Positions 1-64,000 of a stretch of 64,000 nucleotides of DNA are shown piece after piece. The DNA comes from an uncultured Allomuricauda sp. GTDB taxonomy: Bacteria; Bacteroidota; Bacteroidia; Flavobacteriales; Flavobacteriaceae. Positions within the stretch are counted from its first letter, which is position 1. Each line of letters begins with the position of its first letter. A program made the translations under genes and the position numbers. The notes below the pieces were generated by a model, which saw only the letters and a list, made by a program, of their open reading frames with translations, searched no databases and had not been told where the DNA came from. Location of the stretch: assembly GCA_937899065.1 (NCBI GenBank), contig CALBPG010000010.1, positions 1-64,000 of the forward strand. The letters run 5' to 3'.

Positions 1-1
1 A

Positions 2-490
2 GTCTATGAGAAAAAACCGGGAAATATTCGCGCCAACGTCATACGCTATGAAGTCATCAAACTAGCAGACCTCTATCAAATCAAAAACAATATTTTTGAT
101 TCCATCACCACAGCCAATACCTCCATAAAGGATTTAACGGAAACCATAGAAGGGAACAATGCGGAAATCACCAATTTAAGTACCAAGCTCAAGGAAACCA
201 CCGACAATCTGAATACCATCACCAAAGAGAAGGACAGTATTTCGTTCTTTGGTGCTTTGCTGGGTAAAGGTGCTTACAAGGCTATCATGTGGGCCATTGT
301 TGCAGGATTGCTGCTACTTTTGATACTGTTCATTTACAAGTTCCGAAATAGCAACTTTTTAACACAGCAGGCTAAGGTTGCATTAGCTGATTTGGAGAAA
401 GAATACGAAGACCACCGCAGGAAAGCACTGGAAAGAGAGCAAAAAGTGAGTCGACGCCTTCAGGACGAGCTAAACAAGAACAAAAAATAA
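2..490 (+). CDS. Coiled-coil protein with one TM helix, C-terminal part (truncated by window start)
   Basis: Frame 2 is open from the window edge through the ORF at 257..490; hydrophobic stretch IMWAIVAGLLLLLILFIYKF then a charged coiled coil. Confidence 0.7.
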   Translation, partial: VYEKKPGNIRANVIRYEVIKLADLYQIKNNIFDSITTANTSIKDLTETIEGNNAEITNLSTKLKETTDNLNTITKEKDSISFFGALLGKGAYKAIMWAIVAGLLLLLILFIYKFRNSNFLTQQAKVALADLEKEYEDHRRKALEREQKVSRRLQDELNKNKK

Positions 491-576
491 ATTGCGACTA
501 TTTATTGTATTGAAGTAGAAAAGAAACTCCCGGTAGTCGGGGTTTCCAATGTGTGGCTTTTTCATACCTTTTCGTC

Positions 577-1254
577 ATGAGAATTGATATTATCGCGGTA
601 TTGCCCGAATTGCTTGAAAGTCCCTTTAGCGCATCTATTTTAAAACGGGCTAAGGAAAAAGGCTTGGTGGAAGTTCATTTTCATGACTAGCGAACCTATG
701 GAGCTGGCAATTACAAACAGATTGATGACTATCAATTTGGAGGCGGTGCAGGAATGGTACTAATGATAGAACCTATTGACCTCTGTATCTCTAAGCTCAC
801 TTCGGAAAGAACCTATCAAGAAATCATCTACATGACCCCTGATGGGGATACATTTGACCAATCTATGGCCAATACCCTATCCCTAAATGAAAACCTGATT
901 ATACTTTGTGGACACTATAAGGGAGTGGACCAAAGGGTTCGTGATATGTTCGTCACCAAAGAGATTTCCATTGGGGACTATGTACTTTCAGGCGGTGAGC
1001 TCGGTGCTGCGGTTTTATGTGATGCCATCATCAGATTGCTTCCCGGAGTACTGAATGACGAAACCTCGGCACTAACAGATACTTTTCAAGATGGACTTTT
1101 GGCCCCTCCGGTATATACGCGCCCATCATCCTACAAGGGCGTGGACGTACCTGAAATCCTATTGAGTGGCAACACCCCAAAAATAGAACTTTGGCGAGAG
1201 GAACAAGCCTTGGAAAAAACACAACGCCAGAGACCTGACCTTTTGAAACCCTGA
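577..1254 (+). pseudogene. trmD: tRNA (guanine-N1)-methyltransferase TrmD, interrupted by in-frame TAG at 688-690
   Basis: ATG at 577 gives [67 protein letters not shown]...; same frame as ORF 754..1254 ([15 protein letters not shown] motifs); followed by rplS. Confidence 0.9.
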
Positions 1255-1301
1255 GCGATAGGTTTGAAATGAACCGATTTGCTTCAAAACCAACAAATCC
1301 C

Positions 1302-1331
1302 TTGCAGGTTAACAAGAATGTAGTATTTTTG
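1302..1331 (+). promoter_or_regulatory. Bacteroidetes-type promoter upstream of rplS (TTG ... TATTTTTG)
   Basis: TTG at 1302-1304 and TAnnTTTG match at 1324-1331, 19 bp apart. Confidence 0.5.
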
Positions 1332-1397
1332 CATTCTCAAAATTAACCTCTGACGAGATACGTGAAAGTTGATTTTGAATAACGCAAACGAAATACC

Positions 1398-1748
1398 ATG
1401 GAATCGTTAATCAAATACGTAGAAGACGAATTCGTATCAAAAAAAGAATTTCCAAATTTTTCCGCTGGGGATACCATAACGGTATACTACGAAATCAAAG
1501 AAGGTGAAAAAACAAGAACCCAGTTCTTTAGAGGAGTAGTTATCCAACGAAGAGGTTCTGGTGCAACCGAAACGTTCACCATTCGCAAAATGTCAGGAAC
1601 TATTGGTGTAGAACGAATCTTCCCAATCAACATGCCTGCATTGCAACGCATCGAAATCAACAAAAAAGGTAAGGTAAGAAGAGCTAGAATTTACTATTTC
1701 CGAGGTCTTACAGGTAAAAAAGCCCGTATCAAAGAAGTTCGCGGATAA
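1398..1748 (+). CDS. rplS: 50S ribosomal protein L19
   Basis: GDTITVYYEIKEGEKTRTQFFRGVVIQRRGSG...FTIRKMSGTIGVERIFP...RRARIYYFRGLTGKKARIKE. Confidence 0.97.
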   Translation: MESLIKYVEDEFVSKKEFPNFSAGDTITVYYEIKEGEKTRTQFFRGVVIQRRGSGATETFTIRKMSGTIGVERIFPINMPALQRIEINKKGKVRRARIYYFRGLTGKKARIKEVRG

Positions 1749-1773
1749 TTTTCTCTTTTTTGAAAGACATAAG

Positions 1774-1801
1774 AAAGCACCCAATCAGGGTGCTTTTTTT
1801 A
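1774..1801 (+). terminator. Intrinsic terminator after rplS
   Basis: aaagcaccc-aatca-gggtgctttttttat hairpin plus T tract. Confidence 0.85.
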
Positions 1802-2005
1802 TGAACAATTGTTAATAACCATAGTTCATATAGTGTTGATTATAAATCAGTTATATCCTTGGTGTTATTACCCAAAAAACATACTTTAGTATCATACTAA
1901 TGTTAGTACAATTTAAAGTTAACGTTCTTTAAACATTGATAGTCCAAAAGGTGAGCAATACATCTGAGGAATACTAGAAAAAGGAGACTTTGGAAGGTAG
2001 AAATT

Positions 2006-2137
2006 ATGAGCAGAATAGCGCATGTTATTCTTGATAATTTCAAGTCAATGCGCTCTTGGAAGGGTGCAAATCCAGAAGGGAGTTACGTTAAAGACATCAC
2101 GATGCAATCAATGGTTGCGAAGTCATTTTTAAAATGA
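2006..2137 (+). CDS. Possible 43-aa small protein, speculative
   Basis: MSRIAHVILDNFKSMRSWKGANPEGSYVKDITMQSMVAKSFLK in an otherwise empty intergenic region, followed by a terminator-like hairpin. Confidence 0.2.
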   Translation: MSRIAHVILDNFKSMRSWKGANPEGSYVKDITMQSMVAKSFLK

Positions 2138-2161
2138 CAGATAAAATCGAGAGTCTTTCAG

Positions 2162-2197
2162 AAAGCCATATTCACGTATTACGCGGATATGGCTTTT
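2162..2197 (+). terminator. Hairpin, possible terminator
   Basis: aaagccatat ... atatggctttt inverted repeat with inner cgt/acg pairing, followed by gttttgg. Confidence 0.45.
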
Positions 2198-2232
2198 GTT
2201 TTGGTAAGTGTCTGGCGGTTTCATGGCCATAA

Positions 2233-4491
<2,259 letters not shown>

Positions 4492-4581
4492 GCTAAAGAG
4501 CTTTCCTTCATTAAAAAACCGTTAAGGAACACGGGGGGCTGAATCGTTTCACTATTTTAGCTACCATAGCGAATTCGATTC

Positions 4582-5400
4582 ATGTTTGTATTGAAAAGAC
4601 TGACAGTATTCGTACTTGTCGCATTGATTCTTTCCTGTGAGGATGTCATCCAAGTAGACCTGCCCAGCTCCGAACCAAAATTGGTGATTGATGCGCTCAT
4701 CGGGTATAATGAAAACAATGGAGAACCCATTACCGTGGGACAGGTTGAGCAAACCTTGACCACTCCATTTTTTGAAGAAGAGAACCCTCCAGCAGAAAAT
4801 GCCACGGTTTCCATAATCGACGAAGAGACTGGTGAGATTTTCCAACTTTTTGAAAATGAACCGGGTGTTTTCAGAACCGGATTTCCTGATTTACAATTTG
4901 GTAGAACATATACTTTAGTGGTCCTATACCAAGGAGAAACTTTTACCGCTACTGAACAACTGTCTCCTTCCCCCGTTATCGATAATGTAGAACAAGGCGA
5001 TGGATTTTTATTTGATGAAGACGAAGAAACCGAGGTCAAGGTTACCTTTACCGATTTACCCAACGAACCCAATCATTATTTGTTCTCTTTTGGGTTTGAT
5101 AATTTTTTGGTCATAGATGATGATTTCTTCCAAAATGAACAATTGACCTTCTCGTATTTTTACGAGGATGTTGACCCCGGCGATTTGCTCACCATAACCC
5201 TTTTCGGTATCGATAGCCGTTTTGCTGATTTTGCGGAACAGGCTTTGACCCAATCTGGCGAAAATGGCGGGGGCCCCTTTCAAACCCCTCCGGCCAATGT
5301 GCGGGGCAACATTGTGAACACCACTAATATTGACAATTTTCCGTTCGGTTATTTTGCCTTAAGCGAGTTCGATGTTCGCATACTCACGGTGCAACCCTAG
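4582..5400 (+). CDS. DUF4249-type lipoprotein (copy 1)
   Basis: Lipobox LILSCEDVIQVDLPSSEPKLVIDAL; homologous to the ORFs at 7859 and 8758; next to a TonB receptor. Confidence 0.8.
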   Translation: MFVLKRLTVFVLVALILSCEDVIQVDLPSSEPKLVIDALIGYNENNGEPITVGQVEQTLTTPFFEEENPPAENATVSIIDEETGEIFQLFENEPGVFRTGFPDLQFGRTYTLVVLYQGETFTATEQLSPSPVIDNVEQGDGFLFDEDEETEVKVTFTDLPNEPNHYLFSFGFDNFLVIDDDFFQNEQLTFSYFYEDVDPGDLLTITLFGIDSRFADFAEQALTQSGENGGGPFQTPPANVRGNIVNTTNIDNFPFGYFALSEFDVRILTVQP

Positions 5401-5454
5401 CCAATTGTTAATTTTAAGTAAATCTCTTCCAAAATCCATAACTTTAAAAAAACC

Positions 5455-7857
5455 ATGCTAATGTCCAAAAACCAGCTTCTACTCCTATTTCTACTCTTAT
5501 CCACCTCATTTTCTTTTGCACAACAACGATACACCTTAAGCGGTACAGTCCGCGAGGCTTCTAGTAATGAAACCTTAATTGGGGTAACCATAGCGATACC
5601 TGAGCTAAAAACAGGTACCACAACTAATGAATATGGTTTCTATTCTATTACGGTACCATCAGGAGAGTATAAGATTGTTGCGTCATATTTGGGTTTTGCA
5701 GATATTTCCCAAACCGTCTCTTTGAACACGAACACGAAATTGGACTTAAAGATGACCGAGGAGACACAAGAATTGGAGGAGGTTGTGCTTACTGAGGACG
5801 TTGAGCGTATTGATATTCGAAAACCGCAAATGAGTGTCAACAATCTAGCGGTAAGTACCATCAAGCAAATTCCAGTGGTACTCGGAGAAGCGGATGTAAT
5901 CAAGTCCTTGGTACTCCTACCTGGAGTTACAAACGCGGGTGAAGCGTCTTCTGGTTTTAACGTTCGGGGGGGTGCTGCAGACCAAAATTTGATTTTATTG
6001 GATGAAGCCATCATTTTCAACTCTTCCCACCTTTTTGGCTTCTTTTCGGTCTTCAATCCAGATGCGATAAAAGATGTAAAGTTATTTAAAGGAGGTATTC
6101 CCGCGCGGTATGGGGGTCGGGTATCCTCTGTTCTTGAGATTTTCCAAAGGGAAGGAAATAGCAAAGATACCAAAGTTAGTGGCGGTATTGGAGCCGTTGC
6201 AAGCCGTTTGTTGGTAGAGGGGCCAATTATAAAAGACCGCACTGCCTTTTTGATTGTGTGTAGAGCTTCATATGCTCATTTGTTCCTGCCCTTGTTCGAT
6301 ATCGACAATAGGGCGTATTTCTATGACCTGAATACCAAACTCAGTCATAAAATCAACGACCGCAATAGTATTTACCTTTCCGGATATTTCGGGAGAGACC
6401 TCTTCAGCATTAACGATAGTTTTGTCAACACCTATGGCAATGCTGTTGGGAACTTCAGATGGAATCATCTCTTTTCTGATAAATTATTCTCCAACCTATC
6501 TTTAATCTACTCCGATTATTTTTATGGATTGGAATTGGACTTTGTTGGATTTGAATGGGATTCCGGGATTCAAAACTTCAACCTGAAGTATGACCTAAAA
6601 CATTACATCAGCGACAAACTTCAAATCAATTACGGACTCAATAATATTTACTATGTCTTCAATCCAGGTAAAATCGAACCGAACCGTGAGGATTCTGGAA
6701 TTGTCGCCGAACAACTAACCAAAAAATATGCGAATGAAGCCGCTGCTTATATTGGTGTGGAACAAAAGGTTACCCCTAACCTTAGTGTAAATTACGGGCT
6801 TCGTTTTAGCGTATTCAATCGATTGGGACAAGACGAACTCTTCGTATACGAAAACAATCAACCTGTATTCTTTGACCCTTTTCAATTGGTGTATCGTGAG
6901 GCAGAACCCATCGATACTATTAATCCAGGAAGGGGAACCAACCTGAAAACCTTTACCAACTTTGAGCCAAGGGTTTCCATGGCGTATACCATAAATGACA
7001 ACAACTCAGTAAAAGCAAGCTATACGCGTTTGGCACAGTATTTACATTTGCTTTCGAATACTAGCTCCCCTACCCCGTTGGATGTCTGGACGCCGAGCGG
7101 TCCCTTTGTCGAACCACAGTTGCTGGACCAATATGCCCTCGGGTATTTTCGAAACATCAAGAATGGAGAATACTCTTTGGAACTAGAAGGTTTTTACAAA
7201 GAAGTACAAAACCGTATTGATTACATCGATGGGGCAGACCTGATTGCCAATGACGCCATCGAACAGGTCATCTTAAATGGTGAAGCGAGGGCATATGGAT
7301 TAGAATTTCTGTTCCGAAAGAATGAAGGTGCCCTTACCGGTTGGGTTTCCTATACCCTTTCACGTTCGGAACAGCGCACTCCAGGACGAGTACCAACGTT
7401 CGACAACGGTCGATCTAATCAAGAGACGGGTATCAATAACGGGGAATGGTATAGTACTCCCTTTGACAAAACCCACGACTTGGCCATCTATGGGAACTAC
7501 GAACTGAACAAAAAATGGAGTTTCAATACCAACTTTATTTATCAAACCGGACAGCCTACAAACTTTCCGGTAGGTCAATTTGACTTTCAAGGACTTGTTG
7601 TGCCATTCTTTGGGCAACGAAACCAAACCAGGCTTCCAGACTATCATAGGATGGACATTGCTGCAACACTCCGACCCAAGCGGAACCCGAAAAAAAAGTT
7701 CCAATCCGAATGGGTTTTTAGCGTTTACAACGTTTATAATCGTATGAATGCAGCTTCCATCAACTTCAGACAAAATGAAGATACTGGGCGCAACGAAGCC
7801 ATTCGAACAGCAATATTTGGTGTTGTGCCCGCAGTAACCTATAATTTCAAGTTTTAA
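5455..7857 (+). CDS. TonB-dependent receptor with N-terminal carboxypeptidase-regulatory-like domain
   Basis: Signal peptide, YTLSGTVREASSNETLIGVTIAIPELKTGTTTNEYGFYSI, plug motif GFNVRGGAADQNLILLDEAIIFNSSHLFGFFS. Confidence 0.92.
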   Translation: MLMSKNQLLLLFLLLSTSFSFAQQRYTLSGTVREASSNETLIGVTIAIPELKTGTTTNEYGFYSITVPSGEYKIVASYLGFADISQTVSLNTNTKLDLKMTEETQELEEVVLTEDVERIDIRKPQMSVNNLAVSTIKQIPVVLGEADVIKSLVLLPGVTNAGEASSGFNVRGGAADQNLILLDEAIIFNSSHLFGFFSVFNPDAIKDVKLFKGGIPARYGGRVSSVLEIFQREGNSKDTKVSGGIGAVASRLLVEGPIIKDRTAFLIVCRASYAHLFLPLFDIDNRAYFYDLNTKLSHKINDRNSIYLSGYFGRDLFSINDSFVNTYGNAVGNFRWNHLFSDKLFSNLSLIYSDYFYGLELDFVGFEWDSGIQNFNLKYDLKHYISDKLQINYGLNNIYYVFNPGKIEPNREDSGIVAEQLTKKYANEAAAYIGVEQKVTPNLSVNYGLRFSVFNRLGQDELFVYENNQPVFFDPFQLVYREAEPIDTINPGRGTNLKTFTNFEPRVSMAYTINDNNSVKASYTRLAQYLHLLSNTSSPTPLDVWTPSGPFVEPQLLDQYALGYFRNIKNGEYSLELEGFYKEVQNRIDYIDGADLIANDAIEQVILNGEARAYGLEFLFRKNEGALTGWVSYTLSRSEQRTPGRVPTFDNGRSNQETGINNGEWYSTPFDKTHDLAIYGNYELNKKWSFNTNFIYQTGQPTNFPVGQFDFQGLVVPFFGQRNQTRLPDYHRMDIAATLRPKRNPKKKFQSEWVFSVYNVYNRMNAASINFRQNEDTGRNEAIRTAIFGVVPAVTYNFKF

Positions 7858-7858
7858 G

Positions 7859-8761
7859 ATGAGAGTATCCGTTATTTTTCTGTGTGTTATCAGTCTCTGC
7901 TTCTTTTCTTGTGAAGATGTTATCGATGTGGACTTGCCTGAAACCGAAACGAGACTTGTAGTAAATGGCTTGTTGCGAGTAGATTTTGGAGAACAATTCG
8001 TGCCTGTTGAGATTAGAGTTACGGAATCCAGTAGTTTCTTTGAAGAGAATCAAGTTACCACTTTGGAAGACGCCTTGATTATTTATGGTGTTCCTGACCC
8101 AAACGCTCCTGAGATTATCGTCAATCAGCAAGTTTCAAACTTGGCTGAATCAGCTCCTGGAACAGGTATCTATATTCCAGACCCAACTTTTGACGAAGAC
8201 CAACGTATTCCTACCGCTGCAATCGCTCCCGGTACCGTTTTCATCCTAATCATTGAACACGAAGGAAGACTATACGCCGCTAGAACACCATTTTCACCTA
8301 GTGTCCCCATTGATAACATCGAACAGGGTACGGAAACATTGTTTGACGAAGATGATACCGAAATCGTGCTGACCATCACCGATTTACCTGAAGTAGAAAA
8401 CTACTATGTTTTTGAATTTGGCCAAGGTGAGTTTCTAGCTTTGGATGACCAGTTTATTGATGGACAAGAGTTTGAATTCTCATTTTTTCCAGAGCGTGAT
8501 TTATTTCCTGGAGATGTACTTCCTGTAAGCATTCTAGGTGCCGACCAACAATTTTTTAATTATGTGGATTTGTTGGTAGAACAAACTGAAAATGATGGGG
8601 GTGTTTTCGAAACTCCTGCCGCAACGGTGCGCGGAAATATTTTTGATGTCACAGGTCTGGACAACACCTTACTTTTTGACAATGTGAATCGGCCAGACGC
8701 ATTCCCCTTGGGCTATTTTGCAGTGGTACAAGAATTCACGGAAACCTTGACAATTGAATGA
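7859..8761 (+). CDS. DUF4249-type lipoprotein (copy 2)
   Basis: SCEDVIDVDLPETETRLVVNG lipobox and N-terminus; tandem paralogue of the next ORF. Confidence 0.8.
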   Translation: MRVSVIFLCVISLCFFSCEDVIDVDLPETETRLVVNGLLRVDFGEQFVPVEIRVTESSSFFEENQVTTLEDALIIYGVPDPNAPEIIVNQQVSNLAESAPGTGIYIPDPTFDEDQRIPTAAIAPGTVFILIIEHEGRLYAARTPFSPSVPIDNIEQGTETLFDEDDTEIVLTITDLPEVENYYVFEFGQGEFLALDDQFIDGQEFEFSFFPERDLFPGDVLPVSILGADQQFFNYVDLLVEQTENDGGVFETPAATVRGNIFDVTGLDNTLLFDNVNRPDAFPLGYFAVVQEFTETLTIE

Positions 8762-9684
8762 GCAAAAATCGCAAATCACGTATTGGAACTTTTGGTCTAT
8801 GTGCGTTTTGCGCTTTCATATTGCTTTCTTCCTGTGAAGATGTCATAGATGTGGATTTACCAGAAACGGAGACGCGTTTGGTGGTTAATGGAATCGTGCG
8901 AGTAGATATTACTCAGGAATTTGCCAATGTAAAAATCAGATTTACAGAATCCTCCAGTTTTTTTGACGACAACACTATTGCACAAGTTGAGAGTGCCGTT
9001 ATTCTAGTTGGGGAATCAGACCCCGAAGACCCTTTTAACTTGAACTTTGGCACCTCTATTTTGAAAGAATTTGTTCCAGGAACAGGTATTTACGAGCCGG
9101 ATACGGTAGGAAATGATGTTGATGACCGCATACGGACTGATTTTTTGAACCCAAACACCACTTTCTTTTTGATTGTGGAATATCAAGGTAGACGTTATGC
9201 GGGTCAAACCATGTATGTACCGACTGTTCCCATTGATAACCTTGAACAAGGTGATGAAACCCTATTTGATGATGATGACACCGAAATTAAAGTGACCATT
9301 ACGGACATTCCTGAAGAAGAAAACTACTATGTTTTTGATTTTCAAGAAGGTGAATTTTTAGCCCTTGACGACCAATTTATTGATGGTCAGGAGTTTGAAT
9401 TCTCATTTTTTCCAGAACGCGACTTGAGTCCGGGAGAAGAATTACAAGTTAGCATTCTGGGAGCTGATCAGCAGTTTTTCAATTACATTGACCTTTTGGT
9501 AGAACAAACCGAAAATGACGGTGGGGTTTTTGAAACGCCTGCCGCAACGGTTAGAGGTAATATGTTTGATGTCACCGGCTTGGACAATCGTGAGATTTTC
9601 GATAACGTGGGGCGACCAGATTCTTTTGCCTTAGGCTATTTTGCTGTTATTCAAGAGCTTAATCAGACGATAATCATTGATTAA
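8758..9684 (+). CDS. DUF4249-type lipoprotein (copy 3)
   Basis: Overlaps copy 2 by ATGA; C-terminal half nearly identical to copy 2. Confidence 0.8.
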   Translation: MSKNRKSRIGTFGLCAFCAFILLSSCEDVIDVDLPETETRLVVNGIVRVDITQEFANVKIRFTESSSFFDDNTIAQVESAVILVGESDPEDPFNLNFGTSILKEFVPGTGIYEPDTVGNDVDDRIRTDFLNPNTTFFLIVEYQGRRYAGQTMYVPTVPIDNLEQGDETLFDDDDTEIKVTITDIPEEENYYVFDFQEGEFLALDDQFIDGQEFEFSFFPERDLSPGEELQVSILGADQQFFNYIDLLVEQTENDGGVFETPAATVRGNMFDVTGLDNREIFDNVGRPDSFALGYFAVIQELNQTIIID

Positions 9685-11013
9685 TCAAAGTACAAGATAC
9701 AGCAGCATAATCAAAACAAAACCCGTCAATCCTTGTAAGAGGGTACCCAATGTTAAACCTTGAAGTCCTTCTTTAGTAGTCAAACCCGAAAATTGGGAAA
9801 CCACCCAAAAATAGCTGTCATTTACATGTGACACGGTCATCGCTCCCGCTCCAACCGATAAGACCACCAAGGCTTTGTCCAATGCGGATTCCAATCCGAA
9901 GGCGCCCAATAATGGTGCAACAATAGCAGAAGTAGTAATAATACTAACGGTAGACGATCCCTGCGCTGTTTTAAGTAAAGCCGCAATGACAAACGTTATG
10001 GCCAGGCCTGCTAGACCAGATTCATAATTTGTCCCAATCCATTGTCCAACGTCTATGGTTCGTAAAACAGCCCCAAAAGCACCTCCAGCTCCTGTTATCA
10101 AAACGATGGAACCGGCTTGACCCAAAGCTTCTGAAATCCATTTGCTCTTGTTTGGTGTAGAAATATTACGAGCCAAGACTACGGCGAGTACCACCCCAAC
10201 CAATAGGGCAACCACCGGGTTTCCTATAAAATCAATCGCTTTAAAAAAAAGACCTTCCCCAAAGGGATAACTGGGATAACTCGCTATAGACTTCAATGCA
10301 ATCAAGACAATTGGGGCAAACAAGGGTAAAAAAGCCTGATAGGGTTTGATTTTGGGTAAATCATTTACAATATTCTCCTTTTCCGTCGTATCCAATTCGG
10401 TTTCCGTTCCCTCTATGCGTTTCCCCATCCAATTCGCCCAAACATACCCCATCACCGATACTGGTATTGATACCGCAAGTCCCAATAAAATAACCATTCC
10501 CAAATCCGCCTCGAGCATAGCCGCCGCCGCCAAGGGTCCAGGTGTGGGAGGTACAAAAACATGCGCTGCGTACAGTCCCGTAGCCAAAGCAATAGAAAAC
10601 ACCATTACTGGAATTCCGCTTCTTTTGCTCAACGCTTTGTTCAAAGAGGACAAAATGATGAAACCTGAATCGCAGAAAACGGGAATTGATACCAAATAAC
10701 CAGCTAAATTCAACGCCAAAGGTGATTTGCGAAACCCCACTCCACTTAAAACCTTTTGCGCCAAGACCTGTGTTGCACCGGTTTTTTCCAGATAGATTCC
10801 AATCACGCTACCAAAAGCTATGACCAAGGCAAATCCAGACAAGGTTTTTCCCAGACCTTCACCCATGGTTTTCAGAATGATTTCCGGGGTAAGCCCCAAC
10901 CCCAACCCCGCGACTATCGCCGAGATGGTCAATGAAAACACAGGATGCATTTTGAACCGCACTGTAGCGACAACAATAAAAACCAAAATACCTAGAAGAA
11001 CCAACGCTATCAT
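9685..11013 (-). CDS. GntP-family gluconate/organic-acid permease
   Basis: Polytopic 442-aa protein; MHPVFSLTISAIVAGLGLG, TGLYAAHVFVPPTPGPLAAAAMLEADLG, HVNDSYFW motifs. Confidence 0.85.
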   Translation of the reverse strand: MIALVLLGILVFIVVATVRFKMHPVFSLTISAIVAGLGLGLTPEIILKTMGEGLGKTLSGFALVIAFGSVIGIYLEKTGATQVLAQKVLSGVGFRKSPLALNLAGYLVSIPVFCDSGFIILSSLNKALSKRSGIPVMVFSIALATGLYAAHVFVPPTPGPLAAAAMLEADLGMVILLGLAVSIPVSVMGYVWANWMGKRIEGTETELDTTEKENIVNDLPKIKPYQAFLPLFAPIVLIALKSIASYPSYPFGEGLFFKAIDFIGNPVVALLVGVVLAVVLARNISTPNKSKWISEALGQAGSIVLITGAGGAFGAVLRTIDVGQWIGTNYESGLAGLAITFVIAALLKTAQGSSTVSIITTSAIVAPLLGAFGLESALDKALVVLSVGAGAMTVSHVNDSYFWVVSQFSGLTTKEGLQGLTLGTLLQGLTGFVLIMLLYLVL

Positions 11014-11063
11014 TTTCCGATATGTTTTCTCTAAATATAGGGCAATCTCCGTACTTTCGTTTT

Positions 11064-11309
11064 ATGCATACCGACAAGGAGCTTTTGGTAAAAAGTCTAA
11101 AACGTTTTGGGTATACAGCGGCCTTGATGTTCTTGGCTCCCGTGGTTATTTACCAGGCATTTAAAAACCAAGACCACCCCGCCTATATTCCTGTATTGGT
11201 AATTGGATTAATTTTGGCCGTTGTAGCCATTGGAATGGGGTTTTATGCCGTCAAAACCCTTATGAATGCTTTGTTTGGTCCTAAATCCAAGCCTAAAAAA
11301 GAAACCTAA
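11064..11309 (+). CDS. Small membrane protein (DUF6095-like)
   Basis: MHTDKELLVKSLKRFGYTAALMFLAPVVIYQAFKNQDHP; two TM helices. Confidence 0.65.
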   Translation: MHTDKELLVKSLKRFGYTAALMFLAPVVIYQAFKNQDHPAYIPVLVIGLILAVVAIGMGFYAVKTLMNALFGPKSKPKKET

Positions 11310-11311
11310 CC

Positions 11312-12019
11312 TTACTGACTTTTCTTGCTAGGCGAAGTACTTTCGTTTTTCCATTTATTGGTCAAGAGTGCGTAGTCGTAATCCAAAACCGATTTTTGGC
11401 GTTCCAACTGGCTTGCCGCGAAGGCGCGTTGCAAAATGTCTTCAATCAGATAATCCTCATGTAATCGTTCTGGATGGAACTCTTCCTTAATACTAATCTT
11501 GAATGCCTTGGCCGTGGTATTGTACCAAAAGGCTCGCCACCCGCTACGGAGTTCTTTAACCAATGCAAAAGCGGTTTTTCCTGTCTGTCGATAAATAAGT
11601 TTGACCAAGATTTGCCCTTCTGTCCGGGTAAGCTTCTTCAATTCCGCTGAAAACTCCTCCTCAATGAATTTTTGGACCTTCTTGGTATAGCGTTTGCGAT
11701 GACGTTTCTTTTTGATTTTATCAAGGCTATCATTGAGTTCCACCAAGCGTTCCGCCGCTAATTTGGCGTAAGGATACACCTTAAGGGTTTTTCTTCTGAG
11801 GATGTAGTAACGGAGTCGTTCTTTCTTCGAAGCAAACTCCAATTTCCCAAAAATGTAGATTTCGTCCAATTCAATGGAGCTTCTCAAAATACTATCCCCT
11901 TCAAAACGAACGTAATAGTCGGCAACAGTATCCTTCTCAATTTCCTGGGAGAAAAGAGGTGAAGCAAATACGCTTAGCACACAAACCAAAAAGAATCGGG
12001 ACATTAAAATTGTTAACAA
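11312..12019 (-). CDS. DUF4294-like secreted protein
   Basis: Signal peptide; YIFGKLEFASKKERLRYYILRRKTLKVYPYAKLAAERL; GQILVKLIYRQTGKTAFALVKELRSGWRAFWYNTTAKAF. Confidence 0.7.
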   Translation of the reverse strand: MLTILMSRFFLVCVLSVFASPLFSQEIEKDTVADYYVRFEGDSILRSSIELDEIYIFGKLEFASKKERLRYYILRRKTLKVYPYAKLAAERLVELNDSLDKIKKKRHRKRYTKKVQKFIEEEFSAELKKLTRTEGQILVKLIYRQTGKTAFALVKELRSGWRAFWYNTTAKAFKISIKEEFHPERLHEDYLIEDILQRAFAASQLERQKSVLDYDYALLTNKWKNESTSPSKKSQ

Positions 12020-12106
12020 AATTTCGGGTTAAAATTAAGGATAATGACCAGATTGCCCTATTAAATAAAAGTGAATATTACTATGTTTGCCTCCTAAACG
12101 TTACGA

Positions 12107-13195
12107 ATGGCTACTTCCAAAATTATTACTGAAGAATCCCTTAAATTTTTCGAAAACTATCTAAACAATGCCTCTCCCACGGGTTATGAGTGGGAAGGAC
12201 AAAAGCTTTGGATGGACTATTTGAAACCCTATGTTGACGAGTTTATTACGGACACTTATGGTACCGCAGTGGCCGTAATCAACCCTGAAGCAGACTATAA
12301 GGTGGTAATTGAAGGGCATTCAGACGAGATTTCTTGGTATGTGAACTACATCACGGACAATGGACTCATTTATGTGATTCGCAATGGCGGTAGTGACCAT
12401 CAAATTGCGCCTTCAAAATGGGTGAACATCCATACCAAAAACGGAATGGTGAAAGGGGTATTTGGTTGGCCGGCCATCCATACTCGTAGAGCTGGAAAAG
12501 AAGAAGTGCCGAAACTGGACAACATTTTCATTGATATTGGTGCAAAGGACAAAGAAGAAGTTGAAAAAATGGGAGTGCATGTGGGTTGTGTGATTACGTA
12601 TCCGGATGAATTCCACATCTTGAACGAGGATAAGTTTGTTTGCCGCGCTTTGGACAACCGCGCTGGTGGATTCATGATTGCCGAAGTAGCGCGTCTTTTA
12701 CACGAAAACAAGGTCAAATTGCCTTTTGGACTTTATATCACGAATTCCGTACAAGAAGAAATTGGCCTTCGAGGGGCAGAAATGATAACCGAGACCATCA
12801 AACCCAATGTCGCCATTGTAACCGATGTGACACATGATACGACAACCCCCATGATTGACAAAAAGGTACAAGGGGATTGTTCCATGGGGAAAGGACCTGT
12901 GATTTCATATGCACCCGCAGTACAACAGAAACTTCGCGAGCGCATCATTGAAACGGCGGAAACAAAAGAAATTCCTTTTCAACGTCAAGCGTCTTCAAGA
13001 TATACAGGTACGGACACCGATGCTTTTGCCTACAGTAATGGCGGTGTCGCTTCTGCATTGATTTCACTTCCGTTGCGATACATGCATACCACGGTGGAGA
13101 CGGTACACAGAGATGATGTAGAAAACGTAATTCGTTTGATTTACGAAACGCTTCTCACCATTAAATCTGGAGAGACCTTTAGTTATTTTGATTAA
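12107..13195 (+). CDS. M42-family metallopeptidase/aminopeptidase
   Basis: EGHSDEISWYV, CRALDNRAGG, SVQEEIGLRGA, GTDTDAFAYSNGGV metal-site motifs. Confidence 0.9.
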   Translation: MATSKIITEESLKFFENYLNNASPTGYEWEGQKLWMDYLKPYVDEFITDTYGTAVAVINPEADYKVVIEGHSDEISWYVNYITDNGLIYVIRNGGSDHQIAPSKWVNIHTKNGMVKGVFGWPAIHTRRAGKEEVPKLDNIFIDIGAKDKEEVEKMGVHVGCVITYPDEFHILNEDKFVCRALDNRAGGFMIAEVARLLHENKVKLPFGLYITNSVQEEIGLRGAEMITETIKPNVAIVTDVTHDTTTPMIDKKVQGDCSMGKGPVISYAPAVQQKLRERIIETAETKEIPFQRQASSRYTGTDTDAFAYSNGGVASALISLPLRYMHTTVETVHRDDVENVIRLIYETLLTIKSGETFSYFD

Positions 13196-13214
13196 GACAT
13201 AAAACATTCGAAGG

Positions 13215-13754
13215 ATGGATGAGTATGTTGACATCCTTGATGAGGAGGGAAACTATACAAATACTTCCCTACTGAAATCGGAAGCGCACAAACAAGGACT
13301 TTTTCACCCTACAGTTCATATTTGGTGTTATGACCCGCATGGATTTGTCTTGCTCCAACAACGAGGCAAGAATAAAAAAACATTTCCATCCCTTTGGGAT
13401 GTTTCCGTGGCAGGTCATGTGGCTGCAGGTGAAAGTTTGGAGCTGGGAGCACAACGCGAGATTTCCGAAGAAATTGGCGTTTCCATACAAATTCAAAAGC
13501 TGGAAAAATTCAAGGTATTCAAAACAGAACATCGGCATTCCGCAATTCTTTTTGACCGCGAGTTCACCCATACCTTTTTATATCCCTTAAGCCAAAAGAC
13601 AAAGCTAACCCCACAAGCGTCAGAGGTGGAAGCCTTAAAGTGGTTGGCCATCGAGGAATTTGAAAAAATGATGGATTCGAAAGACACACGTTTGGTACCT
13701 AATTCGGAAAACCGATATCAAGAAGTGATTACAGCTTTGAAAGCGAAGTACTGA
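13215..13754 (+). CDS. NUDIX hydrolase (IPP isomerase-like)
   Basis: Nudix box GHVAAGESLELGAQREISEEIGV. Confidence 0.88.
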   Translation: MDEYVDILDEEGNYTNTSLLKSEAHKQGLFHPTVHIWCYDPHGFVLLQQRGKNKKTFPSLWDVSVAGHVAAGESLELGAQREISEEIGVSIQIQKLEKFKVFKTEHRHSAILFDREFTHTFLYPLSQKTKLTPQASEVEALKWLAIEEFEKMMDSKDTRLVPNSENRYQEVITALKAKY

Positions 13755-13757
13755 TGC

Positions 13758-15128
13758 CTATTGAAAAGTAGCAGTGATATTATCCAAAGAACCTACTGAC
13801 TGTTCTCCACTACTCATATTTTTTACAATGAATTCGCGCTTTTCCAGCTCTTCGGCGCCTAGAAAAACCACGGCTGGCACGTTGCGTTTATCAGCGTATT
13901 TCAATTGTTTTTGCATTTTGGCGGCGGATGGATACATGTCAATCCGAAAGCCTTGATTACGCAACTTCATTACCAATTCAAAAGCAGCTTTTTCGGCTTC
14001 TCCCCCAAAATTCAAGCACAAGTAATCCAAACTTTGGGTAAGTTTTTCTGGAAACAGGCCCAATTCCTCCAACACCAAATAAATTCGGTCCAAACCAAAG
14101 GAAATGCCAACTCCACTGACGTCTTTCAATCCAAAAATACCCGTTAAATCATCATAACGACCGCCTCCTCCAATGGATCCCATGGCTACCCCTTCTGGTG
14201 CAGCAACCTCAAAAATCGCCCCAGTATAGTAGTTTAATCCCCGAGCTAAGGTGACATCTAATTCTAGTTTTGCTGTCTGTAAGCCTCCTTCTTCAACCCA
14301 GTTGTAGATCTCTTCTAACTCTATTACCCCTTCCAAGCCAATTTCGGATTCAGATAAGAGCTTTTTCAACTGCTCAAACTGCTGGCTAATATCCCCTTCC
14401 ATTTGGAAAAGCGGGGCTGCTCTTTCAATCGCATGAGCAGACAATCCACGTTCCAACATTTCAGCTTTCACCTTCTCCTCACCTATTTTGTCCAACTTGT
14501 CTAGAGCTACTGTAAAATCTATCAAATGATGTTTTGCCCCAATGACCTCGGCTACTCCAGAAAGGATTTTCCGGTTGTTCATTTTAATGGTACAACCTTC
14601 CAATCCCAAATCCGTAAAAATTGCGTCATACAGACTGACGAACTCAACCTCTTGCAAAAGTGATTTTGCCCCTACTACATCAGCATCGCATTGGTAAAAC
14701 TCCCGAAAACGCCCTTTTTGGGGACGGTCAGCACGCCACACCGGTTGAATTTGGTATCGCTTGAAAGGAAAGGCAATCTCATTTTGATGCATGACCACAT
14801 AGCGGGCGAACGGAACCGTAAGGTCATAGCGCAAAGCCCTTTCTGTAATCTTTGGAGCAAGAGTGGTCGAATTTTTTGAACTGTAGGTGACGTCGTCCAC
14901 CTTAGAGATAAAATCTCCTGAGTTCAGAATCTTAAAAATCAATCTGTCACCTTCTTCACCGTACTTTCCCAAAAGTGTTTCAGAATTTTCAAAAGACGGG
15001 GTCTCAATCGGCTCAAAACCGTACCGCTCAAAGTGTTTTTTGATGGTTTGGATGATGTGCTGACGTTTGGCGACCTCAACAGGCGAAAAATCTCTAGTTC
15101 CTTTGGGAAGGGATGGTTTTTGCGGCAT
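13758..15128 (-). CDS. hisS: Histidyl-tRNA synthetase
   Basis: KGTRDFSPVE, VWRADRPQKGRFREFYQCDADVVG, LARGLNYYTGAIFEV, GGGGRYDDL. Confidence 0.96.
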   Translation of the reverse strand: MPQKPSLPKGTRDFSPVEVAKRQHIIQTIKKHFERYGFEPIETPSFENSETLLGKYGEEGDRLIFKILNSGDFISKVDDVTYSSKNSTTLAPKITERALRYDLTVPFARYVVMHQNEIAFPFKRYQIQPVWRADRPQKGRFREFYQCDADVVGAKSLLQEVEFVSLYDAIFTDLGLEGCTIKMNNRKILSGVAEVIGAKHHLIDFTVALDKLDKIGEEKVKAEMLERGLSAHAIERAAPLFQMEGDISQQFEQLKKLLSESEIGLEGVIELEEIYNWVEEGGLQTAKLELDVTLARGLNYYTGAIFEVAAPEGVAMGSIGGGGRYDDLTGIFGLKDVSGVGISFGLDRIYLVLEELGLFPEKLTQSLDYLCLNFGGEAEKAAFELVMKLRNQGFRIDMYPSAAKMQKQLKYADKRNVPAVVFLGAEELEKREFIVKNMSSGEQSVGSLDNITATFQ

Positions 15129-15199
15129 GATTTCAAATTCTCGTGCAAATATACATGGATTCAGACTTAGGATTCATCAATCGAAGCTGAGCATTGGTG

Positions 15200-15318
15200 A
15201 ATTCAGCCTAGTTGATGTGCATGAAACATCGTAATCTTGAACCAACATTGTTATTGAAGACACCCCCAAGTGATTTCATTTTGTTCTTGAGGCCGCCGAA
15301 AGGTGGCCTATTTTTTTA
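15200..15318 (+). ncRNA. Candidate small RNA ending in an intrinsic terminator
   Basis: No ORF; gttGATGTgcatgaaACATCg stem-loop and the terminator at 15289-15318 have no upstream + strand CDS, since hisS is on the - strand. Confidence 0.3.
15289..15318 (+). terminator. Intrinsic terminator
   Basis: aggccgcc-gaaa-ggtggcct followed by attttttt. Confidence 0.75.
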
Positions 15319-15514
15319 AGCTACTCGATAATTTGTTCAAGCGATAATCAGTCTTTTTTCGACCAAAGTCAAACACAATTTGACAAGCCAACCTACTAAA
15401 CCATGGATTCATTTGGAACATCTGTCAATTAAAAACAAGCATAGGTCAATTCAGTGAATGATAACAGAGAAAAACGCTTTATCCTTTGTATTTATAATCC
15501 TAAATCCAACACCT

Positions 15515-15679
15515 ATGAAATTCAACTTGGTTTTCATTTTTAGTCTTATTATCGGTCTATTAATCGTTTCCTGTTCTGCTGAAAACGGCGAAATAGGCAT
15601 GCAAGATGAGGATAATCTATTCGCTATTGAAACAGGTGGAGGGGAGGAAGTTAGTCATGAAGGACCAATAGATGAGTAA
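15515..15679 (+). CDS. Small lipoprotein, 54 aa
   Basis: MKFNLVFIFSLIIGLLIVSCSAENGE... signal peptide with lipobox. Confidence 0.5.
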   Translation: MKFNLVFIFSLIIGLLIVSCSAENGEIGMQDEDNLFAIETGGGEEVSHEGPIDE

Positions 15680-15712
15680 TTAGTTACCCCAGATATTATT
15701 TTTGACGCGTGC

Positions 15713-16183
15713 TTATTCCATAATCTGTTCAAACCATTGGTACAGTTGTCCTTTGGTAATTACGGCGCCTTGCTGTATTAGCTCAAATTTATCTTGATTT
15801 TTATCATTGGTATAGGCTTTTACCGCCGTCAAATATTCCACAAAATCAGACTGGAAATTTCGTTTGAACCATGAAAAGCCTAGTTCGGTTCGCAAATCTA
15901 TTTCAGGATTGAGGACTTTTACTGAAAACAGTTTCATCTCTTTTTCGGTCAAATAAAACAGGTGCATATGCCGTTCGGAAATATTTTCAAGGTATTCTAC
16001 CCGAATCAAGACCCCTTCCATAAACAAATCACTGAATACAAACAGTACATGATCCGACACTTCAGGTATGTCTTTATTAAAGGCGGACCACTCCTCACCT
16101 GTAATGGATTGTGTCGCCAAAAAATTAATGAATTCCAGATGGAGCTCTTCTAATTGTTGCTGGGTGAGACGCGTGTATTTCAT
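15713..16183 (-). CDS. DUF6495-like hypothetical protein
   Basis: MKYTRLTQQQLEELHLEFINFLATQSITGEEW...; 156 aa. Confidence 0.65.
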   Translation of the reverse strand: MKYTRLTQQQLEELHLEFINFLATQSITGEEWSAFNKDIPEVSDHVLFVFSDLFMEGVLIRVEYLENISERHMHLFYLTEKEMKLFSVKVLNPEIDLRTELGFSWFKRNFQSDFVEYLTAVKAYTNDKNQDKFELIQQGAVITKGQLYQWFEQIME

Positions 16184-16196
16184 GGGCGCAAAAATA

Positions 16197-16229
16197 AAAA
16201 AGGCCGTGTGGAACACACGACCTTTTTAT
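16197..16229 (-). terminator. Intrinsic terminator for the downstream end of the TonB receptor gene
   Basis: aaaaaggccgtgtg-gaa-cacacgaccttttt. Confidence 0.8.
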
Positions 16230-16248
16230 ATAAATATTACCTATTCTA

Positions 16249-19200
16249 CTAGTTGAAAATATAACGTACCCCAACTTGCGCTTGCCATCTAGATAGCAAA
16301 CGGGTATCTGCAGAGAAGGTTTCATTTCGATTTTCATCAAAAGTATAAATTGGAGCCTGAGTGAAATCAGGAACAAAGTTATTTGGGTCTGGGTCAGCAT
16401 CTTGGAAGGATACCCCTAAAACTTGGTCAAAATCTTGTCGTTCAATAACGCCCCAATTGGAATTGATAAGGTTACCCACATTAAGAATATCCAAACTTAA
16501 TTGGAACTTGTTCTTATCGTTCACTTTGATGTCTTGAAGTACTTTTACATCCCATCTTCCTCTCCAAGGCGCAAGCGCACCGTAGCGCTCAGCATACTGT
16601 CCGCGTCTGTCGCTCAAGTAATCATCTTGTTGAATAAAGGCTTCAAAGGCTTCCGCTTGCCCAGCACCGCTAAAGGTCATTTGGCCTATCTCAGCTGAAG
16701 TAGGAATGTACAAGAGGTCATTTATAGAAGAACCATCATTGTTGATGTCCCCTCCATAGATGTAATTGAACCTTCCGCTTCGTGCGTACTCAAAGAAAGA
16801 TGAAATGGTAGTGCCCGTTTTAAAGGATTTGGACAACACTCCAATGATTCTATGGGTATCTCCGTATCTTGAATTGGACAACACATCCCGGTTCGCGTTG
16901 CCTACGATGGCGTTTCCTGCGAAAGCATCTCCGGTAATTTCCGCATCAATGGAGTTTACTTCTTTAGCATCTAAATAGCTATAGGCTAATTGGGTGTATA
17001 ATCCATTATCGAAAGTCTTTTGCAATTTTAAAGTAGCATTCCAAATTCTACCCTTATCGGAATTGGTAAAAACAAAAGCGCTATTTGGTCCAAACAATTG
17101 TGCTTTGTCATCGTTGGTGTACAATTCGCGATTATCTACCCCAACCAAATTTGAAGAAGGATTACCCAATCCCCAGTTTTGCACATGTGCAGCATTGATA
17201 TCCTTGGTATAGGAAACATCAGCGGTCAAGATGATGCCATTATCAAAACGTTTGTCCACGCCAACGTTCGTTCTCCAAACTTGTGGCCATTGGAAATCAG
17301 GGTCTACTACTTGGTAGAAGAAAAAGTCCGTTCCCTGTACTTGGTTACCCAACCAAACAAATGGGAAACGTCCTGTAAACAATCCTGAACCTCCACGAAG
17401 CTGAAAAGTTTGGTTCCCCTTAATATCCCAATTGAATCCAAATCTTGGCGAAATCAACCAATCACTGGTAGGCAATTGTTCAGAATCAATGGTAATACGG
17501 TCGTTCGTATCTGGGTCGAAATATTGAATATCCGGAGCATAGGTTCCTCCTTCGGCCAACGTGCCTCCTTTGCGTTGAATGTTTTGTGCAACTTTTTGTC
17601 GCGTATCGAAATATAAAGGACGGTCAAAACGAATTCCGTAGGTAAGCTTTAAACGGTCGGTAACATTCCATTGGTCTTGTAGGTAGAAGGATAGTTGCCC
17701 CACATTGGTCTCTGCCAAAGCCCATCCACCTGGTGTACCATCATCAAACTGATTGTTGTTGTTTGCGGTTGCAATGGCAGCATCAAAAGCACCTTGATAG
17801 AAGGCCACCAAACCCGCCTCATTGGCAGGGTCGCGGTATTCAGCAATGGAATTGGTTGGGAAGAAAACCCCCTGAGCGCCGTAAGCTCCCAAGTTAAAAG
17901 AGTTGTCAAACTGGAACCTTTCGTATGAGAAACCAACAGTATAGGTATGGTCTCCTTTAAAAATGTTCAAGTTATCCGTAATCTGGAATACCTTTTGGTC
18001 CAAACGGTTGTTAATGGAAAACGGTTCGTGTCCAGCAATGATGTAGTTCGAGCTTCCGGTATCGTCTAAAATCACGATACTAGGTGCTGGTGTTGAAAAT
18101 GGATTTCTAAAGTCGTCAAAATGGGTATATCCCATCTGTAACTTATTCGTTGCCGAAGAAGATAAGGTAGAGTTCAATTCGACTTGTACCGAACGAATGT
18201 TGTTGTTGATTTCGTAACCCGCGTTTTCAAACTGAAGGGTTTGTGTGCTAGGTCCTCTAAAGGTGATGGCATCTCGGTTGGCTGGTTTTCCTTTGGAGGC
18301 GTTCAAGAAGTTATAAATCACCGCCAAACGGTTGTTATCATTGATATTCCAATCCAATTTGATGATTCCCTTTGTACTCTCTTGGTCAAAGTTGAAGCCC
18401 GTAATAGCGCCAGGATTGTAGAAAATGTCATTTCCGGAAGCATCTTGTCCAATAACCACCTGACGGAGGATATTATCCACTAACTGCATATCTGACTGCA
18501 ACACCCGCGATTCACTAATTCCACCTGTACCAGTATTGGGAACAAAACCGTCGGTACCGAGCTCAGTTAAGTCATCCTTTTCAAAGTTTACGAAAAAGAA
18601 AAGCTTGTTTTTGACTATGGGTCCACCAATACTTAATCCGTATTGTGTTTGTTCCAACCCGGTTTTGGTTACGTCATCACCGTTGATTTTACCACCGGTC
18701 AAGTCATCATTTCTAAAGAAACCATAGACGGTTCCGTAGAAATCATTAGTACCACTCTTGGTCACTGCGTTTACGGAAGCTCCTGTAAAACCAGATTGTG
18801 TAACATCATAAGGTGCAGTGGTCACCTGAATTTGGTCAATCGCATCCAAGGAAATCGGCTGGGCACTAGTTTGCCCCCCAGGAGTCGCCGCATCCAAACC
18901 AAAAGGGTTATTGAAAATGGCTCCGTCCAAGGAAAAGTTGTTGTACTGGTCATTTCTACCCCCGAAAGAAAGTCCCGAAGCTCCGGAAGAAGCTGCCGGT
19001 TCCAAACGAATGAAGTCATTGGCAGACCTCGAAATGGTGGGTAAACGTGTCAACTCTCTCCGGCCTACACTGGTTTCAGCTCCTGTTCGGTCACTACCAA
19101 AGGTCCCGGATTGGTCTGATACTACGACCACTTCATCAAGCGCCTGGCTATCCGAAGCAAGTTGAATACTATAGTTAAAGGTTTTACCTAACGTAAGAAA

Positions 19201-19479
19201 GATGTCATTCCGAACATCTGATTTAAATCCTACATAAGATATGGTTACTTCATAGGGTCCACCAATCCTTAAGTTTAACAGATTGAAACGACCTTCTTCG
19301 TTGGTAATAGCCCCATAACGGGTACCAGTAGGGGTGTGAACGGCTACCACATTGGCACCGTAAAGGGGTTCACCCTGGTCATCCGCGACAGCACCACGGA
19401 TATTCGAGGTAGTAACCTGGGCATAACCCGAGGCGATGAAGGCAAAAACCAACACCACCAAAGGCGTAATTTTCTTCAT
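16249..19479 (-). CDS. TonB-dependent receptor, OmpA/CarboxypepD_reg-like, 1076 aa
   Basis: VTTSNIRGAVADDQGEPLYGANVVAVHTPTGTRYGAITNEEGRFNL; plug and barrel sequence; C-terminal aromatic residues. Confidence 0.9.
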   Translation of the reverse strand: MKKITPLVVLVFAFIASGYAQVTTSNIRGAVADDQGEPLYGANVVAVHTPTGTRYGAITNEEGRFNLLNLRIGGPYEVTISYVGFKSDVRNDIFLTLGKTFNYSIQLASDSQALDEVVVVSDQSGTFGSDRTGAETSVGRRELTRLPTISRSANDFIRLEPAASSGASGLSFGGRNDQYNNFSLDGAIFNNPFGLDAATPGGQTSAQPISLDAIDQIQVTTAPYDVTQSGFTGASVNAVTKSGTNDFYGTVYGFFRNDDLTGGKINGDDVTKTGLEQTQYGLSIGGPIVKNKLFFFVNFEKDDLTELGTDGFVPNTGTGGISESRVLQSDMQLVDNILRQVVIGQDASGNDIFYNPGAITGFNFDQESTKGIIKLDWNINDNNRLAVIYNFLNASKGKPANRDAITFRGPSTQTLQFENAGYEINNNIRSVQVELNSTLSSSATNKLQMGYTHFDDFRNPFSTPAPSIVILDDTGSSNYIIAGHEPFSINNRLDQKVFQITDNLNIFKGDHTYTVGFSYERFQFDNSFNLGAYGAQGVFFPTNSIAEYRDPANEAGLVAFYQGAFDAAIATANNNNQFDDGTPGGWALAETNVGQLSFYLQDQWNVTDRLKLTYGIRFDRPLYFDTRQKVAQNIQRKGGTLAEGGTYAPDIQYFDPDTNDRITIDSEQLPTSDWLISPRFGFNWDIKGNQTFQLRGGSGLFTGRFPFVWLGNQVQGTDFFFYQVVDPDFQWPQVWRTNVGVDKRFDNGIILTADVSYTKDINAAHVQNWGLGNPSSNLVGVDNRELYTNDDKAQLFGPNSAFVFTNSDKGRIWNATLKLQKTFDNGLYTQLAYSYLDAKEVNSIDAEITGDAFAGNAIVGNANRDVLSNSRYGDTHRIIGVLSKSFKTGTTISSFFEYARSGRFNYIYGGDINNDGSSINDLLYIPTSAEIGQMTFSGAGQAEAFEAFIQQDDYLSDRRGQYAERYGALAPWRGRWDVKVLQDIKVNDKNKFQLSLDILNVGNLINSNWGVIERQDFDQVLGVSFQDADPDPNNFVPDFTQAPIYTFDENRNETFSADTRLLSRWQAQVGVRYIFN

Positions 19480-19523
19480 AATGAGCTAGTTATAAGTTTT
19501 AGAGTTGCTGCAAACATAGGACA

Positions 19524-19553
19524 AAAAAAAGAGCTATGCACGCATAGCTCTTA
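19524..19553 (-). terminator. Intrinsic terminator after rplI
   Basis: aagagctatg-cacg-catagctctt flanked by an A/T tract (T tract on the - strand). Confidence 0.8.
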
Positions 19554-19578
19554 ACAAGTTATTAACTATAATTTGATG

Positions 19579-20031
19579 TTATTTTGCCTCAGCAATCACT
19601 TCAAATGGAAAATCCACGATTACCTCTCTGTGTAACCTGATTTGAGCGTTGTAAGGCCCAACTCTTTTAATGGTTCCACCTTTGATGGCGATAAACTTTC
19701 GGTCTACGGCTTGACCCGCTTTTTCCAAAGCAGCAGCCAAATCAATATTATTTACGGAACCGAACAATTTGTCTCCCGCACCTACCTTGGCTGGAATTCT
19801 AATTTCCAAACCTTTAATTGCGGTTGCCTTTTGGTTCGCTTCGTCAATAACCTTCTTTTCTTTATGGGCGCGTTGTCTCAAATTTTCAGCCAATACCTTT
19901 TTGGCGGAAGGTGTAGCCAATGCCGCTAGCCCTTGAGGAATCAAATAGTTTCTACCATAACCATTTTTAACGGTTACGATGTCATCCTTAAACCCTAAAT
20001 CTTGTACGTCTTGCTTTAAAATAATTTCCAT
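19579..20031 (-). CDS. rplI: 50S ribosomal protein L9
   Basis: MEIILKQDVQDLGFKDDIVTVKNGYGRNYLIPQGLA. Confidence 0.97.
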   Translation of the reverse strand: MEIILKQDVQDLGFKDDIVTVKNGYGRNYLIPQGLAALATPSAKKVLAENLRQRAHKEKKVIDEANQKATAIKGLEIRIPAKVGAGDKLFGSVNNIDLAAALEKAGQAVDRKFIAIKGGTIKRVGPYNAQIRLHREVIVDFPFEVIAEAK

Positions 20032-20046
20032 GCTTCTAGTGCTTTA

Positions 20047-20343
20047 TTATTTCAACATATCGCCTACGTAGGGCATTAAGGCCAAATGACGGGCACGTTT
20101 TACTGCTTGCGCCACCTTTCTTTGGTATTTCAAAGAAGTACCTGTCAATCGTCTTGGTAAAAGCTTTCCTTGCTCATTAACCAATTTCATCAAAAAGTCA
20201 GCGTCTTTGTAATCAATATACTTGATGCCTGATTTTTTGAAACGACAGTATTTCTTTTGTTTGTTCGTTTCAATGTTCAATGGGGTCAAATACCGGATTT
20301 CCCCATCTTTTTTTGCTTTTGCTTGTTGTTCTATTGATGCCAT
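20047..20343 (-). CDS. rpsR: 30S ribosomal protein S18
   Basis: [64 protein letters not shown]. Confidence 0.97.
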
Positions 20344-20347
20344 GAGC

Positions 20348-20686
20348 CTAAGCGTTAGTTTTTAATTTGGTTCTTCTTTTTTCCGCCCATGCAATGGCGT
20401 GCTTGTCCAACTTTACCGTAAGGAAACGCATGATTCGCTCGTCGCGAATGAATTCCAATTCATAAGGAGCGATAACACTACCTTCTACGCTAAATTCGAA
20501 TAAGTGGTAAAACCCACTTTTTTTGTGTTGAATGGGATAGGCCAGTTTTTTGAGTCACCAATTTTCTTTGGCAATCATTTTGGCACCATTCTTAGTTAAG
20601 AAATCTTCAAATTTCTTTACTGTTTCCTCTATCTGTGTCTCAGACAGAACGGGATTTAAAATGAAAACAGTTTCGTAATGGTTCAT
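20348..20686 (-). pseudogene. rpsF: 30S ribosomal protein S6, interrupted by in-frame TGA at 20555-20557
   Basis: [111 protein letters not shown]; immediately upstream of rpsR-rplI; absent from the ORF track because of the stop. Confidence 0.93.
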
Positions 20687-20709
20687 AAATACATATTTTA
20701 AAAGGAGCG

Positions 20710-20740
20710 CAAAAGTAATCATTTATCCTTCGCCATGCAA
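20710..20740 (-). promoter_or_regulatory. Promoter of the rpsF-rpsR-rplI operon (TTG ... TACTTTTG)
   Basis: TAnnTTTG match on - strand at 20710-20717 with TTG at 20738-20740; 20-bp spacing. Confidence 0.6.
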
Positions 20741-20957
20741 GAACCCAGAAATTTCCTCGTTTAAATTAATAAGTTATTAACAAAATGAACCAATCGGAAC
20801 TACATAACGTATATAGCAAAGTACACAACAGAATGGACCATGTTTACATCTTTTGTTGCCGCTTAACCCCATTTTTGTGTAATTTGCCGATGATATAATT
20901 CCCTACAAATCTCCCCATTCTATTAAACTAAATAGTAAAATTGTTGTCGACTCCTCC

Positions 20958-21614
20958 ATGCAGCGCATGGCCGTGGCGAAGTTGGTCAACAATCATCCTC
21001 ATTTAGCCCTGGTCGCGGAGTACAGTAATGCAATTGAGGCTAAAAATGGTTTGAAAAACCACGAAATCGACCTAATCTTCCTCGACGTAGAAATGCCCAT
21101 CATCAATGGCTTTGATCTTTTGGAAGCATTGGAAAACCCACCTCAAGTCATTTTGATTACCGGAAAGCCTGATTACGCACTGAAGGCTTTTGATTATGAC
21201 GTAACCGACTACCTACACAAACCAATAACCATGGCACGTTTTGAGGCCTCTGTAAAAAGAGCTGTCACCAAGTACGAGCAAATGAATCGGGTTGATGAGG
21301 ACGAAGAACATATTTTTGTAAAAAGTAACCTTAAGAAGCGAAAAGTAATCCTGAATGATATTAAATGGATTGAAGCTTTGGGTGATTATATCAAGTTGGT
21401 AACTGATGAAGCCAATATTGTGATTCTTTCCACAATGAAATCTTTTGAAAAGCAGTTACCGCCTGAGAAGTTTTTGCGTATCCATAAGTCGTACATCGTA
21501 AATCTGGAGAAAATTGAAAAGTTCAACAGTAAGAATGTGGAAGTAGGGGGACGACAGATACCATTAAGTAGAAACAAGAAAACCGAGTTGGCTGAAGCTT
21601 TAGCCAACGTATAA
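20958..21614 (+). CDS. LytTR-family DNA-binding response regulator; the true start is probably upstream at ATT 20922
   Basis: Receiver LIFLDVEMPIINGFDLLEAL, DYLHKPI; LytTR IFVKSNLKKRKVILNDIKWIEALGDYIKL; frame open upstream to a stop at 20880 with no ATG/GTG/TTG. Confidence 0.88.
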   Translation: MQRMAVAKLVNNHPHLALVAEYSNAIEAKNGLKNHEIDLIFLDVEMPIINGFDLLEALENPPQVILITGKPDYALKAFDYDVTDYLHKPITMARFEASVKRAVTKYEQMNRVDEDEEHIFVKSNLKKRKVILNDIKWIEALGDYIKLVTDEANIVILSTMKSFEKQLPPEKFLRIHKSYIVNLEKIEKFNSKNVEVGGRQIPLSRNKKTELAEALANV

Positions 21615-21615
21615 G

Positions 21616-24069
21616 TTAGATGTGGTCTACATCATAGACCAATCGAACGCGTTTAAATTGAGAAATAGCATTAAAGGATTGTTCAATTCTTTTAATGCTA
21701 TTTTTTATTTGGGCCATAGATTGCTCCCTCCCAATTTTCACCATAATTATTTTCAGGTAATCTCTTCGTATTCTTCCGATTGCTGGTGCCTCTGGACCTA
21801 AAACAATGATATTCGGAATATTCTTTAAGGCTTTAGCGAACCAGCGGGATGCATCATTGGAAAGATTAAAATCCTTTGTCTTTAGTGTAATCTTAATGAT
21901 TTTGAGCTTGGGAGGATATTTGAACTGCTCTCTTTCATAACGTTGTTGCTGGAACATTTGTTCATAGTCATAGGTTGTTACCTGCTGTAAAATTTGGTGG
22001 AACGGGTTATAGGTCTGAATCAAAACCTTTCCTCGGGTTTGCGTACGTCCTGCTCTACCCGACACTTGAGTCAACATTTGAAAGGTACGTTCATGCGAAC
22101 GATAATCGGGATAGTGCAATAGCGTGTCCGCATTCATAACGCCAACCAAGGAAACATTCCTGAAATCCAACCCTTTGACCACCATTTGGGTTCCCACCAA
22201 AATGTCGATTTCTTGTTGTTCGAAGGCCGTTATAATTTTTTCATAGGCATGTTTACCGCGTGTGGTATCCAAATCCATACGCCCCACTTTTGCTTTAGGA
22301 AACAAGGTGGCGCATTCTTTTTCAATTTGTTCCGTACCGAATCCTTTTTTATCCAAGGTTGCACTCCCACACGCCCTGCATTGATTTTGCATGGCCATAT
22401 GATATCCACAATAATGGCAACGCAATTGATTTTTGTATTGGTGGTAGGTCAAACTCACATCGCAATTCGGGCACTGGGGTACATGACCACAAGTAGTACA
22501 TTCCACAATCTGAGAAAACCCCCTTCGATTTTGAAACAGGATAATCTGTTCGCCTTCTTCTAAAGCATCGTTCATCGCTACAACCAATCGTTCTGAAAAA
22601 TGCCCGTTCATTTTCTTGCGCTTGGTTGCCTCCTTCAGGTCAACTAATGAAATATCAGGCATGAGCACATTGCCATAGCGCTGGGAGATTTCGGCGTACC
22701 CATATTTGCCTTTATGCACATTGTCCATGGTCTCTATGCTTGGCGTAGCGGAACCCAAGAGACAAGAGGCGCCTTGCAAGGCCGCTAGAACAATTGCTGC
22801 ATCACGGGCATGATACCGTGGTGCCGGGTCAAATTGCTTGAAAGAACTTTCATGCTCCTCATCAATAACAATAAAACCCAAATTTTTAAAAGGAAGAAAA
22901 AGCGAAGACCTTGCCCCGATGATGATTTGAGCTTTGTCCGTATGCTTTCTTACATTCTCCCAAACCTCTACACGCTCATGAACGCTGTAGCGTGAGTGAT
23001 ATACCATGATTTTGTCCCCAAAATGATTTCGTAACCTACCGACAAGCTGAGCGGTAAGGGCAATCTCAGGAACGAGATACAGCGCTTGTTGTCCTTTTGT
23101 AATAATTTGTTCCAAGAGCTTGATGTAGACCTCGGTTTTACCAGAGGAGGTTACCCCATGAAGCAAGGCTACTTTATTTTCGGAAAAACTTTCTTGAATT
23201 GCATCAAGGGCGGTTTGCTGATGGGAATTCAATTGAATTTCTGAGCTATTCACCACTCCATCAAATCCCATACGGTCCATCTGAAGTTGGTAAATTTCCA
23301 AAACAGCTTTGTTTACCAGAGCGTTCACCACACCTCGGGAAACGTCACTTGTTTTCAGCAGTTGTTGCAAGGGTATTGGTTTCGGACTTTCGGATTGCAA
23401 TTGAAACAGTGATAAAATAGCCTTGCTTTGTTGTGGCGCGCGCGTTAGTTCATCCAATAGAACTTCCAAAGCAGCATCCTCTTGATAGGCTTCGGAAAGT
23501 TTGACAAAACTGACCCATTTCGGCTTGTATTGTTCGTATAGCGCTTCCTTTTGAGCCACCAACCCTTTTTTTACCATTCGGTTAACCAAGGGGAGTACAT
23601 TTTTTTTGTCAACGATGGCGGCAATCTCGCCAACCTTTAGCATGGATTGGTGCTGTAAGGCTTCGTAGACCAAAAACTCATCATCTTTTAGCCCCGTATC
23701 GTTGATTTCAACATCTGGTTTCCTTAAAATCAGTGTCTCGCTTTCGAGCAGCAGTGCTGATGGTAGCGCCATTCGAACTACCTCACCTAACGTGCACATA
23801 TAGTACTGTGCAATCCAAATCCAATGCCTTAATTGCATATGAGTAACCAGAGGTGAATCATCCAAAATCTGATAGATGGGTTTGGCTTCATACACTTCTG
23901 GAGCGACCTCATGGGTTTTCAGCACGATTGCAGTGTAGATTTTGGACTTCCCGAAAGGTACGGCAATTCGTGTTCCGATTTGGATACGCACTACTTCCTC
24001 AGCAGTAAGGCTATAGGTAAAGGTCCTTTCTAAAGGAATGGGCAATACAACATCTACGAAATATGGCAT
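21616..24069 (-). CDS. priA: Primosomal protein N' (replication restart helicase)
   Basis: LLHGVTSSGKTEVYIKLL, IDEEHESSFKQ, PRYHARDAA, GSATPSIET, CX2C zinc motifs, GSATLDKKGFGTEQIEKE. Confidence 0.96.
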   Translation of the reverse strand: MPYFVDVVLPIPLERTFTYSLTAEEVVRIQIGTRIAVPFGKSKIYTAIVLKTHEVAPEVYEAKPIYQILDDSPLVTHMQLRHWIWIAQYYMCTLGEVVRMALPSALLLESETLILRKPDVEINDTGLKDDEFLVYEALQHQSMLKVGEIAAIVDKKNVLPLVNRMVKKGLVAQKEALYEQYKPKWVSFVKLSEAYQEDAALEVLLDELTRAPQQSKAILSLFQLQSESPKPIPLQQLLKTSDVSRGVVNALVNKAVLEIYQLQMDRMGFDGVVNSSEIQLNSHQQTALDAIQESFSENKVALLHGVTSSGKTEVYIKLLEQIITKGQQALYLVPEIALTAQLVGRLRNHFGDKIMVYHSRYSVHERVEVWENVRKHTDKAQIIIGARSSLFLPFKNLGFIVIDEEHESSFKQFDPAPRYHARDAAIVLAALQGASCLLGSATPSIETMDNVHKGKYGYAEISQRYGNVLMPDISLVDLKEATKRKKMNGHFSERLVVAMNDALEEGEQIILFQNRRGFSQIVECTTCGHVPQCPNCDVSLTYHQYKNQLRCHYCGYHMAMQNQCRACGSATLDKKGFGTEQIEKECATLFPKAKVGRMDLDTTRGKHAYEKIITAFEQQEIDILVGTQMVVKGLDFRNVSLVGVMNADTLLHYPDYRSHERTFQMLTQVSGRAGRTQTRGKVLIQTYNPFHQILQQVTTYDYEQMFQQQRYEREQFKYPPKLKIIKITLKTKDFNLSNDASRWFAKALKNIPNIIVLGPEAPAIGRIRRDYLKIIMVKIGREQSMAQIKNSIKRIEQSFNAISQFKRVRLVYDVDHI

Positions 24070-24078
24070 CCACTTGCT

Positions 24079-24522
24079 TTAGTTCACTCGGTGCCAAGTC
24101 TGTGTCCGAAACAAAAACGCCACGTAACCTCGGACCTTTAAACGGTTGGTATTGTCTTCATCCAACCACAATTTTCCGCGATAGGTAGTACCATTTTCAG
24201 GATCTAGCAGATAAGTCCCTTTGTATTCGTTCGTGCCATTGGGTTTAAAATCTTTAATGATATGCATGCCCTTTACCGGCTTATCTTTTAAATCCCCTTT
24301 GCATTTGATGCATACCGCATCTTCTCTACCCTCTTCCAAAATCTGAAGGATTTTTGCATTTAAGGTATTGTCTTTTTGATACACTTCTACTATGGCTTTG
24401 GCCTCTCCGGTGGTATCATCGATGGTCTTCCATTTACCAAAAACAGTTTGGGCAGATAGTTGAAAACCACACGAAACCAATCCCACAACTAATACCAGCC
24501 TATTTCGCATTTCTTTTTTCAT
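24079..24522 (-). CDS. DUF2147 domain protein
   Basis: VFGKWKTIDDTTGEAKAIVEVYQKDNTLNAKILQIL. Confidence 0.8.
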   Translation of the reverse strand: MKKEMRNRLVLVVGLVSCGFQLSAQTVFGKWKTIDDTTGEAKAIVEVYQKDNTLNAKILQILEEGREDAVCIKCKGDLKDKPVKGMHIIKDFKPNGTNEYKGTYLLDPENGTTYRGKLWLDEDNTNRLKVRGYVAFLFRTQTWHRVN

Positions 24523-25477
24523 GTCTTTTTTTAAGTGAATTCAAGGTCGCGTTCAGTTCAAATCCCAACAAAAGAATATTGGAGTTCAACCAAATGAAGA
24601 CCATTAAAATTAAAAGGCCTCCCAACGCCCCGTAAAGTTCATTATAACGGGCAAATTTTTCAACATAAACCCCAAAAAGATATGAAGTCAACAAAAAAAG
24701 CAAGGTCGTCATTAAAGCCCCGGATGAGAAAAACCTAGCCTGTTTGCCTTCAGCCGTGCCGAAGTAATATAAAATGGACGTGGTTAAATACGAGAAACTG
24801 GTGAAGAAAATCAATTTGGTGACTTGAATCCCCAAAGTATCGCCCTTCTCTTGGTCATACCCCAGCGTTTTGCCTAGATATTCGCTCGTATATTCCACAA
24901 TGTAGAATTCAAAATACACGTAGAGCACCGCCGCAATTATCAAAAGGATGGAAAGGATTACACCCACCATGAGCGCGTATGCATACTGGCGAAAGAAGTT
25001 TCGCGTCAAATCAACGTGATAGGAGTTTTCAAATCCTCCGAAAATGGCATTCACACCATTAGCGACCAAAAAAATAGAAAGGACAAAAGCTGAGGACAAC
25101 AAACCCCCACGACGTTGGTCTTTGATTTGCTGATAAATATCTCCAAAGTAATCACTCGTAGCAGAAGGCAGAAAAGACTCTAAGAACAATAAAAATTGCG
25201 CATCAAAATTCTCGTTTCCGACACTGGCATACGGAATGATAAAAGGCAATAAGGTAATCAAGAAGATGAGCAAAGGGAATAGCGCCATAAATAGGCTGAA
25301 TGCAATGGAACTAGCTCTACTTGAAAGGGTTCCTTTGACGATTCCCACCAAATACATTTCAATCAAATCGTACAGCGAAAGCCCCTCAAACGCCTTTAGC
25401 TTAAAACGTTTCAATAGTTTGACCACGGTTTTGACCACCGGTATCTTCTCCAGCTTTTCTTCTATGGTCAAGGCCAT
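24500..25477 (-). CDS. YihY/virulence factor BrkB family membrane protein
   Basis: RASSIAFSLFMALFPLLIFLITLLPFIP-like segment; polytopic, 325 aa. Confidence 0.82.
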   Translation of the reverse strand: MALTIEEKLEKIPVVKTVVKLLKRFKLKAFEGLSLYDLIEMYLVGIVKGTLSSRASSIAFSLFMALFPLLIFLITLLPFIIPYASVGNENFDAQFLLFLESFLPSATSDYFGDIYQQIKDQRRGGLLSSAFVLSIFLVANGVNAIFGGFENSYHVDLTRNFFRQYAYALMVGVILSILLIIAAVLYVYFEFYIVEYTSEYLGKTLGYDQEKGDTLGIQVTKLIFFTSFSYLTTSILYYFGTAEGKQARFFSSGALMTTLLFLLTSYLFGVYVEKFARYNELYGALGGLLILMVFIWLNSNILLLGFELNATLNSLKKRHEKRNAK

Positions 25478-25480
25478 GGG

Positions 25481-26338
25481 CTATACTGCTTTTAAACTAA
25501 GGTCCATATTGTGTACTGAATGGGTTAAGGCACCCGATGAAATGTAATTGACTCCACATTCCGCATACTTTCTGAGGGTTTCTTCATTAATACCTCCTGA
25601 AGATTCGGTCAAGCATTGCTTGCCGATAAGCGCCACAGCTTTACGGGTGTCTTCATAATTGAAATTGTCCAATAGAATGCGGTAAACGTTCTCACCTTGC
25701 AGAATCTGCTTTACCTCGTCCAAATTACGGGCCTCTACTATGATTTTTAGATTTCTATGGTTTTGTGTTAGATAGGTATTGGTTTTGGCGATTGCGTTAC
25801 GAATTCCTCCTGCAAAATCAATGTGGTTGTCCTTGAGCATAATCATATCATACAACGCAAATCGATGATTTTCTCCTCCCCCAATGGTTACAGCCCATTT
25901 TTCCAAGGCCCGAATACCCGGAGTGGTTTTACGGGTATCTAGAATTTGGGTTCCCGTACCGTCCAAAAGCGAAACATAATGATGGGTTTTTGTAGCCATC
26001 GCACTCATACGTTGCATGGCATTAAGTACCAAACGCTCAGCTTTGAGAATACTTTGCGAGCTACCGCTTACATAAAAAGCAACATCCCCATATTTGACAG
26101 CGCTGCCATCTTCGATTTCAACAGTCATGGACAAGCCTTCGTCTACATAGTTGAATACCTGTTGTGCAAAGGCCACTCCTGCCAGAATCCCTTCTTACTT
26201 TAGCATAATTTTTGCTTTTCCTTCAGCTGATGGGGGAATACAAGCCAAGGAACTGTGGTCGCCATCGCCAACATCTTCACGAATTGCATTTTGGATAATA
26301 AGGTCAATTTCCTGTTGGAACTGTTCCTTTGAAATCAT
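25481..26338 (-). pseudogene. nadC: Nicotinate-nucleotide pyrophosphorylase, interrupted by in-frame TAA at 26195-26197
   Basis: MISKEQFQQEIDLIIQNAIREDVGDGDHSSLACIPPSAEGKAKIMLK*EGILAGVAFAQQVFNYVDEGL...ILDTRKTTPGIR...KWAVTIGGGENHRFALYDMIMLKDNH; full frame is 285 aa. Confidence 0.93.
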
Positions 26339-26425
26339 ATGAGGCATTTTTACGAATGTACTAAAAACCCAAAATTTGTAGCCTTAAATAAGGGGTGGTC
26401 CATAAAGAATTCGTTTAATTTGAAT

Positions 26426-26899
26426 ATGAACATTCAAGTTATCGCCATTGGCAAAACCGATAGCAAAGCTTTGGCCCTACTCATTTCGGAATATGCCAAA
26501 CGTTTAGGTCACTATGTGAACTTTGAAATGTTATGGCTACCCGATATCAAAAACACCAAGGCGCTTTCCGAAAAAAATCAAAAACTACAAGAATCGCAGC
26601 TGATTTTGAAGAAGGTAAAACCTTCAGACCACCTTATTTTATTTGATGAAAAAGGAAAAACCTATTCTTCCGTAGATTTTTCAGAACATCTGCAAAAACG
26701 GATGAATTCGGGCTTGAAGCAATTGATTTTTGTGATTGGTGGGCCCTACGGATTTGATGAATCACTATACCAACGCGCGCAAGAAAAAATAAGCCTTTCC
26801 AAAATGACTTTTTCGCATCAGATGGTGCGGCTTTTAGTAGTGGAACAAATTTACCGGGCTTTCACAATTCTACGGAATGAACCGTACCATCATCGTTAA
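26426..26899 (+). CDS. rlmH: 23S rRNA (pseudouridine1915-N3)-methyltransferase
   Basis: FVIGGPYGFDESLYQRAQEKISLSKMTFSHQMVRLLVVEQIYRAFTILRNEPYHH. Confidence 0.96.
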   Translation: MNIQVIAIGKTDSKALALLISEYAKRLGHYVNFEMLWLPDIKNTKALSEKNQKLQESQLILKKVKPSDHLILFDEKGKTYSSVDFSEHLQKRMNSGLKQLIFVIGGPYGFDESLYQRAQEKISLSKMTFSHQMVRLLVVEQIYRAFTILRNEPYHHR

Positions 26900-27794
26900 C
26901 GGGTTTCGTTTTCGGATTCTTTTGGTAGCGTTCCAACAGGTTTTCGACTTGTTTAATGACAAAATGATGGGGTTTCTCCTCATTTGCAGTTTTCTCTAGT
27001 GAACGCACCATGTTGTCGGAAACTGTTTTGAGTTGGTCGAGCTCTTCCGTGATAAAGCCAAAGATTTCACCTTGTCTTTCAGGGTTTTTCTCTGCCTTTA
27101 AAACATATTGTAAATCATTGATGTTTTTCATGTGCGAATTGAACACATGGGATTGATGCCATGCAATTTCCGTCAACTTCTTCTTTTGATTAACAATTCG
27201 GTTGATAATCGGATTGACAATGAACAGCAACTCGAATACTATAATAAAGATGGAAAAGATGGCCAGTTCCAGCTCGATAATCATCATGGCCTTGATATCC
27301 TTTTCGGATTTTCGTTGCAAAAGGGTTACGATATTGTCCATGATAACCAGAAACCTATCTACCCGAAAGCGGACATCATTAAAAGAGATGCTTTCAAAGT
27401 TGTTGAAATCCTTTAATTCAGCATACAACCAATTTAAATGCGGTTCCAATTTGTCAAACCGACTCAAAATGTATTCATCATCCAGAGGTGCAATCTTCAA
27501 CGCGGCATTGCCATCCTGCAGGAATCCATTCATCTGAACCAATTTGGTTAAAGTGAGTTTCATATCAGCATAGTCGCAATTGTGATAACGACAAGAATAT
27601 AATTCATTCAGAAGGCGCTGGCTCAACATCCGCTGCCGACCGGCCAAATTCACTACCAAGGCAGAAGAACTCTGCTTATTCAATGAATATTGCGTAATAG
27701 TTTGTATGGTGATGGTCAATAAAACTATGGAGACTACTAAAAGATAATAGGCCCGAAATCCCTTTTTAAAAACCTTCAGCTTTTTGAACGGCAT
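26862..27794 (-). CDS. Membrane protein with PilJ/NarX-like type IV pili methyl-accepting N-terminal domain
   Basis: VVNLAGRQRMLSQRLLNELY; two TM segments and a coiled coil. Confidence 0.7.
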   Translation of the reverse strand: MPFKKLKVFKKGFRAYYLLVVSIVLLTITIQTITQYSLNKQSSSALVVNLAGRQRMLSQRLLNELYSCRYHNCDYADMKLTLTKLVQMNGFLQDGNAALKIAPLDDEYILSRFDKLEPHLNWLYAELKDFNNFESISFNDVRFRVDRFLVIMDNIVTLLQRKSEKDIKAMMIIELELAIFSIFIIVFELLFIVNPIINRIVNQKKKLTEIAWHQSHVFNSHMKNINDLQYVLKAEKNPERQGEIFGFITEELDQLKTVSDNMVRSLEKTANEEKPHHFVIKQVENLLERYQKNPKTKPVNDDGTVHSVEL

Positions 27795-27908
27795 TTTCTT
27801 TAATAAGAATTTGCCTACAAATTAAATTTAAAAGCTCCCTTTTCCTGAAAAATGTTGTGAATGCTAAAATTGCCATGGTGAACGCTGTTAACGCACACCC
27901 AAAAACCA

Positions 27909-29801
27909 TTAATAAAGTACCCTGAACTTGATGGTGTGGTCAATTTCGCGCAAGGCAGTCATCACCTCTTTGTTGTACTCTTTGTCCAAATCAGTAATAA
28001 CATAACCTACTTGATTATCGGTGGATAAGTATTGACCTGTGATGTTCATTTCATACTTGGCCAACACCTTGTTGACCTTGGCCATAATACCGGGCACGTT
28101 TTTATGAATGTGTAAAAAGCGGTGGGCGTTATTCTGTTTTGGCAAACGAATATTCGGGAAATTCACCGCATCTACCGTATTTCCGGAATTGATGTAATCC
28201 ATGATTTTATTCGGCACAAAATCAGCAATGTCTCGTTGTGCTTCTTCCGTGCTTCCCCCAACATGAGGTGTCAAGATTACATTGGTCAAGCCTTGTAGTG
28301 GCGTTGCAAAGTCTCCATTGGACCTTGGTTCACTGGGGTAAACATCTACCGCGGCACCAGATAGTTTTCCGTTATTTAATGCTTCAGCTAACGCTTCTAT
28401 ATCCACCACGAAACCACGGGACAAATTAATGAGATAGGCCCCATCCCGCATTTGTTTGATTTCTTCGGCGGAGATGAAATTTTGATTGGCTTTGTTATCG
28501 TCAACGTGCAGCGTCACCACATCCGAAAGGCCCAACAATTCTTCTAAGGAGCTACACTTTATGGCATTTCCCAACGCCAATTGGTCAGATACGTCGTAGT
28601 AGTACACGCGCATGCCAATGGCTTCTGCAAGCACGGATAGTTGTTTTCCGATGTTACCATACCCAACAATTCCAAGGTTCTTCCCGCGAACCTCTTTAGA
28701 GTTTATGGCGGTTTTATTCCATTCACCATCATGAATTTCGGTACTTCGGGTAAATACGTTACGCATCAACATGATGATTTGACCAATGGCCAACTCTACT
28801 ACTGAGCGTGTATTGCTATACGGTGCATTGAAGACCACTACCCCTTTCTTTTTGCAATACTCCAAGTCAATTTGGGTGGTACCAATACAAAAAGCACCCA
28901 CCACCAAAAGCTTATTGGCAGCATCCAAAACCTTTTGGGTCACCTGGGTTTTCGAACGAATTCCCAAAACATGAACTCCTTTGATACGTTCAATAAGTTC
29001 CTCCTCGGTCAAACTATGCTTTATTAACTCTACCGAAAAACCTTCTTCCGAGAGATTTTCGAAAGCATCCGGATGCACGTTTTCGAGCAATAGTATTTTT
29101 ATACGATTCTTAGGGTACGATAAACTACGTGGCAAATCATTCACAAATAAAAATTCATCTAAGTTAGGCGTGACATGGTCGGCATTTTCAGCAGCCTTTT
29201 CACGGTGTACATTTTCGGTATACGCAAAAAACTTATCAGCAATTCCGGCTTCGCGCATTACATAATCGCTGTAGCCATCTCCAATAACCTGAACTTCACC
29301 ATCAAGGTCTAAGCGTTTCAAACATTCAATCTTACCGTTATGGGAAGCTAAAACATTTTCTTCATCAAAACCAATGATGTTTCCAGTAGTGTCAAATCGG
29401 AAGGTGTTCGCATATACACGGTCTGAAGGAATTCCATATGCTTCTACGATAGGGTCAATAAACTCTTTGAATCCGCAAGAAATGACATAAATATCATCGG
29501 TATACTTCTGGAAAAACTCCTTGTTGGCTGCTATGGATTTGGAAACCTTTTGTCGCAACTCCTCTACCAAGGGCTCCAAGTCGTTTTGATGTGCGCCCAA
29601 CATGCCAATACGACGTTCAAGCGATTCCGTAAATGAAATATCCCCATCAATACCCAAATTGGTAATATCTTGGATTTCCTTAATGATTTCGTTTTTGTTG
29701 GATTTGTCCTTCAGGGTAATCTCAGCAAGCACATCCAACGCTTCGACACGGGTTAGGGTGCTATCAAAATCGAAAACATATTTTCTTGCGGTTTCCACCA
29801 T
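27909..29801 (-). CDS. serA: SerB-SerA fusion: HAD phosphatase + D-3-phosphoglycerate dehydrogenase + C-terminal ACT-like domain
   Basis: HAD motif FDFDSTLTRVEALD and GDGYSDYVMR; PGDH VVGAFCIGTTQIDL, LGIVGYGNIGKQL, HVGGSTEEAQ; ACT-like C-terminus. Confidence 0.92.
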   Translation of the reverse strand: MVETARKYVFDFDSTLTRVEALDVLAEITLKDKSNKNEIIKEIQDITNLGIDGDISFTESLERRIGMLGAHQNDLEPLVEELRQKVSKSIAANKEFFQKYTDDIYVISCGFKEFIDPIVEAYGIPSDRVYANTFRFDTTGNIIGFDEENVLASHNGKIECLKRLDLDGEVQVIGDGYSDYVMREAGIADKFFAYTENVHREKAAENADHVTPNLDEFLFVNDLPRSLSYPKNRIKILLLENVHPDAFENLSEEGFSVELIKHSLTEEELIERIKGVHVLGIRSKTQVTQKVLDAANKLLVVGAFCIGTTQIDLEYCKKKGVVVFNAPYSNTRSVVELAIGQIIMLMRNVFTRSTEIHDGEWNKTAINSKEVRGKNLGIVGYGNIGKQLSVLAEAIGMRVYYYDVSDQLALGNAIKCSSLEELLGLSDVVTLHVDDNKANQNFISAEEIKQMRDGAYLINLSRGFVVDIEALAEALNNGKLSGAAVDVYPSEPRSNGDFATPLQGLTNVILTPHVGGSTEEAQRDIADFVPNKIMDYINSGNTVDAVNFPNIRLPKQNNAHRFLHIHKNVPGIMAKVNKVLAKYEMNITGQYLSTDNQVGYVITDLDKEYNKEVMTALREIDHTIKFRVLY

Positions 29802-29940
29802 GTCTTCCTTTGAATTAAACCATAAAAGTAAAATTTAATCCTATTGCTGATACGGCTAGTTTTCAAAAGGAATCAACAAATAACAATATGATAAAAAAAT
29901 GTAAGAATCTTTGAGAAAAGTGAAAATCGATTCAAAACCC

Positions 29941-30393
29941 TTAAAACCAGCGGCGCGTATTCTTACAGTACAAGCGATAGGGTTTGCCAAATTGCTTTTC
30001 CAATGCTCCTTCTTCAAATCGAATTTGAAAATGATTCATATAATATACAAAACCAGCTGCCAACAGGGTATTAAAGGCATTGCCCAAACGCAGTCCCCAA
30101 GCCAACAACAACATCAGCATAGCCAAGTACATCGGATTTCGGGTATATTGAAAAATTCCTCCCATCACCAAAGCACTAGTTTTGGTCAAATCAATTGGAT
30201 TAGAAGTAGTTTTGGCTTTTCTGAATTGAAAGATGGCCAAAAACATCAGTAAAACAGCAGCTCCCAACAAAAACCACATCAATCCATCCTGACCAAAGAA
30301 GCTAAACTGGCCCACAGGTAAAAACTTGGCCAAAAAGTACATCGCCAATCCAAACGCCAACATCACTAAAGGAGGTAATACTTTTATTCGCAT
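29941..30393 (-). CDS. Isoprenylcysteine carboxyl methyltransferase-family membrane protein
   Basis: GGIFQYTRNPMYLAMLMLLLAWGLRLGN...FEEGALEKQFGKPYRLYCKNTRRW. Confidence 0.8.
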   Translation of the reverse strand: MRIKVLPPLVMLAFGLAMYFLAKFLPVGQFSFFGQDGLMWFLLGAAVLLMFLAIFQFRKAKTTSNPIDLTKTSALVMGGIFQYTRNPMYLAMLMLLLAWGLRLGNAFNTLLAAGFVYYMNHFQIRFEEGALEKQFGKPYRLYCKNTRRWF

Positions 30394-30451
30394 GTGTTAG
30401 ATTCTCCTTTGGTGAAAATACTACTTTTGACCACCATTAAATACATCCGTT

Positions 30452-31027
30452 ATGGAAATCGTTTTTGCCACCCATAATTTGAACAAACTAGAAGAAATCA
30501 AAGCAGCCCTACCCTTGGGATTTGTTTTACGTTCCCTAACGGATATCGGCTGTACGGAAGATATTCCTGAAACCGGAGATACTTTGGCTGAAAACGCCGC
30601 CATCAAGGCCAACCATGTGACCCAAACCTATGGTTTGAATTGTTTTTCGGATGACACGGGTTTACTCATTAATGCACTACATGGAGCACCTGGTGTTTAC
30701 TCGGCTAGGTACGCGGGACCGCAAAAGAACGCCGAAGACAATATGGCCAAAGTTTTGATGGAATTGGAAGAGGCATCTGACCGAAGTGCGTATTTCCAAA
30801 CGGTCATCCACCTGAATTGGCAAGGAGAAGCCCATTCTTTTGTTGGGGAAGTACATGGTAAAATTATTCATGAAAAGCGAGGTGACGGGGGTTTCGGGTA
30901 CGACCCCATTTTTGTTCCTGAGGGTTACGAAAAAACATTTGCTGAACTCCCGTTGTCCATCAAAAATCAAATCAGTCATCGCGGTAAGGCCTTTCAAAAG
31001 TTGATGGCTTTTTTAAAAAGTTCTTGA
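30452..31027 (+). CDS. rdgB: Non-canonical purine NTP pyrophosphatase (RdgB/HAM1)
   Basis: MEIVFATHNLNKLEEI, FSDDTGL, GAPGVYSARYAG, GGFGYDPIFVPEGYEKTFAEL, ISHRGKAF. Confidence 0.94.
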   Translation: MEIVFATHNLNKLEEIKAALPLGFVLRSLTDIGCTEDIPETGDTLAENAAIKANHVTQTYGLNCFSDDTGLLINALHGAPGVYSARYAGPQKNAEDNMAKVLMELEEASDRSAYFQTVIHLNWQGEAHSFVGEVHGKIIHEKRGDGGFGYDPIFVPEGYEKTFAELPLSIKNQISHRGKAFQKLMAFLKSS

Positions 31028-31159
31028 TTTGTAGTCCCTTCCATTTAAATTAGACTACTTTTGCCGCTGAAAACGCCGCCGGTATGGCATCGTGTTGCAA
31101 GGGCTTAAGGGGTAAATCGCTCAATCAACACTACATATTTGCGATTTTAAACACACCTT

Positions 31160-32920
31160 ATGACACCATTTGAAGAATTGGGCTTGTCCCAACCGCTTCT
31201 AAATGCTATTTCCGATTTGGGATTTGAGAAACCCTCTGAAGTACAGGAAAAAGCGATTCCCGTTTTGTTAGAAAATGAAACGGACCTGGTTGCCTTAGCG
31301 CAAACAGGAACTGGAAAGACCGCCGCTTTTGGTTTTCCCATGATTCAAAAAATACAGGCGGATAGCCGTACCACACAGGGACTTATCCTCTCTCCTACCC
31401 GTGAGCTTTGTCTCCAGATTACCAATGAGTTGCAACTCTACTCCAAATACGTAAAAGGTTTGAGAACTGTTGCTATTTATGGTGGGGCAAGTATCACCGA
31501 ACAAGCACGTCAAATCAAAAAAGGCGCGCAAATCGTGGTCGCTACGCCAGGACGAATGAAAGACATGATTGGTCGTCGAATGGTAGACATTTCCAAAATC
31601 GATTATTGCGTACTGGATGAGGCAGATGAGATGCTCAACATGGGTTTCTACGAGGATATCAAGGATATTTTGTCCAACACTCCTGAAGAGAAATTTACCT
31701 GGTTGTTCTCAGCAACGATGCCTAAGGAGGTAGCCCAGATTGCCAAAAAGTTCATGCATAAGCCCCAAGAGATTACAGTGGGGACCAAGAATGCTGGATC
31801 CAGTACAGTACAACATGAGTATTATACTGTGGGTGGACGTGACCGCTACGCGGCACTAAAACGCTTGGCAGATGCAAACCCTGGAATCTTTTCCGTGATT
31901 TTCTGTCGTACCAAAAGAGATACACAAAAAGTTGCTGAAAAATTAATTGAAGATGGCTATAACGCAGGCGCTTTGCATGGCGATTTAAGTCAAAACCAAC
32001 GGGATTTGGTGATGAACGCTTTTCGCAAAAAGCAGGTTCAAATGTTGGTAGCTACCGATGTTGCCGCCAGGGGTATTGACGTTGATGACATCACCCATGT
32101 CATCAATTACCAGCTTCCTGATGAAATAGAAACCTATACCCACCGAAGCGGTCGTACAGGGCGTGCTGGGAAATCCGGTATTTCAATGGTCATCGTGACC
32201 CGTTCTGAAATGCGGAAAATCCATGCCATTGAAAAGAAAATCAAACAAGATTTCATTTCTAAGAAAATCCCAACAGGAATTGAAATCTGTGAGATTCAGT
32301 TGTATCATTTGGCCAATAAAATCAAGGAAACGGAAGTCAATACCGAAATTGATGGGTATTTACCTGCCATTCATGATGTTCTCGATGGCTTAGACCGCGA
32401 AGAACTCATCAAAAAAATTGTTTCTGTAGAGTTTACCCGTTTTTATAACTACTATAGCAAAACCAAAGACCTCAATACTTCTGAACCTTCCAAGGAACGT
32501 TCTGAACGAAGGGATTCAGGTGGTGGTTCTGTGCGCTACTTCATCAATATTGGTGAAAGAGATGGCTATGATTGGATGAGCTTGAAAGATTTCCTAAGGG
32601 ACACTTTGAACCTTGAAAAAGAAGATGTTTTCAACGTGGACACAAAAGGAAGTTTTTCCTTCTTTAATACAGACGCTTCCTTAACCGAATCCATTTTGCA
32701 AACCTTCACAGATTTTAAAATGAAAGGGCGTTTTATCAATGTGGAAGTTTCTACTAAACCCGGTAGCGGTTCAGGGAAGAAGCGTAACCGAGGTGACAGA
32801 AGGTCCAAATTCAAAAAGGGTGGAGGTGATCGCTCCTATTCGAAAAAGGGGAAAAAAGGAGGCCGCGGCCGTTCAAAAGGAGGGAAACATCCGGGGTTCT
32901 TTTCGTTAATTCTTTATTAA
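31160..32920 (+). CDS. DEAD-box RNA helicase (DeaD/CsdA-like) with basic Gly-rich tail
   Basis: ALAQTGTGKTAAFGFP, SPTRELCLQ, VLDEADEML, LFSATMP, HRSGRTGRAGK, C-terminal RG-rich tail. Confidence 0.95.
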   Translation: MTPFEELGLSQPLLNAISDLGFEKPSEVQEKAIPVLLENETDLVALAQTGTGKTAAFGFPMIQKIQADSRTTQGLILSPTRELCLQITNELQLYSKYVKGLRTVAIYGGASITEQARQIKKGAQIVVATPGRMKDMIGRRMVDISKIDYCVLDEADEMLNMGFYEDIKDILSNTPEEKFTWLFSATMPKEVAQIAKKFMHKPQEITVGTKNAGSSTVQHEYYTVGGRDRYAALKRLADANPGIFSVIFCRTKRDTQKVAEKLIEDGYNAGALHGDLSQNQRDLVMNAFRKKQVQMLVATDVAARGIDVDDITHVINYQLPDEIETYTHRSGRTGRAGKSGISMVIVTRSEMRKIHAIEKKIKQDFISKKIPTGIEICEIQLYHLANKIKETEVNTEIDGYLPAIHDVLDGLDREELIKKIVSVEFTRFYNYYSKTKDLNTSEPSKERSERRDSGGGSVRYFINIGERDGYDWMSLKDFLRDTLNLEKEDVFNVDTKGSFSFFNTDASLTESILQTFTDFKMKGRFINVEVSTKPGSGSGKKRNRGDRRSKFKKGGGDRSYSKKGKKGGRGRSKGGKHPGFFSLILY

Positions 32921-32979
32921 ACCGAAATGCCTAAACCTTAATTTTACGTTGTTTCGTATTTTTAAGGTATCCTGAGTTC

Positions 32980-33756
32980 ATGAAACCATATATCGTCTGC
33001 ACCATTTTGTTGTTTTCTTTCGTGTGTCTGGCGCAGACCGAAGAGACTGATGTCATGCCGCGCGACATTACGGCGACCGTAGTGAATGCTCAAACCGGTT
33101 TCGCCATTGAAAGTGTTCACGTCATCAATTTGTACCAGGTGGTGGGTACTATTACCAATCAAGAAGGAAAGTTTTAGATTCCTGCTGTGGTAAACGACAC
33201 TCTTTATCTCTCTTTCTTAGGATTCAAATCCCAAAAAGTTCGTGTCACCAACGATATGTTTAAGTTCGAGGGTACCGAGATCGCTTTGACAGAATTAGCT
33301 TATGCCTTAGAAGAAGTCATCGTACGCCCCTATCAGCTTACGGGATACCTAGAGATTGATGTCAAAAACCTACCGATAAACAATGCGTACCAATACAGCA
33401 TTTCGGGATTGGGCAGGAGCTATGAAGCCGGAAATAAGAACCCAAGTGCAGTAACCAAAGTACTCGGTGCTATTCTCAATCCTGCAGATTTACTGCGGAA
33501 CCTTTTTGGTAAAAAACCCAAACAAATGCGGAAACTGCGGAAAATGAAAGAGGATGAAGACATCCGAAATCTTTTAGCCTCCAAATTCGACCGTGAGACC
33601 CTAAAGGAACTTTTGCAACTGGAAAAGGTTGATATTGAGGATATTTTGAACAATTGCAACTATTCTAGGTCCTTTATACGTACCGCCAACGACCTTCAAA
33701 TTTTGGATGCCATATCCAGTTGTTACGAAGAATACAAAGTCCTAAATCGGAAATAA
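32980..33756 (+). pseudogene. Secreted CarboxypepD_reg-like domain protein, interrupted by in-frame TAG at 33175-33177
   Basis: MKPYIVCTILLFSFVCLAQTEETDVMPRDITATVVNAQTGFAIESVHVINLYQVVGTITNQEGKF*IPAVVNDTLYLSFLGFKSQKVRV...; both halves in one frame; the stop sits inside the typical GKFxIPA..NDTLYLSFLGF motif. Confidence 0.88.
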
Positions 33757-33841
33757 AATACTACCAGAAGCACGTTTGACTTCTTAAATAAATTTTAAAT
33801 TTCCGTATTCATTTTATAGTTTTAGGCAAAATACCTCCTTA

Positions 33842-35527
33842 ATGAAAAAACTGCTTATCGTTATGTCTCTTTTTTCCTTTATCCTGGGTTGTAAAAAGAC
33901 AAAAAAAGCTGAAAAAAAGGAAGAAGTTGTAACGATAGAACCCGAGCAGGAAAAACAGGTTCCTTTCGTTTGGGAAGGAGCCAACATCTACTTTCTTTTA
34001 ACCGATAGATTCCATAACGGAAACCTCGAAAATGATATCAATTTTGAACGTACGGAAGAAACAGCCGTTCTACGTGGTTTTGAAGGAGGGGATTTGCAGG
34101 GAGTCATTCAAAAATTGGAAGAAGGTTACTTTACCGATTTGGGTATCAACGCCATTTGGTTCACCCCTATTGTGGAACAAATTCATGGTGCTACCAATGA
34201 AGGAACAGGAAACACCTATGGCTATCATGGGTATTGGACCAAAGATTGGACGGCTATAGACCCTAATTTCGGTACCCGAAAGGATTTGGAGAAACTGGTA
34301 AAAACCGCACATTCCAAAGGAATACGTGTACTTCTAGATGTTGTGTTGAACCATACTGGCCCCGTTACAGATAAAGACCCCGTGTGGCCAGAAGAGTGGG
34401 TAAGAACAGGGCCTGCCTGTACTTTTGACACCTACGAAAACACGACCGCTTGTACTTTGGTACAGAACCTTCCGGATATTTTAACCGAATCGGATGAGGC
34501 AGTTGAACTTCCCGATGCTTTATTGGCCAAATGGAAACGAGAGGGACGGTTAAGCCAAGAATTGGATGAATTGCAGTTGTTTTTCGAACGTACCGGTTAT
34601 CCTAGGGCACCCCGCTTTTACATCATCAAATGGTTGACAGATTACATCAATGATTTCGGGGTAGATGGTTTTCGTGTGGATACCGTCAAGCACGTAAACG
34701 AGAATGCATGGTCAGATTTGTATAAGGAAGCGAACTACGCTTTCGAAACTTGGAAGAAAAAACATCCCGAACGCATTATGGACGAAAATGATTTCTACTT
34801 GGTGGGTGAAGTATACAATTACGGAATTACCGGAGGACGCGAGTTTGATTTTGGGGACAAAAAGGTTGACTTTTTTGACTACGGCTTCAAAAGTCTCATC
34901 AATTTCGATTTGAAATATGACGCAGAACAACCTTACGAGAAAGTATTTACCAAATACAGCAAGCTACTCAACACCAAGTTCAAGGGGAAGAGCGTTTTAA
35001 ATTACCTCACCTCACATGACGACGGGCAACCTTTTGACAAAGACCGGACCAAGCCATATTTGGCAGCTAACATGTTGTTATTGACTCCAGGTGCTTCCCA
35101 AGTGTATTATGGTGATGAAACGGTTCGTAGTTTAGTGATTGAAGGTACAGAAGGCGATGCGACATTACGTTCGTTCATGAATTGGGAAGAATTGGATTCA
35201 TTACCGCATGTAAAAGACATTCACAAACACTACCAAAAACTAGGTTCTTTTAGAAGAAACCATCCTTCGGTTGGTGCTGGAAAACACAAACGTTTGGCCA
35301 AAGCGCCTTATGTTTTCTCAAGAAGCTACACCCAAGGTGATTATAAGGACAAGGTAGTTATCGGACTTGATTTGCCTAAAGGCAAAAAATCCCTTCGTGT
35401 GAAAGGATTTTTTGGAGATGGCACTACCCTTTATGATACTTACTCCGAAACTGAAGTAGTTGTTGAAAAAGGACAGGTCACTCTCGAGAATGATTTTGAG
35501 GTAGCGCTCTTAGAGCTCAAAGAGTAA
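33842..35527 (+). CDS. GH13 alpha-amylase-family lipoprotein (cyclomaltodextrinase/neopullulanase-like)
   Basis: Lipobox ILGCKK; ANIYFLLTDRFHNG, VLLDVVLNHTG, DGFRVDTVKHV, LVGEVYN, YLTSHDDG. Confidence 0.92.
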   Translation: MKKLLIVMSLFSFILGCKKTKKAEKKEEVVTIEPEQEKQVPFVWEGANIYFLLTDRFHNGNLENDINFERTEETAVLRGFEGGDLQGVIQKLEEGYFTDLGINAIWFTPIVEQIHGATNEGTGNTYGYHGYWTKDWTAIDPNFGTRKDLEKLVKTAHSKGIRVLLDVVLNHTGPVTDKDPVWPEEWVRTGPACTFDTYENTTACTLVQNLPDILTESDEAVELPDALLAKWKREGRLSQELDELQLFFERTGYPRAPRFYIIKWLTDYINDFGVDGFRVDTVKHVNENAWSDLYKEANYAFETWKKKHPERIMDENDFYLVGEVYNYGITGGREFDFGDKKVDFFDYGFKSLINFDLKYDAEQPYEKVFTKYSKLLNTKFKGKSVLNYLTSHDDGQPFDKDRTKPYLAANMLLLTPGASQVYYGDETVRSLVIEGTEGDATLRSFMNWEELDSLPHVKDIHKHYQKLGSFRRNHPSVGAGKHKRLAKAPYVFSRSYTQGDYKDKVVIGLDLPKGKKSLRVKGFFGDGTTLYDTYSETEVVVEKGQVTLENDFEVALLELKE

Positions 35528-35530
35528 ACC

Positions 35531-36058
35531 TTAGTTTTCGAGAATACCTTTTAGGCTTCCCAAGCCGTCTTCGAAGTCTCCTCCGACTGCTTTATCCATG
35601 TTCATAAACAACATGAAAATACTCATCGGGAATTTGTTTTTTCCTGAGAACCCCCATGTCACTTTAGTGGCATTGGGCCCTTCTTCCTCGGTGGTCATAT
35701 AAGCATCTGAGGTAGATTTAAAAGGTTTTAAGAAGCGAAGCTCAGATTCAATACGCTCACCAGGTACAATCTTAGTGATTTCTTGTTCGCCCTCACCTAC
35801 TTCTTTGTTGCCATTCCAATAGCTCACGGAACCTACTTCACCATCTGTCCCGGTGAACTTCTTTTCCATGTTGGGGTCTTTTTTGGCCCAAGGAGACCAA
35901 TTGTCCATTTTTTCGAGCGACTTGATGTATTCAAAAACGGTATCCTTCGGTTGCGCAATAGAAATACTGCGCGAAACATTATAAGACTTCGGAGCAATAA
36001 TCCCCAAAAAAACAATAAGGAGAATCAAACTTCCCAAAATGTAGAGAACTGTAGTCAT
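35531..36058 (-). CDS. SRPBCC-family polyketide cyclase-like protein with N-terminal TM
   Basis: YNVSRSISIAQPKDTVFEYIKSLEKMDNWSPWAKKDP. Confidence 0.85.
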   Translation of the reverse strand: MTTVLYILGSLILLIVFLGIIAPKSYNVSRSISIAQPKDTVFEYIKSLEKMDNWSPWAKKDPNMEKKFTGTDGEVGSVSYWNGNKEVGEGEQEITKIVPGERIESELRFLKPFKSTSDAYMTTEEEGPNATKVTWGFSGKNKFPMSIFMLFMNMDKAVGGDFEDGLGSLKGILEN

Positions 36059-36095
36059 TTGTTTTAGAATTGGTTACATGCTAAAATAGCAAAAT

Positions 36096-36752
36096 TCAAC
36101 GCGCAGACAAATACCGCTGAATAATGCTCTCCACGTCTTTTATGGATTTTTTGGTCCAATCCAAGCGTTTTTCCAACCGTTCTTTAGCTGATAAAGGCCA
36201 TGGCAGTTCAGAAGTGCGAAGTCGCTTTGATAAGGTTTCCAGAATAATTGCGGCAGATACCGAAATGTTCATACTTTCCGAAAAACCAACCATTGGAATC
36301 TTGAGAAAACCATCAGCTCTACTTTTTACCACATCGCTCAAACCCTCTCGCTCTGTACCGAAAAACAAGGCCGTTTTCTCGCAAATTTGATAATCTCCTA
36401 GAAGAGTACAATCGCCATATGGAGTCGTTGCAAGTATCTTGTATCCCTGTTCGGACAAAGTATCGATGCAATACTCCATTTTGGAAAAGCGGTGGATATC
36501 TACCCATTGCTCTGCCCCCATGGCAATATTCTTGTCCAAACGGCTCCCAAAACGGTCTTCTACGACATGGGCTTCTTGAATGCCAAAAGCATCACAACTT
36601 CTGAGCACAGCACTAGTATTGTGCAACTGGAATACATCTTCCATCACTACCGTTAAGAACTTTGTTCGCTGTGACAAAACATATTGAAATCTTGCTTTGC
36701 GCTCCTCGGTCAGAAAGCCTTCCAAATAGTGCAGTAAATCCGTATCAATCAT
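36096..36752 (-). CDS. TrmH-like SpoU-family RNA methyltransferase
   Basis: VMEDVFQLHNTSAVLRSCDAFGIQEAHVVE, FFGTEREGLSD, IPMVGFSESMNISVSAAIIL. Confidence 0.93.
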   Translation of the reverse strand: MIDTDLLHYLEGFLTEERKARFQYVLSQRTKFLTVVMEDVFQLHNTSAVLRSCDAFGIQEAHVVEDRFGSRLDKNIAMGAEQWVDIHRFSKMEYCIDTLSEQGYKILATTPYGDCTLLGDYQICEKTALFFGTEREGLSDVVKSRADGFLKIPMVGFSESMNISVSAAIILETLSKRLRTSELPWPLSAKERLEKRLDWTKKSIKDVESIIQRYLSAR

Positions 36753-36804
36753 CCGGCAAAAGATAGAAAAAATGATACTTTTGAAAGTATTAGTGCGCTA
36801 ACGG

Positions 36805-37506
36805 ATGAAAAAGCAAAAGAAAATAGTGGTGATGACCGGTGCGGGAATGAGCGCAGAAAGCGGCTTGAAAACTTTTCGAGATGCTAACGGACTTTGGGAA
36901 GGACATGATGTGATGGAAGTTGCCTCTCCCCAAGGTTTTCAGAAAAATCCAGAACTCGTTCTTGAATTCTACAACCAACGTAGGCGGCAACTTTTAAGTG
37001 TGCATCCGAACGCAGGGCATCAGGCTTTGGTTCACTTGGAGGAGAGATTTGAGGTTCAAATTGTAACCCAAAATGTGGATAACCTCCACGAAAAAGCAGG
37101 AAGCACTCAAGTACTGCATTTACATGGCGAATTGTTGAAGGTGAGAAGTGTTCAAAATGAAGAGCTGGTGTTGCATTGGGAGAAAGACTTGGTCCTTGGA
37201 GATTTGGATGAAAACGGACATCAACTGCGCCCACACATCGTTTGGTTTGGTGAAATGGTTCCGCTTTTGGAAGATGCCGCTCGGCAAACGCAGCAAGCGG
37301 ATATTGTTATTATCATTGGAACCTCAATGCAAGTGTATCCCGCAGCCAGCTTGATTCGCTACGCACCGCCCCAAGTTCCGATATATTTTGTCGACCCAGC
37401 TCCCGCAGTAAATCCCAGTGATTTTGTGAACTTGACCATTTTACAGCAAACTGCTGCGGAAGGAGTACCACCTTTGGTGCAAGAGCTTCTAGAAAAGGAA
37501 GGTTAA
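36805..37506 (+). CDS. cobB: NAD-dependent protein deacylase (sirtuin)
   Basis: VMTGAGMSAESGLKTFRDANGLW, TQNVDNLHEKAGS, LHGE, IIGTSMQVYPAA. Confidence 0.95.
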   Translation: MKKQKKIVVMTGAGMSAESGLKTFRDANGLWEGHDVMEVASPQGFQKNPELVLEFYNQRRRQLLSVHPNAGHQALVHLEERFEVQIVTQNVDNLHEKAGSTQVLHLHGELLKVRSVQNEELVLHWEKDLVLGDLDENGHQLRPHIVWFGEMVPLLEDAARQTQQADIVIIIGTSMQVYPAASLIRYAPPQVPIYFVDPAPAVNPSDFVNLTILQQTAAEGVPPLVQELLEKEG

Positions 37507-37515
37507 ACCCTTGGT

Positions 37516-38088
37516 ATGCAAGCGGAAGAACTTCATTCCAAGTTGAGCAAAAAGCGCTTGTCAAAATCTGAAGTAAATGATTTGACCAATGAATTGCTCA
37601 ATTATCCGGAACTTGTTTTACCGCTCATTCAACATGTTTTTCAAGAAGAAAAAGAAGGCGTGTTTATGGCCAGTTGGGTGTTGGACCATCTGCTGCGGAA
37701 AGACCTTTCGTTATTGCTGCCCTGCATCGATTTTTTTATCGCTGGTCTCCCAGAAATGCAATCTGATTCTTCTATTCGTCCCATGGCCCATTGTTGTGAG
37801 ATGATACTGGTCAAGGTATATGAGAAAAAGGACTCCGTGTATCAAAAAGCCATAAGCAAAGGACATAAGGATGTTTTACTATCCACTAATTTTGATTGGC
37901 TTATTGGTCCATATCGTGCAGCAACAAAAGTCTTTGCCATGACGAATGTGTATTATCTCGGAAAAGATTTTGATTGGGTGCACCCAGAATTAACTTCAGT
38001 TTTGCAAGAAACCTTATCCGAGGGTAGTACCGCCCAGCAAAATCGTGGTAGTATAATCCAGAAACGCCTCGCAGAAGAGTCGCGTTGA
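37516..38088 (+). CDS. Hypothetical protein, HEAT-like helical
   Basis: Intact 190-aa ORF between cobB and purB, co-oriented. Confidence 0.7.
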   Translation: MQAEELHSKLSKKRLSKSEVNDLTNELLNYPELVLPLIQHVFQEEKEGVFMASWVLDHLLRKDLSLLLPCIDFFIAGLPEMQSDSSIRPMAHCCEMILVKVYEKKDSVYQKAISKGHKDVLLSTNFDWLIGPYRAATKVFAMTNVYYLGKDFDWVHPELTSVLQETLSEGSTAQQNRGSIIQKRLAEESR

Positions 38089-38103
38089 CATTTCAAGTTT
38101 AAG

Positions 38104-38111
38104 TATCTTTG
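38104..38111 (+). promoter_or_regulatory. Promoter -7 element upstream of purB (TATCTTTG)
   Basis: TAnnTTTG match 19 nt before the purB ATG; TTG at 38085-38087. Confidence 0.45.
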
Positions 38112-38129
38112 CGCTTTTAAACTACACTC

Positions 38130-39470
38130 ATGCTGACGCCTTTGAATGCTATATCGCCCATTGACGGGAGGTACCGAAATAAAATCGAAGATTTATCTCA
38201 ATTTTTTTCGGAAGAAGCCTTAATACGATATCGGGTAAAAGTAGAAATCGAGTACTTTTTGGCGTTATGCGAAATTCCTTTGCCACAGCTTGAAACTTTC
38301 CCGGCAAATCAAAACGAAGCGCTACAAAGCATCTACCTAGACTTTACAGCTGAAGACGCCGCGGAAATCAAAGAAATTGAAAAAACCACCAACCATGATG
38401 TCAAAGCAGTGGAATACTTTATCAAAAAGCGTTTTGATGATTTAGGGTTGCAGGAATATAAAGAATTCATCCACTTTGGACTCACCTCGCAGGACATTAA
38501 TAATACCGCCATTCCGCTTTCCTTAAAGGAAGCAATGAATGAAGCCTATGTTCCTTTATATTTCAAAACCGTTGGGGTACTTCAAGAAAGAGCAGCGGAG
38601 TGGGCCACAGTTCCCATGCTGGCCCGAACACACGGACAACCAGCTTCCCCTACTCGACTCGGAAAAGAGATTGATGTTTTCGTGGCACGTTTGAAAGAAC
38701 AATTCAATTTGCTGAATGACATCCCCAGTGCCGCTAAATTTGGTGGTGCTACAGGAAATTTCAATGCCCATACTATCGCGTACCCAGAAATTGACTGGAG
38801 AGCGTTTGGAAAGGAATTCGTTCAGGAACGTTTGGGCCTACATCATTCCTTCCCTACCACCCAAATTGAACATTACGACCATATGGCCGCCTTGTTTGAT
38901 AATTTAGCTCGAATCAATACCATTTTGATTGATTTGGACCGTGATATATGGACCTATATTTCCATAGATTATTTCAAACAAAAAATCAAAGCAGGTGAAA
39001 TAGGTTCCTCTGCGATGCCACACAAGGTAAATCCAATTGATTTTGAAAACTCTGAAGGAAATCTTGGGATAGCCAATGCGATTTTCCATCATTTGGCTTC
39101 CAAATTACCTATTTCAAGGCTACAACGCGATTTGACGGATAGCACCGTTTTAAGAAACATTGGTGTTCCTTTTTCTCATACAGTCATCGCGATGCACGCC
39201 ACTTTGAAAGGATTGTCCAAATTGGTTTTAAATCAAGACAAAATCGACCGGGATTTGTCTGAGAACTGGCCTGTAGTCGCAGAAGCAATTCAAACCATTT
39301 TAAGACGGGAAGGTTATCCCAATCCGTATGAAGCCTTAAAAGGGTTGACCCGGACCAACGAAAAAATCACGCAACATACCATTGCGGCCTTTATTGACAC
39401 CCTTGAGGTCTCCGATGCTTTAAAGGCTGAACTCAAAAAAATAACCCCAGCAAATTATACCGGGGTCTAA
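38130..39470 (+). CDS. purB: Adenylosuccinate lyase
   Basis: LNAISPIDGRYRNKI, FIHFGLTSQDINNTA, ARTHGQPASPTRLGKE, GSSAMPHKVNPIDFENSEGNLG. Confidence 0.96.
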   Translation: MLTPLNAISPIDGRYRNKIEDLSQFFSEEALIRYRVKVEIEYFLALCEIPLPQLETFPANQNEALQSIYLDFTAEDAAEIKEIEKTTNHDVKAVEYFIKKRFDDLGLQEYKEFIHFGLTSQDINNTAIPLSLKEAMNEAYVPLYFKTVGVLQERAAEWATVPMLARTHGQPASPTRLGKEIDVFVARLKEQFNLLNDIPSAAKFGGATGNFNAHTIAYPEIDWRAFGKEFVQERLGLHHSFPTTQIEHYDHMAALFDNLARINTILIDLDRDIWTYISIDYFKQKIKAGEIGSSAMPHKVNPIDFENSEGNLGIANAIFHHLASKLPISRLQRDLTDSTVLRNIGVPFSHTVIAMHATLKGLSKLVLNQDKIDRDLSENWPVVAEAIQTILRREGYPNPYEALKGLTRTNEKITQHTIAAFIDTLEVSDALKAELKKITPANYTGV

Positions 39471-39490
39471 AGTTAGTTGAGAAGGTTTAT

Positions 39491-40309
39491 TTACTTCAAA
39501 ACTTTTTGCACTTCCACTTCGTGTGGATAAGGAATTTCTATTCCTGCTTCGTCAAGTGCCAGCTTACAACCTTCGTATGTGGCAAAATAGACATCCCAGT
39601 AATCTTCGGGCTTACTGAAAGGGCGAACTGCAAAGTTTACTGAGCTATCTGCCAATTCCAGTACATTTACAGATGGGGCTGGATCTTGCAACACCTTTGG
39701 ATTATCGGTCAAAACTTTAAGCAGTACTTCCTTAACCGTTTTGATATCTTCTTCGTACGCTACGCCGATAACCGTATCTACCCGAATTTTTCCTTCGGCA
39801 GTATAATTCACGATATTACCGTTTGCCATCGCTCCATTGGGTACTATGGCCAATTTATTTTCAGGGGTGATAAGTTTAGTGGTGAAGATTTCGATTTCCT
39901 TGACCCCACCAAGTACGCCTTGCGCCTCAATTAAATCCCCGATACGATAAGGTTTGAAAATCATAATGAGCACACCACCCGCAAAATTGGATAATGAACC
40001 TTGAAGGGCCAAAACAATAGCCAAACCAGCTGCGGCAATAACAGCTGCAAAAGTGGTGACATCAACTCCTAATCTGGAAATCACAACAATAATCAAAAAC
40101 ACTTTGAGAGCCCATGATAATAGGTTCAACAAAAACCGTTGGAGCGATTCGTCATATTTGCTTTTTGCCATCACTTTGCGGACTCCTTTGAGCAGCTTTT
40201 TGATGACCCATGAACCGATAATATAAATGAGAAGGGCAGTGACCAATTTTGGCCCGAACTCCTTGGCTAATTCCAACCCGTAGTTTATCCACTCTTGTGC
40301 TTGTTCCAT
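39491..40309 (-). CDS. Small-conductance mechanosensitive ion channel (MscS family)
   Basis: AAAGLAIVLALQGSLSNFAGGVLIMIFKPYRIGDLIEAQGVLGGVKEIEIFTTKLITPENKLAIVPNG. Confidence 0.93.
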   Translation of the reverse strand: MEQAQEWINYGLELAKEFGPKLVTALLIYIIGSWVIKKLLKGVRKVMAKSKYDESLQRFLLNLLSWALKVFLIIVVISRLGVDVTTFAAVIAAAGLAIVLALQGSLSNFAGGVLIMIFKPYRIGDLIEAQGVLGGVKEIEIFTTKLITPENKLAIVPNGAMANGNIVNYTAEGKIRVDTVIGVAYEEDIKTVKEVLLKVLTDNPKVLQDPAPSVNVLELADSSVNFAVRPFSKPEDYWDVYFATYEGCKLALDEAGIEIPYPHEVEVQKVLK

Positions 40310-40450
40310 AATGCTATGATTTGTTAGTGTTTATCTGTTTGACCCTAAGTTAACAAGAAGGTCACATATTTAAAGGATAAAGCAGGTTATAAAAACAAAA
40401 AGCTTGGATGTAGAAAGAGAAGAAATGTTTTAATTACCTCAAGCGGTTCT

Positions 40451-40864
40451 TTAGTGTGGTAATCTCTTGCGTATCAACCCATAACAAAAAGTGCCCAACA
40501 GCGCTCCAATAATTACTACCAAGATAGAGGGAAACCCTGCACCAATTAAAGTGAACATGGGGCCCGGGCAAGCTCCGGCAAGTCCCCAACCTAAACCAAA
40601 GATGATTCCTCCCATCAAATAGCGTGCGATGCTTTTTTCTTTGGGATTAAAAACGATAGGGTCTCCGTGGAATGAGTTAAGCTTCAACCGCTTAATTACT
40701 TGTACCATGATTACGCCCAAAACTAAAGCTGAGCCGATTATACCGTACATGTGGAATGCCTTAAACTGGAACATTTCATAAATCCGAAACCATGAAGCTG
40801 CTTCAGATTTGAACATGGTAATACCAAAAAGAATACCGATGAGTAGATAGCCGATAGTTCGCAT
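40451..40864 (-). CDS. YeeE/YedE-family (DUF6691-like) membrane protein
   Basis: GGIIFGLGWGLAGACPGPMFTLIG. Confidence 0.85.
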   Translation of the reverse strand: MRTIGYLLIGILFGITMFKSEAASWFRIYEMFQFKAFHMYGIIGSALVLGVIMVQVIKRLKLNSFHGDPIVFNPKEKSIARYLMGGIIFGLGWGLAGACPGPMFTLIGAGFPSILVVIIGALLGTFCYGLIRKRLPH

Positions 40865-40868
40865 ACGC

Positions 40869-41426
40869 TTAAAATAATAATGGGAGAATAAGGTGGACCA
40901 TTACCAATCCACCAATGAAAAAACCGATTACGGCAATGAGTGAAGGCCATTGCAATTCGCTCAAACCAGAAATGGCATGCCCTGAAGTACATCCTCCGGC
41001 GTACCGCGCGCCAAAACCAACAAGGAATCCACCAACGACCAAAATAGCAAGACTTGAAACATTCCCTAGGCTAGCGATAGAAAAGAGTTTTTCGGGCAGA
41101 TATGCGCTACCAGCACTTTCGAACCCCAAAGTTTTGAGCTTTTCAATTACCTCAGGATGAATCGCTACCGAAATATTATTGGAAAGAAGTGTATTTGCTA
41201 TAAAACCCCCAATAATCGCACCGAGCACAACAGTGAGGTTCCACTTTTGGGATTTCCAATCGAATCGAAAAAAATCACTGGCTTTTTCCCCACCGCAAAG
41301 CGTGCAAATTGTTCTCAAATTGCCAGACATGCCAAAGTTCTTGCCCATCATGAGTAGCAAGAACATGACCAAAGCTATCATTGGCCCGGCTACATACCAA
41401 GGCCAAGGACGAAATAACCATTCCAT
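40869..41426 (-). CDS. YeeE/YedE thiosulfate-transporter-family protein
   Basis: GGFLVGFGARYAGGCTSGHAISGLSELQWPSLIAV. Confidence 0.88.
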   Translation of the reverse strand: MEWLFRPWPWYVAGPMIALVMFLLLMMGKNFGMSGNLRTICTLCGGEKASDFFRFDWKSQKWNLTVVLGAIIGGFIANTLLSNNISVAIHPEVIEKLKTLGFESAGSAYLPEKLFSIASLGNVSSLAILVVGGFLVGFGARYAGGCTSGHAISGLSELQWPSLIAVIGFFIGGLVMVHLILPLLF

Positions 41427-41541
41427 AAAATTTGTTTTTCAGTTCGGTGAACACCTGTTTTTAGTGCATCATCAATTCCGCCTGAAGTTAACAAAAAGGG
41501 AAAGGTTACCTAAACATTCCAAGTAGTTTTGTGAGGTGCGA

Positions 41542-42081
41542 TTACCCTTTCAAGAATCTTCCAATCTCACCCAATTCATCGCCATTGTAATCTGATTTTT
41601 GCAAGGCTTGCATCAGTTGAACGATATGGGCTGGATTCATGTTTTTTCCGAGCACGCGAACGAGAGCAAAACCTTTGTCACGATTGTCCCCGTAAATGAT
41701 GACCTCATCAATGGCATCTTCCTCGCCTAAATACTTTACCACACCTTTGCCGTATTCGGTGTTGATTTTCATGAGTTCCACAAAGTCATCGCCTTTCAAG
41801 ATTTCTTTGACCTTGGCTTTTTCAGCCTTGTAAGTCGAAACGTTTTCTGCAGTCTTTTTAAAGGCCAATAAGTTGAATTTGCGTAAGGAATTCACAGCTT
41901 CTTTTTGCGAGGCGTTCAACTCCATTTGGTCAATTTTCATAATACTCGCTGGAAGGTCTAAGGCGATAAAATCAGGGTTTTCCGAATTATCCACATAATA
42001 TTCTTGCAGGCTCTGTTGTGATGAGCAACCGGCCAAAACGATGGCCACTAGTAGTAAAAGGCCTAAAACATTTCGTTTCAT
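41542..42081 (-). CDS. DUF4252 lipoprotein (copy A)
   Basis: VLAGCSSQQSLQEYYVDNSENPDFIALDLPASIMKI...YGDNRDKGFALVRVLGKNMNPAHIVQLMQAL. Confidence 0.8.
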   Translation of the reverse strand: MKRNVLGLLLLVAIVLAGCSSQQSLQEYYVDNSENPDFIALDLPASIMKIDQMELNASQKEAVNSLRKFNLLAFKKTAENVSTYKAEKAKVKEILKGDDFVELMKINTEYGKGVVKYLGEEDAIDEVIIYGDNRDKGFALVRVLGKNMNPAHIVQLMQALQKSDYNGDELGEIGRFLKG

Positions 42082-42135
42082 GGTTATTAATTTTGATTGA
42101 TGTTCAATGCATTATACTTGTTCATAAGAGTCAAA

Positions 42136-42166
42136 AGACCCGGTTTTGTTACACCGGGCCTTTCAA
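42136..42166 (-). terminator. Probable intrinsic terminator between the DUF4252 genes
   Basis: gacccggttttgttacaccgggcctttc hairpin. Confidence 0.5.
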
Positions 42167-42179
42167 AATCTTTAAACTT

Positions 42180-42719
42180 TTAGTTTTTCTTCCCTGCTTT
42201 ATTCAACTCTTCAGGGAGGTGCATTTTATTCGTCAACGAATTGATTTTGTTCAAGTCGATATCTCCGGTAAGAGACAAAATGACGGTCTCAAAATTTCTA
42301 CCATTGGCTTCAACATCTTTAAGTCCTGTAACGAACATGAGCAATTCACTCACATGGTCGGCATCCTTCCCTTCTTTGATATAGAACTTTACATTGGCAT
42401 CTTTATCCTTGATGCGCATCAGTTCTTCCATAGTAGAGCTTTTAAGATATGTGTTCACAGAAGCACGCATATCTTTTCCGATAGCGGTATCATCCGTAGT
42501 GAATACTTTTAAGCTTTTCAAGCTACTGGCAATGTCCATGAACTCTTTGGCTTCAGGGTCATCGACTTCTACATCGATTTTAGCCAAAAGGTTGAACATG
42601 CTTTTGTTCACGATTACTGAAGTGACCTCATCGAGGTCTTCGTACTTGTCAAAAAGTGATTGCGAAAATCCGAAAAACGGTAAGGCTGCAACCAATACCA
42701 TGACTATTTTAAGTTTCAT
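42180..42719 (-). CDS. DUF4252 secreted protein (copy B)
   Basis: MKLKIVMVLVAALPFFGFSQSLFDKYEDLDEVTSVIVNKSMFNLLAKI. Confidence 0.8.
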   Translation of the reverse strand: MKLKIVMVLVAALPFFGFSQSLFDKYEDLDEVTSVIVNKSMFNLLAKIDVEVDDPEAKEFMDIASSLKSLKVFTTDDTAIGKDMRASVNTYLKSSTMEELMRIKDKDANVKFYIKEGKDADHVSELLMFVTGLKDVEANGRNFETVILSLTGDIDLNKINSLTNKMHLPEELNKAGKKN

Positions 42720-42729
42720 CTTTCTTGTT

Positions 42730-43149
42730 TTAATTGTTGTTGTAGATTTTTTGTTTTGCATTTTCGAACTCCTTTAAGTAGGCTACCTTTTCGGTGCCGC
42801 GACCAAAGTTCTCGGCGAGCAGTTCAAACGCTTTTTTAGTTTCTTGATAAGCATACTCCGCTTCTTTTTGTTCCCGGTATTCGTTACCGAAATACAAACT
42901 AAACGAGAGGAGGGCTACTGCTGCAACGGAAATCCACTGGTACAAACGTGTTTTGGATTTTAATGGAACCTGCCGGGTAAACCGCTCCTTTTTTGCTTCA
43001 GCAAAAAAAACGAACATTGGTCTGTATTGTTCTAAGTGTGGTGCCACACTGTCTTGGGAAAAGTATGTTCTGAGTACTTTTTCCTCTTCAACGGAAGTAG
43101 TCGCTTCAAAGTACTTTTCCAATAATTTTTCTATGTTATCCAACGCCAT
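42730..43149 (-). CDS. Membrane protein, putative anti-sigma-like partner
   Basis: N-terminal LLEKYFEATTSVEEEKVLRTYF, one TM; overlaps the sigma factor gene by 14 bp. Confidence 0.7.
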   Translation of the reverse strand: MALDNIEKLLEKYFEATTSVEEEKVLRTYFSQDSVAPHLEQYRPMFVFFAEAKKERFTRQVPLKSKTRLYQWISVAAVALLSFSLYFGNEYREQKEAEYAYQETKKAFELLAENFGRGTEKVAYLKEFENAKQKIYNNN

Positions 43150-43645
43150 AGCTATGTTTTTTTAATAATGCTTCGCGAACCGTTTTTCGTGCTCTGGACA
43201 AGTTCACCCGTACTGCGGTGGGTTTCATGTTCAATAGTTCGCATATTTCTTCAAACTCGTACTGCTCTATATCTCGCAGTTGTAATATTATCTTTTGTTG
43301 TTCAGGCAATCCTTCCATGATTTTCTCCATCAGCCGTACACTGTCTTCTGCCTCAATCTGTTTTTGCAACGAACGACTCTCGTCTTGATAGTTGCTGTGT
43401 ACCAGCTTCAAATTGCTGGCTTGTTTCGACTTCAATCGGTCCAAACAGAGGTTCTTGGTCATGGTCATTGCGAACGCTTCCACATTTTTATAGCGGTCCA
43501 TACTTTCGTTTTTCGACCAGAGGCGCAACAATACTTCCTGCGTAGCGTCCTCTGCCTCTTCTTTTGAAACCAACAATCGCTTGGCCATACGGTATAGTTT
43601 ATCCTTAAAAGGCATTACTATTTTCAAAAACTCGCTTTGTTGCAT
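43136..43645 (-). CDS. RNA polymerase sigma-70 family (ECF-type) factor
   Basis: EEAEDATQEVLLRLW, LPEQQKIILQLRDIEQYEFEEICELLNMKPTAVRVNLSRARKTVREAL. Confidence 0.9.
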   Translation of the reverse strand: MQQSEFLKIVMPFKDKLYRMAKRLLVSKEEAEDATQEVLLRLWSKNESMDRYKNVEAFAMTMTKNLCLDRLKSKQASNLKLVHSNYQDESRSLQKQIEAEDSVRLMEKIMEGLPEQQKIILQLRDIEQYEFEEICELLNMKPTAVRVNLSRARKTVREALLKKHSYGVG

Positions 43646-43841
43646 GGTCTATGGTTCAGTTTTTTGGGTTTTTTAGACCTCTTACCCTCAAGACGACACA
43701 TATCGAAATTTGTTACAAAAAATTAGAATTTTGAAAAGATGTCTCTAATTTGTTTGCTTCAAAGGAATGGAATTATTGCTCTATTCCACATCCCAAAGGT
43801 AGTTTGGAACAAATTTTGGGGTACTTTATAAAAACACAGCT

Positions 43842-45347
43842 ATGAAAAAATTTATGTTATCTACGGTATGCTTGGGATTATTATTTGCATCCTGTAGTAA
43901 TGATGATGAGGGACAAACCCAAATTCAAAATCCAAACACCAACCTTCCCACGGTTGCTGAATTTCCGAATCAAAACTTTATGTGGCAGGCCATGAACCTC
44001 TGGTATTTTTGGCAGGCTGATGTTAATGATTTAGCGGACGACCGATTTGCGACCAATGCAGAATATGCCGAGTTCCTAAGTCAGAATCCCAACCAAGAAG
44101 ATTTTTTCTACGATATCTGCAATAATCATGTTCGTGTCGTAGGCGACCAGCTAGCGGTTGATAGGTTTAGTGTTGCAAGAAGTAACTATGAAGATTTGGT
44201 AAATAGCCTTGCCGGCGTATCCCGCAGTAACGGGCTAGAATTTGGGATTTTGCGCGTAGCCGATAACAGTGACAATCTTTTTGTATATGTGCAATATGTT
44301 TTGCCTGATTCCGATTCCTCTACAAAAGACATCCATAGAGGAGAAGCTTTTACAAGAGTTAATGGACAACAACTTACTGTAGGAAATTATATTGGTTTAC
44401 TCTTTACAGGGGATGATACTTACACATTGGGTATGGCCAATATTGTGAATGGAGTTTTGGTTGATAGTAACAAAGAAGTAACGCTTACAAAGGTGGAGGG
44501 CTTTCAAGAAAACCCTATTCTAGTAGCAGAAACTTTGGATGTAAACGGTACCAAAATAGCCTACTTGATGTACAACCGCTTCTTAAACGAGTTTGATGAA
44601 GAGCTTAATGAGGCCTTTGGCAAGTTTGTAGCGGACGGCGCTACAGAATTGGTGTTGGATATGCGGTACAACCCAGGAGGCTCTGTAAATACCTCAAGAC
44701 TTTTATCTAGTATGGTGCACAGTACGGACGTAAACAAATTGTATTTGCGTCAGCGATGGAACAGTAAAATTCAAGACCAATTGAGTCAAGCACAACTAGA
44801 AGATTATTTTGCCAATACCACCCCAGGTGGAGCACCAATCAACTCATTAAATTTATCAACGGTTTATGTTTTGGCCACTAACGACTCAGCTTCGGCGAGC
44901 GAGCTCGTTATGAATGGACTAGCCCCTTATGTAAATGTGGTCCATATTGGCGAAACTACAAGTGGTAAAAATGAATTTTCCATTACACTTGTTGCTGATT
45001 CAGGCAATTCGTTTATTTACAGTCCAAGTAGGGAAAATCAAATCGACCCAGAAGTGGCTTGGGGACTTCAACCTCTGGTGGGCCGGAATGAAAACGCAGA
45101 CGGTTTTTTCGACTATACTGCTGGCCTTTCTCCTACGATACCTTTAGAAGAGGATTTAACCAATTTGGGTATTTTGGGTGATGTGAACGAACCTTTATTG
45201 GCAAGGGCAATACAACAAATCACAGGAACTACAACTAGGCGTAGTTTCGATGTGCAAATGCCAATAAAAAGGTTTATTAGCTCCGGTGCCATGACCGGCA
45301 TGGGGGACCGGATGTTCTTGGATAAAGATTTATCCCTCGAAAAATAA
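43842..45347 (+). CDS. S41-family C-terminal-processing peptidase, lipoprotein
   Basis: LFASCSNDDEG lipobox; LVLDMRYNPGGSV; NDSASASELVMNGLAPY; IGETTSGKNEF. Confidence 0.9.
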   Translation: MKKFMLSTVCLGLLFASCSNDDEGQTQIQNPNTNLPTVAEFPNQNFMWQAMNLWYFWQADVNDLADDRFATNAEYAEFLSQNPNQEDFFYDICNNHVRVVGDQLAVDRFSVARSNYEDLVNSLAGVSRSNGLEFGILRVADNSDNLFVYVQYVLPDSDSSTKDIHRGEAFTRVNGQQLTVGNYIGLLFTGDDTYTLGMANIVNGVLVDSNKEVTLTKVEGFQENPILVAETLDVNGTKIAYLMYNRFLNEFDEELNEAFGKFVADGATELVLDMRYNPGGSVNTSRLLSSMVHSTDVNKLYLRQRWNSKIQDQLSQAQLEDYFANTTPGGAPINSLNLSTVYVLATNDSASASELVMNGLAPYVNVVHIGETTSGKNEFSITLVADSGNSFIYSPSRENQIDPEVAWGLQPLVGRNENADGFFDYTAGLSPTIPLEEDLTNLGILGDVNEPLLARAIQQITGTTTRRSFDVQMPIKRFISSGAMTGMGDRMFLDKDLSLEK

Positions 45348-45373
45348 AAAAGCGGCCTTTGGCCGCTTTTCTT
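45347..45373. terminator. Bidirectional intrinsic terminator
   Basis: aaaaaagcggcc-ttt-ggccgcttttctttt between convergent genes. Confidence 0.88.
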
Positions 45374-45388
45374 TTGCAATATTCTTTT

Positions 45389-46789
45389 TTAAAAGGAGAA
45401 AGCTCCGTTGAAGTAAACACCTCCAGGAATAATCGACACATCCAATGATTCGGTGAGTGAATTATCGGAGAGGTTGTAGATTTCCAATGAGCCGTCACTT
45501 GCAAAGTCTTTCGCATCTACGCCTTACTAGCTTCCATTGATTACGGTCATGTTATAGAAGGCGACACCTGTGATTTCTGCTGATGTTTGAAAATCCATAT
45601 CAGAAACATCAAGTTTGAAAACACTTCCACTCAACAGATAATAGAGAGAATTACCATCCACTGAAAGATAGTTGGGATGTTCGGTTCGGCTAAACTCAAA
45701 CGTTTCTTCCACCGTGTTGGTGGCTAAATCAATTTTATCCAATTGACCTGCAGTCTCATTTCCGGTAAACGCTGGATTCCCTCCAGACAATACCCACAGC
45801 TCATCATTGACCAATTGCATGGAGTTAGGCCTGTCCGCCACCGTAATAGGAGCGCCAGCAGTATTCGTAGCGGCGTCAATCACTGAAACAATGTTGTTTT
45901 GATTGAATCCACCCTGGTGGGCAACATACAACGTATTTCCATTGTTTACTATCCATTCTGGACCTTCTGGCACTGGAATGGTAGATTCGACAGTTATATT
46001 CGTCAAATCAATTACCGCTATATAATCATCATCGGGGTTGGAGCCGTCACCCCAGTTGGTGACGTAACCCTTGTCATTGGCAAAAGTGATGTATCTCGGA
46101 TTTAGTAATCCGGTATCCACTGTTCCAACCGACTCAAAGCTAAATCGGTTAACTACTTCTACCTTTTGGGAATTATTGACCACGATATAGGCCAAATCCC
46201 CATCGAAGGCCATACTTTGGGCAACATCTCCTAAGGCTTCGCCAGTAATGTCATTGAAAATGCCGTTGGTTACGGAAGAAAGGTCTTCAGAAACAAAAGA
46301 GACAGACGCGTTACCACCAAAGAAATTCCCTTCGTGAAGCACAAGAATACCATTTTCAAAAGCAAAAGAATCATTATCCGTAATCGTTATGGTCACGGAG
46401 TTGTTTGAGGATATGAAACCAGATGCACCACTCACATCAGTCAGCGTTATGATGATTTCCTCATTTTCTTCTACAATATCGTCGTCGTTTAATACAAAGT
46501 CTTGGGTAACACTGCTTTGACCTACTCCCAGGGTCAAGGTTCCAAGGAGTAAGGTAAAATCTTCCCCTTCGGTCGCCGAGCCAGAAACTTCAAAGGTGAG
46601 TACCACGTCGGTTGAAAAAGTATCTGTTGTGCTAAAAGTGAGGGTTACAATACCATCCCCTTCACTGAAAGTATCTTGTGTCGTAGAGACACTTACTCCA
46701 GGTGCAAGGGGCTGGTCATCATCGTCACTACAGGCGACAAAAAGCAATCCAATTAAAGCCGTTGCTAAAAAAAATCGAGTGTTCTTCAT
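45389..46789 (-). pseudogene. Calx-beta + YncE/DUF5074-like lipoprotein of the B12 locus, interrupted by tandem stops at 45524-45529
   Basis: 420-aa ORF ends ...FYNMTVINGS then TAG TAA, and the frame continues GVDAKDFASDGSLEIYNLSDNSLTESLDVSIIPGGVYFNGAFSF to TAA at 45389; the total length is 467 codons. Confidence 0.85.
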
Positions 46790-46790
46790 T

Positions 46791-48623
46791 TCAAAAATTT
46801 AATACTAATTGGGTTTGAATATTTCTATTGGGCATAGGCCGAAATGCAATGTTTTCGTAGTATGTATTAAACACATTGTTTACAGTTAAGCCTAAGCGAT
46901 ATTGAAATTTTCCAGAAGTTTTGAGCGCATAGGTCACTCCAGCATTGGCTACTTGAAAGCCTTCCAGTTCACCACCAATGATTCGGACGGCACCATTGTA
47001 CAAATGCTGATAAAAAGTTCCAAAATTGCCAAAACGGTAGGCTACAGAGGCGTTTCCACTATGAAAGGGCACATATATTAGCTGCTCGCTTGTTGCTCTA
47101 TCCTCTGAAACCGTGTAGGCATAGTTTGCCCGAAAATCAATTTCATGTTTTTTTCCAAAGGATTGTTGGTATCCAATCTCAACTTCAGCGCCGTAGATTT
47201 GAACATCATCCACATTTACGGGTGACCAGATTCCAGTTAAATTGGGCAACCAGCGAATCATGTCTTCTGTGGCAATGTAGTAAGTATTCAATCGGGCTGT
47301 GAAGGTATTCCAAGTCAATTGGTGCCCTAGGTCCAACTGGTAGGATTGCTCGGGCCGCAAATCCAAATTACCTCCTGGTTGCCAGTATAAGTCATTAAAC
47401 GTGGGTAATCGAAAGTTTCTGGAAGCGTTCATCAATAGTTTATAGGCTTTGCCAAAATCATAACTACCATCCACAGAAAAGACTACTGGACTAGAAAAAT
47501 CAGATGAGAAATCCTGCCGCGCACTAACATTGTACCTGAGCTTCTCGGTTACTTTGTGTTTCAGCAAAGCGGTAACCGCGAAGTCATTTCGGTTTGGAGC
47601 GCCAAAATTACTTCCATTGCTCATGAAGTTGTTGTATTCCAAAAAGGAGTTTAACCTAAAAGCGTCTGAAAGTTCAACATCCAGTGCGTATCGAGCCAAC
47701 AAGGTTGTAACCCTTCCTTCAGAAAAGAAATCCGAATCTTTGTTCTCAAAGTATTTAAAGGCATCATACAAATGGGCAGCTTTTACGCTATGGGTTGCTT
47801 TATTCCCCAGTTTTGACCATTCCAATTGTGTTCTGTGTTGGTCGTCTTCATATCTACTGCGCCCCGGAGCAACTAAAGTCCCAGAAAGGTTTCGGTCTCC
47901 AATAAAACTTTGGTGATACAACCTTAACACTTGGTCATCTTTCAAAAGATAACCTGCGTTGAAGTTGAAATTCACATGCTCAAACTCCCCATTGGTATTT
48001 CTCTCGTCTGTTTCAAGAAACACATAATCGTTATCAGAACTGTTGTAGTTGACTCCAAAACTCGAAGACCATTTTCCGGTGCCAAAACTATTACTGTAAT
48101 TCACGCTTCGGGTATCAAAACTACCGTAACCAGAAACCACCTGATGCTCAAAATGCTTCTCGAACTTCAAATCGTTGTTCAAATGAACTGTTCCGCCGAT
48201 AGCTCCAGTACCAAACTGTACACTACCCCCGCCACTTCGGATGGCTACCGAACTATAATTTAACGGATTAACTGTGTTGAAATCAACTTGACCATTGAGT
48301 TGGGAGTTGATATTGATTCCGTTCCAAACCACTGCCGTGTGCGATGCATTTGTTCCCCGAAAAGCAGGTGAAGACACCATACCCAATCCATTTTCCTTAA
48401 AGTAGATGTTACTGTTGAACCGCAGCAAAGAAGTCATAAAAACACCATTGCGTTGTATGGTGCTGTCCTTTAATTCCAAGACTTTGTGACCATCAGCATA
48501 ACGACGCAATCGTGTGTCGGACACGACCACCTCATCCAAATTTTGGATGGGAAATTCCTGTGCAACAAGTGCAAGACAGGGGAATAAACATCCCAATGCT
48601 ATTAGAAGGTATCTTATACTCAT
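46791..48623 (-). CDS. btuB: TonB-dependent vitamin B12 receptor, BtuB-like
   Basis: LDEVVVSDTRLRRYADGHKVLELKDS, plug and barrel; directly downstream of a cobalamin riboswitch. Confidence 0.85.
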   Translation of the reverse strand: MSIRYLLIALGCLFPCLALVAQEFPIQNLDEVVVSDTRLRRYADGHKVLELKDSTIQRNGVFMTSLLRFNSNIYFKENGLGMVSSPAFRGTNASHTAVVWNGININSQLNGQVDFNTVNPLNYSSVAIRSGGGSVQFGTGAIGGTVHLNNDLKFEKHFEHQVVSGYGSFDTRSVNYSNSFGTGKWSSSFGVNYNSSDNDYVFLETDERNTNGEFEHVNFNFNAGYLLKDDQVLRLYHQSFIGDRNLSGTLVAPGRSRYEDDQHRTQLEWSKLGNKATHSVKAAHLYDAFKYFENKDSDFFSEGRVTTLLARYALDVELSDAFRLNSFLEYNNFMSNGSNFGAPNRNDFAVTALLKHKVTEKLRYNVSARQDFSSDFSSPVVFSVDGSYDFGKAYKLLMNASRNFRLPTFNDLYWQPGGNLDLRPEQSYQLDLGHQLTWNTFTARLNTYYIATEDMIRWLPNLTGIWSPVNVDDVQIYGAEVEIGYQQSFGKKHEIDFRANYAYTVSEDRATSEQLIYVPFHSGNASVAYRFGNFGTFYQHLYNGAVRIIGGELEGFQVANAGVTYALKTSGKFQYRLGLTVNNVFNTYYENIAFRPMPNRNIQTQLVLNF

Positions 48624-48666
48624 AACCGTAAACCCTTATCCCGAAGGTTTTAAGTTTTGTTAAATT

Positions 48667-48858
48667 TGGCAGGTCTCCTGGCTTGTCCAGTCGAATTAAC
48701 CTTCCCATTCTTTCGAACAGTGGCATGAAGAAATTCAACCCTTTCTTGAAGAAAGAAAGCATGCTTAAAGCACACCATGAACTTACAGTTGCGGGAACAG
48801 CTTTGGTTTTACACCAAATTCCCTTTTAATCCCTTGATGCGGCACCAAGGGAACCAAA
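48667..48858 (-). promoter_or_regulatory. Cobalamin riboswitch
   Basis: - strand reads GGTTCCCTTGGTGCCGC...AAAGGGAATTTGGTGTAAAACCAAAGCTGTTCCCGCAACTGTAAG...CATGCCACTGTTC...GAATGGGAAGG...GACAAGCCAGGAGACCTGCC, containing the B12 box and core motifs. Confidence 0.97.
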
Positions 48859-48916
48859 ATTCTCAGCGAAAGTAAGGATTCTGTTTAATCTTTTCTCCCA
48901 AAAAATCAAATAAGCT

Positions 48917-48924
48917 TACTTTTG
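48917..48924 (+). promoter_or_regulatory. -7 element (TACTTTTG) for the btuF-like operon
   Basis: TAnnTTTG match ending 5 nt before the ATG at 48930. Confidence 0.45.
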
Positions 48925-48929
48925 GTTTC

Positions 48930-50087
48930 ATGGTAAGAACCCTATCTCTTTCAAAAGTTTTACTGGCCCTCACTATGCTTATTGTGCTCAGCTGTAAGTC
49001 CAAAAACGAGACAAAGCCTGTTGAACAAACCAAAATTGAAAACCCACTTACTTATGCTTCGGGATTTACCATAGAACGGTTTTCAGATTATACGGTAATC
49101 GAGGTAAATTCTCCTTGGCCAGGGGCCGATAAGACCTACACTTATGCACTTGTCCCAAAGGAAAAACTACCTTCAATAACCCTACCGAAAGAAAAATACG
49201 ATGCCATTATCGCGACTCCAGTCAACCGAGTTGTTGCAACGGCCACCACTCATATTGCGGCTCTGGAACAGCTTGGGGTTCTGGATAAATTGGTTGGCTT
49301 TCCCAATACGGATTACATTTCTTTACCACAAGCTAGAAAACGAATTGAAACGGGTGATATCAAGGACTTAGGCGCAAACGAAATGCTGAATACCGAAATG
49401 GTACTTCAGCTTCAACCCGATTTGGTAATAGGCTTCGCCATCAACGCTTCTAACAAATCATACCAAACTTTGGAGAATGCGGGTATTCCCATAGTTCTGA
49501 ATGGCGATTGGACGGAACAGACTCCGTTAGGCAAAGCCGAATGGATTAAGTTTTTTGCCCCCTTTTTTGATAAGGACACCTTAGCAGATAATCACTTTAA
49601 TGAAATCGAAACCAACTACAGTGAAGCCAAAACGTTGGCGAAGAATACCAAAAACATACCTACGGTTTTGATTGGTGGATTATTTAAAGATGTATGGTAC
49701 GTTTCTGGTGGTAAAAGTTGGATGGCGCAATTTCTAAGTGATGCCAATGCCAACTATTTATGGAGTGATACTGAAGAAACAGGAGGTATTGGATTAAGCG
49801 TTGAAAGTGTTCTGGAAAAAGGGCAATCAGCAGATTTCTGGTTCAATCCCTCTATGCACAAATCTTATGAAGAGATGAAGACCGCCAGTCCTCATTATGA
49901 GCGTTTTATGGCCTTTCAAGACCAGAGAATTTTTTCCAACAGCATGAAAACAGGAGAAACGGGAGGCACCTTGTTCTTTGAACAAGGCCCTTTACGCCCA
50001 GATTTGGTATTGAAAGATTTGATTTCCATCTTGCATCCCGAAGTTTTGGAGAATCATACCTTGCAGTTCTTTGGACCAATTGATTAA
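48930..50087 (+). CDS. ABC transporter substrate-binding lipoprotein, cobalamin/siderophore (BtuF-like)
   Basis: IVLSCKSKNE lipobox; RVVATATTHIAALEQLGVLDKLVGFPNTDYI; LQPDLVIGF. Confidence 0.85.
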   Translation: MVRTLSLSKVLLALTMLIVLSCKSKNETKPVEQTKIENPLTYASGFTIERFSDYTVIEVNSPWPGADKTYTYALVPKEKLPSITLPKEKYDAIIATPVNRVVATATTHIAALEQLGVLDKLVGFPNTDYISLPQARKRIETGDIKDLGANEMLNTEMVLQLQPDLVIGFAINASNKSYQTLENAGIPIVLNGDWTEQTPLGKAEWIKFFAPFFDKDTLADNHFNEIETNYSEAKTLAKNTKNIPTVLIGGLFKDVWYVSGGKSWMAQFLSDANANYLWSDTEETGGIGLSVESVLEKGQSADFWFNPSMHKSYEEMKTASPHYERFMAFQDQRIFSNSMKTGETGGTLFFEQGPLRPDLVLKDLISILHPEVLENHTLQFFGPID

Positions 50088-51119
50088 ATGGGGGACACAA
50101 AGGCATATCGCATTACATTTCTGGGCTTGGCCATCGTTTTGACGCTCACGTTTTTTTTGAATATTTCGTTGGGCTCTGTAGCAATCCCCCCTATACAAAC
50201 CCTAAAATCCCTCATTGGTCAAGCTCCGGATGTCCCCTCATGGGATTACATCATCTGGAATTACCGAATTCCAAAAGCGTTAACTGCAATTCTGGTCGGC
50301 GGAGGACTTTCCATCAGCGGGTTACTGATGCAAACTTTGTTTCGCAATCCCCTGGCAGGACCTTTCGTTTTGGGAATCAGTTCAGGGGCTAGTTTAGGAG
50401 CAGCCCTTTTCCTCATGGGCGCTACAAGTGCGAACGTAATGGCTTTTTCTGGATTTTTCAACGATATCTCATTAGCTGCTGCGGCAAGCATTGGAAGTTT
50501 CGCTGTGCTTTTCGTGGTCGTTTTGGTAGCGAACCGCGTTAGAGATACTATGGCTCTTTTGATTATAGGCCTAATGTTCGGAAGTATCACCGCCGCCATA
50601 GTCAGCATCTTGGCTTATTTCTCAAGCGCTGAAGATTTACAACGTTTTGTGTTTTGGTCCTTTGGAAGCCTTGGGGATTTATCGTACCCCCAAATTGGTT
50701 TGCTCGCTACCATTAGTGGGATAGGCCTATTACTGTCCATTGCTGCGCTAAAGGCCTTAAATGCATTATTATTGGGAGAACAGTATGCCAATAGTATGGG
50801 TATTTCCATGAAAACGACTAGATTCACTATTATCTGTGCCACTGGGCTTTTTGCTGGAGGAATCACGGCCTTTGTTGGCCCAATTGGTTTTGTAGGGCTA
50901 GCTGTCCCTCATTTAACTCGCCAGATTTTCAAAACCATGGACCATAGAGTTCTATTGCCAGCCGTTTTTGGATATGGCGCGATACTCATGCTTCTTTGTG
51001 ATATTTTGGCACAACTCCCTACTTCGGAAAGTGTTTTGCCCATCAACGCGATAACCTCATTAGTAGGTGCCCCCGTGGTGATTTGGTTGTTGATTCGAAA
51101 ACGAAAAATAGTATTCTAA
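50088..51119 (+). CDS. FecCD/BtuC-family ABC permease
   Basis: YRIPKALTAILVGGGLSISGLLMQTLFRNPLAGPFVLGISSGASLGAAL; GPIGFVGLAVPHLTR. Confidence 0.92.
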   Translation: MGDTKAYRITFLGLAIVLTLTFFLNISLGSVAIPPIQTLKSLIGQAPDVPSWDYIIWNYRIPKALTAILVGGGLSISGLLMQTLFRNPLAGPFVLGISSGASLGAALFLMGATSANVMAFSGFFNDISLAAAASIGSFAVLFVVVLVANRVRDTMALLIIGLMFGSITAAIVSILAYFSSAEDLQRFVFWSFGSLGDLSYPQIGLLATISGIGLLLSIAALKALNALLLGEQYANSMGISMKTTRFTIICATGLFAGGITAFVGPIGFVGLAVPHLTRQIFKTMDHRVLLPAVFGYGAILMLLCDILAQLPTSESVLPINAITSLVGAPVVIWLLIRKRKIVF

Positions 51120-51122
51120 GGC

Positions 51123-51890
51123 ATGGCACAACCTATTCTTTCCGTTGCTTCTTTGTCCATAGGATATGGTTCCAAAACCATATTGGAAAATCTTGATTTT
51201 TCTATACCAAAAGGACGTTTCGTTGGGATTGTTGGGGTAAATGGCGTGGGCAAATCAACTTTGATGCGAACTTTGGGCGGGTTTCAATCGGCCTTGGCAG
51301 GAGAAATTCGATTGGAAGATCAGCCTTTACAAACGATTTTACCAAATCCGCTTGCCAAACTTCGAAGCGTAGTGCTAACCGAACAAGGAGTAACACAAAA
51401 TCTAACCGTTCAGGAGCTCATCGCCTTAGGACGCTACCCCTATACCAATTGGTGGGGAAAGCTAACTAAAGTAGACCATGAACAGATTTCAAAGAGTTTG
51501 GAACGCCTAGAACTTATCCCGTTAAAAGATTGTAAGTTTCATGAATTGAGTGATGGGCAACGTCAACGAGTATGGCTTGCGCGTGCCCTAGCCCAGCAAA
51601 CACCAGTTATCCTTCTGGATGAACCGACCACCCATTTGGATTTGTACCATAAAATCCAAATCTTGAAAATGCTACAAAACATTAGTCATACTGAGGAAAA
51701 AACCATTCTCTTTACCACCCATGAAATCAATATAGCGCTTCAACTTTGTGATAACATTTTGCTATTAGACCCAACCACATCCGCTTTTGGCAAACCCACC
51801 GAATTGATTGCTGGAGGACATTTTCAACGTTTGTTCCCTAAAGGCATGGTTGATTTTGATGAAAAAACAGGGGCTTTTGTTATTAAATGA
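51123..51890 (+). CDS. FecE/BtuD-family ABC ATP-binding protein
   Basis: Walker A GVNGVGKSTL, signature ELSDGQRQRVWLARALAQ, Walker B VILLDEPTTHLD. Confidence 0.92.
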   Translation: MAQPILSVASLSIGYGSKTILENLDFSIPKGRFVGIVGVNGVGKSTLMRTLGGFQSALAGEIRLEDQPLQTILPNPLAKLRSVVLTEQGVTQNLTVQELIALGRYPYTNWWGKLTKVDHEQISKSLERLELIPLKDCKFHELSDGQRQRVWLARALAQQTPVILLDEPTTHLDLYHKIQILKMLQNISHTEEKTILFTTHEINIALQLCDNILLLDPTTSAFGKPTELIAGGHFQRLFPKGMVDFDEKTGAFVIK

Positions 51891-51940
51891 TACCGTAAGC
51901 TTCGTTGGGAATCTGTTATCTTTAACCTGATTTTGATGGT

Positions 51941-53287
51941 ATGGCTTCCGAATTAATTTATCTTCTTATTGGTCTCTTATGCATTGCCGTAGGTGCGTTG
52001 CTGGGAAACTATTTTCAAAAGCTCAAAATGCGGGGAACCCTCGGTATTTGGGAGGAACGCGAAAAACAACTTCAAAGCACCTTGGTTGCCCAGCAAGAAG
52101 ACGGTAAAACCAAAGCGGCACAGATTCAACAACTTCAAGTTGAGAAAGAGCAACTAGGACAACAAATCATTCGCCACCAAGCAGAAGTTCAGAATCTTGC
52201 TGAAAAGAATGCAGAGCAAAAAAAAGAGGTTGAACAATTACAAGAAAAGTTTACCAAGGATTTTGAAATTTTGGCCAACAAAATATTAGAGGATAAATCC
52301 AAAAAATTCACCGAAAGGAATAAAGAGAACATTGAAAACATTTTGACTCCTTTGAATAAAAAAATCAAGGAGTTTGAGGACAAGGTGGAAAAGTCTCAAA
52401 AGGAAAATATCAGTATTCATTCGGCGCTCAAAGAGCAACTGCTGCATCTTCAAAATCAAAATTTGAAAATAACCCAAGAAGCGGAGAATCTCACCAAGGC
52501 CCTAAAGGGAGATAGCAAAATGCAAGGAAACTGGGGGGAATTGGTTTTGGAAAGGGTACTCGAAAAATCAGGTTTGGAAAAAGACCGAGAGTATAGCGTA
52601 CAACAAAGCTTCACTTTAGAGGACGGAAGCCGCGTAATGCCCGATGTGATTATTCATTTGCCGGACGGAAAAAAGATGATTGTTGACTCCAAGGTTTCTC
52701 TAACGGATTACGAACGCTACACCAATGCAGAGGACACCGACAAACCTGCACATTTAAAAGACCATATTGCCTCCCTTCGTAAACACGTTTTGCAGTTATC
52801 AGCCAAAAAGTATGAGGACCTTTATGCCATGGAGAGTCCGGACTTTGTATTGATGTTCGTGCCCATCGAGCCCGCCTTTGCTATTGCAATCAACGAGGAT
52901 AACACCTTATACAACAAAGCCTTTGAACAAAATATTGTTATCGTAACCCCCTCTACCCTGCTGGCTACACTTCGTACCATTGATTCTATGTGGAGCAACG
53001 AAAAGCAACAGCGTAATGCTATGGAAATTGCACGTCAAGCAGGCGCGTTGTATGATAAGTTTGAAGGATTTGTTTCTGATTTGACACGAGTGGGCAAGAA
53101 AATGGATGAAGCTAAAAACGAATATCGCGGGGCGATGAACAAGCTAGTGGAAGGTCGCGGCAACATCGTGACCAGCATTGAAAAATTGAAAAAAATGGGG
53201 GCAAAAGCGAAAAAGTCCTTGCCAGAACCCATTTTAAAACGTGCCCAGAATGTGGAAGAAGATTCAAATCCAACCTTAGAACTGTAG
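51941..53287 (+). CDS. rmuC: DNA recombination protein RmuC
   Basis: KGDSKMQGNWGELVLERVLEKSGLEKDREY, VIIHLPDGKKMIVDSKVSLTDYERY, VTPSTLLATLRTI. Confidence 0.95.
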   Translation: MASELIYLLIGLLCIAVGALLGNYFQKLKMRGTLGIWEEREKQLQSTLVAQQEDGKTKAAQIQQLQVEKEQLGQQIIRHQAEVQNLAEKNAEQKKEVEQLQEKFTKDFEILANKILEDKSKKFTERNKENIENILTPLNKKIKEFEDKVEKSQKENISIHSALKEQLLHLQNQNLKITQEAENLTKALKGDSKMQGNWGELVLERVLEKSGLEKDREYSVQQSFTLEDGSRVMPDVIIHLPDGKKMIVDSKVSLTDYERYTNAEDTDKPAHLKDHIASLRKHVLQLSAKKYEDLYAMESPDFVLMFVPIEPAFAIAINEDNTLYNKAFEQNIVIVTPSTLLATLRTIDSMWSNEKQQRNAMEIARQAGALYDKFEGFVSDLTRVGKKMDEAKNEYRGAMNKLVEGRGNIVTSIEKLKKMGAKAKKSLPEPILKRAQNVEEDSNPTLEL

Positions 53288-53289
53288 TT

Positions 53290-53655
53290 ATGAAAAAGTT
53301 TGTTTTCCTTTTTATCTCAATCGTTTTGTTGGGTGTTTCCGCGTATTTCGCATTTGTGTATTATGTACCATTTAGCGAAGGGTATCGTTCAGGGGAACTC
53401 ATCAAATTCAGTAGAAAAGGCGTATTGGTCAAAACATGGGAAGGTGAAATCAGCCAAGGTATCTCTGGGGCACAGATATTCCAATTTTCCGTTCAAGACA
53501 ATAAAAAGGAGGTTATAGAAAAGCTCAAGGAATATCAGGGTCAATATGTAAAGGTGACCTACCAGGAAAGGTACACCACCTTCTTTTGGTGGGGAGATAC
53601 CAAACATTTTATCACGGAAGTTGTCAAAGAAACCTCTCCCCATTTCAGAAAATGA
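53290..53655 (+). CDS. Hypothetical membrane-anchored protein
   Basis: N-terminal TM; 121 aa; stop overlaps the next start (aaATGa). Confidence 0.75.
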   Translation: MKKFVFLFISIVLLGVSAYFAFVYYVPFSEGYRSGELIKFSRKGVLVKTWEGEISQGISGAQIFQFSVQDNKKEVIEKLKEYQGQYVKVTYQERYTTFFWWGDTKHFITEVVKETSPHFRK

Positions 53656-54197
53656 GAAAATTCAAAACAGCAGAAGAATCCAAAGTATCCATCACTGAGT
53701 TGATGTTGCCTTCGCATTCCAACTTCGGCGGCAAGGTTCATGGAGGGTACATTTTGAATCTGATGGACCAAATTGCTTTCGCTTGCGCTAGTCGCCATTC
53801 ACAATGCTATTGCGTAACGGCATCGGTGAATCGAGTGGATTTCTTAAACCCTATAGATGTAGGCGAATTGGTCACCTTAAAGGCAAGTATCAACTACACC
53901 GGAAAAACCTCAATGGTGGTTGGTGTGCGGGTGGAATCAGAAAACATTCAAACGGGAGAGATTCTACACTGCAATTCCTCTTACTTTACCATGGTCGCCA
54001 AAGATCATAACGGCAACAATGTCGAAATACCGGGATTGGTTGTGACTGACAAGACGGGATTGCGCCGTTTTGCACGCAGTAAGGAACGGAAACTATCCGC
54101 CTTTGACCGGGACTCCAAATACAAATCTGAAAAATTCAAAGTCAACGAATACCTCGATTTTCTGGACGGAGAAAATGTAAGCTTGGATTTGGATTAA
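53652..54197 (+). CDS. Acyl-CoA thioesterase (hotdog fold)
   Basis: LMLPSHSNFGGKVHGGYILNLMDQIAFACASRHS; VDFLNPIDVGELVTLKASINYTGKTSMVVGVRV. Confidence 0.92.
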   Translation: MRKFKTAEESKVSITELMLPSHSNFGGKVHGGYILNLMDQIAFACASRHSQCYCVTASVNRVDFLNPIDVGELVTLKASINYTGKTSMVVGVRVESENIQTGEILHCNSSYFTMVAKDHNGNNVEIPGLVVTDKTGLRRFARSKERKLSAFDRDSKYKSEKFKVNEYLDFLDGENVSLDLD

Positions 54198-54223
54198 GGC
54201 AGTAACGCAGCTGCATCCTCTTC

Positions 54224-54907
54224 CTAATACCAAAGCAATTTTCCAGAAGTTGTACTGACCAAAGAAGCCGGATTCTTCTCAAAACCTTCTTTTTTCTGCG
54301 TAATCGCTTCCACTTTTTCCGCTTTACCCTTTCCGGTAACCAAGAAAGCTACCTCCATGGCCCTATTGATTACTTTGCCATTAACGGAAACCCTTTTTTG
54401 ACCACTTTCAGGATGATTGGCTACTACGCAATGGTCGTCGCTATTCCAAAGTTCAATTTCATGCGGAAAAATAGAAGCCGTATGTCCATCATCGCCCATC
54501 CCCAAAATGACCAGGTCAAAATGTGGGACCCCTTCTACCCTATCCAAATTGATTTCCAAAAGGTTTGCATAGCGCATAGCTTCTGAAGTTGGGTCATTTT
54601 CCCCAAGAACGCGATGAATGTTTTCTTTTGGTACGTCAATTTTTGAAAACAGATGGTCTACCGTCATTTTGTAATTGCTCTCTGCATCATCCGGGGGGAC
54701 GCAACGTTCATCTCCCCAATAGAAATGCATTTTTTCCCAAGGAAACTGACCCGCATAGGTCTCCGCCATAATATCAAACAATAATTTGGGCGTACTTCCC
54801 CCAGAAAGGGCCACATGAAATTTCTGCTTATCCTTTATGATTTCAAGCAAGTGCTCGCAGAATGCTTTCGCTACTGCGGTGTTATCCTTATATATTTTAA
54901 ATTCCAT
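54224..54907 (-). CDS. pgl: 6-phosphogluconolactonase
   Basis: VALSGGSTPKLLFD, FYWGDERCVPPDDAESNY, GMGDDGHTASIFP. Confidence 0.93.
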   Translation of the reverse strand: MEFKIYKDNTAVAKAFCEHLLEIIKDKQKFHVALSGGSTPKLLFDIMAETYAGQFPWEKMHFYWGDERCVPPDDAESNYKMTVDHLFSKIDVPKENIHRVLGENDPTSEAMRYANLLEINLDRVEGVPHFDLVILGMGDDGHTASIFPHEIELWNSDDHCVVANHPESGQKRVSVNGKVINRAMEVAFLVTGKGKAEKVEAITQKKEGFEKNPASLVSTTSGKLLWY

Positions 54908-54940
54908 CTTTTCACTTTAAGAATTCTCCTTACCTCCTTC

Positions 54941-54989
54941 GATAACTGACAACTGATAACTGATAACTGATAACTGATAACTGATAACT
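54941..54989. repeat. 7 x 7-bp tandem repeat (gataact)
   Basis: gataact gacaact gataact x5, contiguous; one unit has a single substitution. Confidence 0.97.
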
Positions 54990-54993
54990 GAAC

Positions 54994-56526
54994 TTAGCAA
55001 ATCACACAATAGCCCGGGTCGTCAGCCAAATTCTGTTCCGGATTCCGCCAATAGCCGAGATCTTCGATAAGGTCATCCGCATTCTCTGGACCCCAAACAC
55101 CAGCAGCATAGCCGTACATGCGCACATCTTTACCATTCTTCCAATATTCCAAAATGGGGTCAACAAATTCCCAAGCCGCCTCGACCTCATCCGCACGTGC
55201 GTAAAGGGTAGCATCACCTTGCATGGCATCCAACAATAGACGCTCGTACGCTTCCATTACATAGGTTTCTGCCAAGCTTGAATAATAAAAATCCAAATTG
55301 GCGCGCTCTACCTTAAATCCTTGACCGGGAACTTTCACGCCGAACTTCACCAAAATGCCTTCGTCGGGTTGTATTCGAATTATGAGTTTATTGTCTTTTG
55401 AACTTACCCCAGAGTCTTGAAAAATCTGATGATGCGGGGTTTTAAAGTGGATAATGACCTCCGTAACCTTCGTAGGCATGCGTTTCGCCGTGCGGACATA
55501 AAAGGGAACACCATGCCAACGCCAGTTGTCCACATAAAACTTTACAGCAGCGTAGGTCTCCGTGGTTGAATCGGGATTCACTCCATCTTCCTCACGATAG
55601 CCTTTGACCTTTTTTCCATTGATTTCAGAAGCGACATACTGGGCCCTGATGGTATTTTCGAATAGTGTAGCTTCATCCCTCATTACACGAAGGGATTTGA
55701 GCGCTTTTACTTTTTCGTTTCTAATTTCTTCGGGTTGGTCACCAATGGGCGGTTCCATCACCACTAAAGAAACAATTTGAAGCAAATGATTTTGAAACAT
55801 ATCCCGTAAGGCGCCAGACTTATCATAGTACCCCCCGCGCTTCTCTACCCCAACACTTTCCGCATTGGTGATTTCAACATGATGGATATAATTCCGATTC
55901 CATAAAGGTTCGAAAATACTATTTGAAAAACGCGTCACCAGCAAGTTTTGAACGGTTTCCTTACCCAAATAATGGTCAATACGATAGATTTGGGGCTCTT
56001 TGAAAAAGCGTTGCAAACCGCGATTGAGGTTCTTTGCTGTTTCCAAACTATACCCAAAAGGTTTTTCCACAATCAAACGTTTCCAACCGGAGTCTTGATT
56101 GTTCAAACCGACTTGCGCCAAATTTTCGGCGATTGCCTCATATAAGTTTGGCGGAGTGGACAAATAAAACATCATATTGTTGTCCGTTCCGCGTTCTGTA
56201 TTCAATTGCTGGATGCGATTGTTTAGCTTGGAATATTCGGCGGTATAGTCACTTCCCAAATCTTCATAGTAGAGCATATTTGAAAATCCACTAACATAGA
56301 TATCTTTCAAATCAGATAGCTTCTCCTTGAGGTATGGGCTATTATGTACCACACGGTCACGGAATTCTTCATCGGTCAAATTGCTACGACTCGCACCCAA
56401 AACGGTAAAGTTTTTGGGGAGTTGTTTTGCGACGTAAAGATTGAATAACGCAGGAATCAATTTTCGGGCGGTCAAATCCCCAGAGGCTCCAAAAATGACC
56501 AATAAATGGTTTTCGGTTTTTTTCAT
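54994..56526 (-). CDS. zwf: Glucose-6-phosphate 1-dehydrogenase
   Basis: LLVIFGASGDLTARKLIPALFNL, YRIDHYLGKETVQNLLVTRFSNSIFEPLWNRNYI. Confidence 0.97.
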   Translation of the reverse strand: MKKTENHLLVIFGASGDLTARKLIPALFNLYVAKQLPKNFTVLGASRSNLTDEEFRDRVVHNSPYLKEKLSDLKDIYVSGFSNMLYYEDLGSDYTAEYSKLNNRIQQLNTERGTDNNMMFYLSTPPNLYEAIAENLAQVGLNNQDSGWKRLIVEKPFGYSLETAKNLNRGLQRFFKEPQIYRIDHYLGKETVQNLLVTRFSNSIFEPLWNRNYIHHVEITNAESVGVEKRGGYYDKSGALRDMFQNHLLQIVSLVVMEPPIGDQPEEIRNEKVKALKSLRVMRDEATLFENTIRAQYVASEINGKKVKGYREEDGVNPDSTTETYAAVKFYVDNWRWHGVPFYVRTAKRMPTKVTEVIIHFKTPHHQIFQDSGVSSKDNKLIIRIQPDEGILVKFGVKVPGQGFKVERANLDFYYSSLAETYVMEAYERLLLDAMQGDATLYARADEVEAAWEFVDPILEYWKNGKDVRMYGYAAGVWGPENADDLIEDLGYWRNPEQNLADDPGYCVIC

Positions 56527-56687
56527 ATCGCAAGTGCTAGTGGTCGCTCGGGAAATTGGTGAAAGCCTGTCACAGATTTCACAAACAAGTCTTGAGCAAA
56601 ACGAATATAAGGTTTATTTTAGGTTCCAAATTGGTATGCATGTCAACAAATTGATATCGTTGGCTTGGTAACCACAAACCGCAAAAA

Positions 56688-58097
56688 ATGGCAGATACTT
56701 ACGATTTTGGCCTTGTGGGCCTTGGCGTCATGGGACGAAACTTTATTCTGAATGTAGTAGACAATAGTTTTACAGCATACGGCAATGATTTGGACCCTGA
56801 AAAAGTGGAAGCCTTGATTACAGAAGGTGGTGATACCGAGAAAGTAAATGCCACAACTGATGCGAGCACTTTTGTGCAATCGCTCAGCTTACCGCGAAAA
56901 ATCATGTTATTGGTGCCCGCAGGCAAGGTGGTTGATATTGTTATCGATAGTTTATTGCCCCATTTGGATGAAGGCGATATTATTATTGATGGCGGAAATT
57001 CATTTTTTACGGATACCGACCGTCGCGAAGCCTACCTAAAGGAAAAAGGAATCAACTTTTTCGGTTCTGGGGTGTCGGGAGGAGCCAAAGGAGCAAGAAA
57101 AGGCCCCAGTATAATGCCTGGCGGTTCTAGAGAAGCCTATCAACATGTGAAACCCATCTTTGAGGCCGTGGCAGCCAAGTACCAAGGGGAGCCTTGCGTA
57201 ACCTATTTGGGACCAAAATCTGCTGGGAACTATGTGAAAATGGTGCATAATGGAATCGAATACGGTTTGATGCAGTTGACTTCCGAAATCTATGATATCC
57301 TTAAAAAATCAGGGGGATTGACGCAAGAAGAACTACATAAAACCTTCCATTCATGGAACGAAGGAAGGTTGCAATCTTTTCTGGTAGAAATCACTTCTAA
57401 AATCATGAACCGTAAAGATGACCTGACCGATGGGTATTTGGTGGATATGATTTTGGACAAAGCCAAACAGAAAGGAACCGGAAAATGGACCTCGCAAAAT
57501 GCCATGGACTTGGGTATTCCAGTACCCACGATTGATATTGCAGTAAGTATGCGTGAAATTTCTGCCCTTAAAGGAGAACGTGTTCAAGCTGACGAGGTAT
57601 ACGACAGACCCGAACCGGAAACACCAGACAAAACAAAGTTGATTCAAGAGGCCGAACAAGCGCTTTACTTTGCCTTTATCGTGACCTATGCGCAAGGGAT
57701 GCACCAATTGGCAGATGCCAGCAAAGAGTACAGCTATGATTTGGATTTGGGTGAAATCGCCAAAATTTGGAGAGCCGGTTGCATCATTCGTGCGGCGCTT
57801 TTGGCGGACATTACCCAAGCATTTCATGAAAATGAAGCGCTGCCCAATCTTTTGTTAGCCCCATCTTTTATTGAAAAAGTCAAGGAAACCGTGGGTGCGG
57901 CTAGAAAATTGGTTGCCTTTGGAGCGACCAATGGTATTCCCCTACACGGTCTTTCAAATGCGTTGACTTATTTTGATGCTTATACCAGCAGCAGGCTTCC
58001 GCTTAATGTGATTCAAGCGCAAAGAGACTTTTTTGGTTCTCACACCTATGAGAGATTGGACCGAGAAGGTATTTTCCATACTGAGTGGGAAGACTAA
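56688..58097 (+). CDS. gnd: 6-phosphogluconate dehydrogenase, decarboxylating
   Basis: FGLVGLGVMGRNFILNV, IIDGGNSFFTDTDRR, KMVHNGIEYGLMQL. Confidence 0.97.
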   Translation: MADTYDFGLVGLGVMGRNFILNVVDNSFTAYGNDLDPEKVEALITEGGDTEKVNATTDASTFVQSLSLPRKIMLLVPAGKVVDIVIDSLLPHLDEGDIIIDGGNSFFTDTDRREAYLKEKGINFFGSGVSGGAKGARKGPSIMPGGSREAYQHVKPIFEAVAAKYQGEPCVTYLGPKSAGNYVKMVHNGIEYGLMQLTSEIYDILKKSGGLTQEELHKTFHSWNEGRLQSFLVEITSKIMNRKDDLTDGYLVDMILDKAKQKGTGKWTSQNAMDLGIPVPTIDIAVSMREISALKGERVQADEVYDRPEPETPDKTKLIQEAEQALYFAFIVTYAQGMHQLADASKEYSYDLDLGEIAKIWRAGCIIRAALLADITQAFHENEALPNLLLAPSFIEKVKETVGAARKLVAFGATNGIPLHGLSNALTYFDAYTSSRLPLNVIQAQRDFFGSHTYERLDREGIFHTEWED

Positions 58098-58145
58098 CCA
58101 CGATCCCCATCTAGGAGAATTTCACAAACCCCGTTATCAAAAAAA

Positions 58146-58193
58146 GTTTGCGTAACCAAAAGGTTACATTTATATTTGTAACCAAACGGTTAC
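58146..58193 (+). promoter_or_regulatory. ArsR-type promoter with two palindromic operators
   Basis: GTAACCAAAAGGTTAC (58152-58167) and GTAACCAAACGGTTAC (58178-58193); TATATTTG at 58171-58178 and TTG at 58148-58150. Confidence 0.8.
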
Positions 58194-58196
58194 TTA

Positions 58197-58526
58197 ATGA
58201 GGAGAGATGTTTTTCAAGCGATTGCAGACCCTTTACGTAGGGATATGATTGCCTTGCTCGCCAAAGAACCCCTTACCATCAATCAAGTAGCCGAAAAATT
58301 TGATGTCAGTCGTCCTGCTGTTTCCAAACATTTGAAAATATTGGAAGAGTGTGGTATTATTTCCATTACCAATCAAGGTCGAGAACGGTATTGTGCCATA
58401 CAACCCAAGCAACTTATTCCTGCCTTTTTATGGATTGACCAATACAAAAACCTTTGGGAGGAAAGACTTGACCATTTTGAAAACTATGTGAACCAATTAA
58501 AAAACGAACGAAATGAACAATCTTGA
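58197..58526 (+). CDS. ArsR/SmtB-family winged-helix repressor
   Basis: FQAIADPLRRDMIALLAKEPLTINQVAEKFDVSRPAVSKHLKILEECGII. Confidence 0.95.
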   Translation: MRRDVFQAIADPLRRDMIALLAKEPLTINQVAEKFDVSRPAVSKHLKILEECGIISITNQGRERYCAIQPKQLIPAFLWIDQYKNLWEERLDHFENYVNQLKNERNEQS

Positions 58527-58974
58527 AAACGCCAAATCCAGAACCTTGACCATTGAAAAAGAATTGAACGCGCCCCTAGCCTTGGTTTGGGAGGCTTGGA
58601 GTCAACCAGAACACATTGCCAAATGGTGGGGGCCCAAGGGTATGGAGATAACAGTAGAAGCTCATGATTTTAAAGTTGGCGGCCAGTGGCGTTACAGTAT
58701 GCAGATGCCTGATGGAAATACATTCATTACGGAAGGAACCTACCTCGCCATCGATACCCATGAGCGCATTGTTACTACTGCTGATTTCAAACCCATGACT
58801 GAAAATGTGGAACTTCACATTCTTTTCGAAGCCCAGGGCGACAAAACCTTGTTTACCTTTCACTGCGTGCATGAAACGGAAGAATACTGCGCACAACAAG
58901 AAAAGATGGGTTTTTACAACGGTTGGGGCTCAGTGTTCAATAATCTAAAAACATTTGTGGAAACACCTTCTTGA
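58513..58974 (+). CDS. SRPBCC (AHSA1-like) protein
   Basis: LTIEKELNAPLALVWEAWSQPEHIAKWWGPKGMEI; overlaps the ArsR gene. Confidence 0.93.
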   Translation: MNNLENAKSRTLTIEKELNAPLALVWEAWSQPEHIAKWWGPKGMEITVEAHDFKVGGQWRYSMQMPDGNTFITEGTYLAIDTHERIVTTADFKPMTENVELHILFEAQGDKTLFTFHCVHETEEYCAQQEKMGFYNGWGSVFNNLKTFVETPS

Positions 58975-59053
58975 AAGTTCCATTCTTTTCAAATTTGGAG
59001 ATTTGGGTTTTCTTTCTATATTTGTGGTGTACTAGTTATCTAATACACTATAT

Positions 59054-59905
59054 ATGTTAACCGTTCGAAACTTGTCTTTTGCCTACCCAAAGGCCCCAAC
59101 AGTGCTGAATTCTATTGATTTAGGACTCCAGCAAGGGAGTATTTACGGTCTTTTTGGAAAGAATGGCGAAGGAAAAAGCACACTGTTAAAACTCATGTGC
59201 GGAGCGCTCTATCCACAAAGAGGGCAGTGCGTTTTGGATGGGGAAATCATGCAGAACAGAAAAGCTTCCGCTTTGCAAAAGCTGTTTTTTGTTCCTGAGA
59301 GTTTTGATTTGCCTTCTTTACATCTATCACAGTTCGAGCAGATACAATCCCCTTTCTACCCCAACTTTAACCACGAGAATTTTCATGCCATCCTAAAGGA
59401 GTTTAAAGTTCCGCACCAGGGTTTGCTTTCCAAGTTGTCTTATGGTCAAAAAAAGAAGGTATTATTGGCTTTTGGTTTGGCCGCGAACACTTCCGTATTA
59501 CTCATGGATGAGCCCACCAACGGTCTGGATATTCCTTCCAAAACCACATTTAGAAAAATATTGGCCTCATATTTATCAGAAGATACGTGTGCACTTATCG
59601 CTACCCATCAAGTGCGAGACTTGCATAGCCTGATTGACCATATATTGGTTTTGGAACAAGGCCAACTTATTTTTGCCGCCTCGCTGTTGGAAGTTACCGA
59701 CGCACTTTGGTTTGGCCCAAAGGCTCAAGCCAAAGGTGCCTCTCCTCTGTATATAGAATCAGGATTCAAAGGTAGAGGAATCTACCCTCGCAACACCTTA
59801 CCTGAATCTGAGGTCGACTTGGAGTTGCTATTTAATGGATTACTGACCCATCCGTCGCAAATTACGACACTATTCAAATCTAAAACCGCAGCGTATGGAG
59901 TTTGA
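59054..59905 (+). CDS. ABC transporter ATP-binding protein
   Basis: GLFGKNGEGKSTLLKLM, LSYGQKKKVLLAFGLA, VLLMDEPTNGLD. Confidence 0.93.
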   Translation: MLTVRNLSFAYPKAPTVLNSIDLGLQQGSIYGLFGKNGEGKSTLLKLMCGALYPQRGQCVLDGEIMQNRKASALQKLFFVPESFDLPSLHLSQFEQIQSPFYPNFNHENFHAILKEFKVPHQGLLSKLSYGQKKKVLLAFGLAANTSVLLMDEPTNGLDIPSKTTFRKILASYLSEDTCALIATHQVRDLHSLIDHILVLEQGQLIFAASLLEVTDALWFGPKAQAKGASPLYIESGFKGRGIYPRNTLPESEVDLELLFNGLLTHPSQITTLFKSKTAAYGV

Positions 59906-60641
59906 TATGCAGCGGATAGCGTTTACTTTACGAAGAGATGTTGTGCTCTTGAAGAACACTTTTCTCACGGGTATTCTTGTAGGGAGCATTATTCTGTTCT
60001 TGTTGAGTTTGTTCAACATGATTTGGGACCAAAAACTATCTCCCGACGAGTTCTTGGGCAGTTTCAACTTATGTCTTTTTCCTTTGGGGGTATTGTTCAC
60101 CTTTACCGTATTTCGTGAGTTCCACGACCCTAAGTTAAACGCATCCTTTTTGACCCTTCCGCTTGCTGCGGGAGAACGTTTGGTAGCCAAATGGCTGTTG
60201 TGCGTTCCCCTATTCATATTCTCGTTTTCAGTAGTGGGTATCTTAATTGGTTTTTTTGCTTTGCTCTGCGGAGCATTCCTATTTCAAGCTCCTTTTGATA
60301 GTACCATTTTGTTTCAGGCTAGATACTGGAAAACTATTTTTCTATTCGGTTTGGTGCAACCTGTTTTTATGGTGGGTGCCTTGTCGTTTTCAAAAAACCG
60401 ACTGGGGAAAACCGTTTTAATTCTAGGACTACTGTTTGTGGGGTTTTTGTTTTTCAACTTTATCGGGTTTGGTGTACTCAATCATGATTTTGGGATTTTT
60501 TATGGGAATGAAATCACCTCAGAAGCGTTTGACGAAGCTAGTAGTGATTTCTCCACTATTGGGAAGTGGTTTTACGGATTGATTTTCGGTCCGGTCATGT
60601 TGTGGGTCTCTTATTTGAAAATCAAAGAAAAGCAGGTGTGA
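59895..60641 (+). CDS. ABC-2-like membrane protein
   Basis: Six or so TM helices; overlaps the ATPase ORF and precedes a GntR regulator. Confidence 0.8.
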   Translation: MEFDMQRIAFTLRRDVVLLKNTFLTGILVGSIILFLLSLFNMIWDQKLSPDEFLGSFNLCLFPLGVLFTFTVFREFHDPKLNASFLTLPLAAGERLVAKWLLCVPLFIFSFSVVGILIGFFALLCGAFLFQAPFDSTILFQARYWKTIFLFGLVQPVFMVGALSFSKNRLGKTVLILGLLFVGFLFFNFIGFGVLNHDFGIFYGNEITSEAFDEASSDFSTIGKWFYGLIFGPVMLWVSYLKIKEKQV

Positions 60642-60642
60642 A

Positions 60643-61011
60643 ATGGATTTTGACAACAGCAAGCCTATCTACCTGCAAATTGTGGATTTTTTCTACGAAA
60701 AAATTCTGGAAGAAGAATGGAAACCAAATGAACGTATCCCTTCGGTACGAGAAGTAGCTATGATGGTAGAAGTCAATCCCAATACAGCGATACGTGCTTT
60801 CACCCATTTGCAGGAGTTGGAAGTGATTTACAATAAACGCGGTATCGGCTATTTTGTAGCGGAAGATGGACTAGAAGCGGTGTTGCGCATCAAGCGTAAG
60901 GCGTTCTTGGAACAAACACTACCGGATGTTTTCAAACAAATGAATCTTTTGAACATTTCATTGGAAGCGCTGGAAGAAGCATATAAACGTATGAACGATG
61001 AAAAGAAGTAA
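60643..61011 (+). CDS. GntR-family (YtrA-like) transcriptional regulator
   Basis: KPIYLQIVDFFYEKILEEEWKPNERIPSVREVAMMVEVNPNTAIRAFTHLQELEVIYNKRGIGYFV. Confidence 0.94.
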   Translation: MDFDNSKPIYLQIVDFFYEKILEEEWKPNERIPSVREVAMMVEVNPNTAIRAFTHLQELEVIYNKRGIGYFVAEDGLEAVLRIKRKAFLEQTLPDVFKQMNLLNISLEALEEAYKRMNDEKK

Positions 61012-61555
61012 TCTCATATTGCTAGGAGCACTTGGAGCCATTTTGCTGTTCAGCACTGCTTTTCAGCTTACGGTAAATCGGTATGCCCAAGTTATTGAAA
61101 AACGTCCGAAAACGGATACCTGGAATTCTATTACCCGAACTATTGATGCGTTCACCAAAGTCTCTACCGATTCAGACATCACATTGGTGTATCAAAAGGG
61201 TGCAGAGTCCCAACTGGAAATCAAAACCAATGTGCTTTTTTTAGATTCCATTACTACCCAAGTGGAAGAGGGAACTTTGAAAATTGACGTTTTGAAAACA
61301 TTAAAACGGAAAGATAGCATCGCTATCATCATTACAAGTCCGACACTCACTGGCATTACCTTGGGTGGCGAGAGTCATTTAATTGGAAAAGACACCCTAA
61401 AAGGAAACCAGTTGACACTTGAATTGAAGGAAAAGAGTTCTGCCAATGTCATACTGGATTATGAGAAGGTGGAATATCACAACACTTCTTCAGGAACTGT
61501 AGACATCAAAGGAATACTAAATCAAATCAATATAAATAATGCGATAAAAAAGTAA
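60998..61555 (+). CDS. Head-GIN/DUF2807-like secreted protein
   Basis: Overlaps the GntR gene; DSDITLVYQKGAESQLEIKTN...; N-terminal TM. Confidence 0.65.
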   Translation: MKRSNLILLGALGAILLFSTAFQLTVNRYAQVIEKRPKTDTWNSITRTIDAFTKVSTDSDITLVYQKGAESQLEIKTNVLFLDSITTQVEEGTLKIDVLKTLKRKDSIAIIITSPTLTGITLGGESHLIGKDTLKGNQLTLELKEKSSANVILDYEKVEYHNTSSGTVDIKGILNQININNAIKK

Positions 61556-61618
61556 TCAGCCGTATTTATTCATCAATCAATCATCAATTCATAATCATCA
61601 ATCAAAAAACGAACAATC

Positions 61619-62305
61619 ATGCAATCGAACATCAAACTTGGGCGTACCGCCGGAATCTTGTTATTTACCATCGTGGCTTTGGGCATTCCCGCCATGAATT
61701 TGAGAAACCTTTTTAGCTCAATGGGCTGGTCATCGGGCCTGCTAGAGCATATCTCCCAGAATACTTTTGAAATTCAAGTTTCCATCTTCCTTGACCTTTT
61801 GGTTTGCGGATTATGGCTTGCATTCGCCATTTTCATGTTTCCAATTATCAAATCCTTTCGAAAGGGTTTTGCACAATGGTTTTTGGGAATTTGGATACTA
61901 CACTTCGCCGTAGTCCTTTTTGGACTCCTTTCCGAACTCTCTCTGTTGTCGTTGGCGGAAGTCTTTTCGAACCAAACCGACGTTAACGAAGAATTACTCG
62001 TAGCAATGGGAACCTTGAAACTTGAGGAGTATTTCTGGAGTCATTACTTGGCCATAATGATTTTCAGCTTGGCAATGCTCCCATTGTACTTTGTTTTTTA
62101 CAGAACAAAACTGATTCCGAGGTTGCTTTCTGTCTGGGGTATGGTAGCCATGTCCATTGTCTTTGTGGCCTGTCAGCTCGCACTTTTTAACATCACGGTA
62201 GATTTTACCTTTTTTCTCCAAAACGGGATTCATCTGCTGGTCTTGATAGGATGGCTGATTGCCAAAGGTTTTCAAAACCAATCCGTTGCAGTTCCAGCTA
62301 CCTAA
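61619..62305 (+). CDS. DUF4386-like membrane protein
   Basis: LGRTAGILLFTIVALGIPAMNLRNLF; polytopic. Confidence 0.75.
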   Translation: MQSNIKLGRTAGILLFTIVALGIPAMNLRNLFSSMGWSSGLLEHISQNTFEIQVSIFLDLLVCGLWLAFAIFMFPIIKSFRKGFAQWFLGIWILHFAVVLFGLLSELSLLSLAEVFSNQTDVNEELLVAMGTLKLEEYFWSHYLAIMIFSLAMLPLYFVFYRTKLIPRLLSVWGMVAMSIVFVACQLALFNITVDFTFFLQNGIHLLVLIGWLIAKGFQNQSVAVPAT

Positions 62306-62358
62306 CTGCGATTTTTCAAGACTGGCCACTTTATTCAACAATCAAAAAACGAATATTC

Positions 62359-62796
62359 ATGAGATCACAAAGCATTGCTTTCTTCACTAGGAATGAACAG
62401 GGTATTTCCAAATTTAGGATATGGCTCATGCGAGGATTGTACGCCCTCACCTTTATAGGGCTGGCTTTTCAAGCTTGGGAAACCTTGTTATATCCTGAAG
62501 AACCACTACGTTACTTAGAAGGTGTTGCCTTTAGCTTTTGGGCTGCTTATGCCACATTAATGGGGTTGGGCGTTTTTTTCCCTTTGCGGATGCTGCCCCT
62601 AATCTTCTTGCAACTCGCTTACAAGGCTATTTGGGCTATCTGGGTGTATTTACCCATGGAGGCCGCGAATATGGTCACCCCACACGCTACTTCCTTTTAC
62701 AATATTTGTTTAACGGCAATTGTTTTGGATGTTTTGGTCATTCCGTGGTATCATGTTTTCAAAACATACCGCCTTAAGCTTCTGAAAAAGGATTAG
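62359..62796 (+). CDS. Hypothetical membrane protein
   Basis: MRSQSIAFFTRNEQGISKFRIWLMRGLYALTFIGLAFQAWETLL; four TM helices. Confidence 0.7.
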   Translation: MRSQSIAFFTRNEQGISKFRIWLMRGLYALTFIGLAFQAWETLLYPEEPLRYLEGVAFSFWAAYATLMGLGVFFPLRMLPLIFLQLAYKAIWAIWVYLPMEAANMVTPHATSFYNICLTAIVLDVLVIPWYHVFKTYRLKLLKKD

Positions 62797-62841
62797 TTCC
62801 TTTCAAAATTCAACATTCATCATCAATCAAAATCATTTGTT

Positions 62842-63672
62842 ATGCAAAACATTGTACAAACCCTATCATCCCCAAATCGAAAAACCGAGCTTCCCAAAAA
62901 ATTCATGAACCTATCGGCCAAAGCTTGGTTTTTGACCACAGTTGTCGGACAATGGCTTTTCGCGTTTTATGTAGCTGCCTTTTATGGCGGTTCGGCCATG
63001 AGCGGTGATTTTATGAAATGGAATCGGGTATTGCCCCATGGCTACAGTGAAGGAGAAACTATGGGCAACCTCGCGGTGGCGCTGCATCTGCTGTTTTCGG
63101 TCATTGTGTTGTTGGGTGGCCCACTGCAGTTCAGCGCTAAACTGCGAGCGAAGTTCCCCAAATTTCATCGCGTCAGTGGACGGATTTACATTTTCTCCGG
63201 GATTCTGATAAGTCTCAGCGGGGTCTATATGGTCTTCACCAAGGGAACCGTCTCGGGTTGGCTGGGAGATGTAAGCATCTCTATCAACGCGTTTTTAGTT
63301 GTACTGTGTGCCTTTTTTACCATACGGCAAGCGAGGCAAAAAAAATTTGCGTCACACCAGCGCTGGGCCATGCGACTATTCTTGGTCATGTCTGGGGTTT
63401 GGTTTTTCAGAATTGGCCTCATATTTTGGTTATTCGTGAATGGGGGGCCTGTAGGCTTTGACCCCGTTACTTTTCGAGGACCTTTCTTGGTATTTCTAGG
63501 CTTCGGTCAATACATTTTGCCCTTGCTTTTCGCGGAAATCTTTTTCTGGGCAGCCAAAAGAAAAAAAGCCAACACCTACTACGCAATGAGTGGGGTATTG
63601 GCTGGTCTTATTGTTTTCACGGCAATAGGACCCTTCGCAGCAACTATAATGATGTGGCATCCGCGATTATAA
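62842..63672 (+). CDS. DUF2306-like membrane protein
   Basis: HRVSGRIYIFSGILISLSGVYMVF...SHQRWAMRLFLVMSGVWFFRIG. Confidence 0.8.
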   Translation: MQNIVQTLSSPNRKTELPKKFMNLSAKAWFLTTVVGQWLFAFYVAAFYGGSAMSGDFMKWNRVLPHGYSEGETMGNLAVALHLLFSVIVLLGGPLQFSAKLRAKFPKFHRVSGRIYIFSGILISLSGVYMVFTKGTVSGWLGDVSISINAFLVVLCAFFTIRQARQKKFASHQRWAMRLFLVMSGVWFFRIGLIFWLFVNGGPVGFDPVTFRGPFLVFLGFGQYILPLLFAEIFFWAAKRKKANTYYAMSGVLAGLIVFTAIGPFAATIMMWHPRL

Positions 63673-63682
63673 AATGTGAATC

Positions 63683-64000
63683 CTATTTGCTCAAGTACAT
63701 TTTGCGCCTGGAATACAGATTATAAAAATCATCATCCTTAAGGCTATCGATAAACAGGATACTTTCACCAGTACTTTTCATTTCAGGCCCCAAATTCTTG
63801 TTCACATTCGGGAACTTGCTGAAGGAGAAAACCGGTTGTTTGATGGCATAACCGTCTAAATGCGGATTGAACTCAAAATCCTTGATTTTCTTCTCGCCGA
63901 GCATCACCTTGGTGGCGAAATTCACATACGGCTCACCGTAGGCTTTTGCAATGAATGGCACCGTTCGAGAAGCTCTTGGGTTGGCTTCAATAATGTAAAC
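63683..64000 (-). CDS. carB: Carbamoyl-phosphate synthase large subunit, C-terminal part (truncated by window end)
   Basis: - strand: IIEANPRASRTVPFIAKAYGEPYVNFATKVMLGEKKI...GPEMKSTGES. Confidence 0.93.
   Translation of the reverse strand, partial: VYIIEANPRASRTVPFIAKAYGEPYVNFATKVMLGEKKIKDFEFNPHLDGYAIKQPVFSFSKFPNVNKNLGPEMKSTGESILFIDSLKDDDFYNLYSRRKMYLSK

Follow-up and report, generated by a model that had tools for sequence, protein, structure and literature searches.

In the window studied here (the whole stretch of DNA that was analysed, 64,000 nucleotides from an uncultured Allomuricauda sp.), one TonB-dependent receptor is encoded next to three DUF4249 lipoproteins, and the covariation of protein distances suggests that the C-terminal domain of these lipoproteins is the receptor-coupled part, a statistical result which is the main new result of this analysis. 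DUF4249, a domain without an assigned function, is common in Bacteroidota. The reading favoured here, with moderate confidence, is that the three lipoproteins are alternative or cooperating lids of a single receptor, with a C-terminal domain that is coupled to it and an N-terminal domain that is free to diverge.

Gene content and predicted folds

The preliminary description of this DNA gave the gene order as DUF4249, TonB receptor, DUF4249, DUF4249, with the last two genes coupled by an ATGA. All four open reading frames and the ATGA are indeed present, as follows:

4582..5400, + strand: DUF4249 lipoprotein of the upstream slot (u, copy 1), 272 aa (Pfam PF14054, 62 bits)
5455..7857, + strand: TonB-dependent receptor, 800 aa, with signal peptide, CarbopepD_reg domain, plug and beta-barrel (Pfam)
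7859..8761, + strand: DUF4249 lipoprotein of downstream slot 1 (d1, copy 2), 300 aa (Pfam PF14054, 52.4 bits)
7970..8323, + strand: variable N-terminal domain of copy 2, 49% identical to copy 3, in whose model it is a beta domain
8324..8665, + strand: conserved, receptor-covarying C-terminal part (linker and core) of copy 2, 87% amino-acid identity to copy 3
8758..9684, + strand: DUF4249 lipoprotein of downstream slot 2 (d2, copy 3), 308 aa (Pfam PF14054, 66.9 bits)
8833..8892, + strand: N-terminal stretch of mature copy 3, beginning with the lipidated Cys (CEDVIDVDLP...), a motif of the whole family with low column entropy (1.17)
8893..9246, + strand: variable N-terminal domain of copy 3 (identity profile, model, entropy)
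9247..9588, + strand: conserved C-terminal part (linker and core) of copy 3 (identity profile, model, entropy)

Copies 1, 2 and 3 all score above the curated Pfam cut-off for DUF4249 (PF14054; 28.5 bits), and CarbopepD_reg_2 is found in the receptor together with PF07715 Plug and OMP_b-brl_4, the last two above the Pfam cut-off. For the receptor, an ATG at 5461 is as plausible a start as that at 5455. A lipobox and the motif CE(D/E) are present in 51 of 51 DUF4249 copies of the genus, and the upstream copies form a separate clade in the tree (support 100/100). Two further elements lie on the 5' side of the locus: the gene of a monomeric isocitrate dehydrogenase (icd, window 2242-4491), which in many genera is invariably found upstream of the receptor, and an L19-Flavobacteria ribosomal leader (RF03130, 38 bits; window 1344-1371) just 5' of the L19 gene.

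Copy 2 begins one base past the receptor stop codon (the median receptor-to-d1 gap across loci is 3 bases) and overlaps copy 3 in the ATGA at 8758-8761, while the upstream slot lies 54 bases from the receptor in the window, and 50-67 bases from it in roughly half of the u-carrying loci. This arrangement, with u set apart and the downstream copies tightly coupled, makes separate control possible, and the lids could then be interchangeable proteins differing mainly in when they are made and not in what they bind; the strong N-domain divergence between copies within one genome suggests more than expression, however, and such a subfunction by expression appears improbable.

Modelled in its mature form (pLDDT 90.5), copy 3 consists almost entirely of beta structure: strands occupy residues 16-139 and 152-281, with a single helix (213-227), and DUF4249 is accordingly modelled as two beta domains. 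The best PDB matches of this model are tandem Ig/FN3-like proteins and transglutaminases, with query TM scores of 0.16-0.27, and a sequence-profile search for a solved DUF4249 homologue found none. The two modelled beta domains, and DUF4249 as the sole family match, not SusD, speak against the earlier proposal of SusD-like lids. Assignment of the receptor to the SusC/RagA class was also rejected (TIGR04056, 57 bits against a cut-off of 368.25). The receptor model (pLDDT 60.9) has long barrel strands and is usable for rough strand ends only; the match of the receptor profile to 9gbc_A, which the XusAB paper names, was confined to the N-terminal part of that entry.

Distribution and turnover of the lipoprotein slots

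Scans of genomes recovered 120 distinct receptor loci, in Flagellimonas, Allomuricauda, Croceitalea, Maribacter, Zobellia, Arenibacter, Dokdonia and other genera, and at least one DUF4249 gene is adjacent in 120 of 120, in agreement with the surface-lipoprotein/receptor unit that had been proposed. From the sequences, it is likely that the DUF4249 lipoproteins are lids. In much of the family Flavobacteriaceae, the receptor is located after icd and, in the genus and its near relatives, is then followed by a convergent gntP. In two genomes (G001 and G004), icd directly adjoins gntP, the receptor and the lipoproteins being missing together, and no receptor orthologue was found in a third (G017).

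The slot sets of the 120 loci comprise d1 only (71 loci, including that of G005, whose upstream copy sits on another contig), d1 and d2 (25), d1 to d3 (4), u and d1 (6), u, d1 and d2 (7), and u only (7). Upstream copies alone are thus present in 7 loci, downstream copies alone in 100 and both in 13: each slot is dispensable singly, never all together. On the receptor tree, the presence of u changed at least eight times, the presence of any downstream copy at least three times and the tandem state at least 24 times. The d2 copy of G031 (locus L042) groups with that of G033 (locus L041), while the d1 copy of G031 groups with that of G030, which suggests transfer or old retention of the second lid.

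This turnover also bears on a reading in which the lipoproteins are lids for one and the same substrate and phages or predators acting on the exposed surface, and not new ligands, drive the divergence of their N-domain. The very frequent gain and loss of slots, with the changes of tandem state given above, is consistent with it, as is the high conservation of the receptor across genera (69-84% identity in 80 loci of named genomes), such as one common substrate would entail; but no positive selection was seen on the N-domain of close pairs (omega 0.03-0.14), a result that also counts against the mechanism favoured here, and this reading is considered rather unlikely.

In the genome from which the window comes, all five DUF4249 genes found adjoin receptors of the same subfamily. 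An AraC-type regulator stands before the second receptor-DUF4249 pair (L203; contig C238, 967-6996) and a multicopper oxidase after it, which is a possible metal lead for this sister receptor, and a third pair (L204; contig C56, 2-3067) has its receptor cut by the contig start.

Divergence of the tandem copies and gene conversion

The region-by-region comparison of 7859-8761 with 8758-9684 shows that the divergence between copies 2 and 3 is not uniform. Identity amounts to 100% (amino acids) and 77% (nucleotides) in the first 20 mature residues, 49% and 56% in the middle, 74% and 75% in the linker, and 92% and 79% in the C-terminal core; it falls to 58% and 60% in the last ~31 residues, where divergence climbs again. 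Of the mosaic tandem pair put forward in the preliminary description, the diverged middle and the conserved ends are retained, but the near identity exists at the protein level only and does not extend into the C-terminal tail. The identical N-terminus is a family motif and not a mark of conversion: across 111 proteins, mean column entropy is 1.17 bits in the first 20 residues, 2.03 in the N-part and 1.37 in the C-part.

Synonymous differences between copies 2 and 3 are saturated throughout (pS 0.74 in the middle, 0.76 in the C-terminal part), and about half of the shared residues are encoded by the same codon. Because synonymous sites are saturated everywhere, the contrast between the C-half and the middle is one of protein constraint, dN being 0.46 in the middle versus 0.10 in the C-terminal part. 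As judged from the aligned sequences, C-terminal conservation is a family trait, which explains in part the contrast seen in the window pair. The similarity of the C-halves of this pair nevertheless exceeds the family trend: where proteins of different genomes are 50-60% identical in the first part, their second parts average 63.5 +/- 8.3%, against 87% in the window pair.

An old tandem duplication with a C-domain that evolves slowly family-wide would make conversion unnecessary for the window pair. The equal saturation of synonymous sites in both parts and the lower entropy of the C-part argue for such plain rate heterogeneity, and so does the C-half of copy 3, to which the d1 copy of another genome (G429) is closer (89%) than copy 2 is (87%), that is, at least as good a match. 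Against it stand the conflicting trees of the two halves. For the first half, the genus tree joins copy 3 to the d2 copies of G026 and G032 (100/100) and a clade of copies 2 and 3 is rejected (p 1e-4), whereas for the second half copies 2 and 3 form a group (93/95). With more genera, the first half again rejects the clade of copies 2 and 3 (p 1e-4), and the second half pairs them, with lower support (78/82), inside a clade (98/92) mostly composed of d2 copies; the C-terminal part of copy 2 thus clusters with d2-type copies, its N-half does not. A placement of copy 2 beside the neighbours that it has in the first half is likewise rejected by the second half (p 0.009), which does not reject a clade of all d2-type copies (p 0.087) or a clade formed by the five nearest of them when copy 2 is left out (p 0.38). 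In log-likelihood units, the cost is 606 + 157 for the real split, compared with 97-198 in total for six random splits. The whole-topology AU test was dropped as a proof of recombination, random column splits being rejected too, and the evidence for recombination is limited to the size of the likelihood difference and to the tests of named clades.

The clear case is found in G018, a single-contig genome, where d1 and d2 share 92% nucleotide identity over codons 120-245 (96-98% in the core) versus 65% outside. The trees place the N-half of this d2 among other d2 copies and its C-half among d1 copies, and G018 d1 is therefore the probable donor. Rate heterogeneity cannot yield a tract of 96-98% nucleotide identity and is refuted for G018; for the window pair, it is considered rather unlikely. 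In the window pair, the corresponding tract shows 78% versus 58% nucleotide identity, but at saturated synonymous sites. A permutation test on the longest tract of similarity responds to family-wide conservation as well, and only G018 was taken as clear. Identity shifts, and the conversion tracts begin, at about mature residues 120-140, close to the boundary between the two modelled domains.

On the strength of these alignments and trees, conversion limited to the C-terminal part is taken to occur in the DUF4249 family, and probably also took place, long ago, in the lineage of the window. The earlier suggestion that gene conversion homogenises the C-half accordingly finds support at the level of the family (discordant half-trees, fresh tract in G018) but none as a recent event in the window pair: recent homogenisation is rejected on the saturated synonymous sites, and any conversion between copies 2 and 3 must be old for the same reason.

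Covariation with the receptor and comparison with known systems

Distance correlations were calculated over 73 loci with a single downstream copy, isocitrate dehydrogenase (IDH) distances being removed as a control for species divergence. Given IDH, the partial correlation with receptor distances is 0.66 for the C-domain (0.74 within the genus) and 0.23 for the N-domain (0.12 within the genus, Mantel p 0.17); when the other domain is also taken into account, the values are 0.64 and 0.03, respectively. These correlations are distinct from evidence of contact, and residual phylogeny is not fully removed: weak partial correlations (0.26-0.29) remain between the C-domain and unrelated genes. Noise is not the cause of the difference between the domains, since the raw correlation with IDH is about equal for both (0.60 and 0.61), nor is linkage, since the N-domain lies between the receptor and the C-domain on the DNA. 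Furthermore, among the top 100 column pairs by mutual information, 72 involve the C-domain for the receptor and 52 for the IDH control. The covariation of the C-domain with the receptor agrees with the initial idea that the conserved half is the receptor-coupled half.

In the mechanism proposed for the window, three DUF4249 surface lipoproteins would cap one TonB-dependent receptor and may be used alternatively. The C-terminal domain, apparently constrained and tracking the receptor sequence from species to species, would make the contact with the receptor; purifying selection, together with occasional conversion confined to this domain, would preserve the likeness of the C-domains of the tandem copies. 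The N-terminal domain, located behind the lipid anchor, would diverge freely between copies and most likely meets the cell exterior, where it could serve in ligand capture or be exposed to phages.

A broader version of this mechanism is advanced only tentatively. Lids would be modular, one conserved receptor being served by one to four slots; coevolution and domain-limited conversion would keep a C-terminal docking domain matched to the local receptor, and the N-domain would be a replaceable ligand or exposure module, so that a lineage would alter what its receptor accepts by changing lids, not receptors. Docking by the C-domain and selection by the N-domain, if real, would explain how a conserved receptor could serve several ligands, and the domain split would then show where to cut for binding assays. 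The locus is a natural experiment, with the same receptor and differing lid sets in dozens of species.

In outline, the proposed unit resembles the SusCD and RagAB importers of glycans and peptides, which also combine a beta-barrel receptor with a surface lipoprotein; it differs from them in the two predicted beta domains of DUF4249, without a SusD match, and in the low SusC/RagA score of its receptor (57 bits versus 368). It also resembles XusAB, with its DUF4374 lid (PMC13142918), and BtuBG, in which a TonB receptor is capped by a non-SusD surface lipoprotein and the lid delivers the ligand, although XusB is a beta-propeller, which DUF4249 is not. In the literature searched, a single paper names DUF4249, and no account was found of a receptor with several DUF4249 lids or of conversion among them. 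DUF4249 has already been proposed as a partner of a TonB-dependent transporter, in the case of BT2172 (transporter) and BT2173 (DUF4249) of Bacteroides thetaiotaomicron (Price et al. 2023, a preprint on lids for TonB-dependent transporters, as quoted in PMC11003636). According to that source, the two genes adjoin each other, as in the window, and almost always occur together across dozens of genera; a single partner is described there, whereas up to three DUF4249 genes per receptor and domain-limited conversion are reported here.
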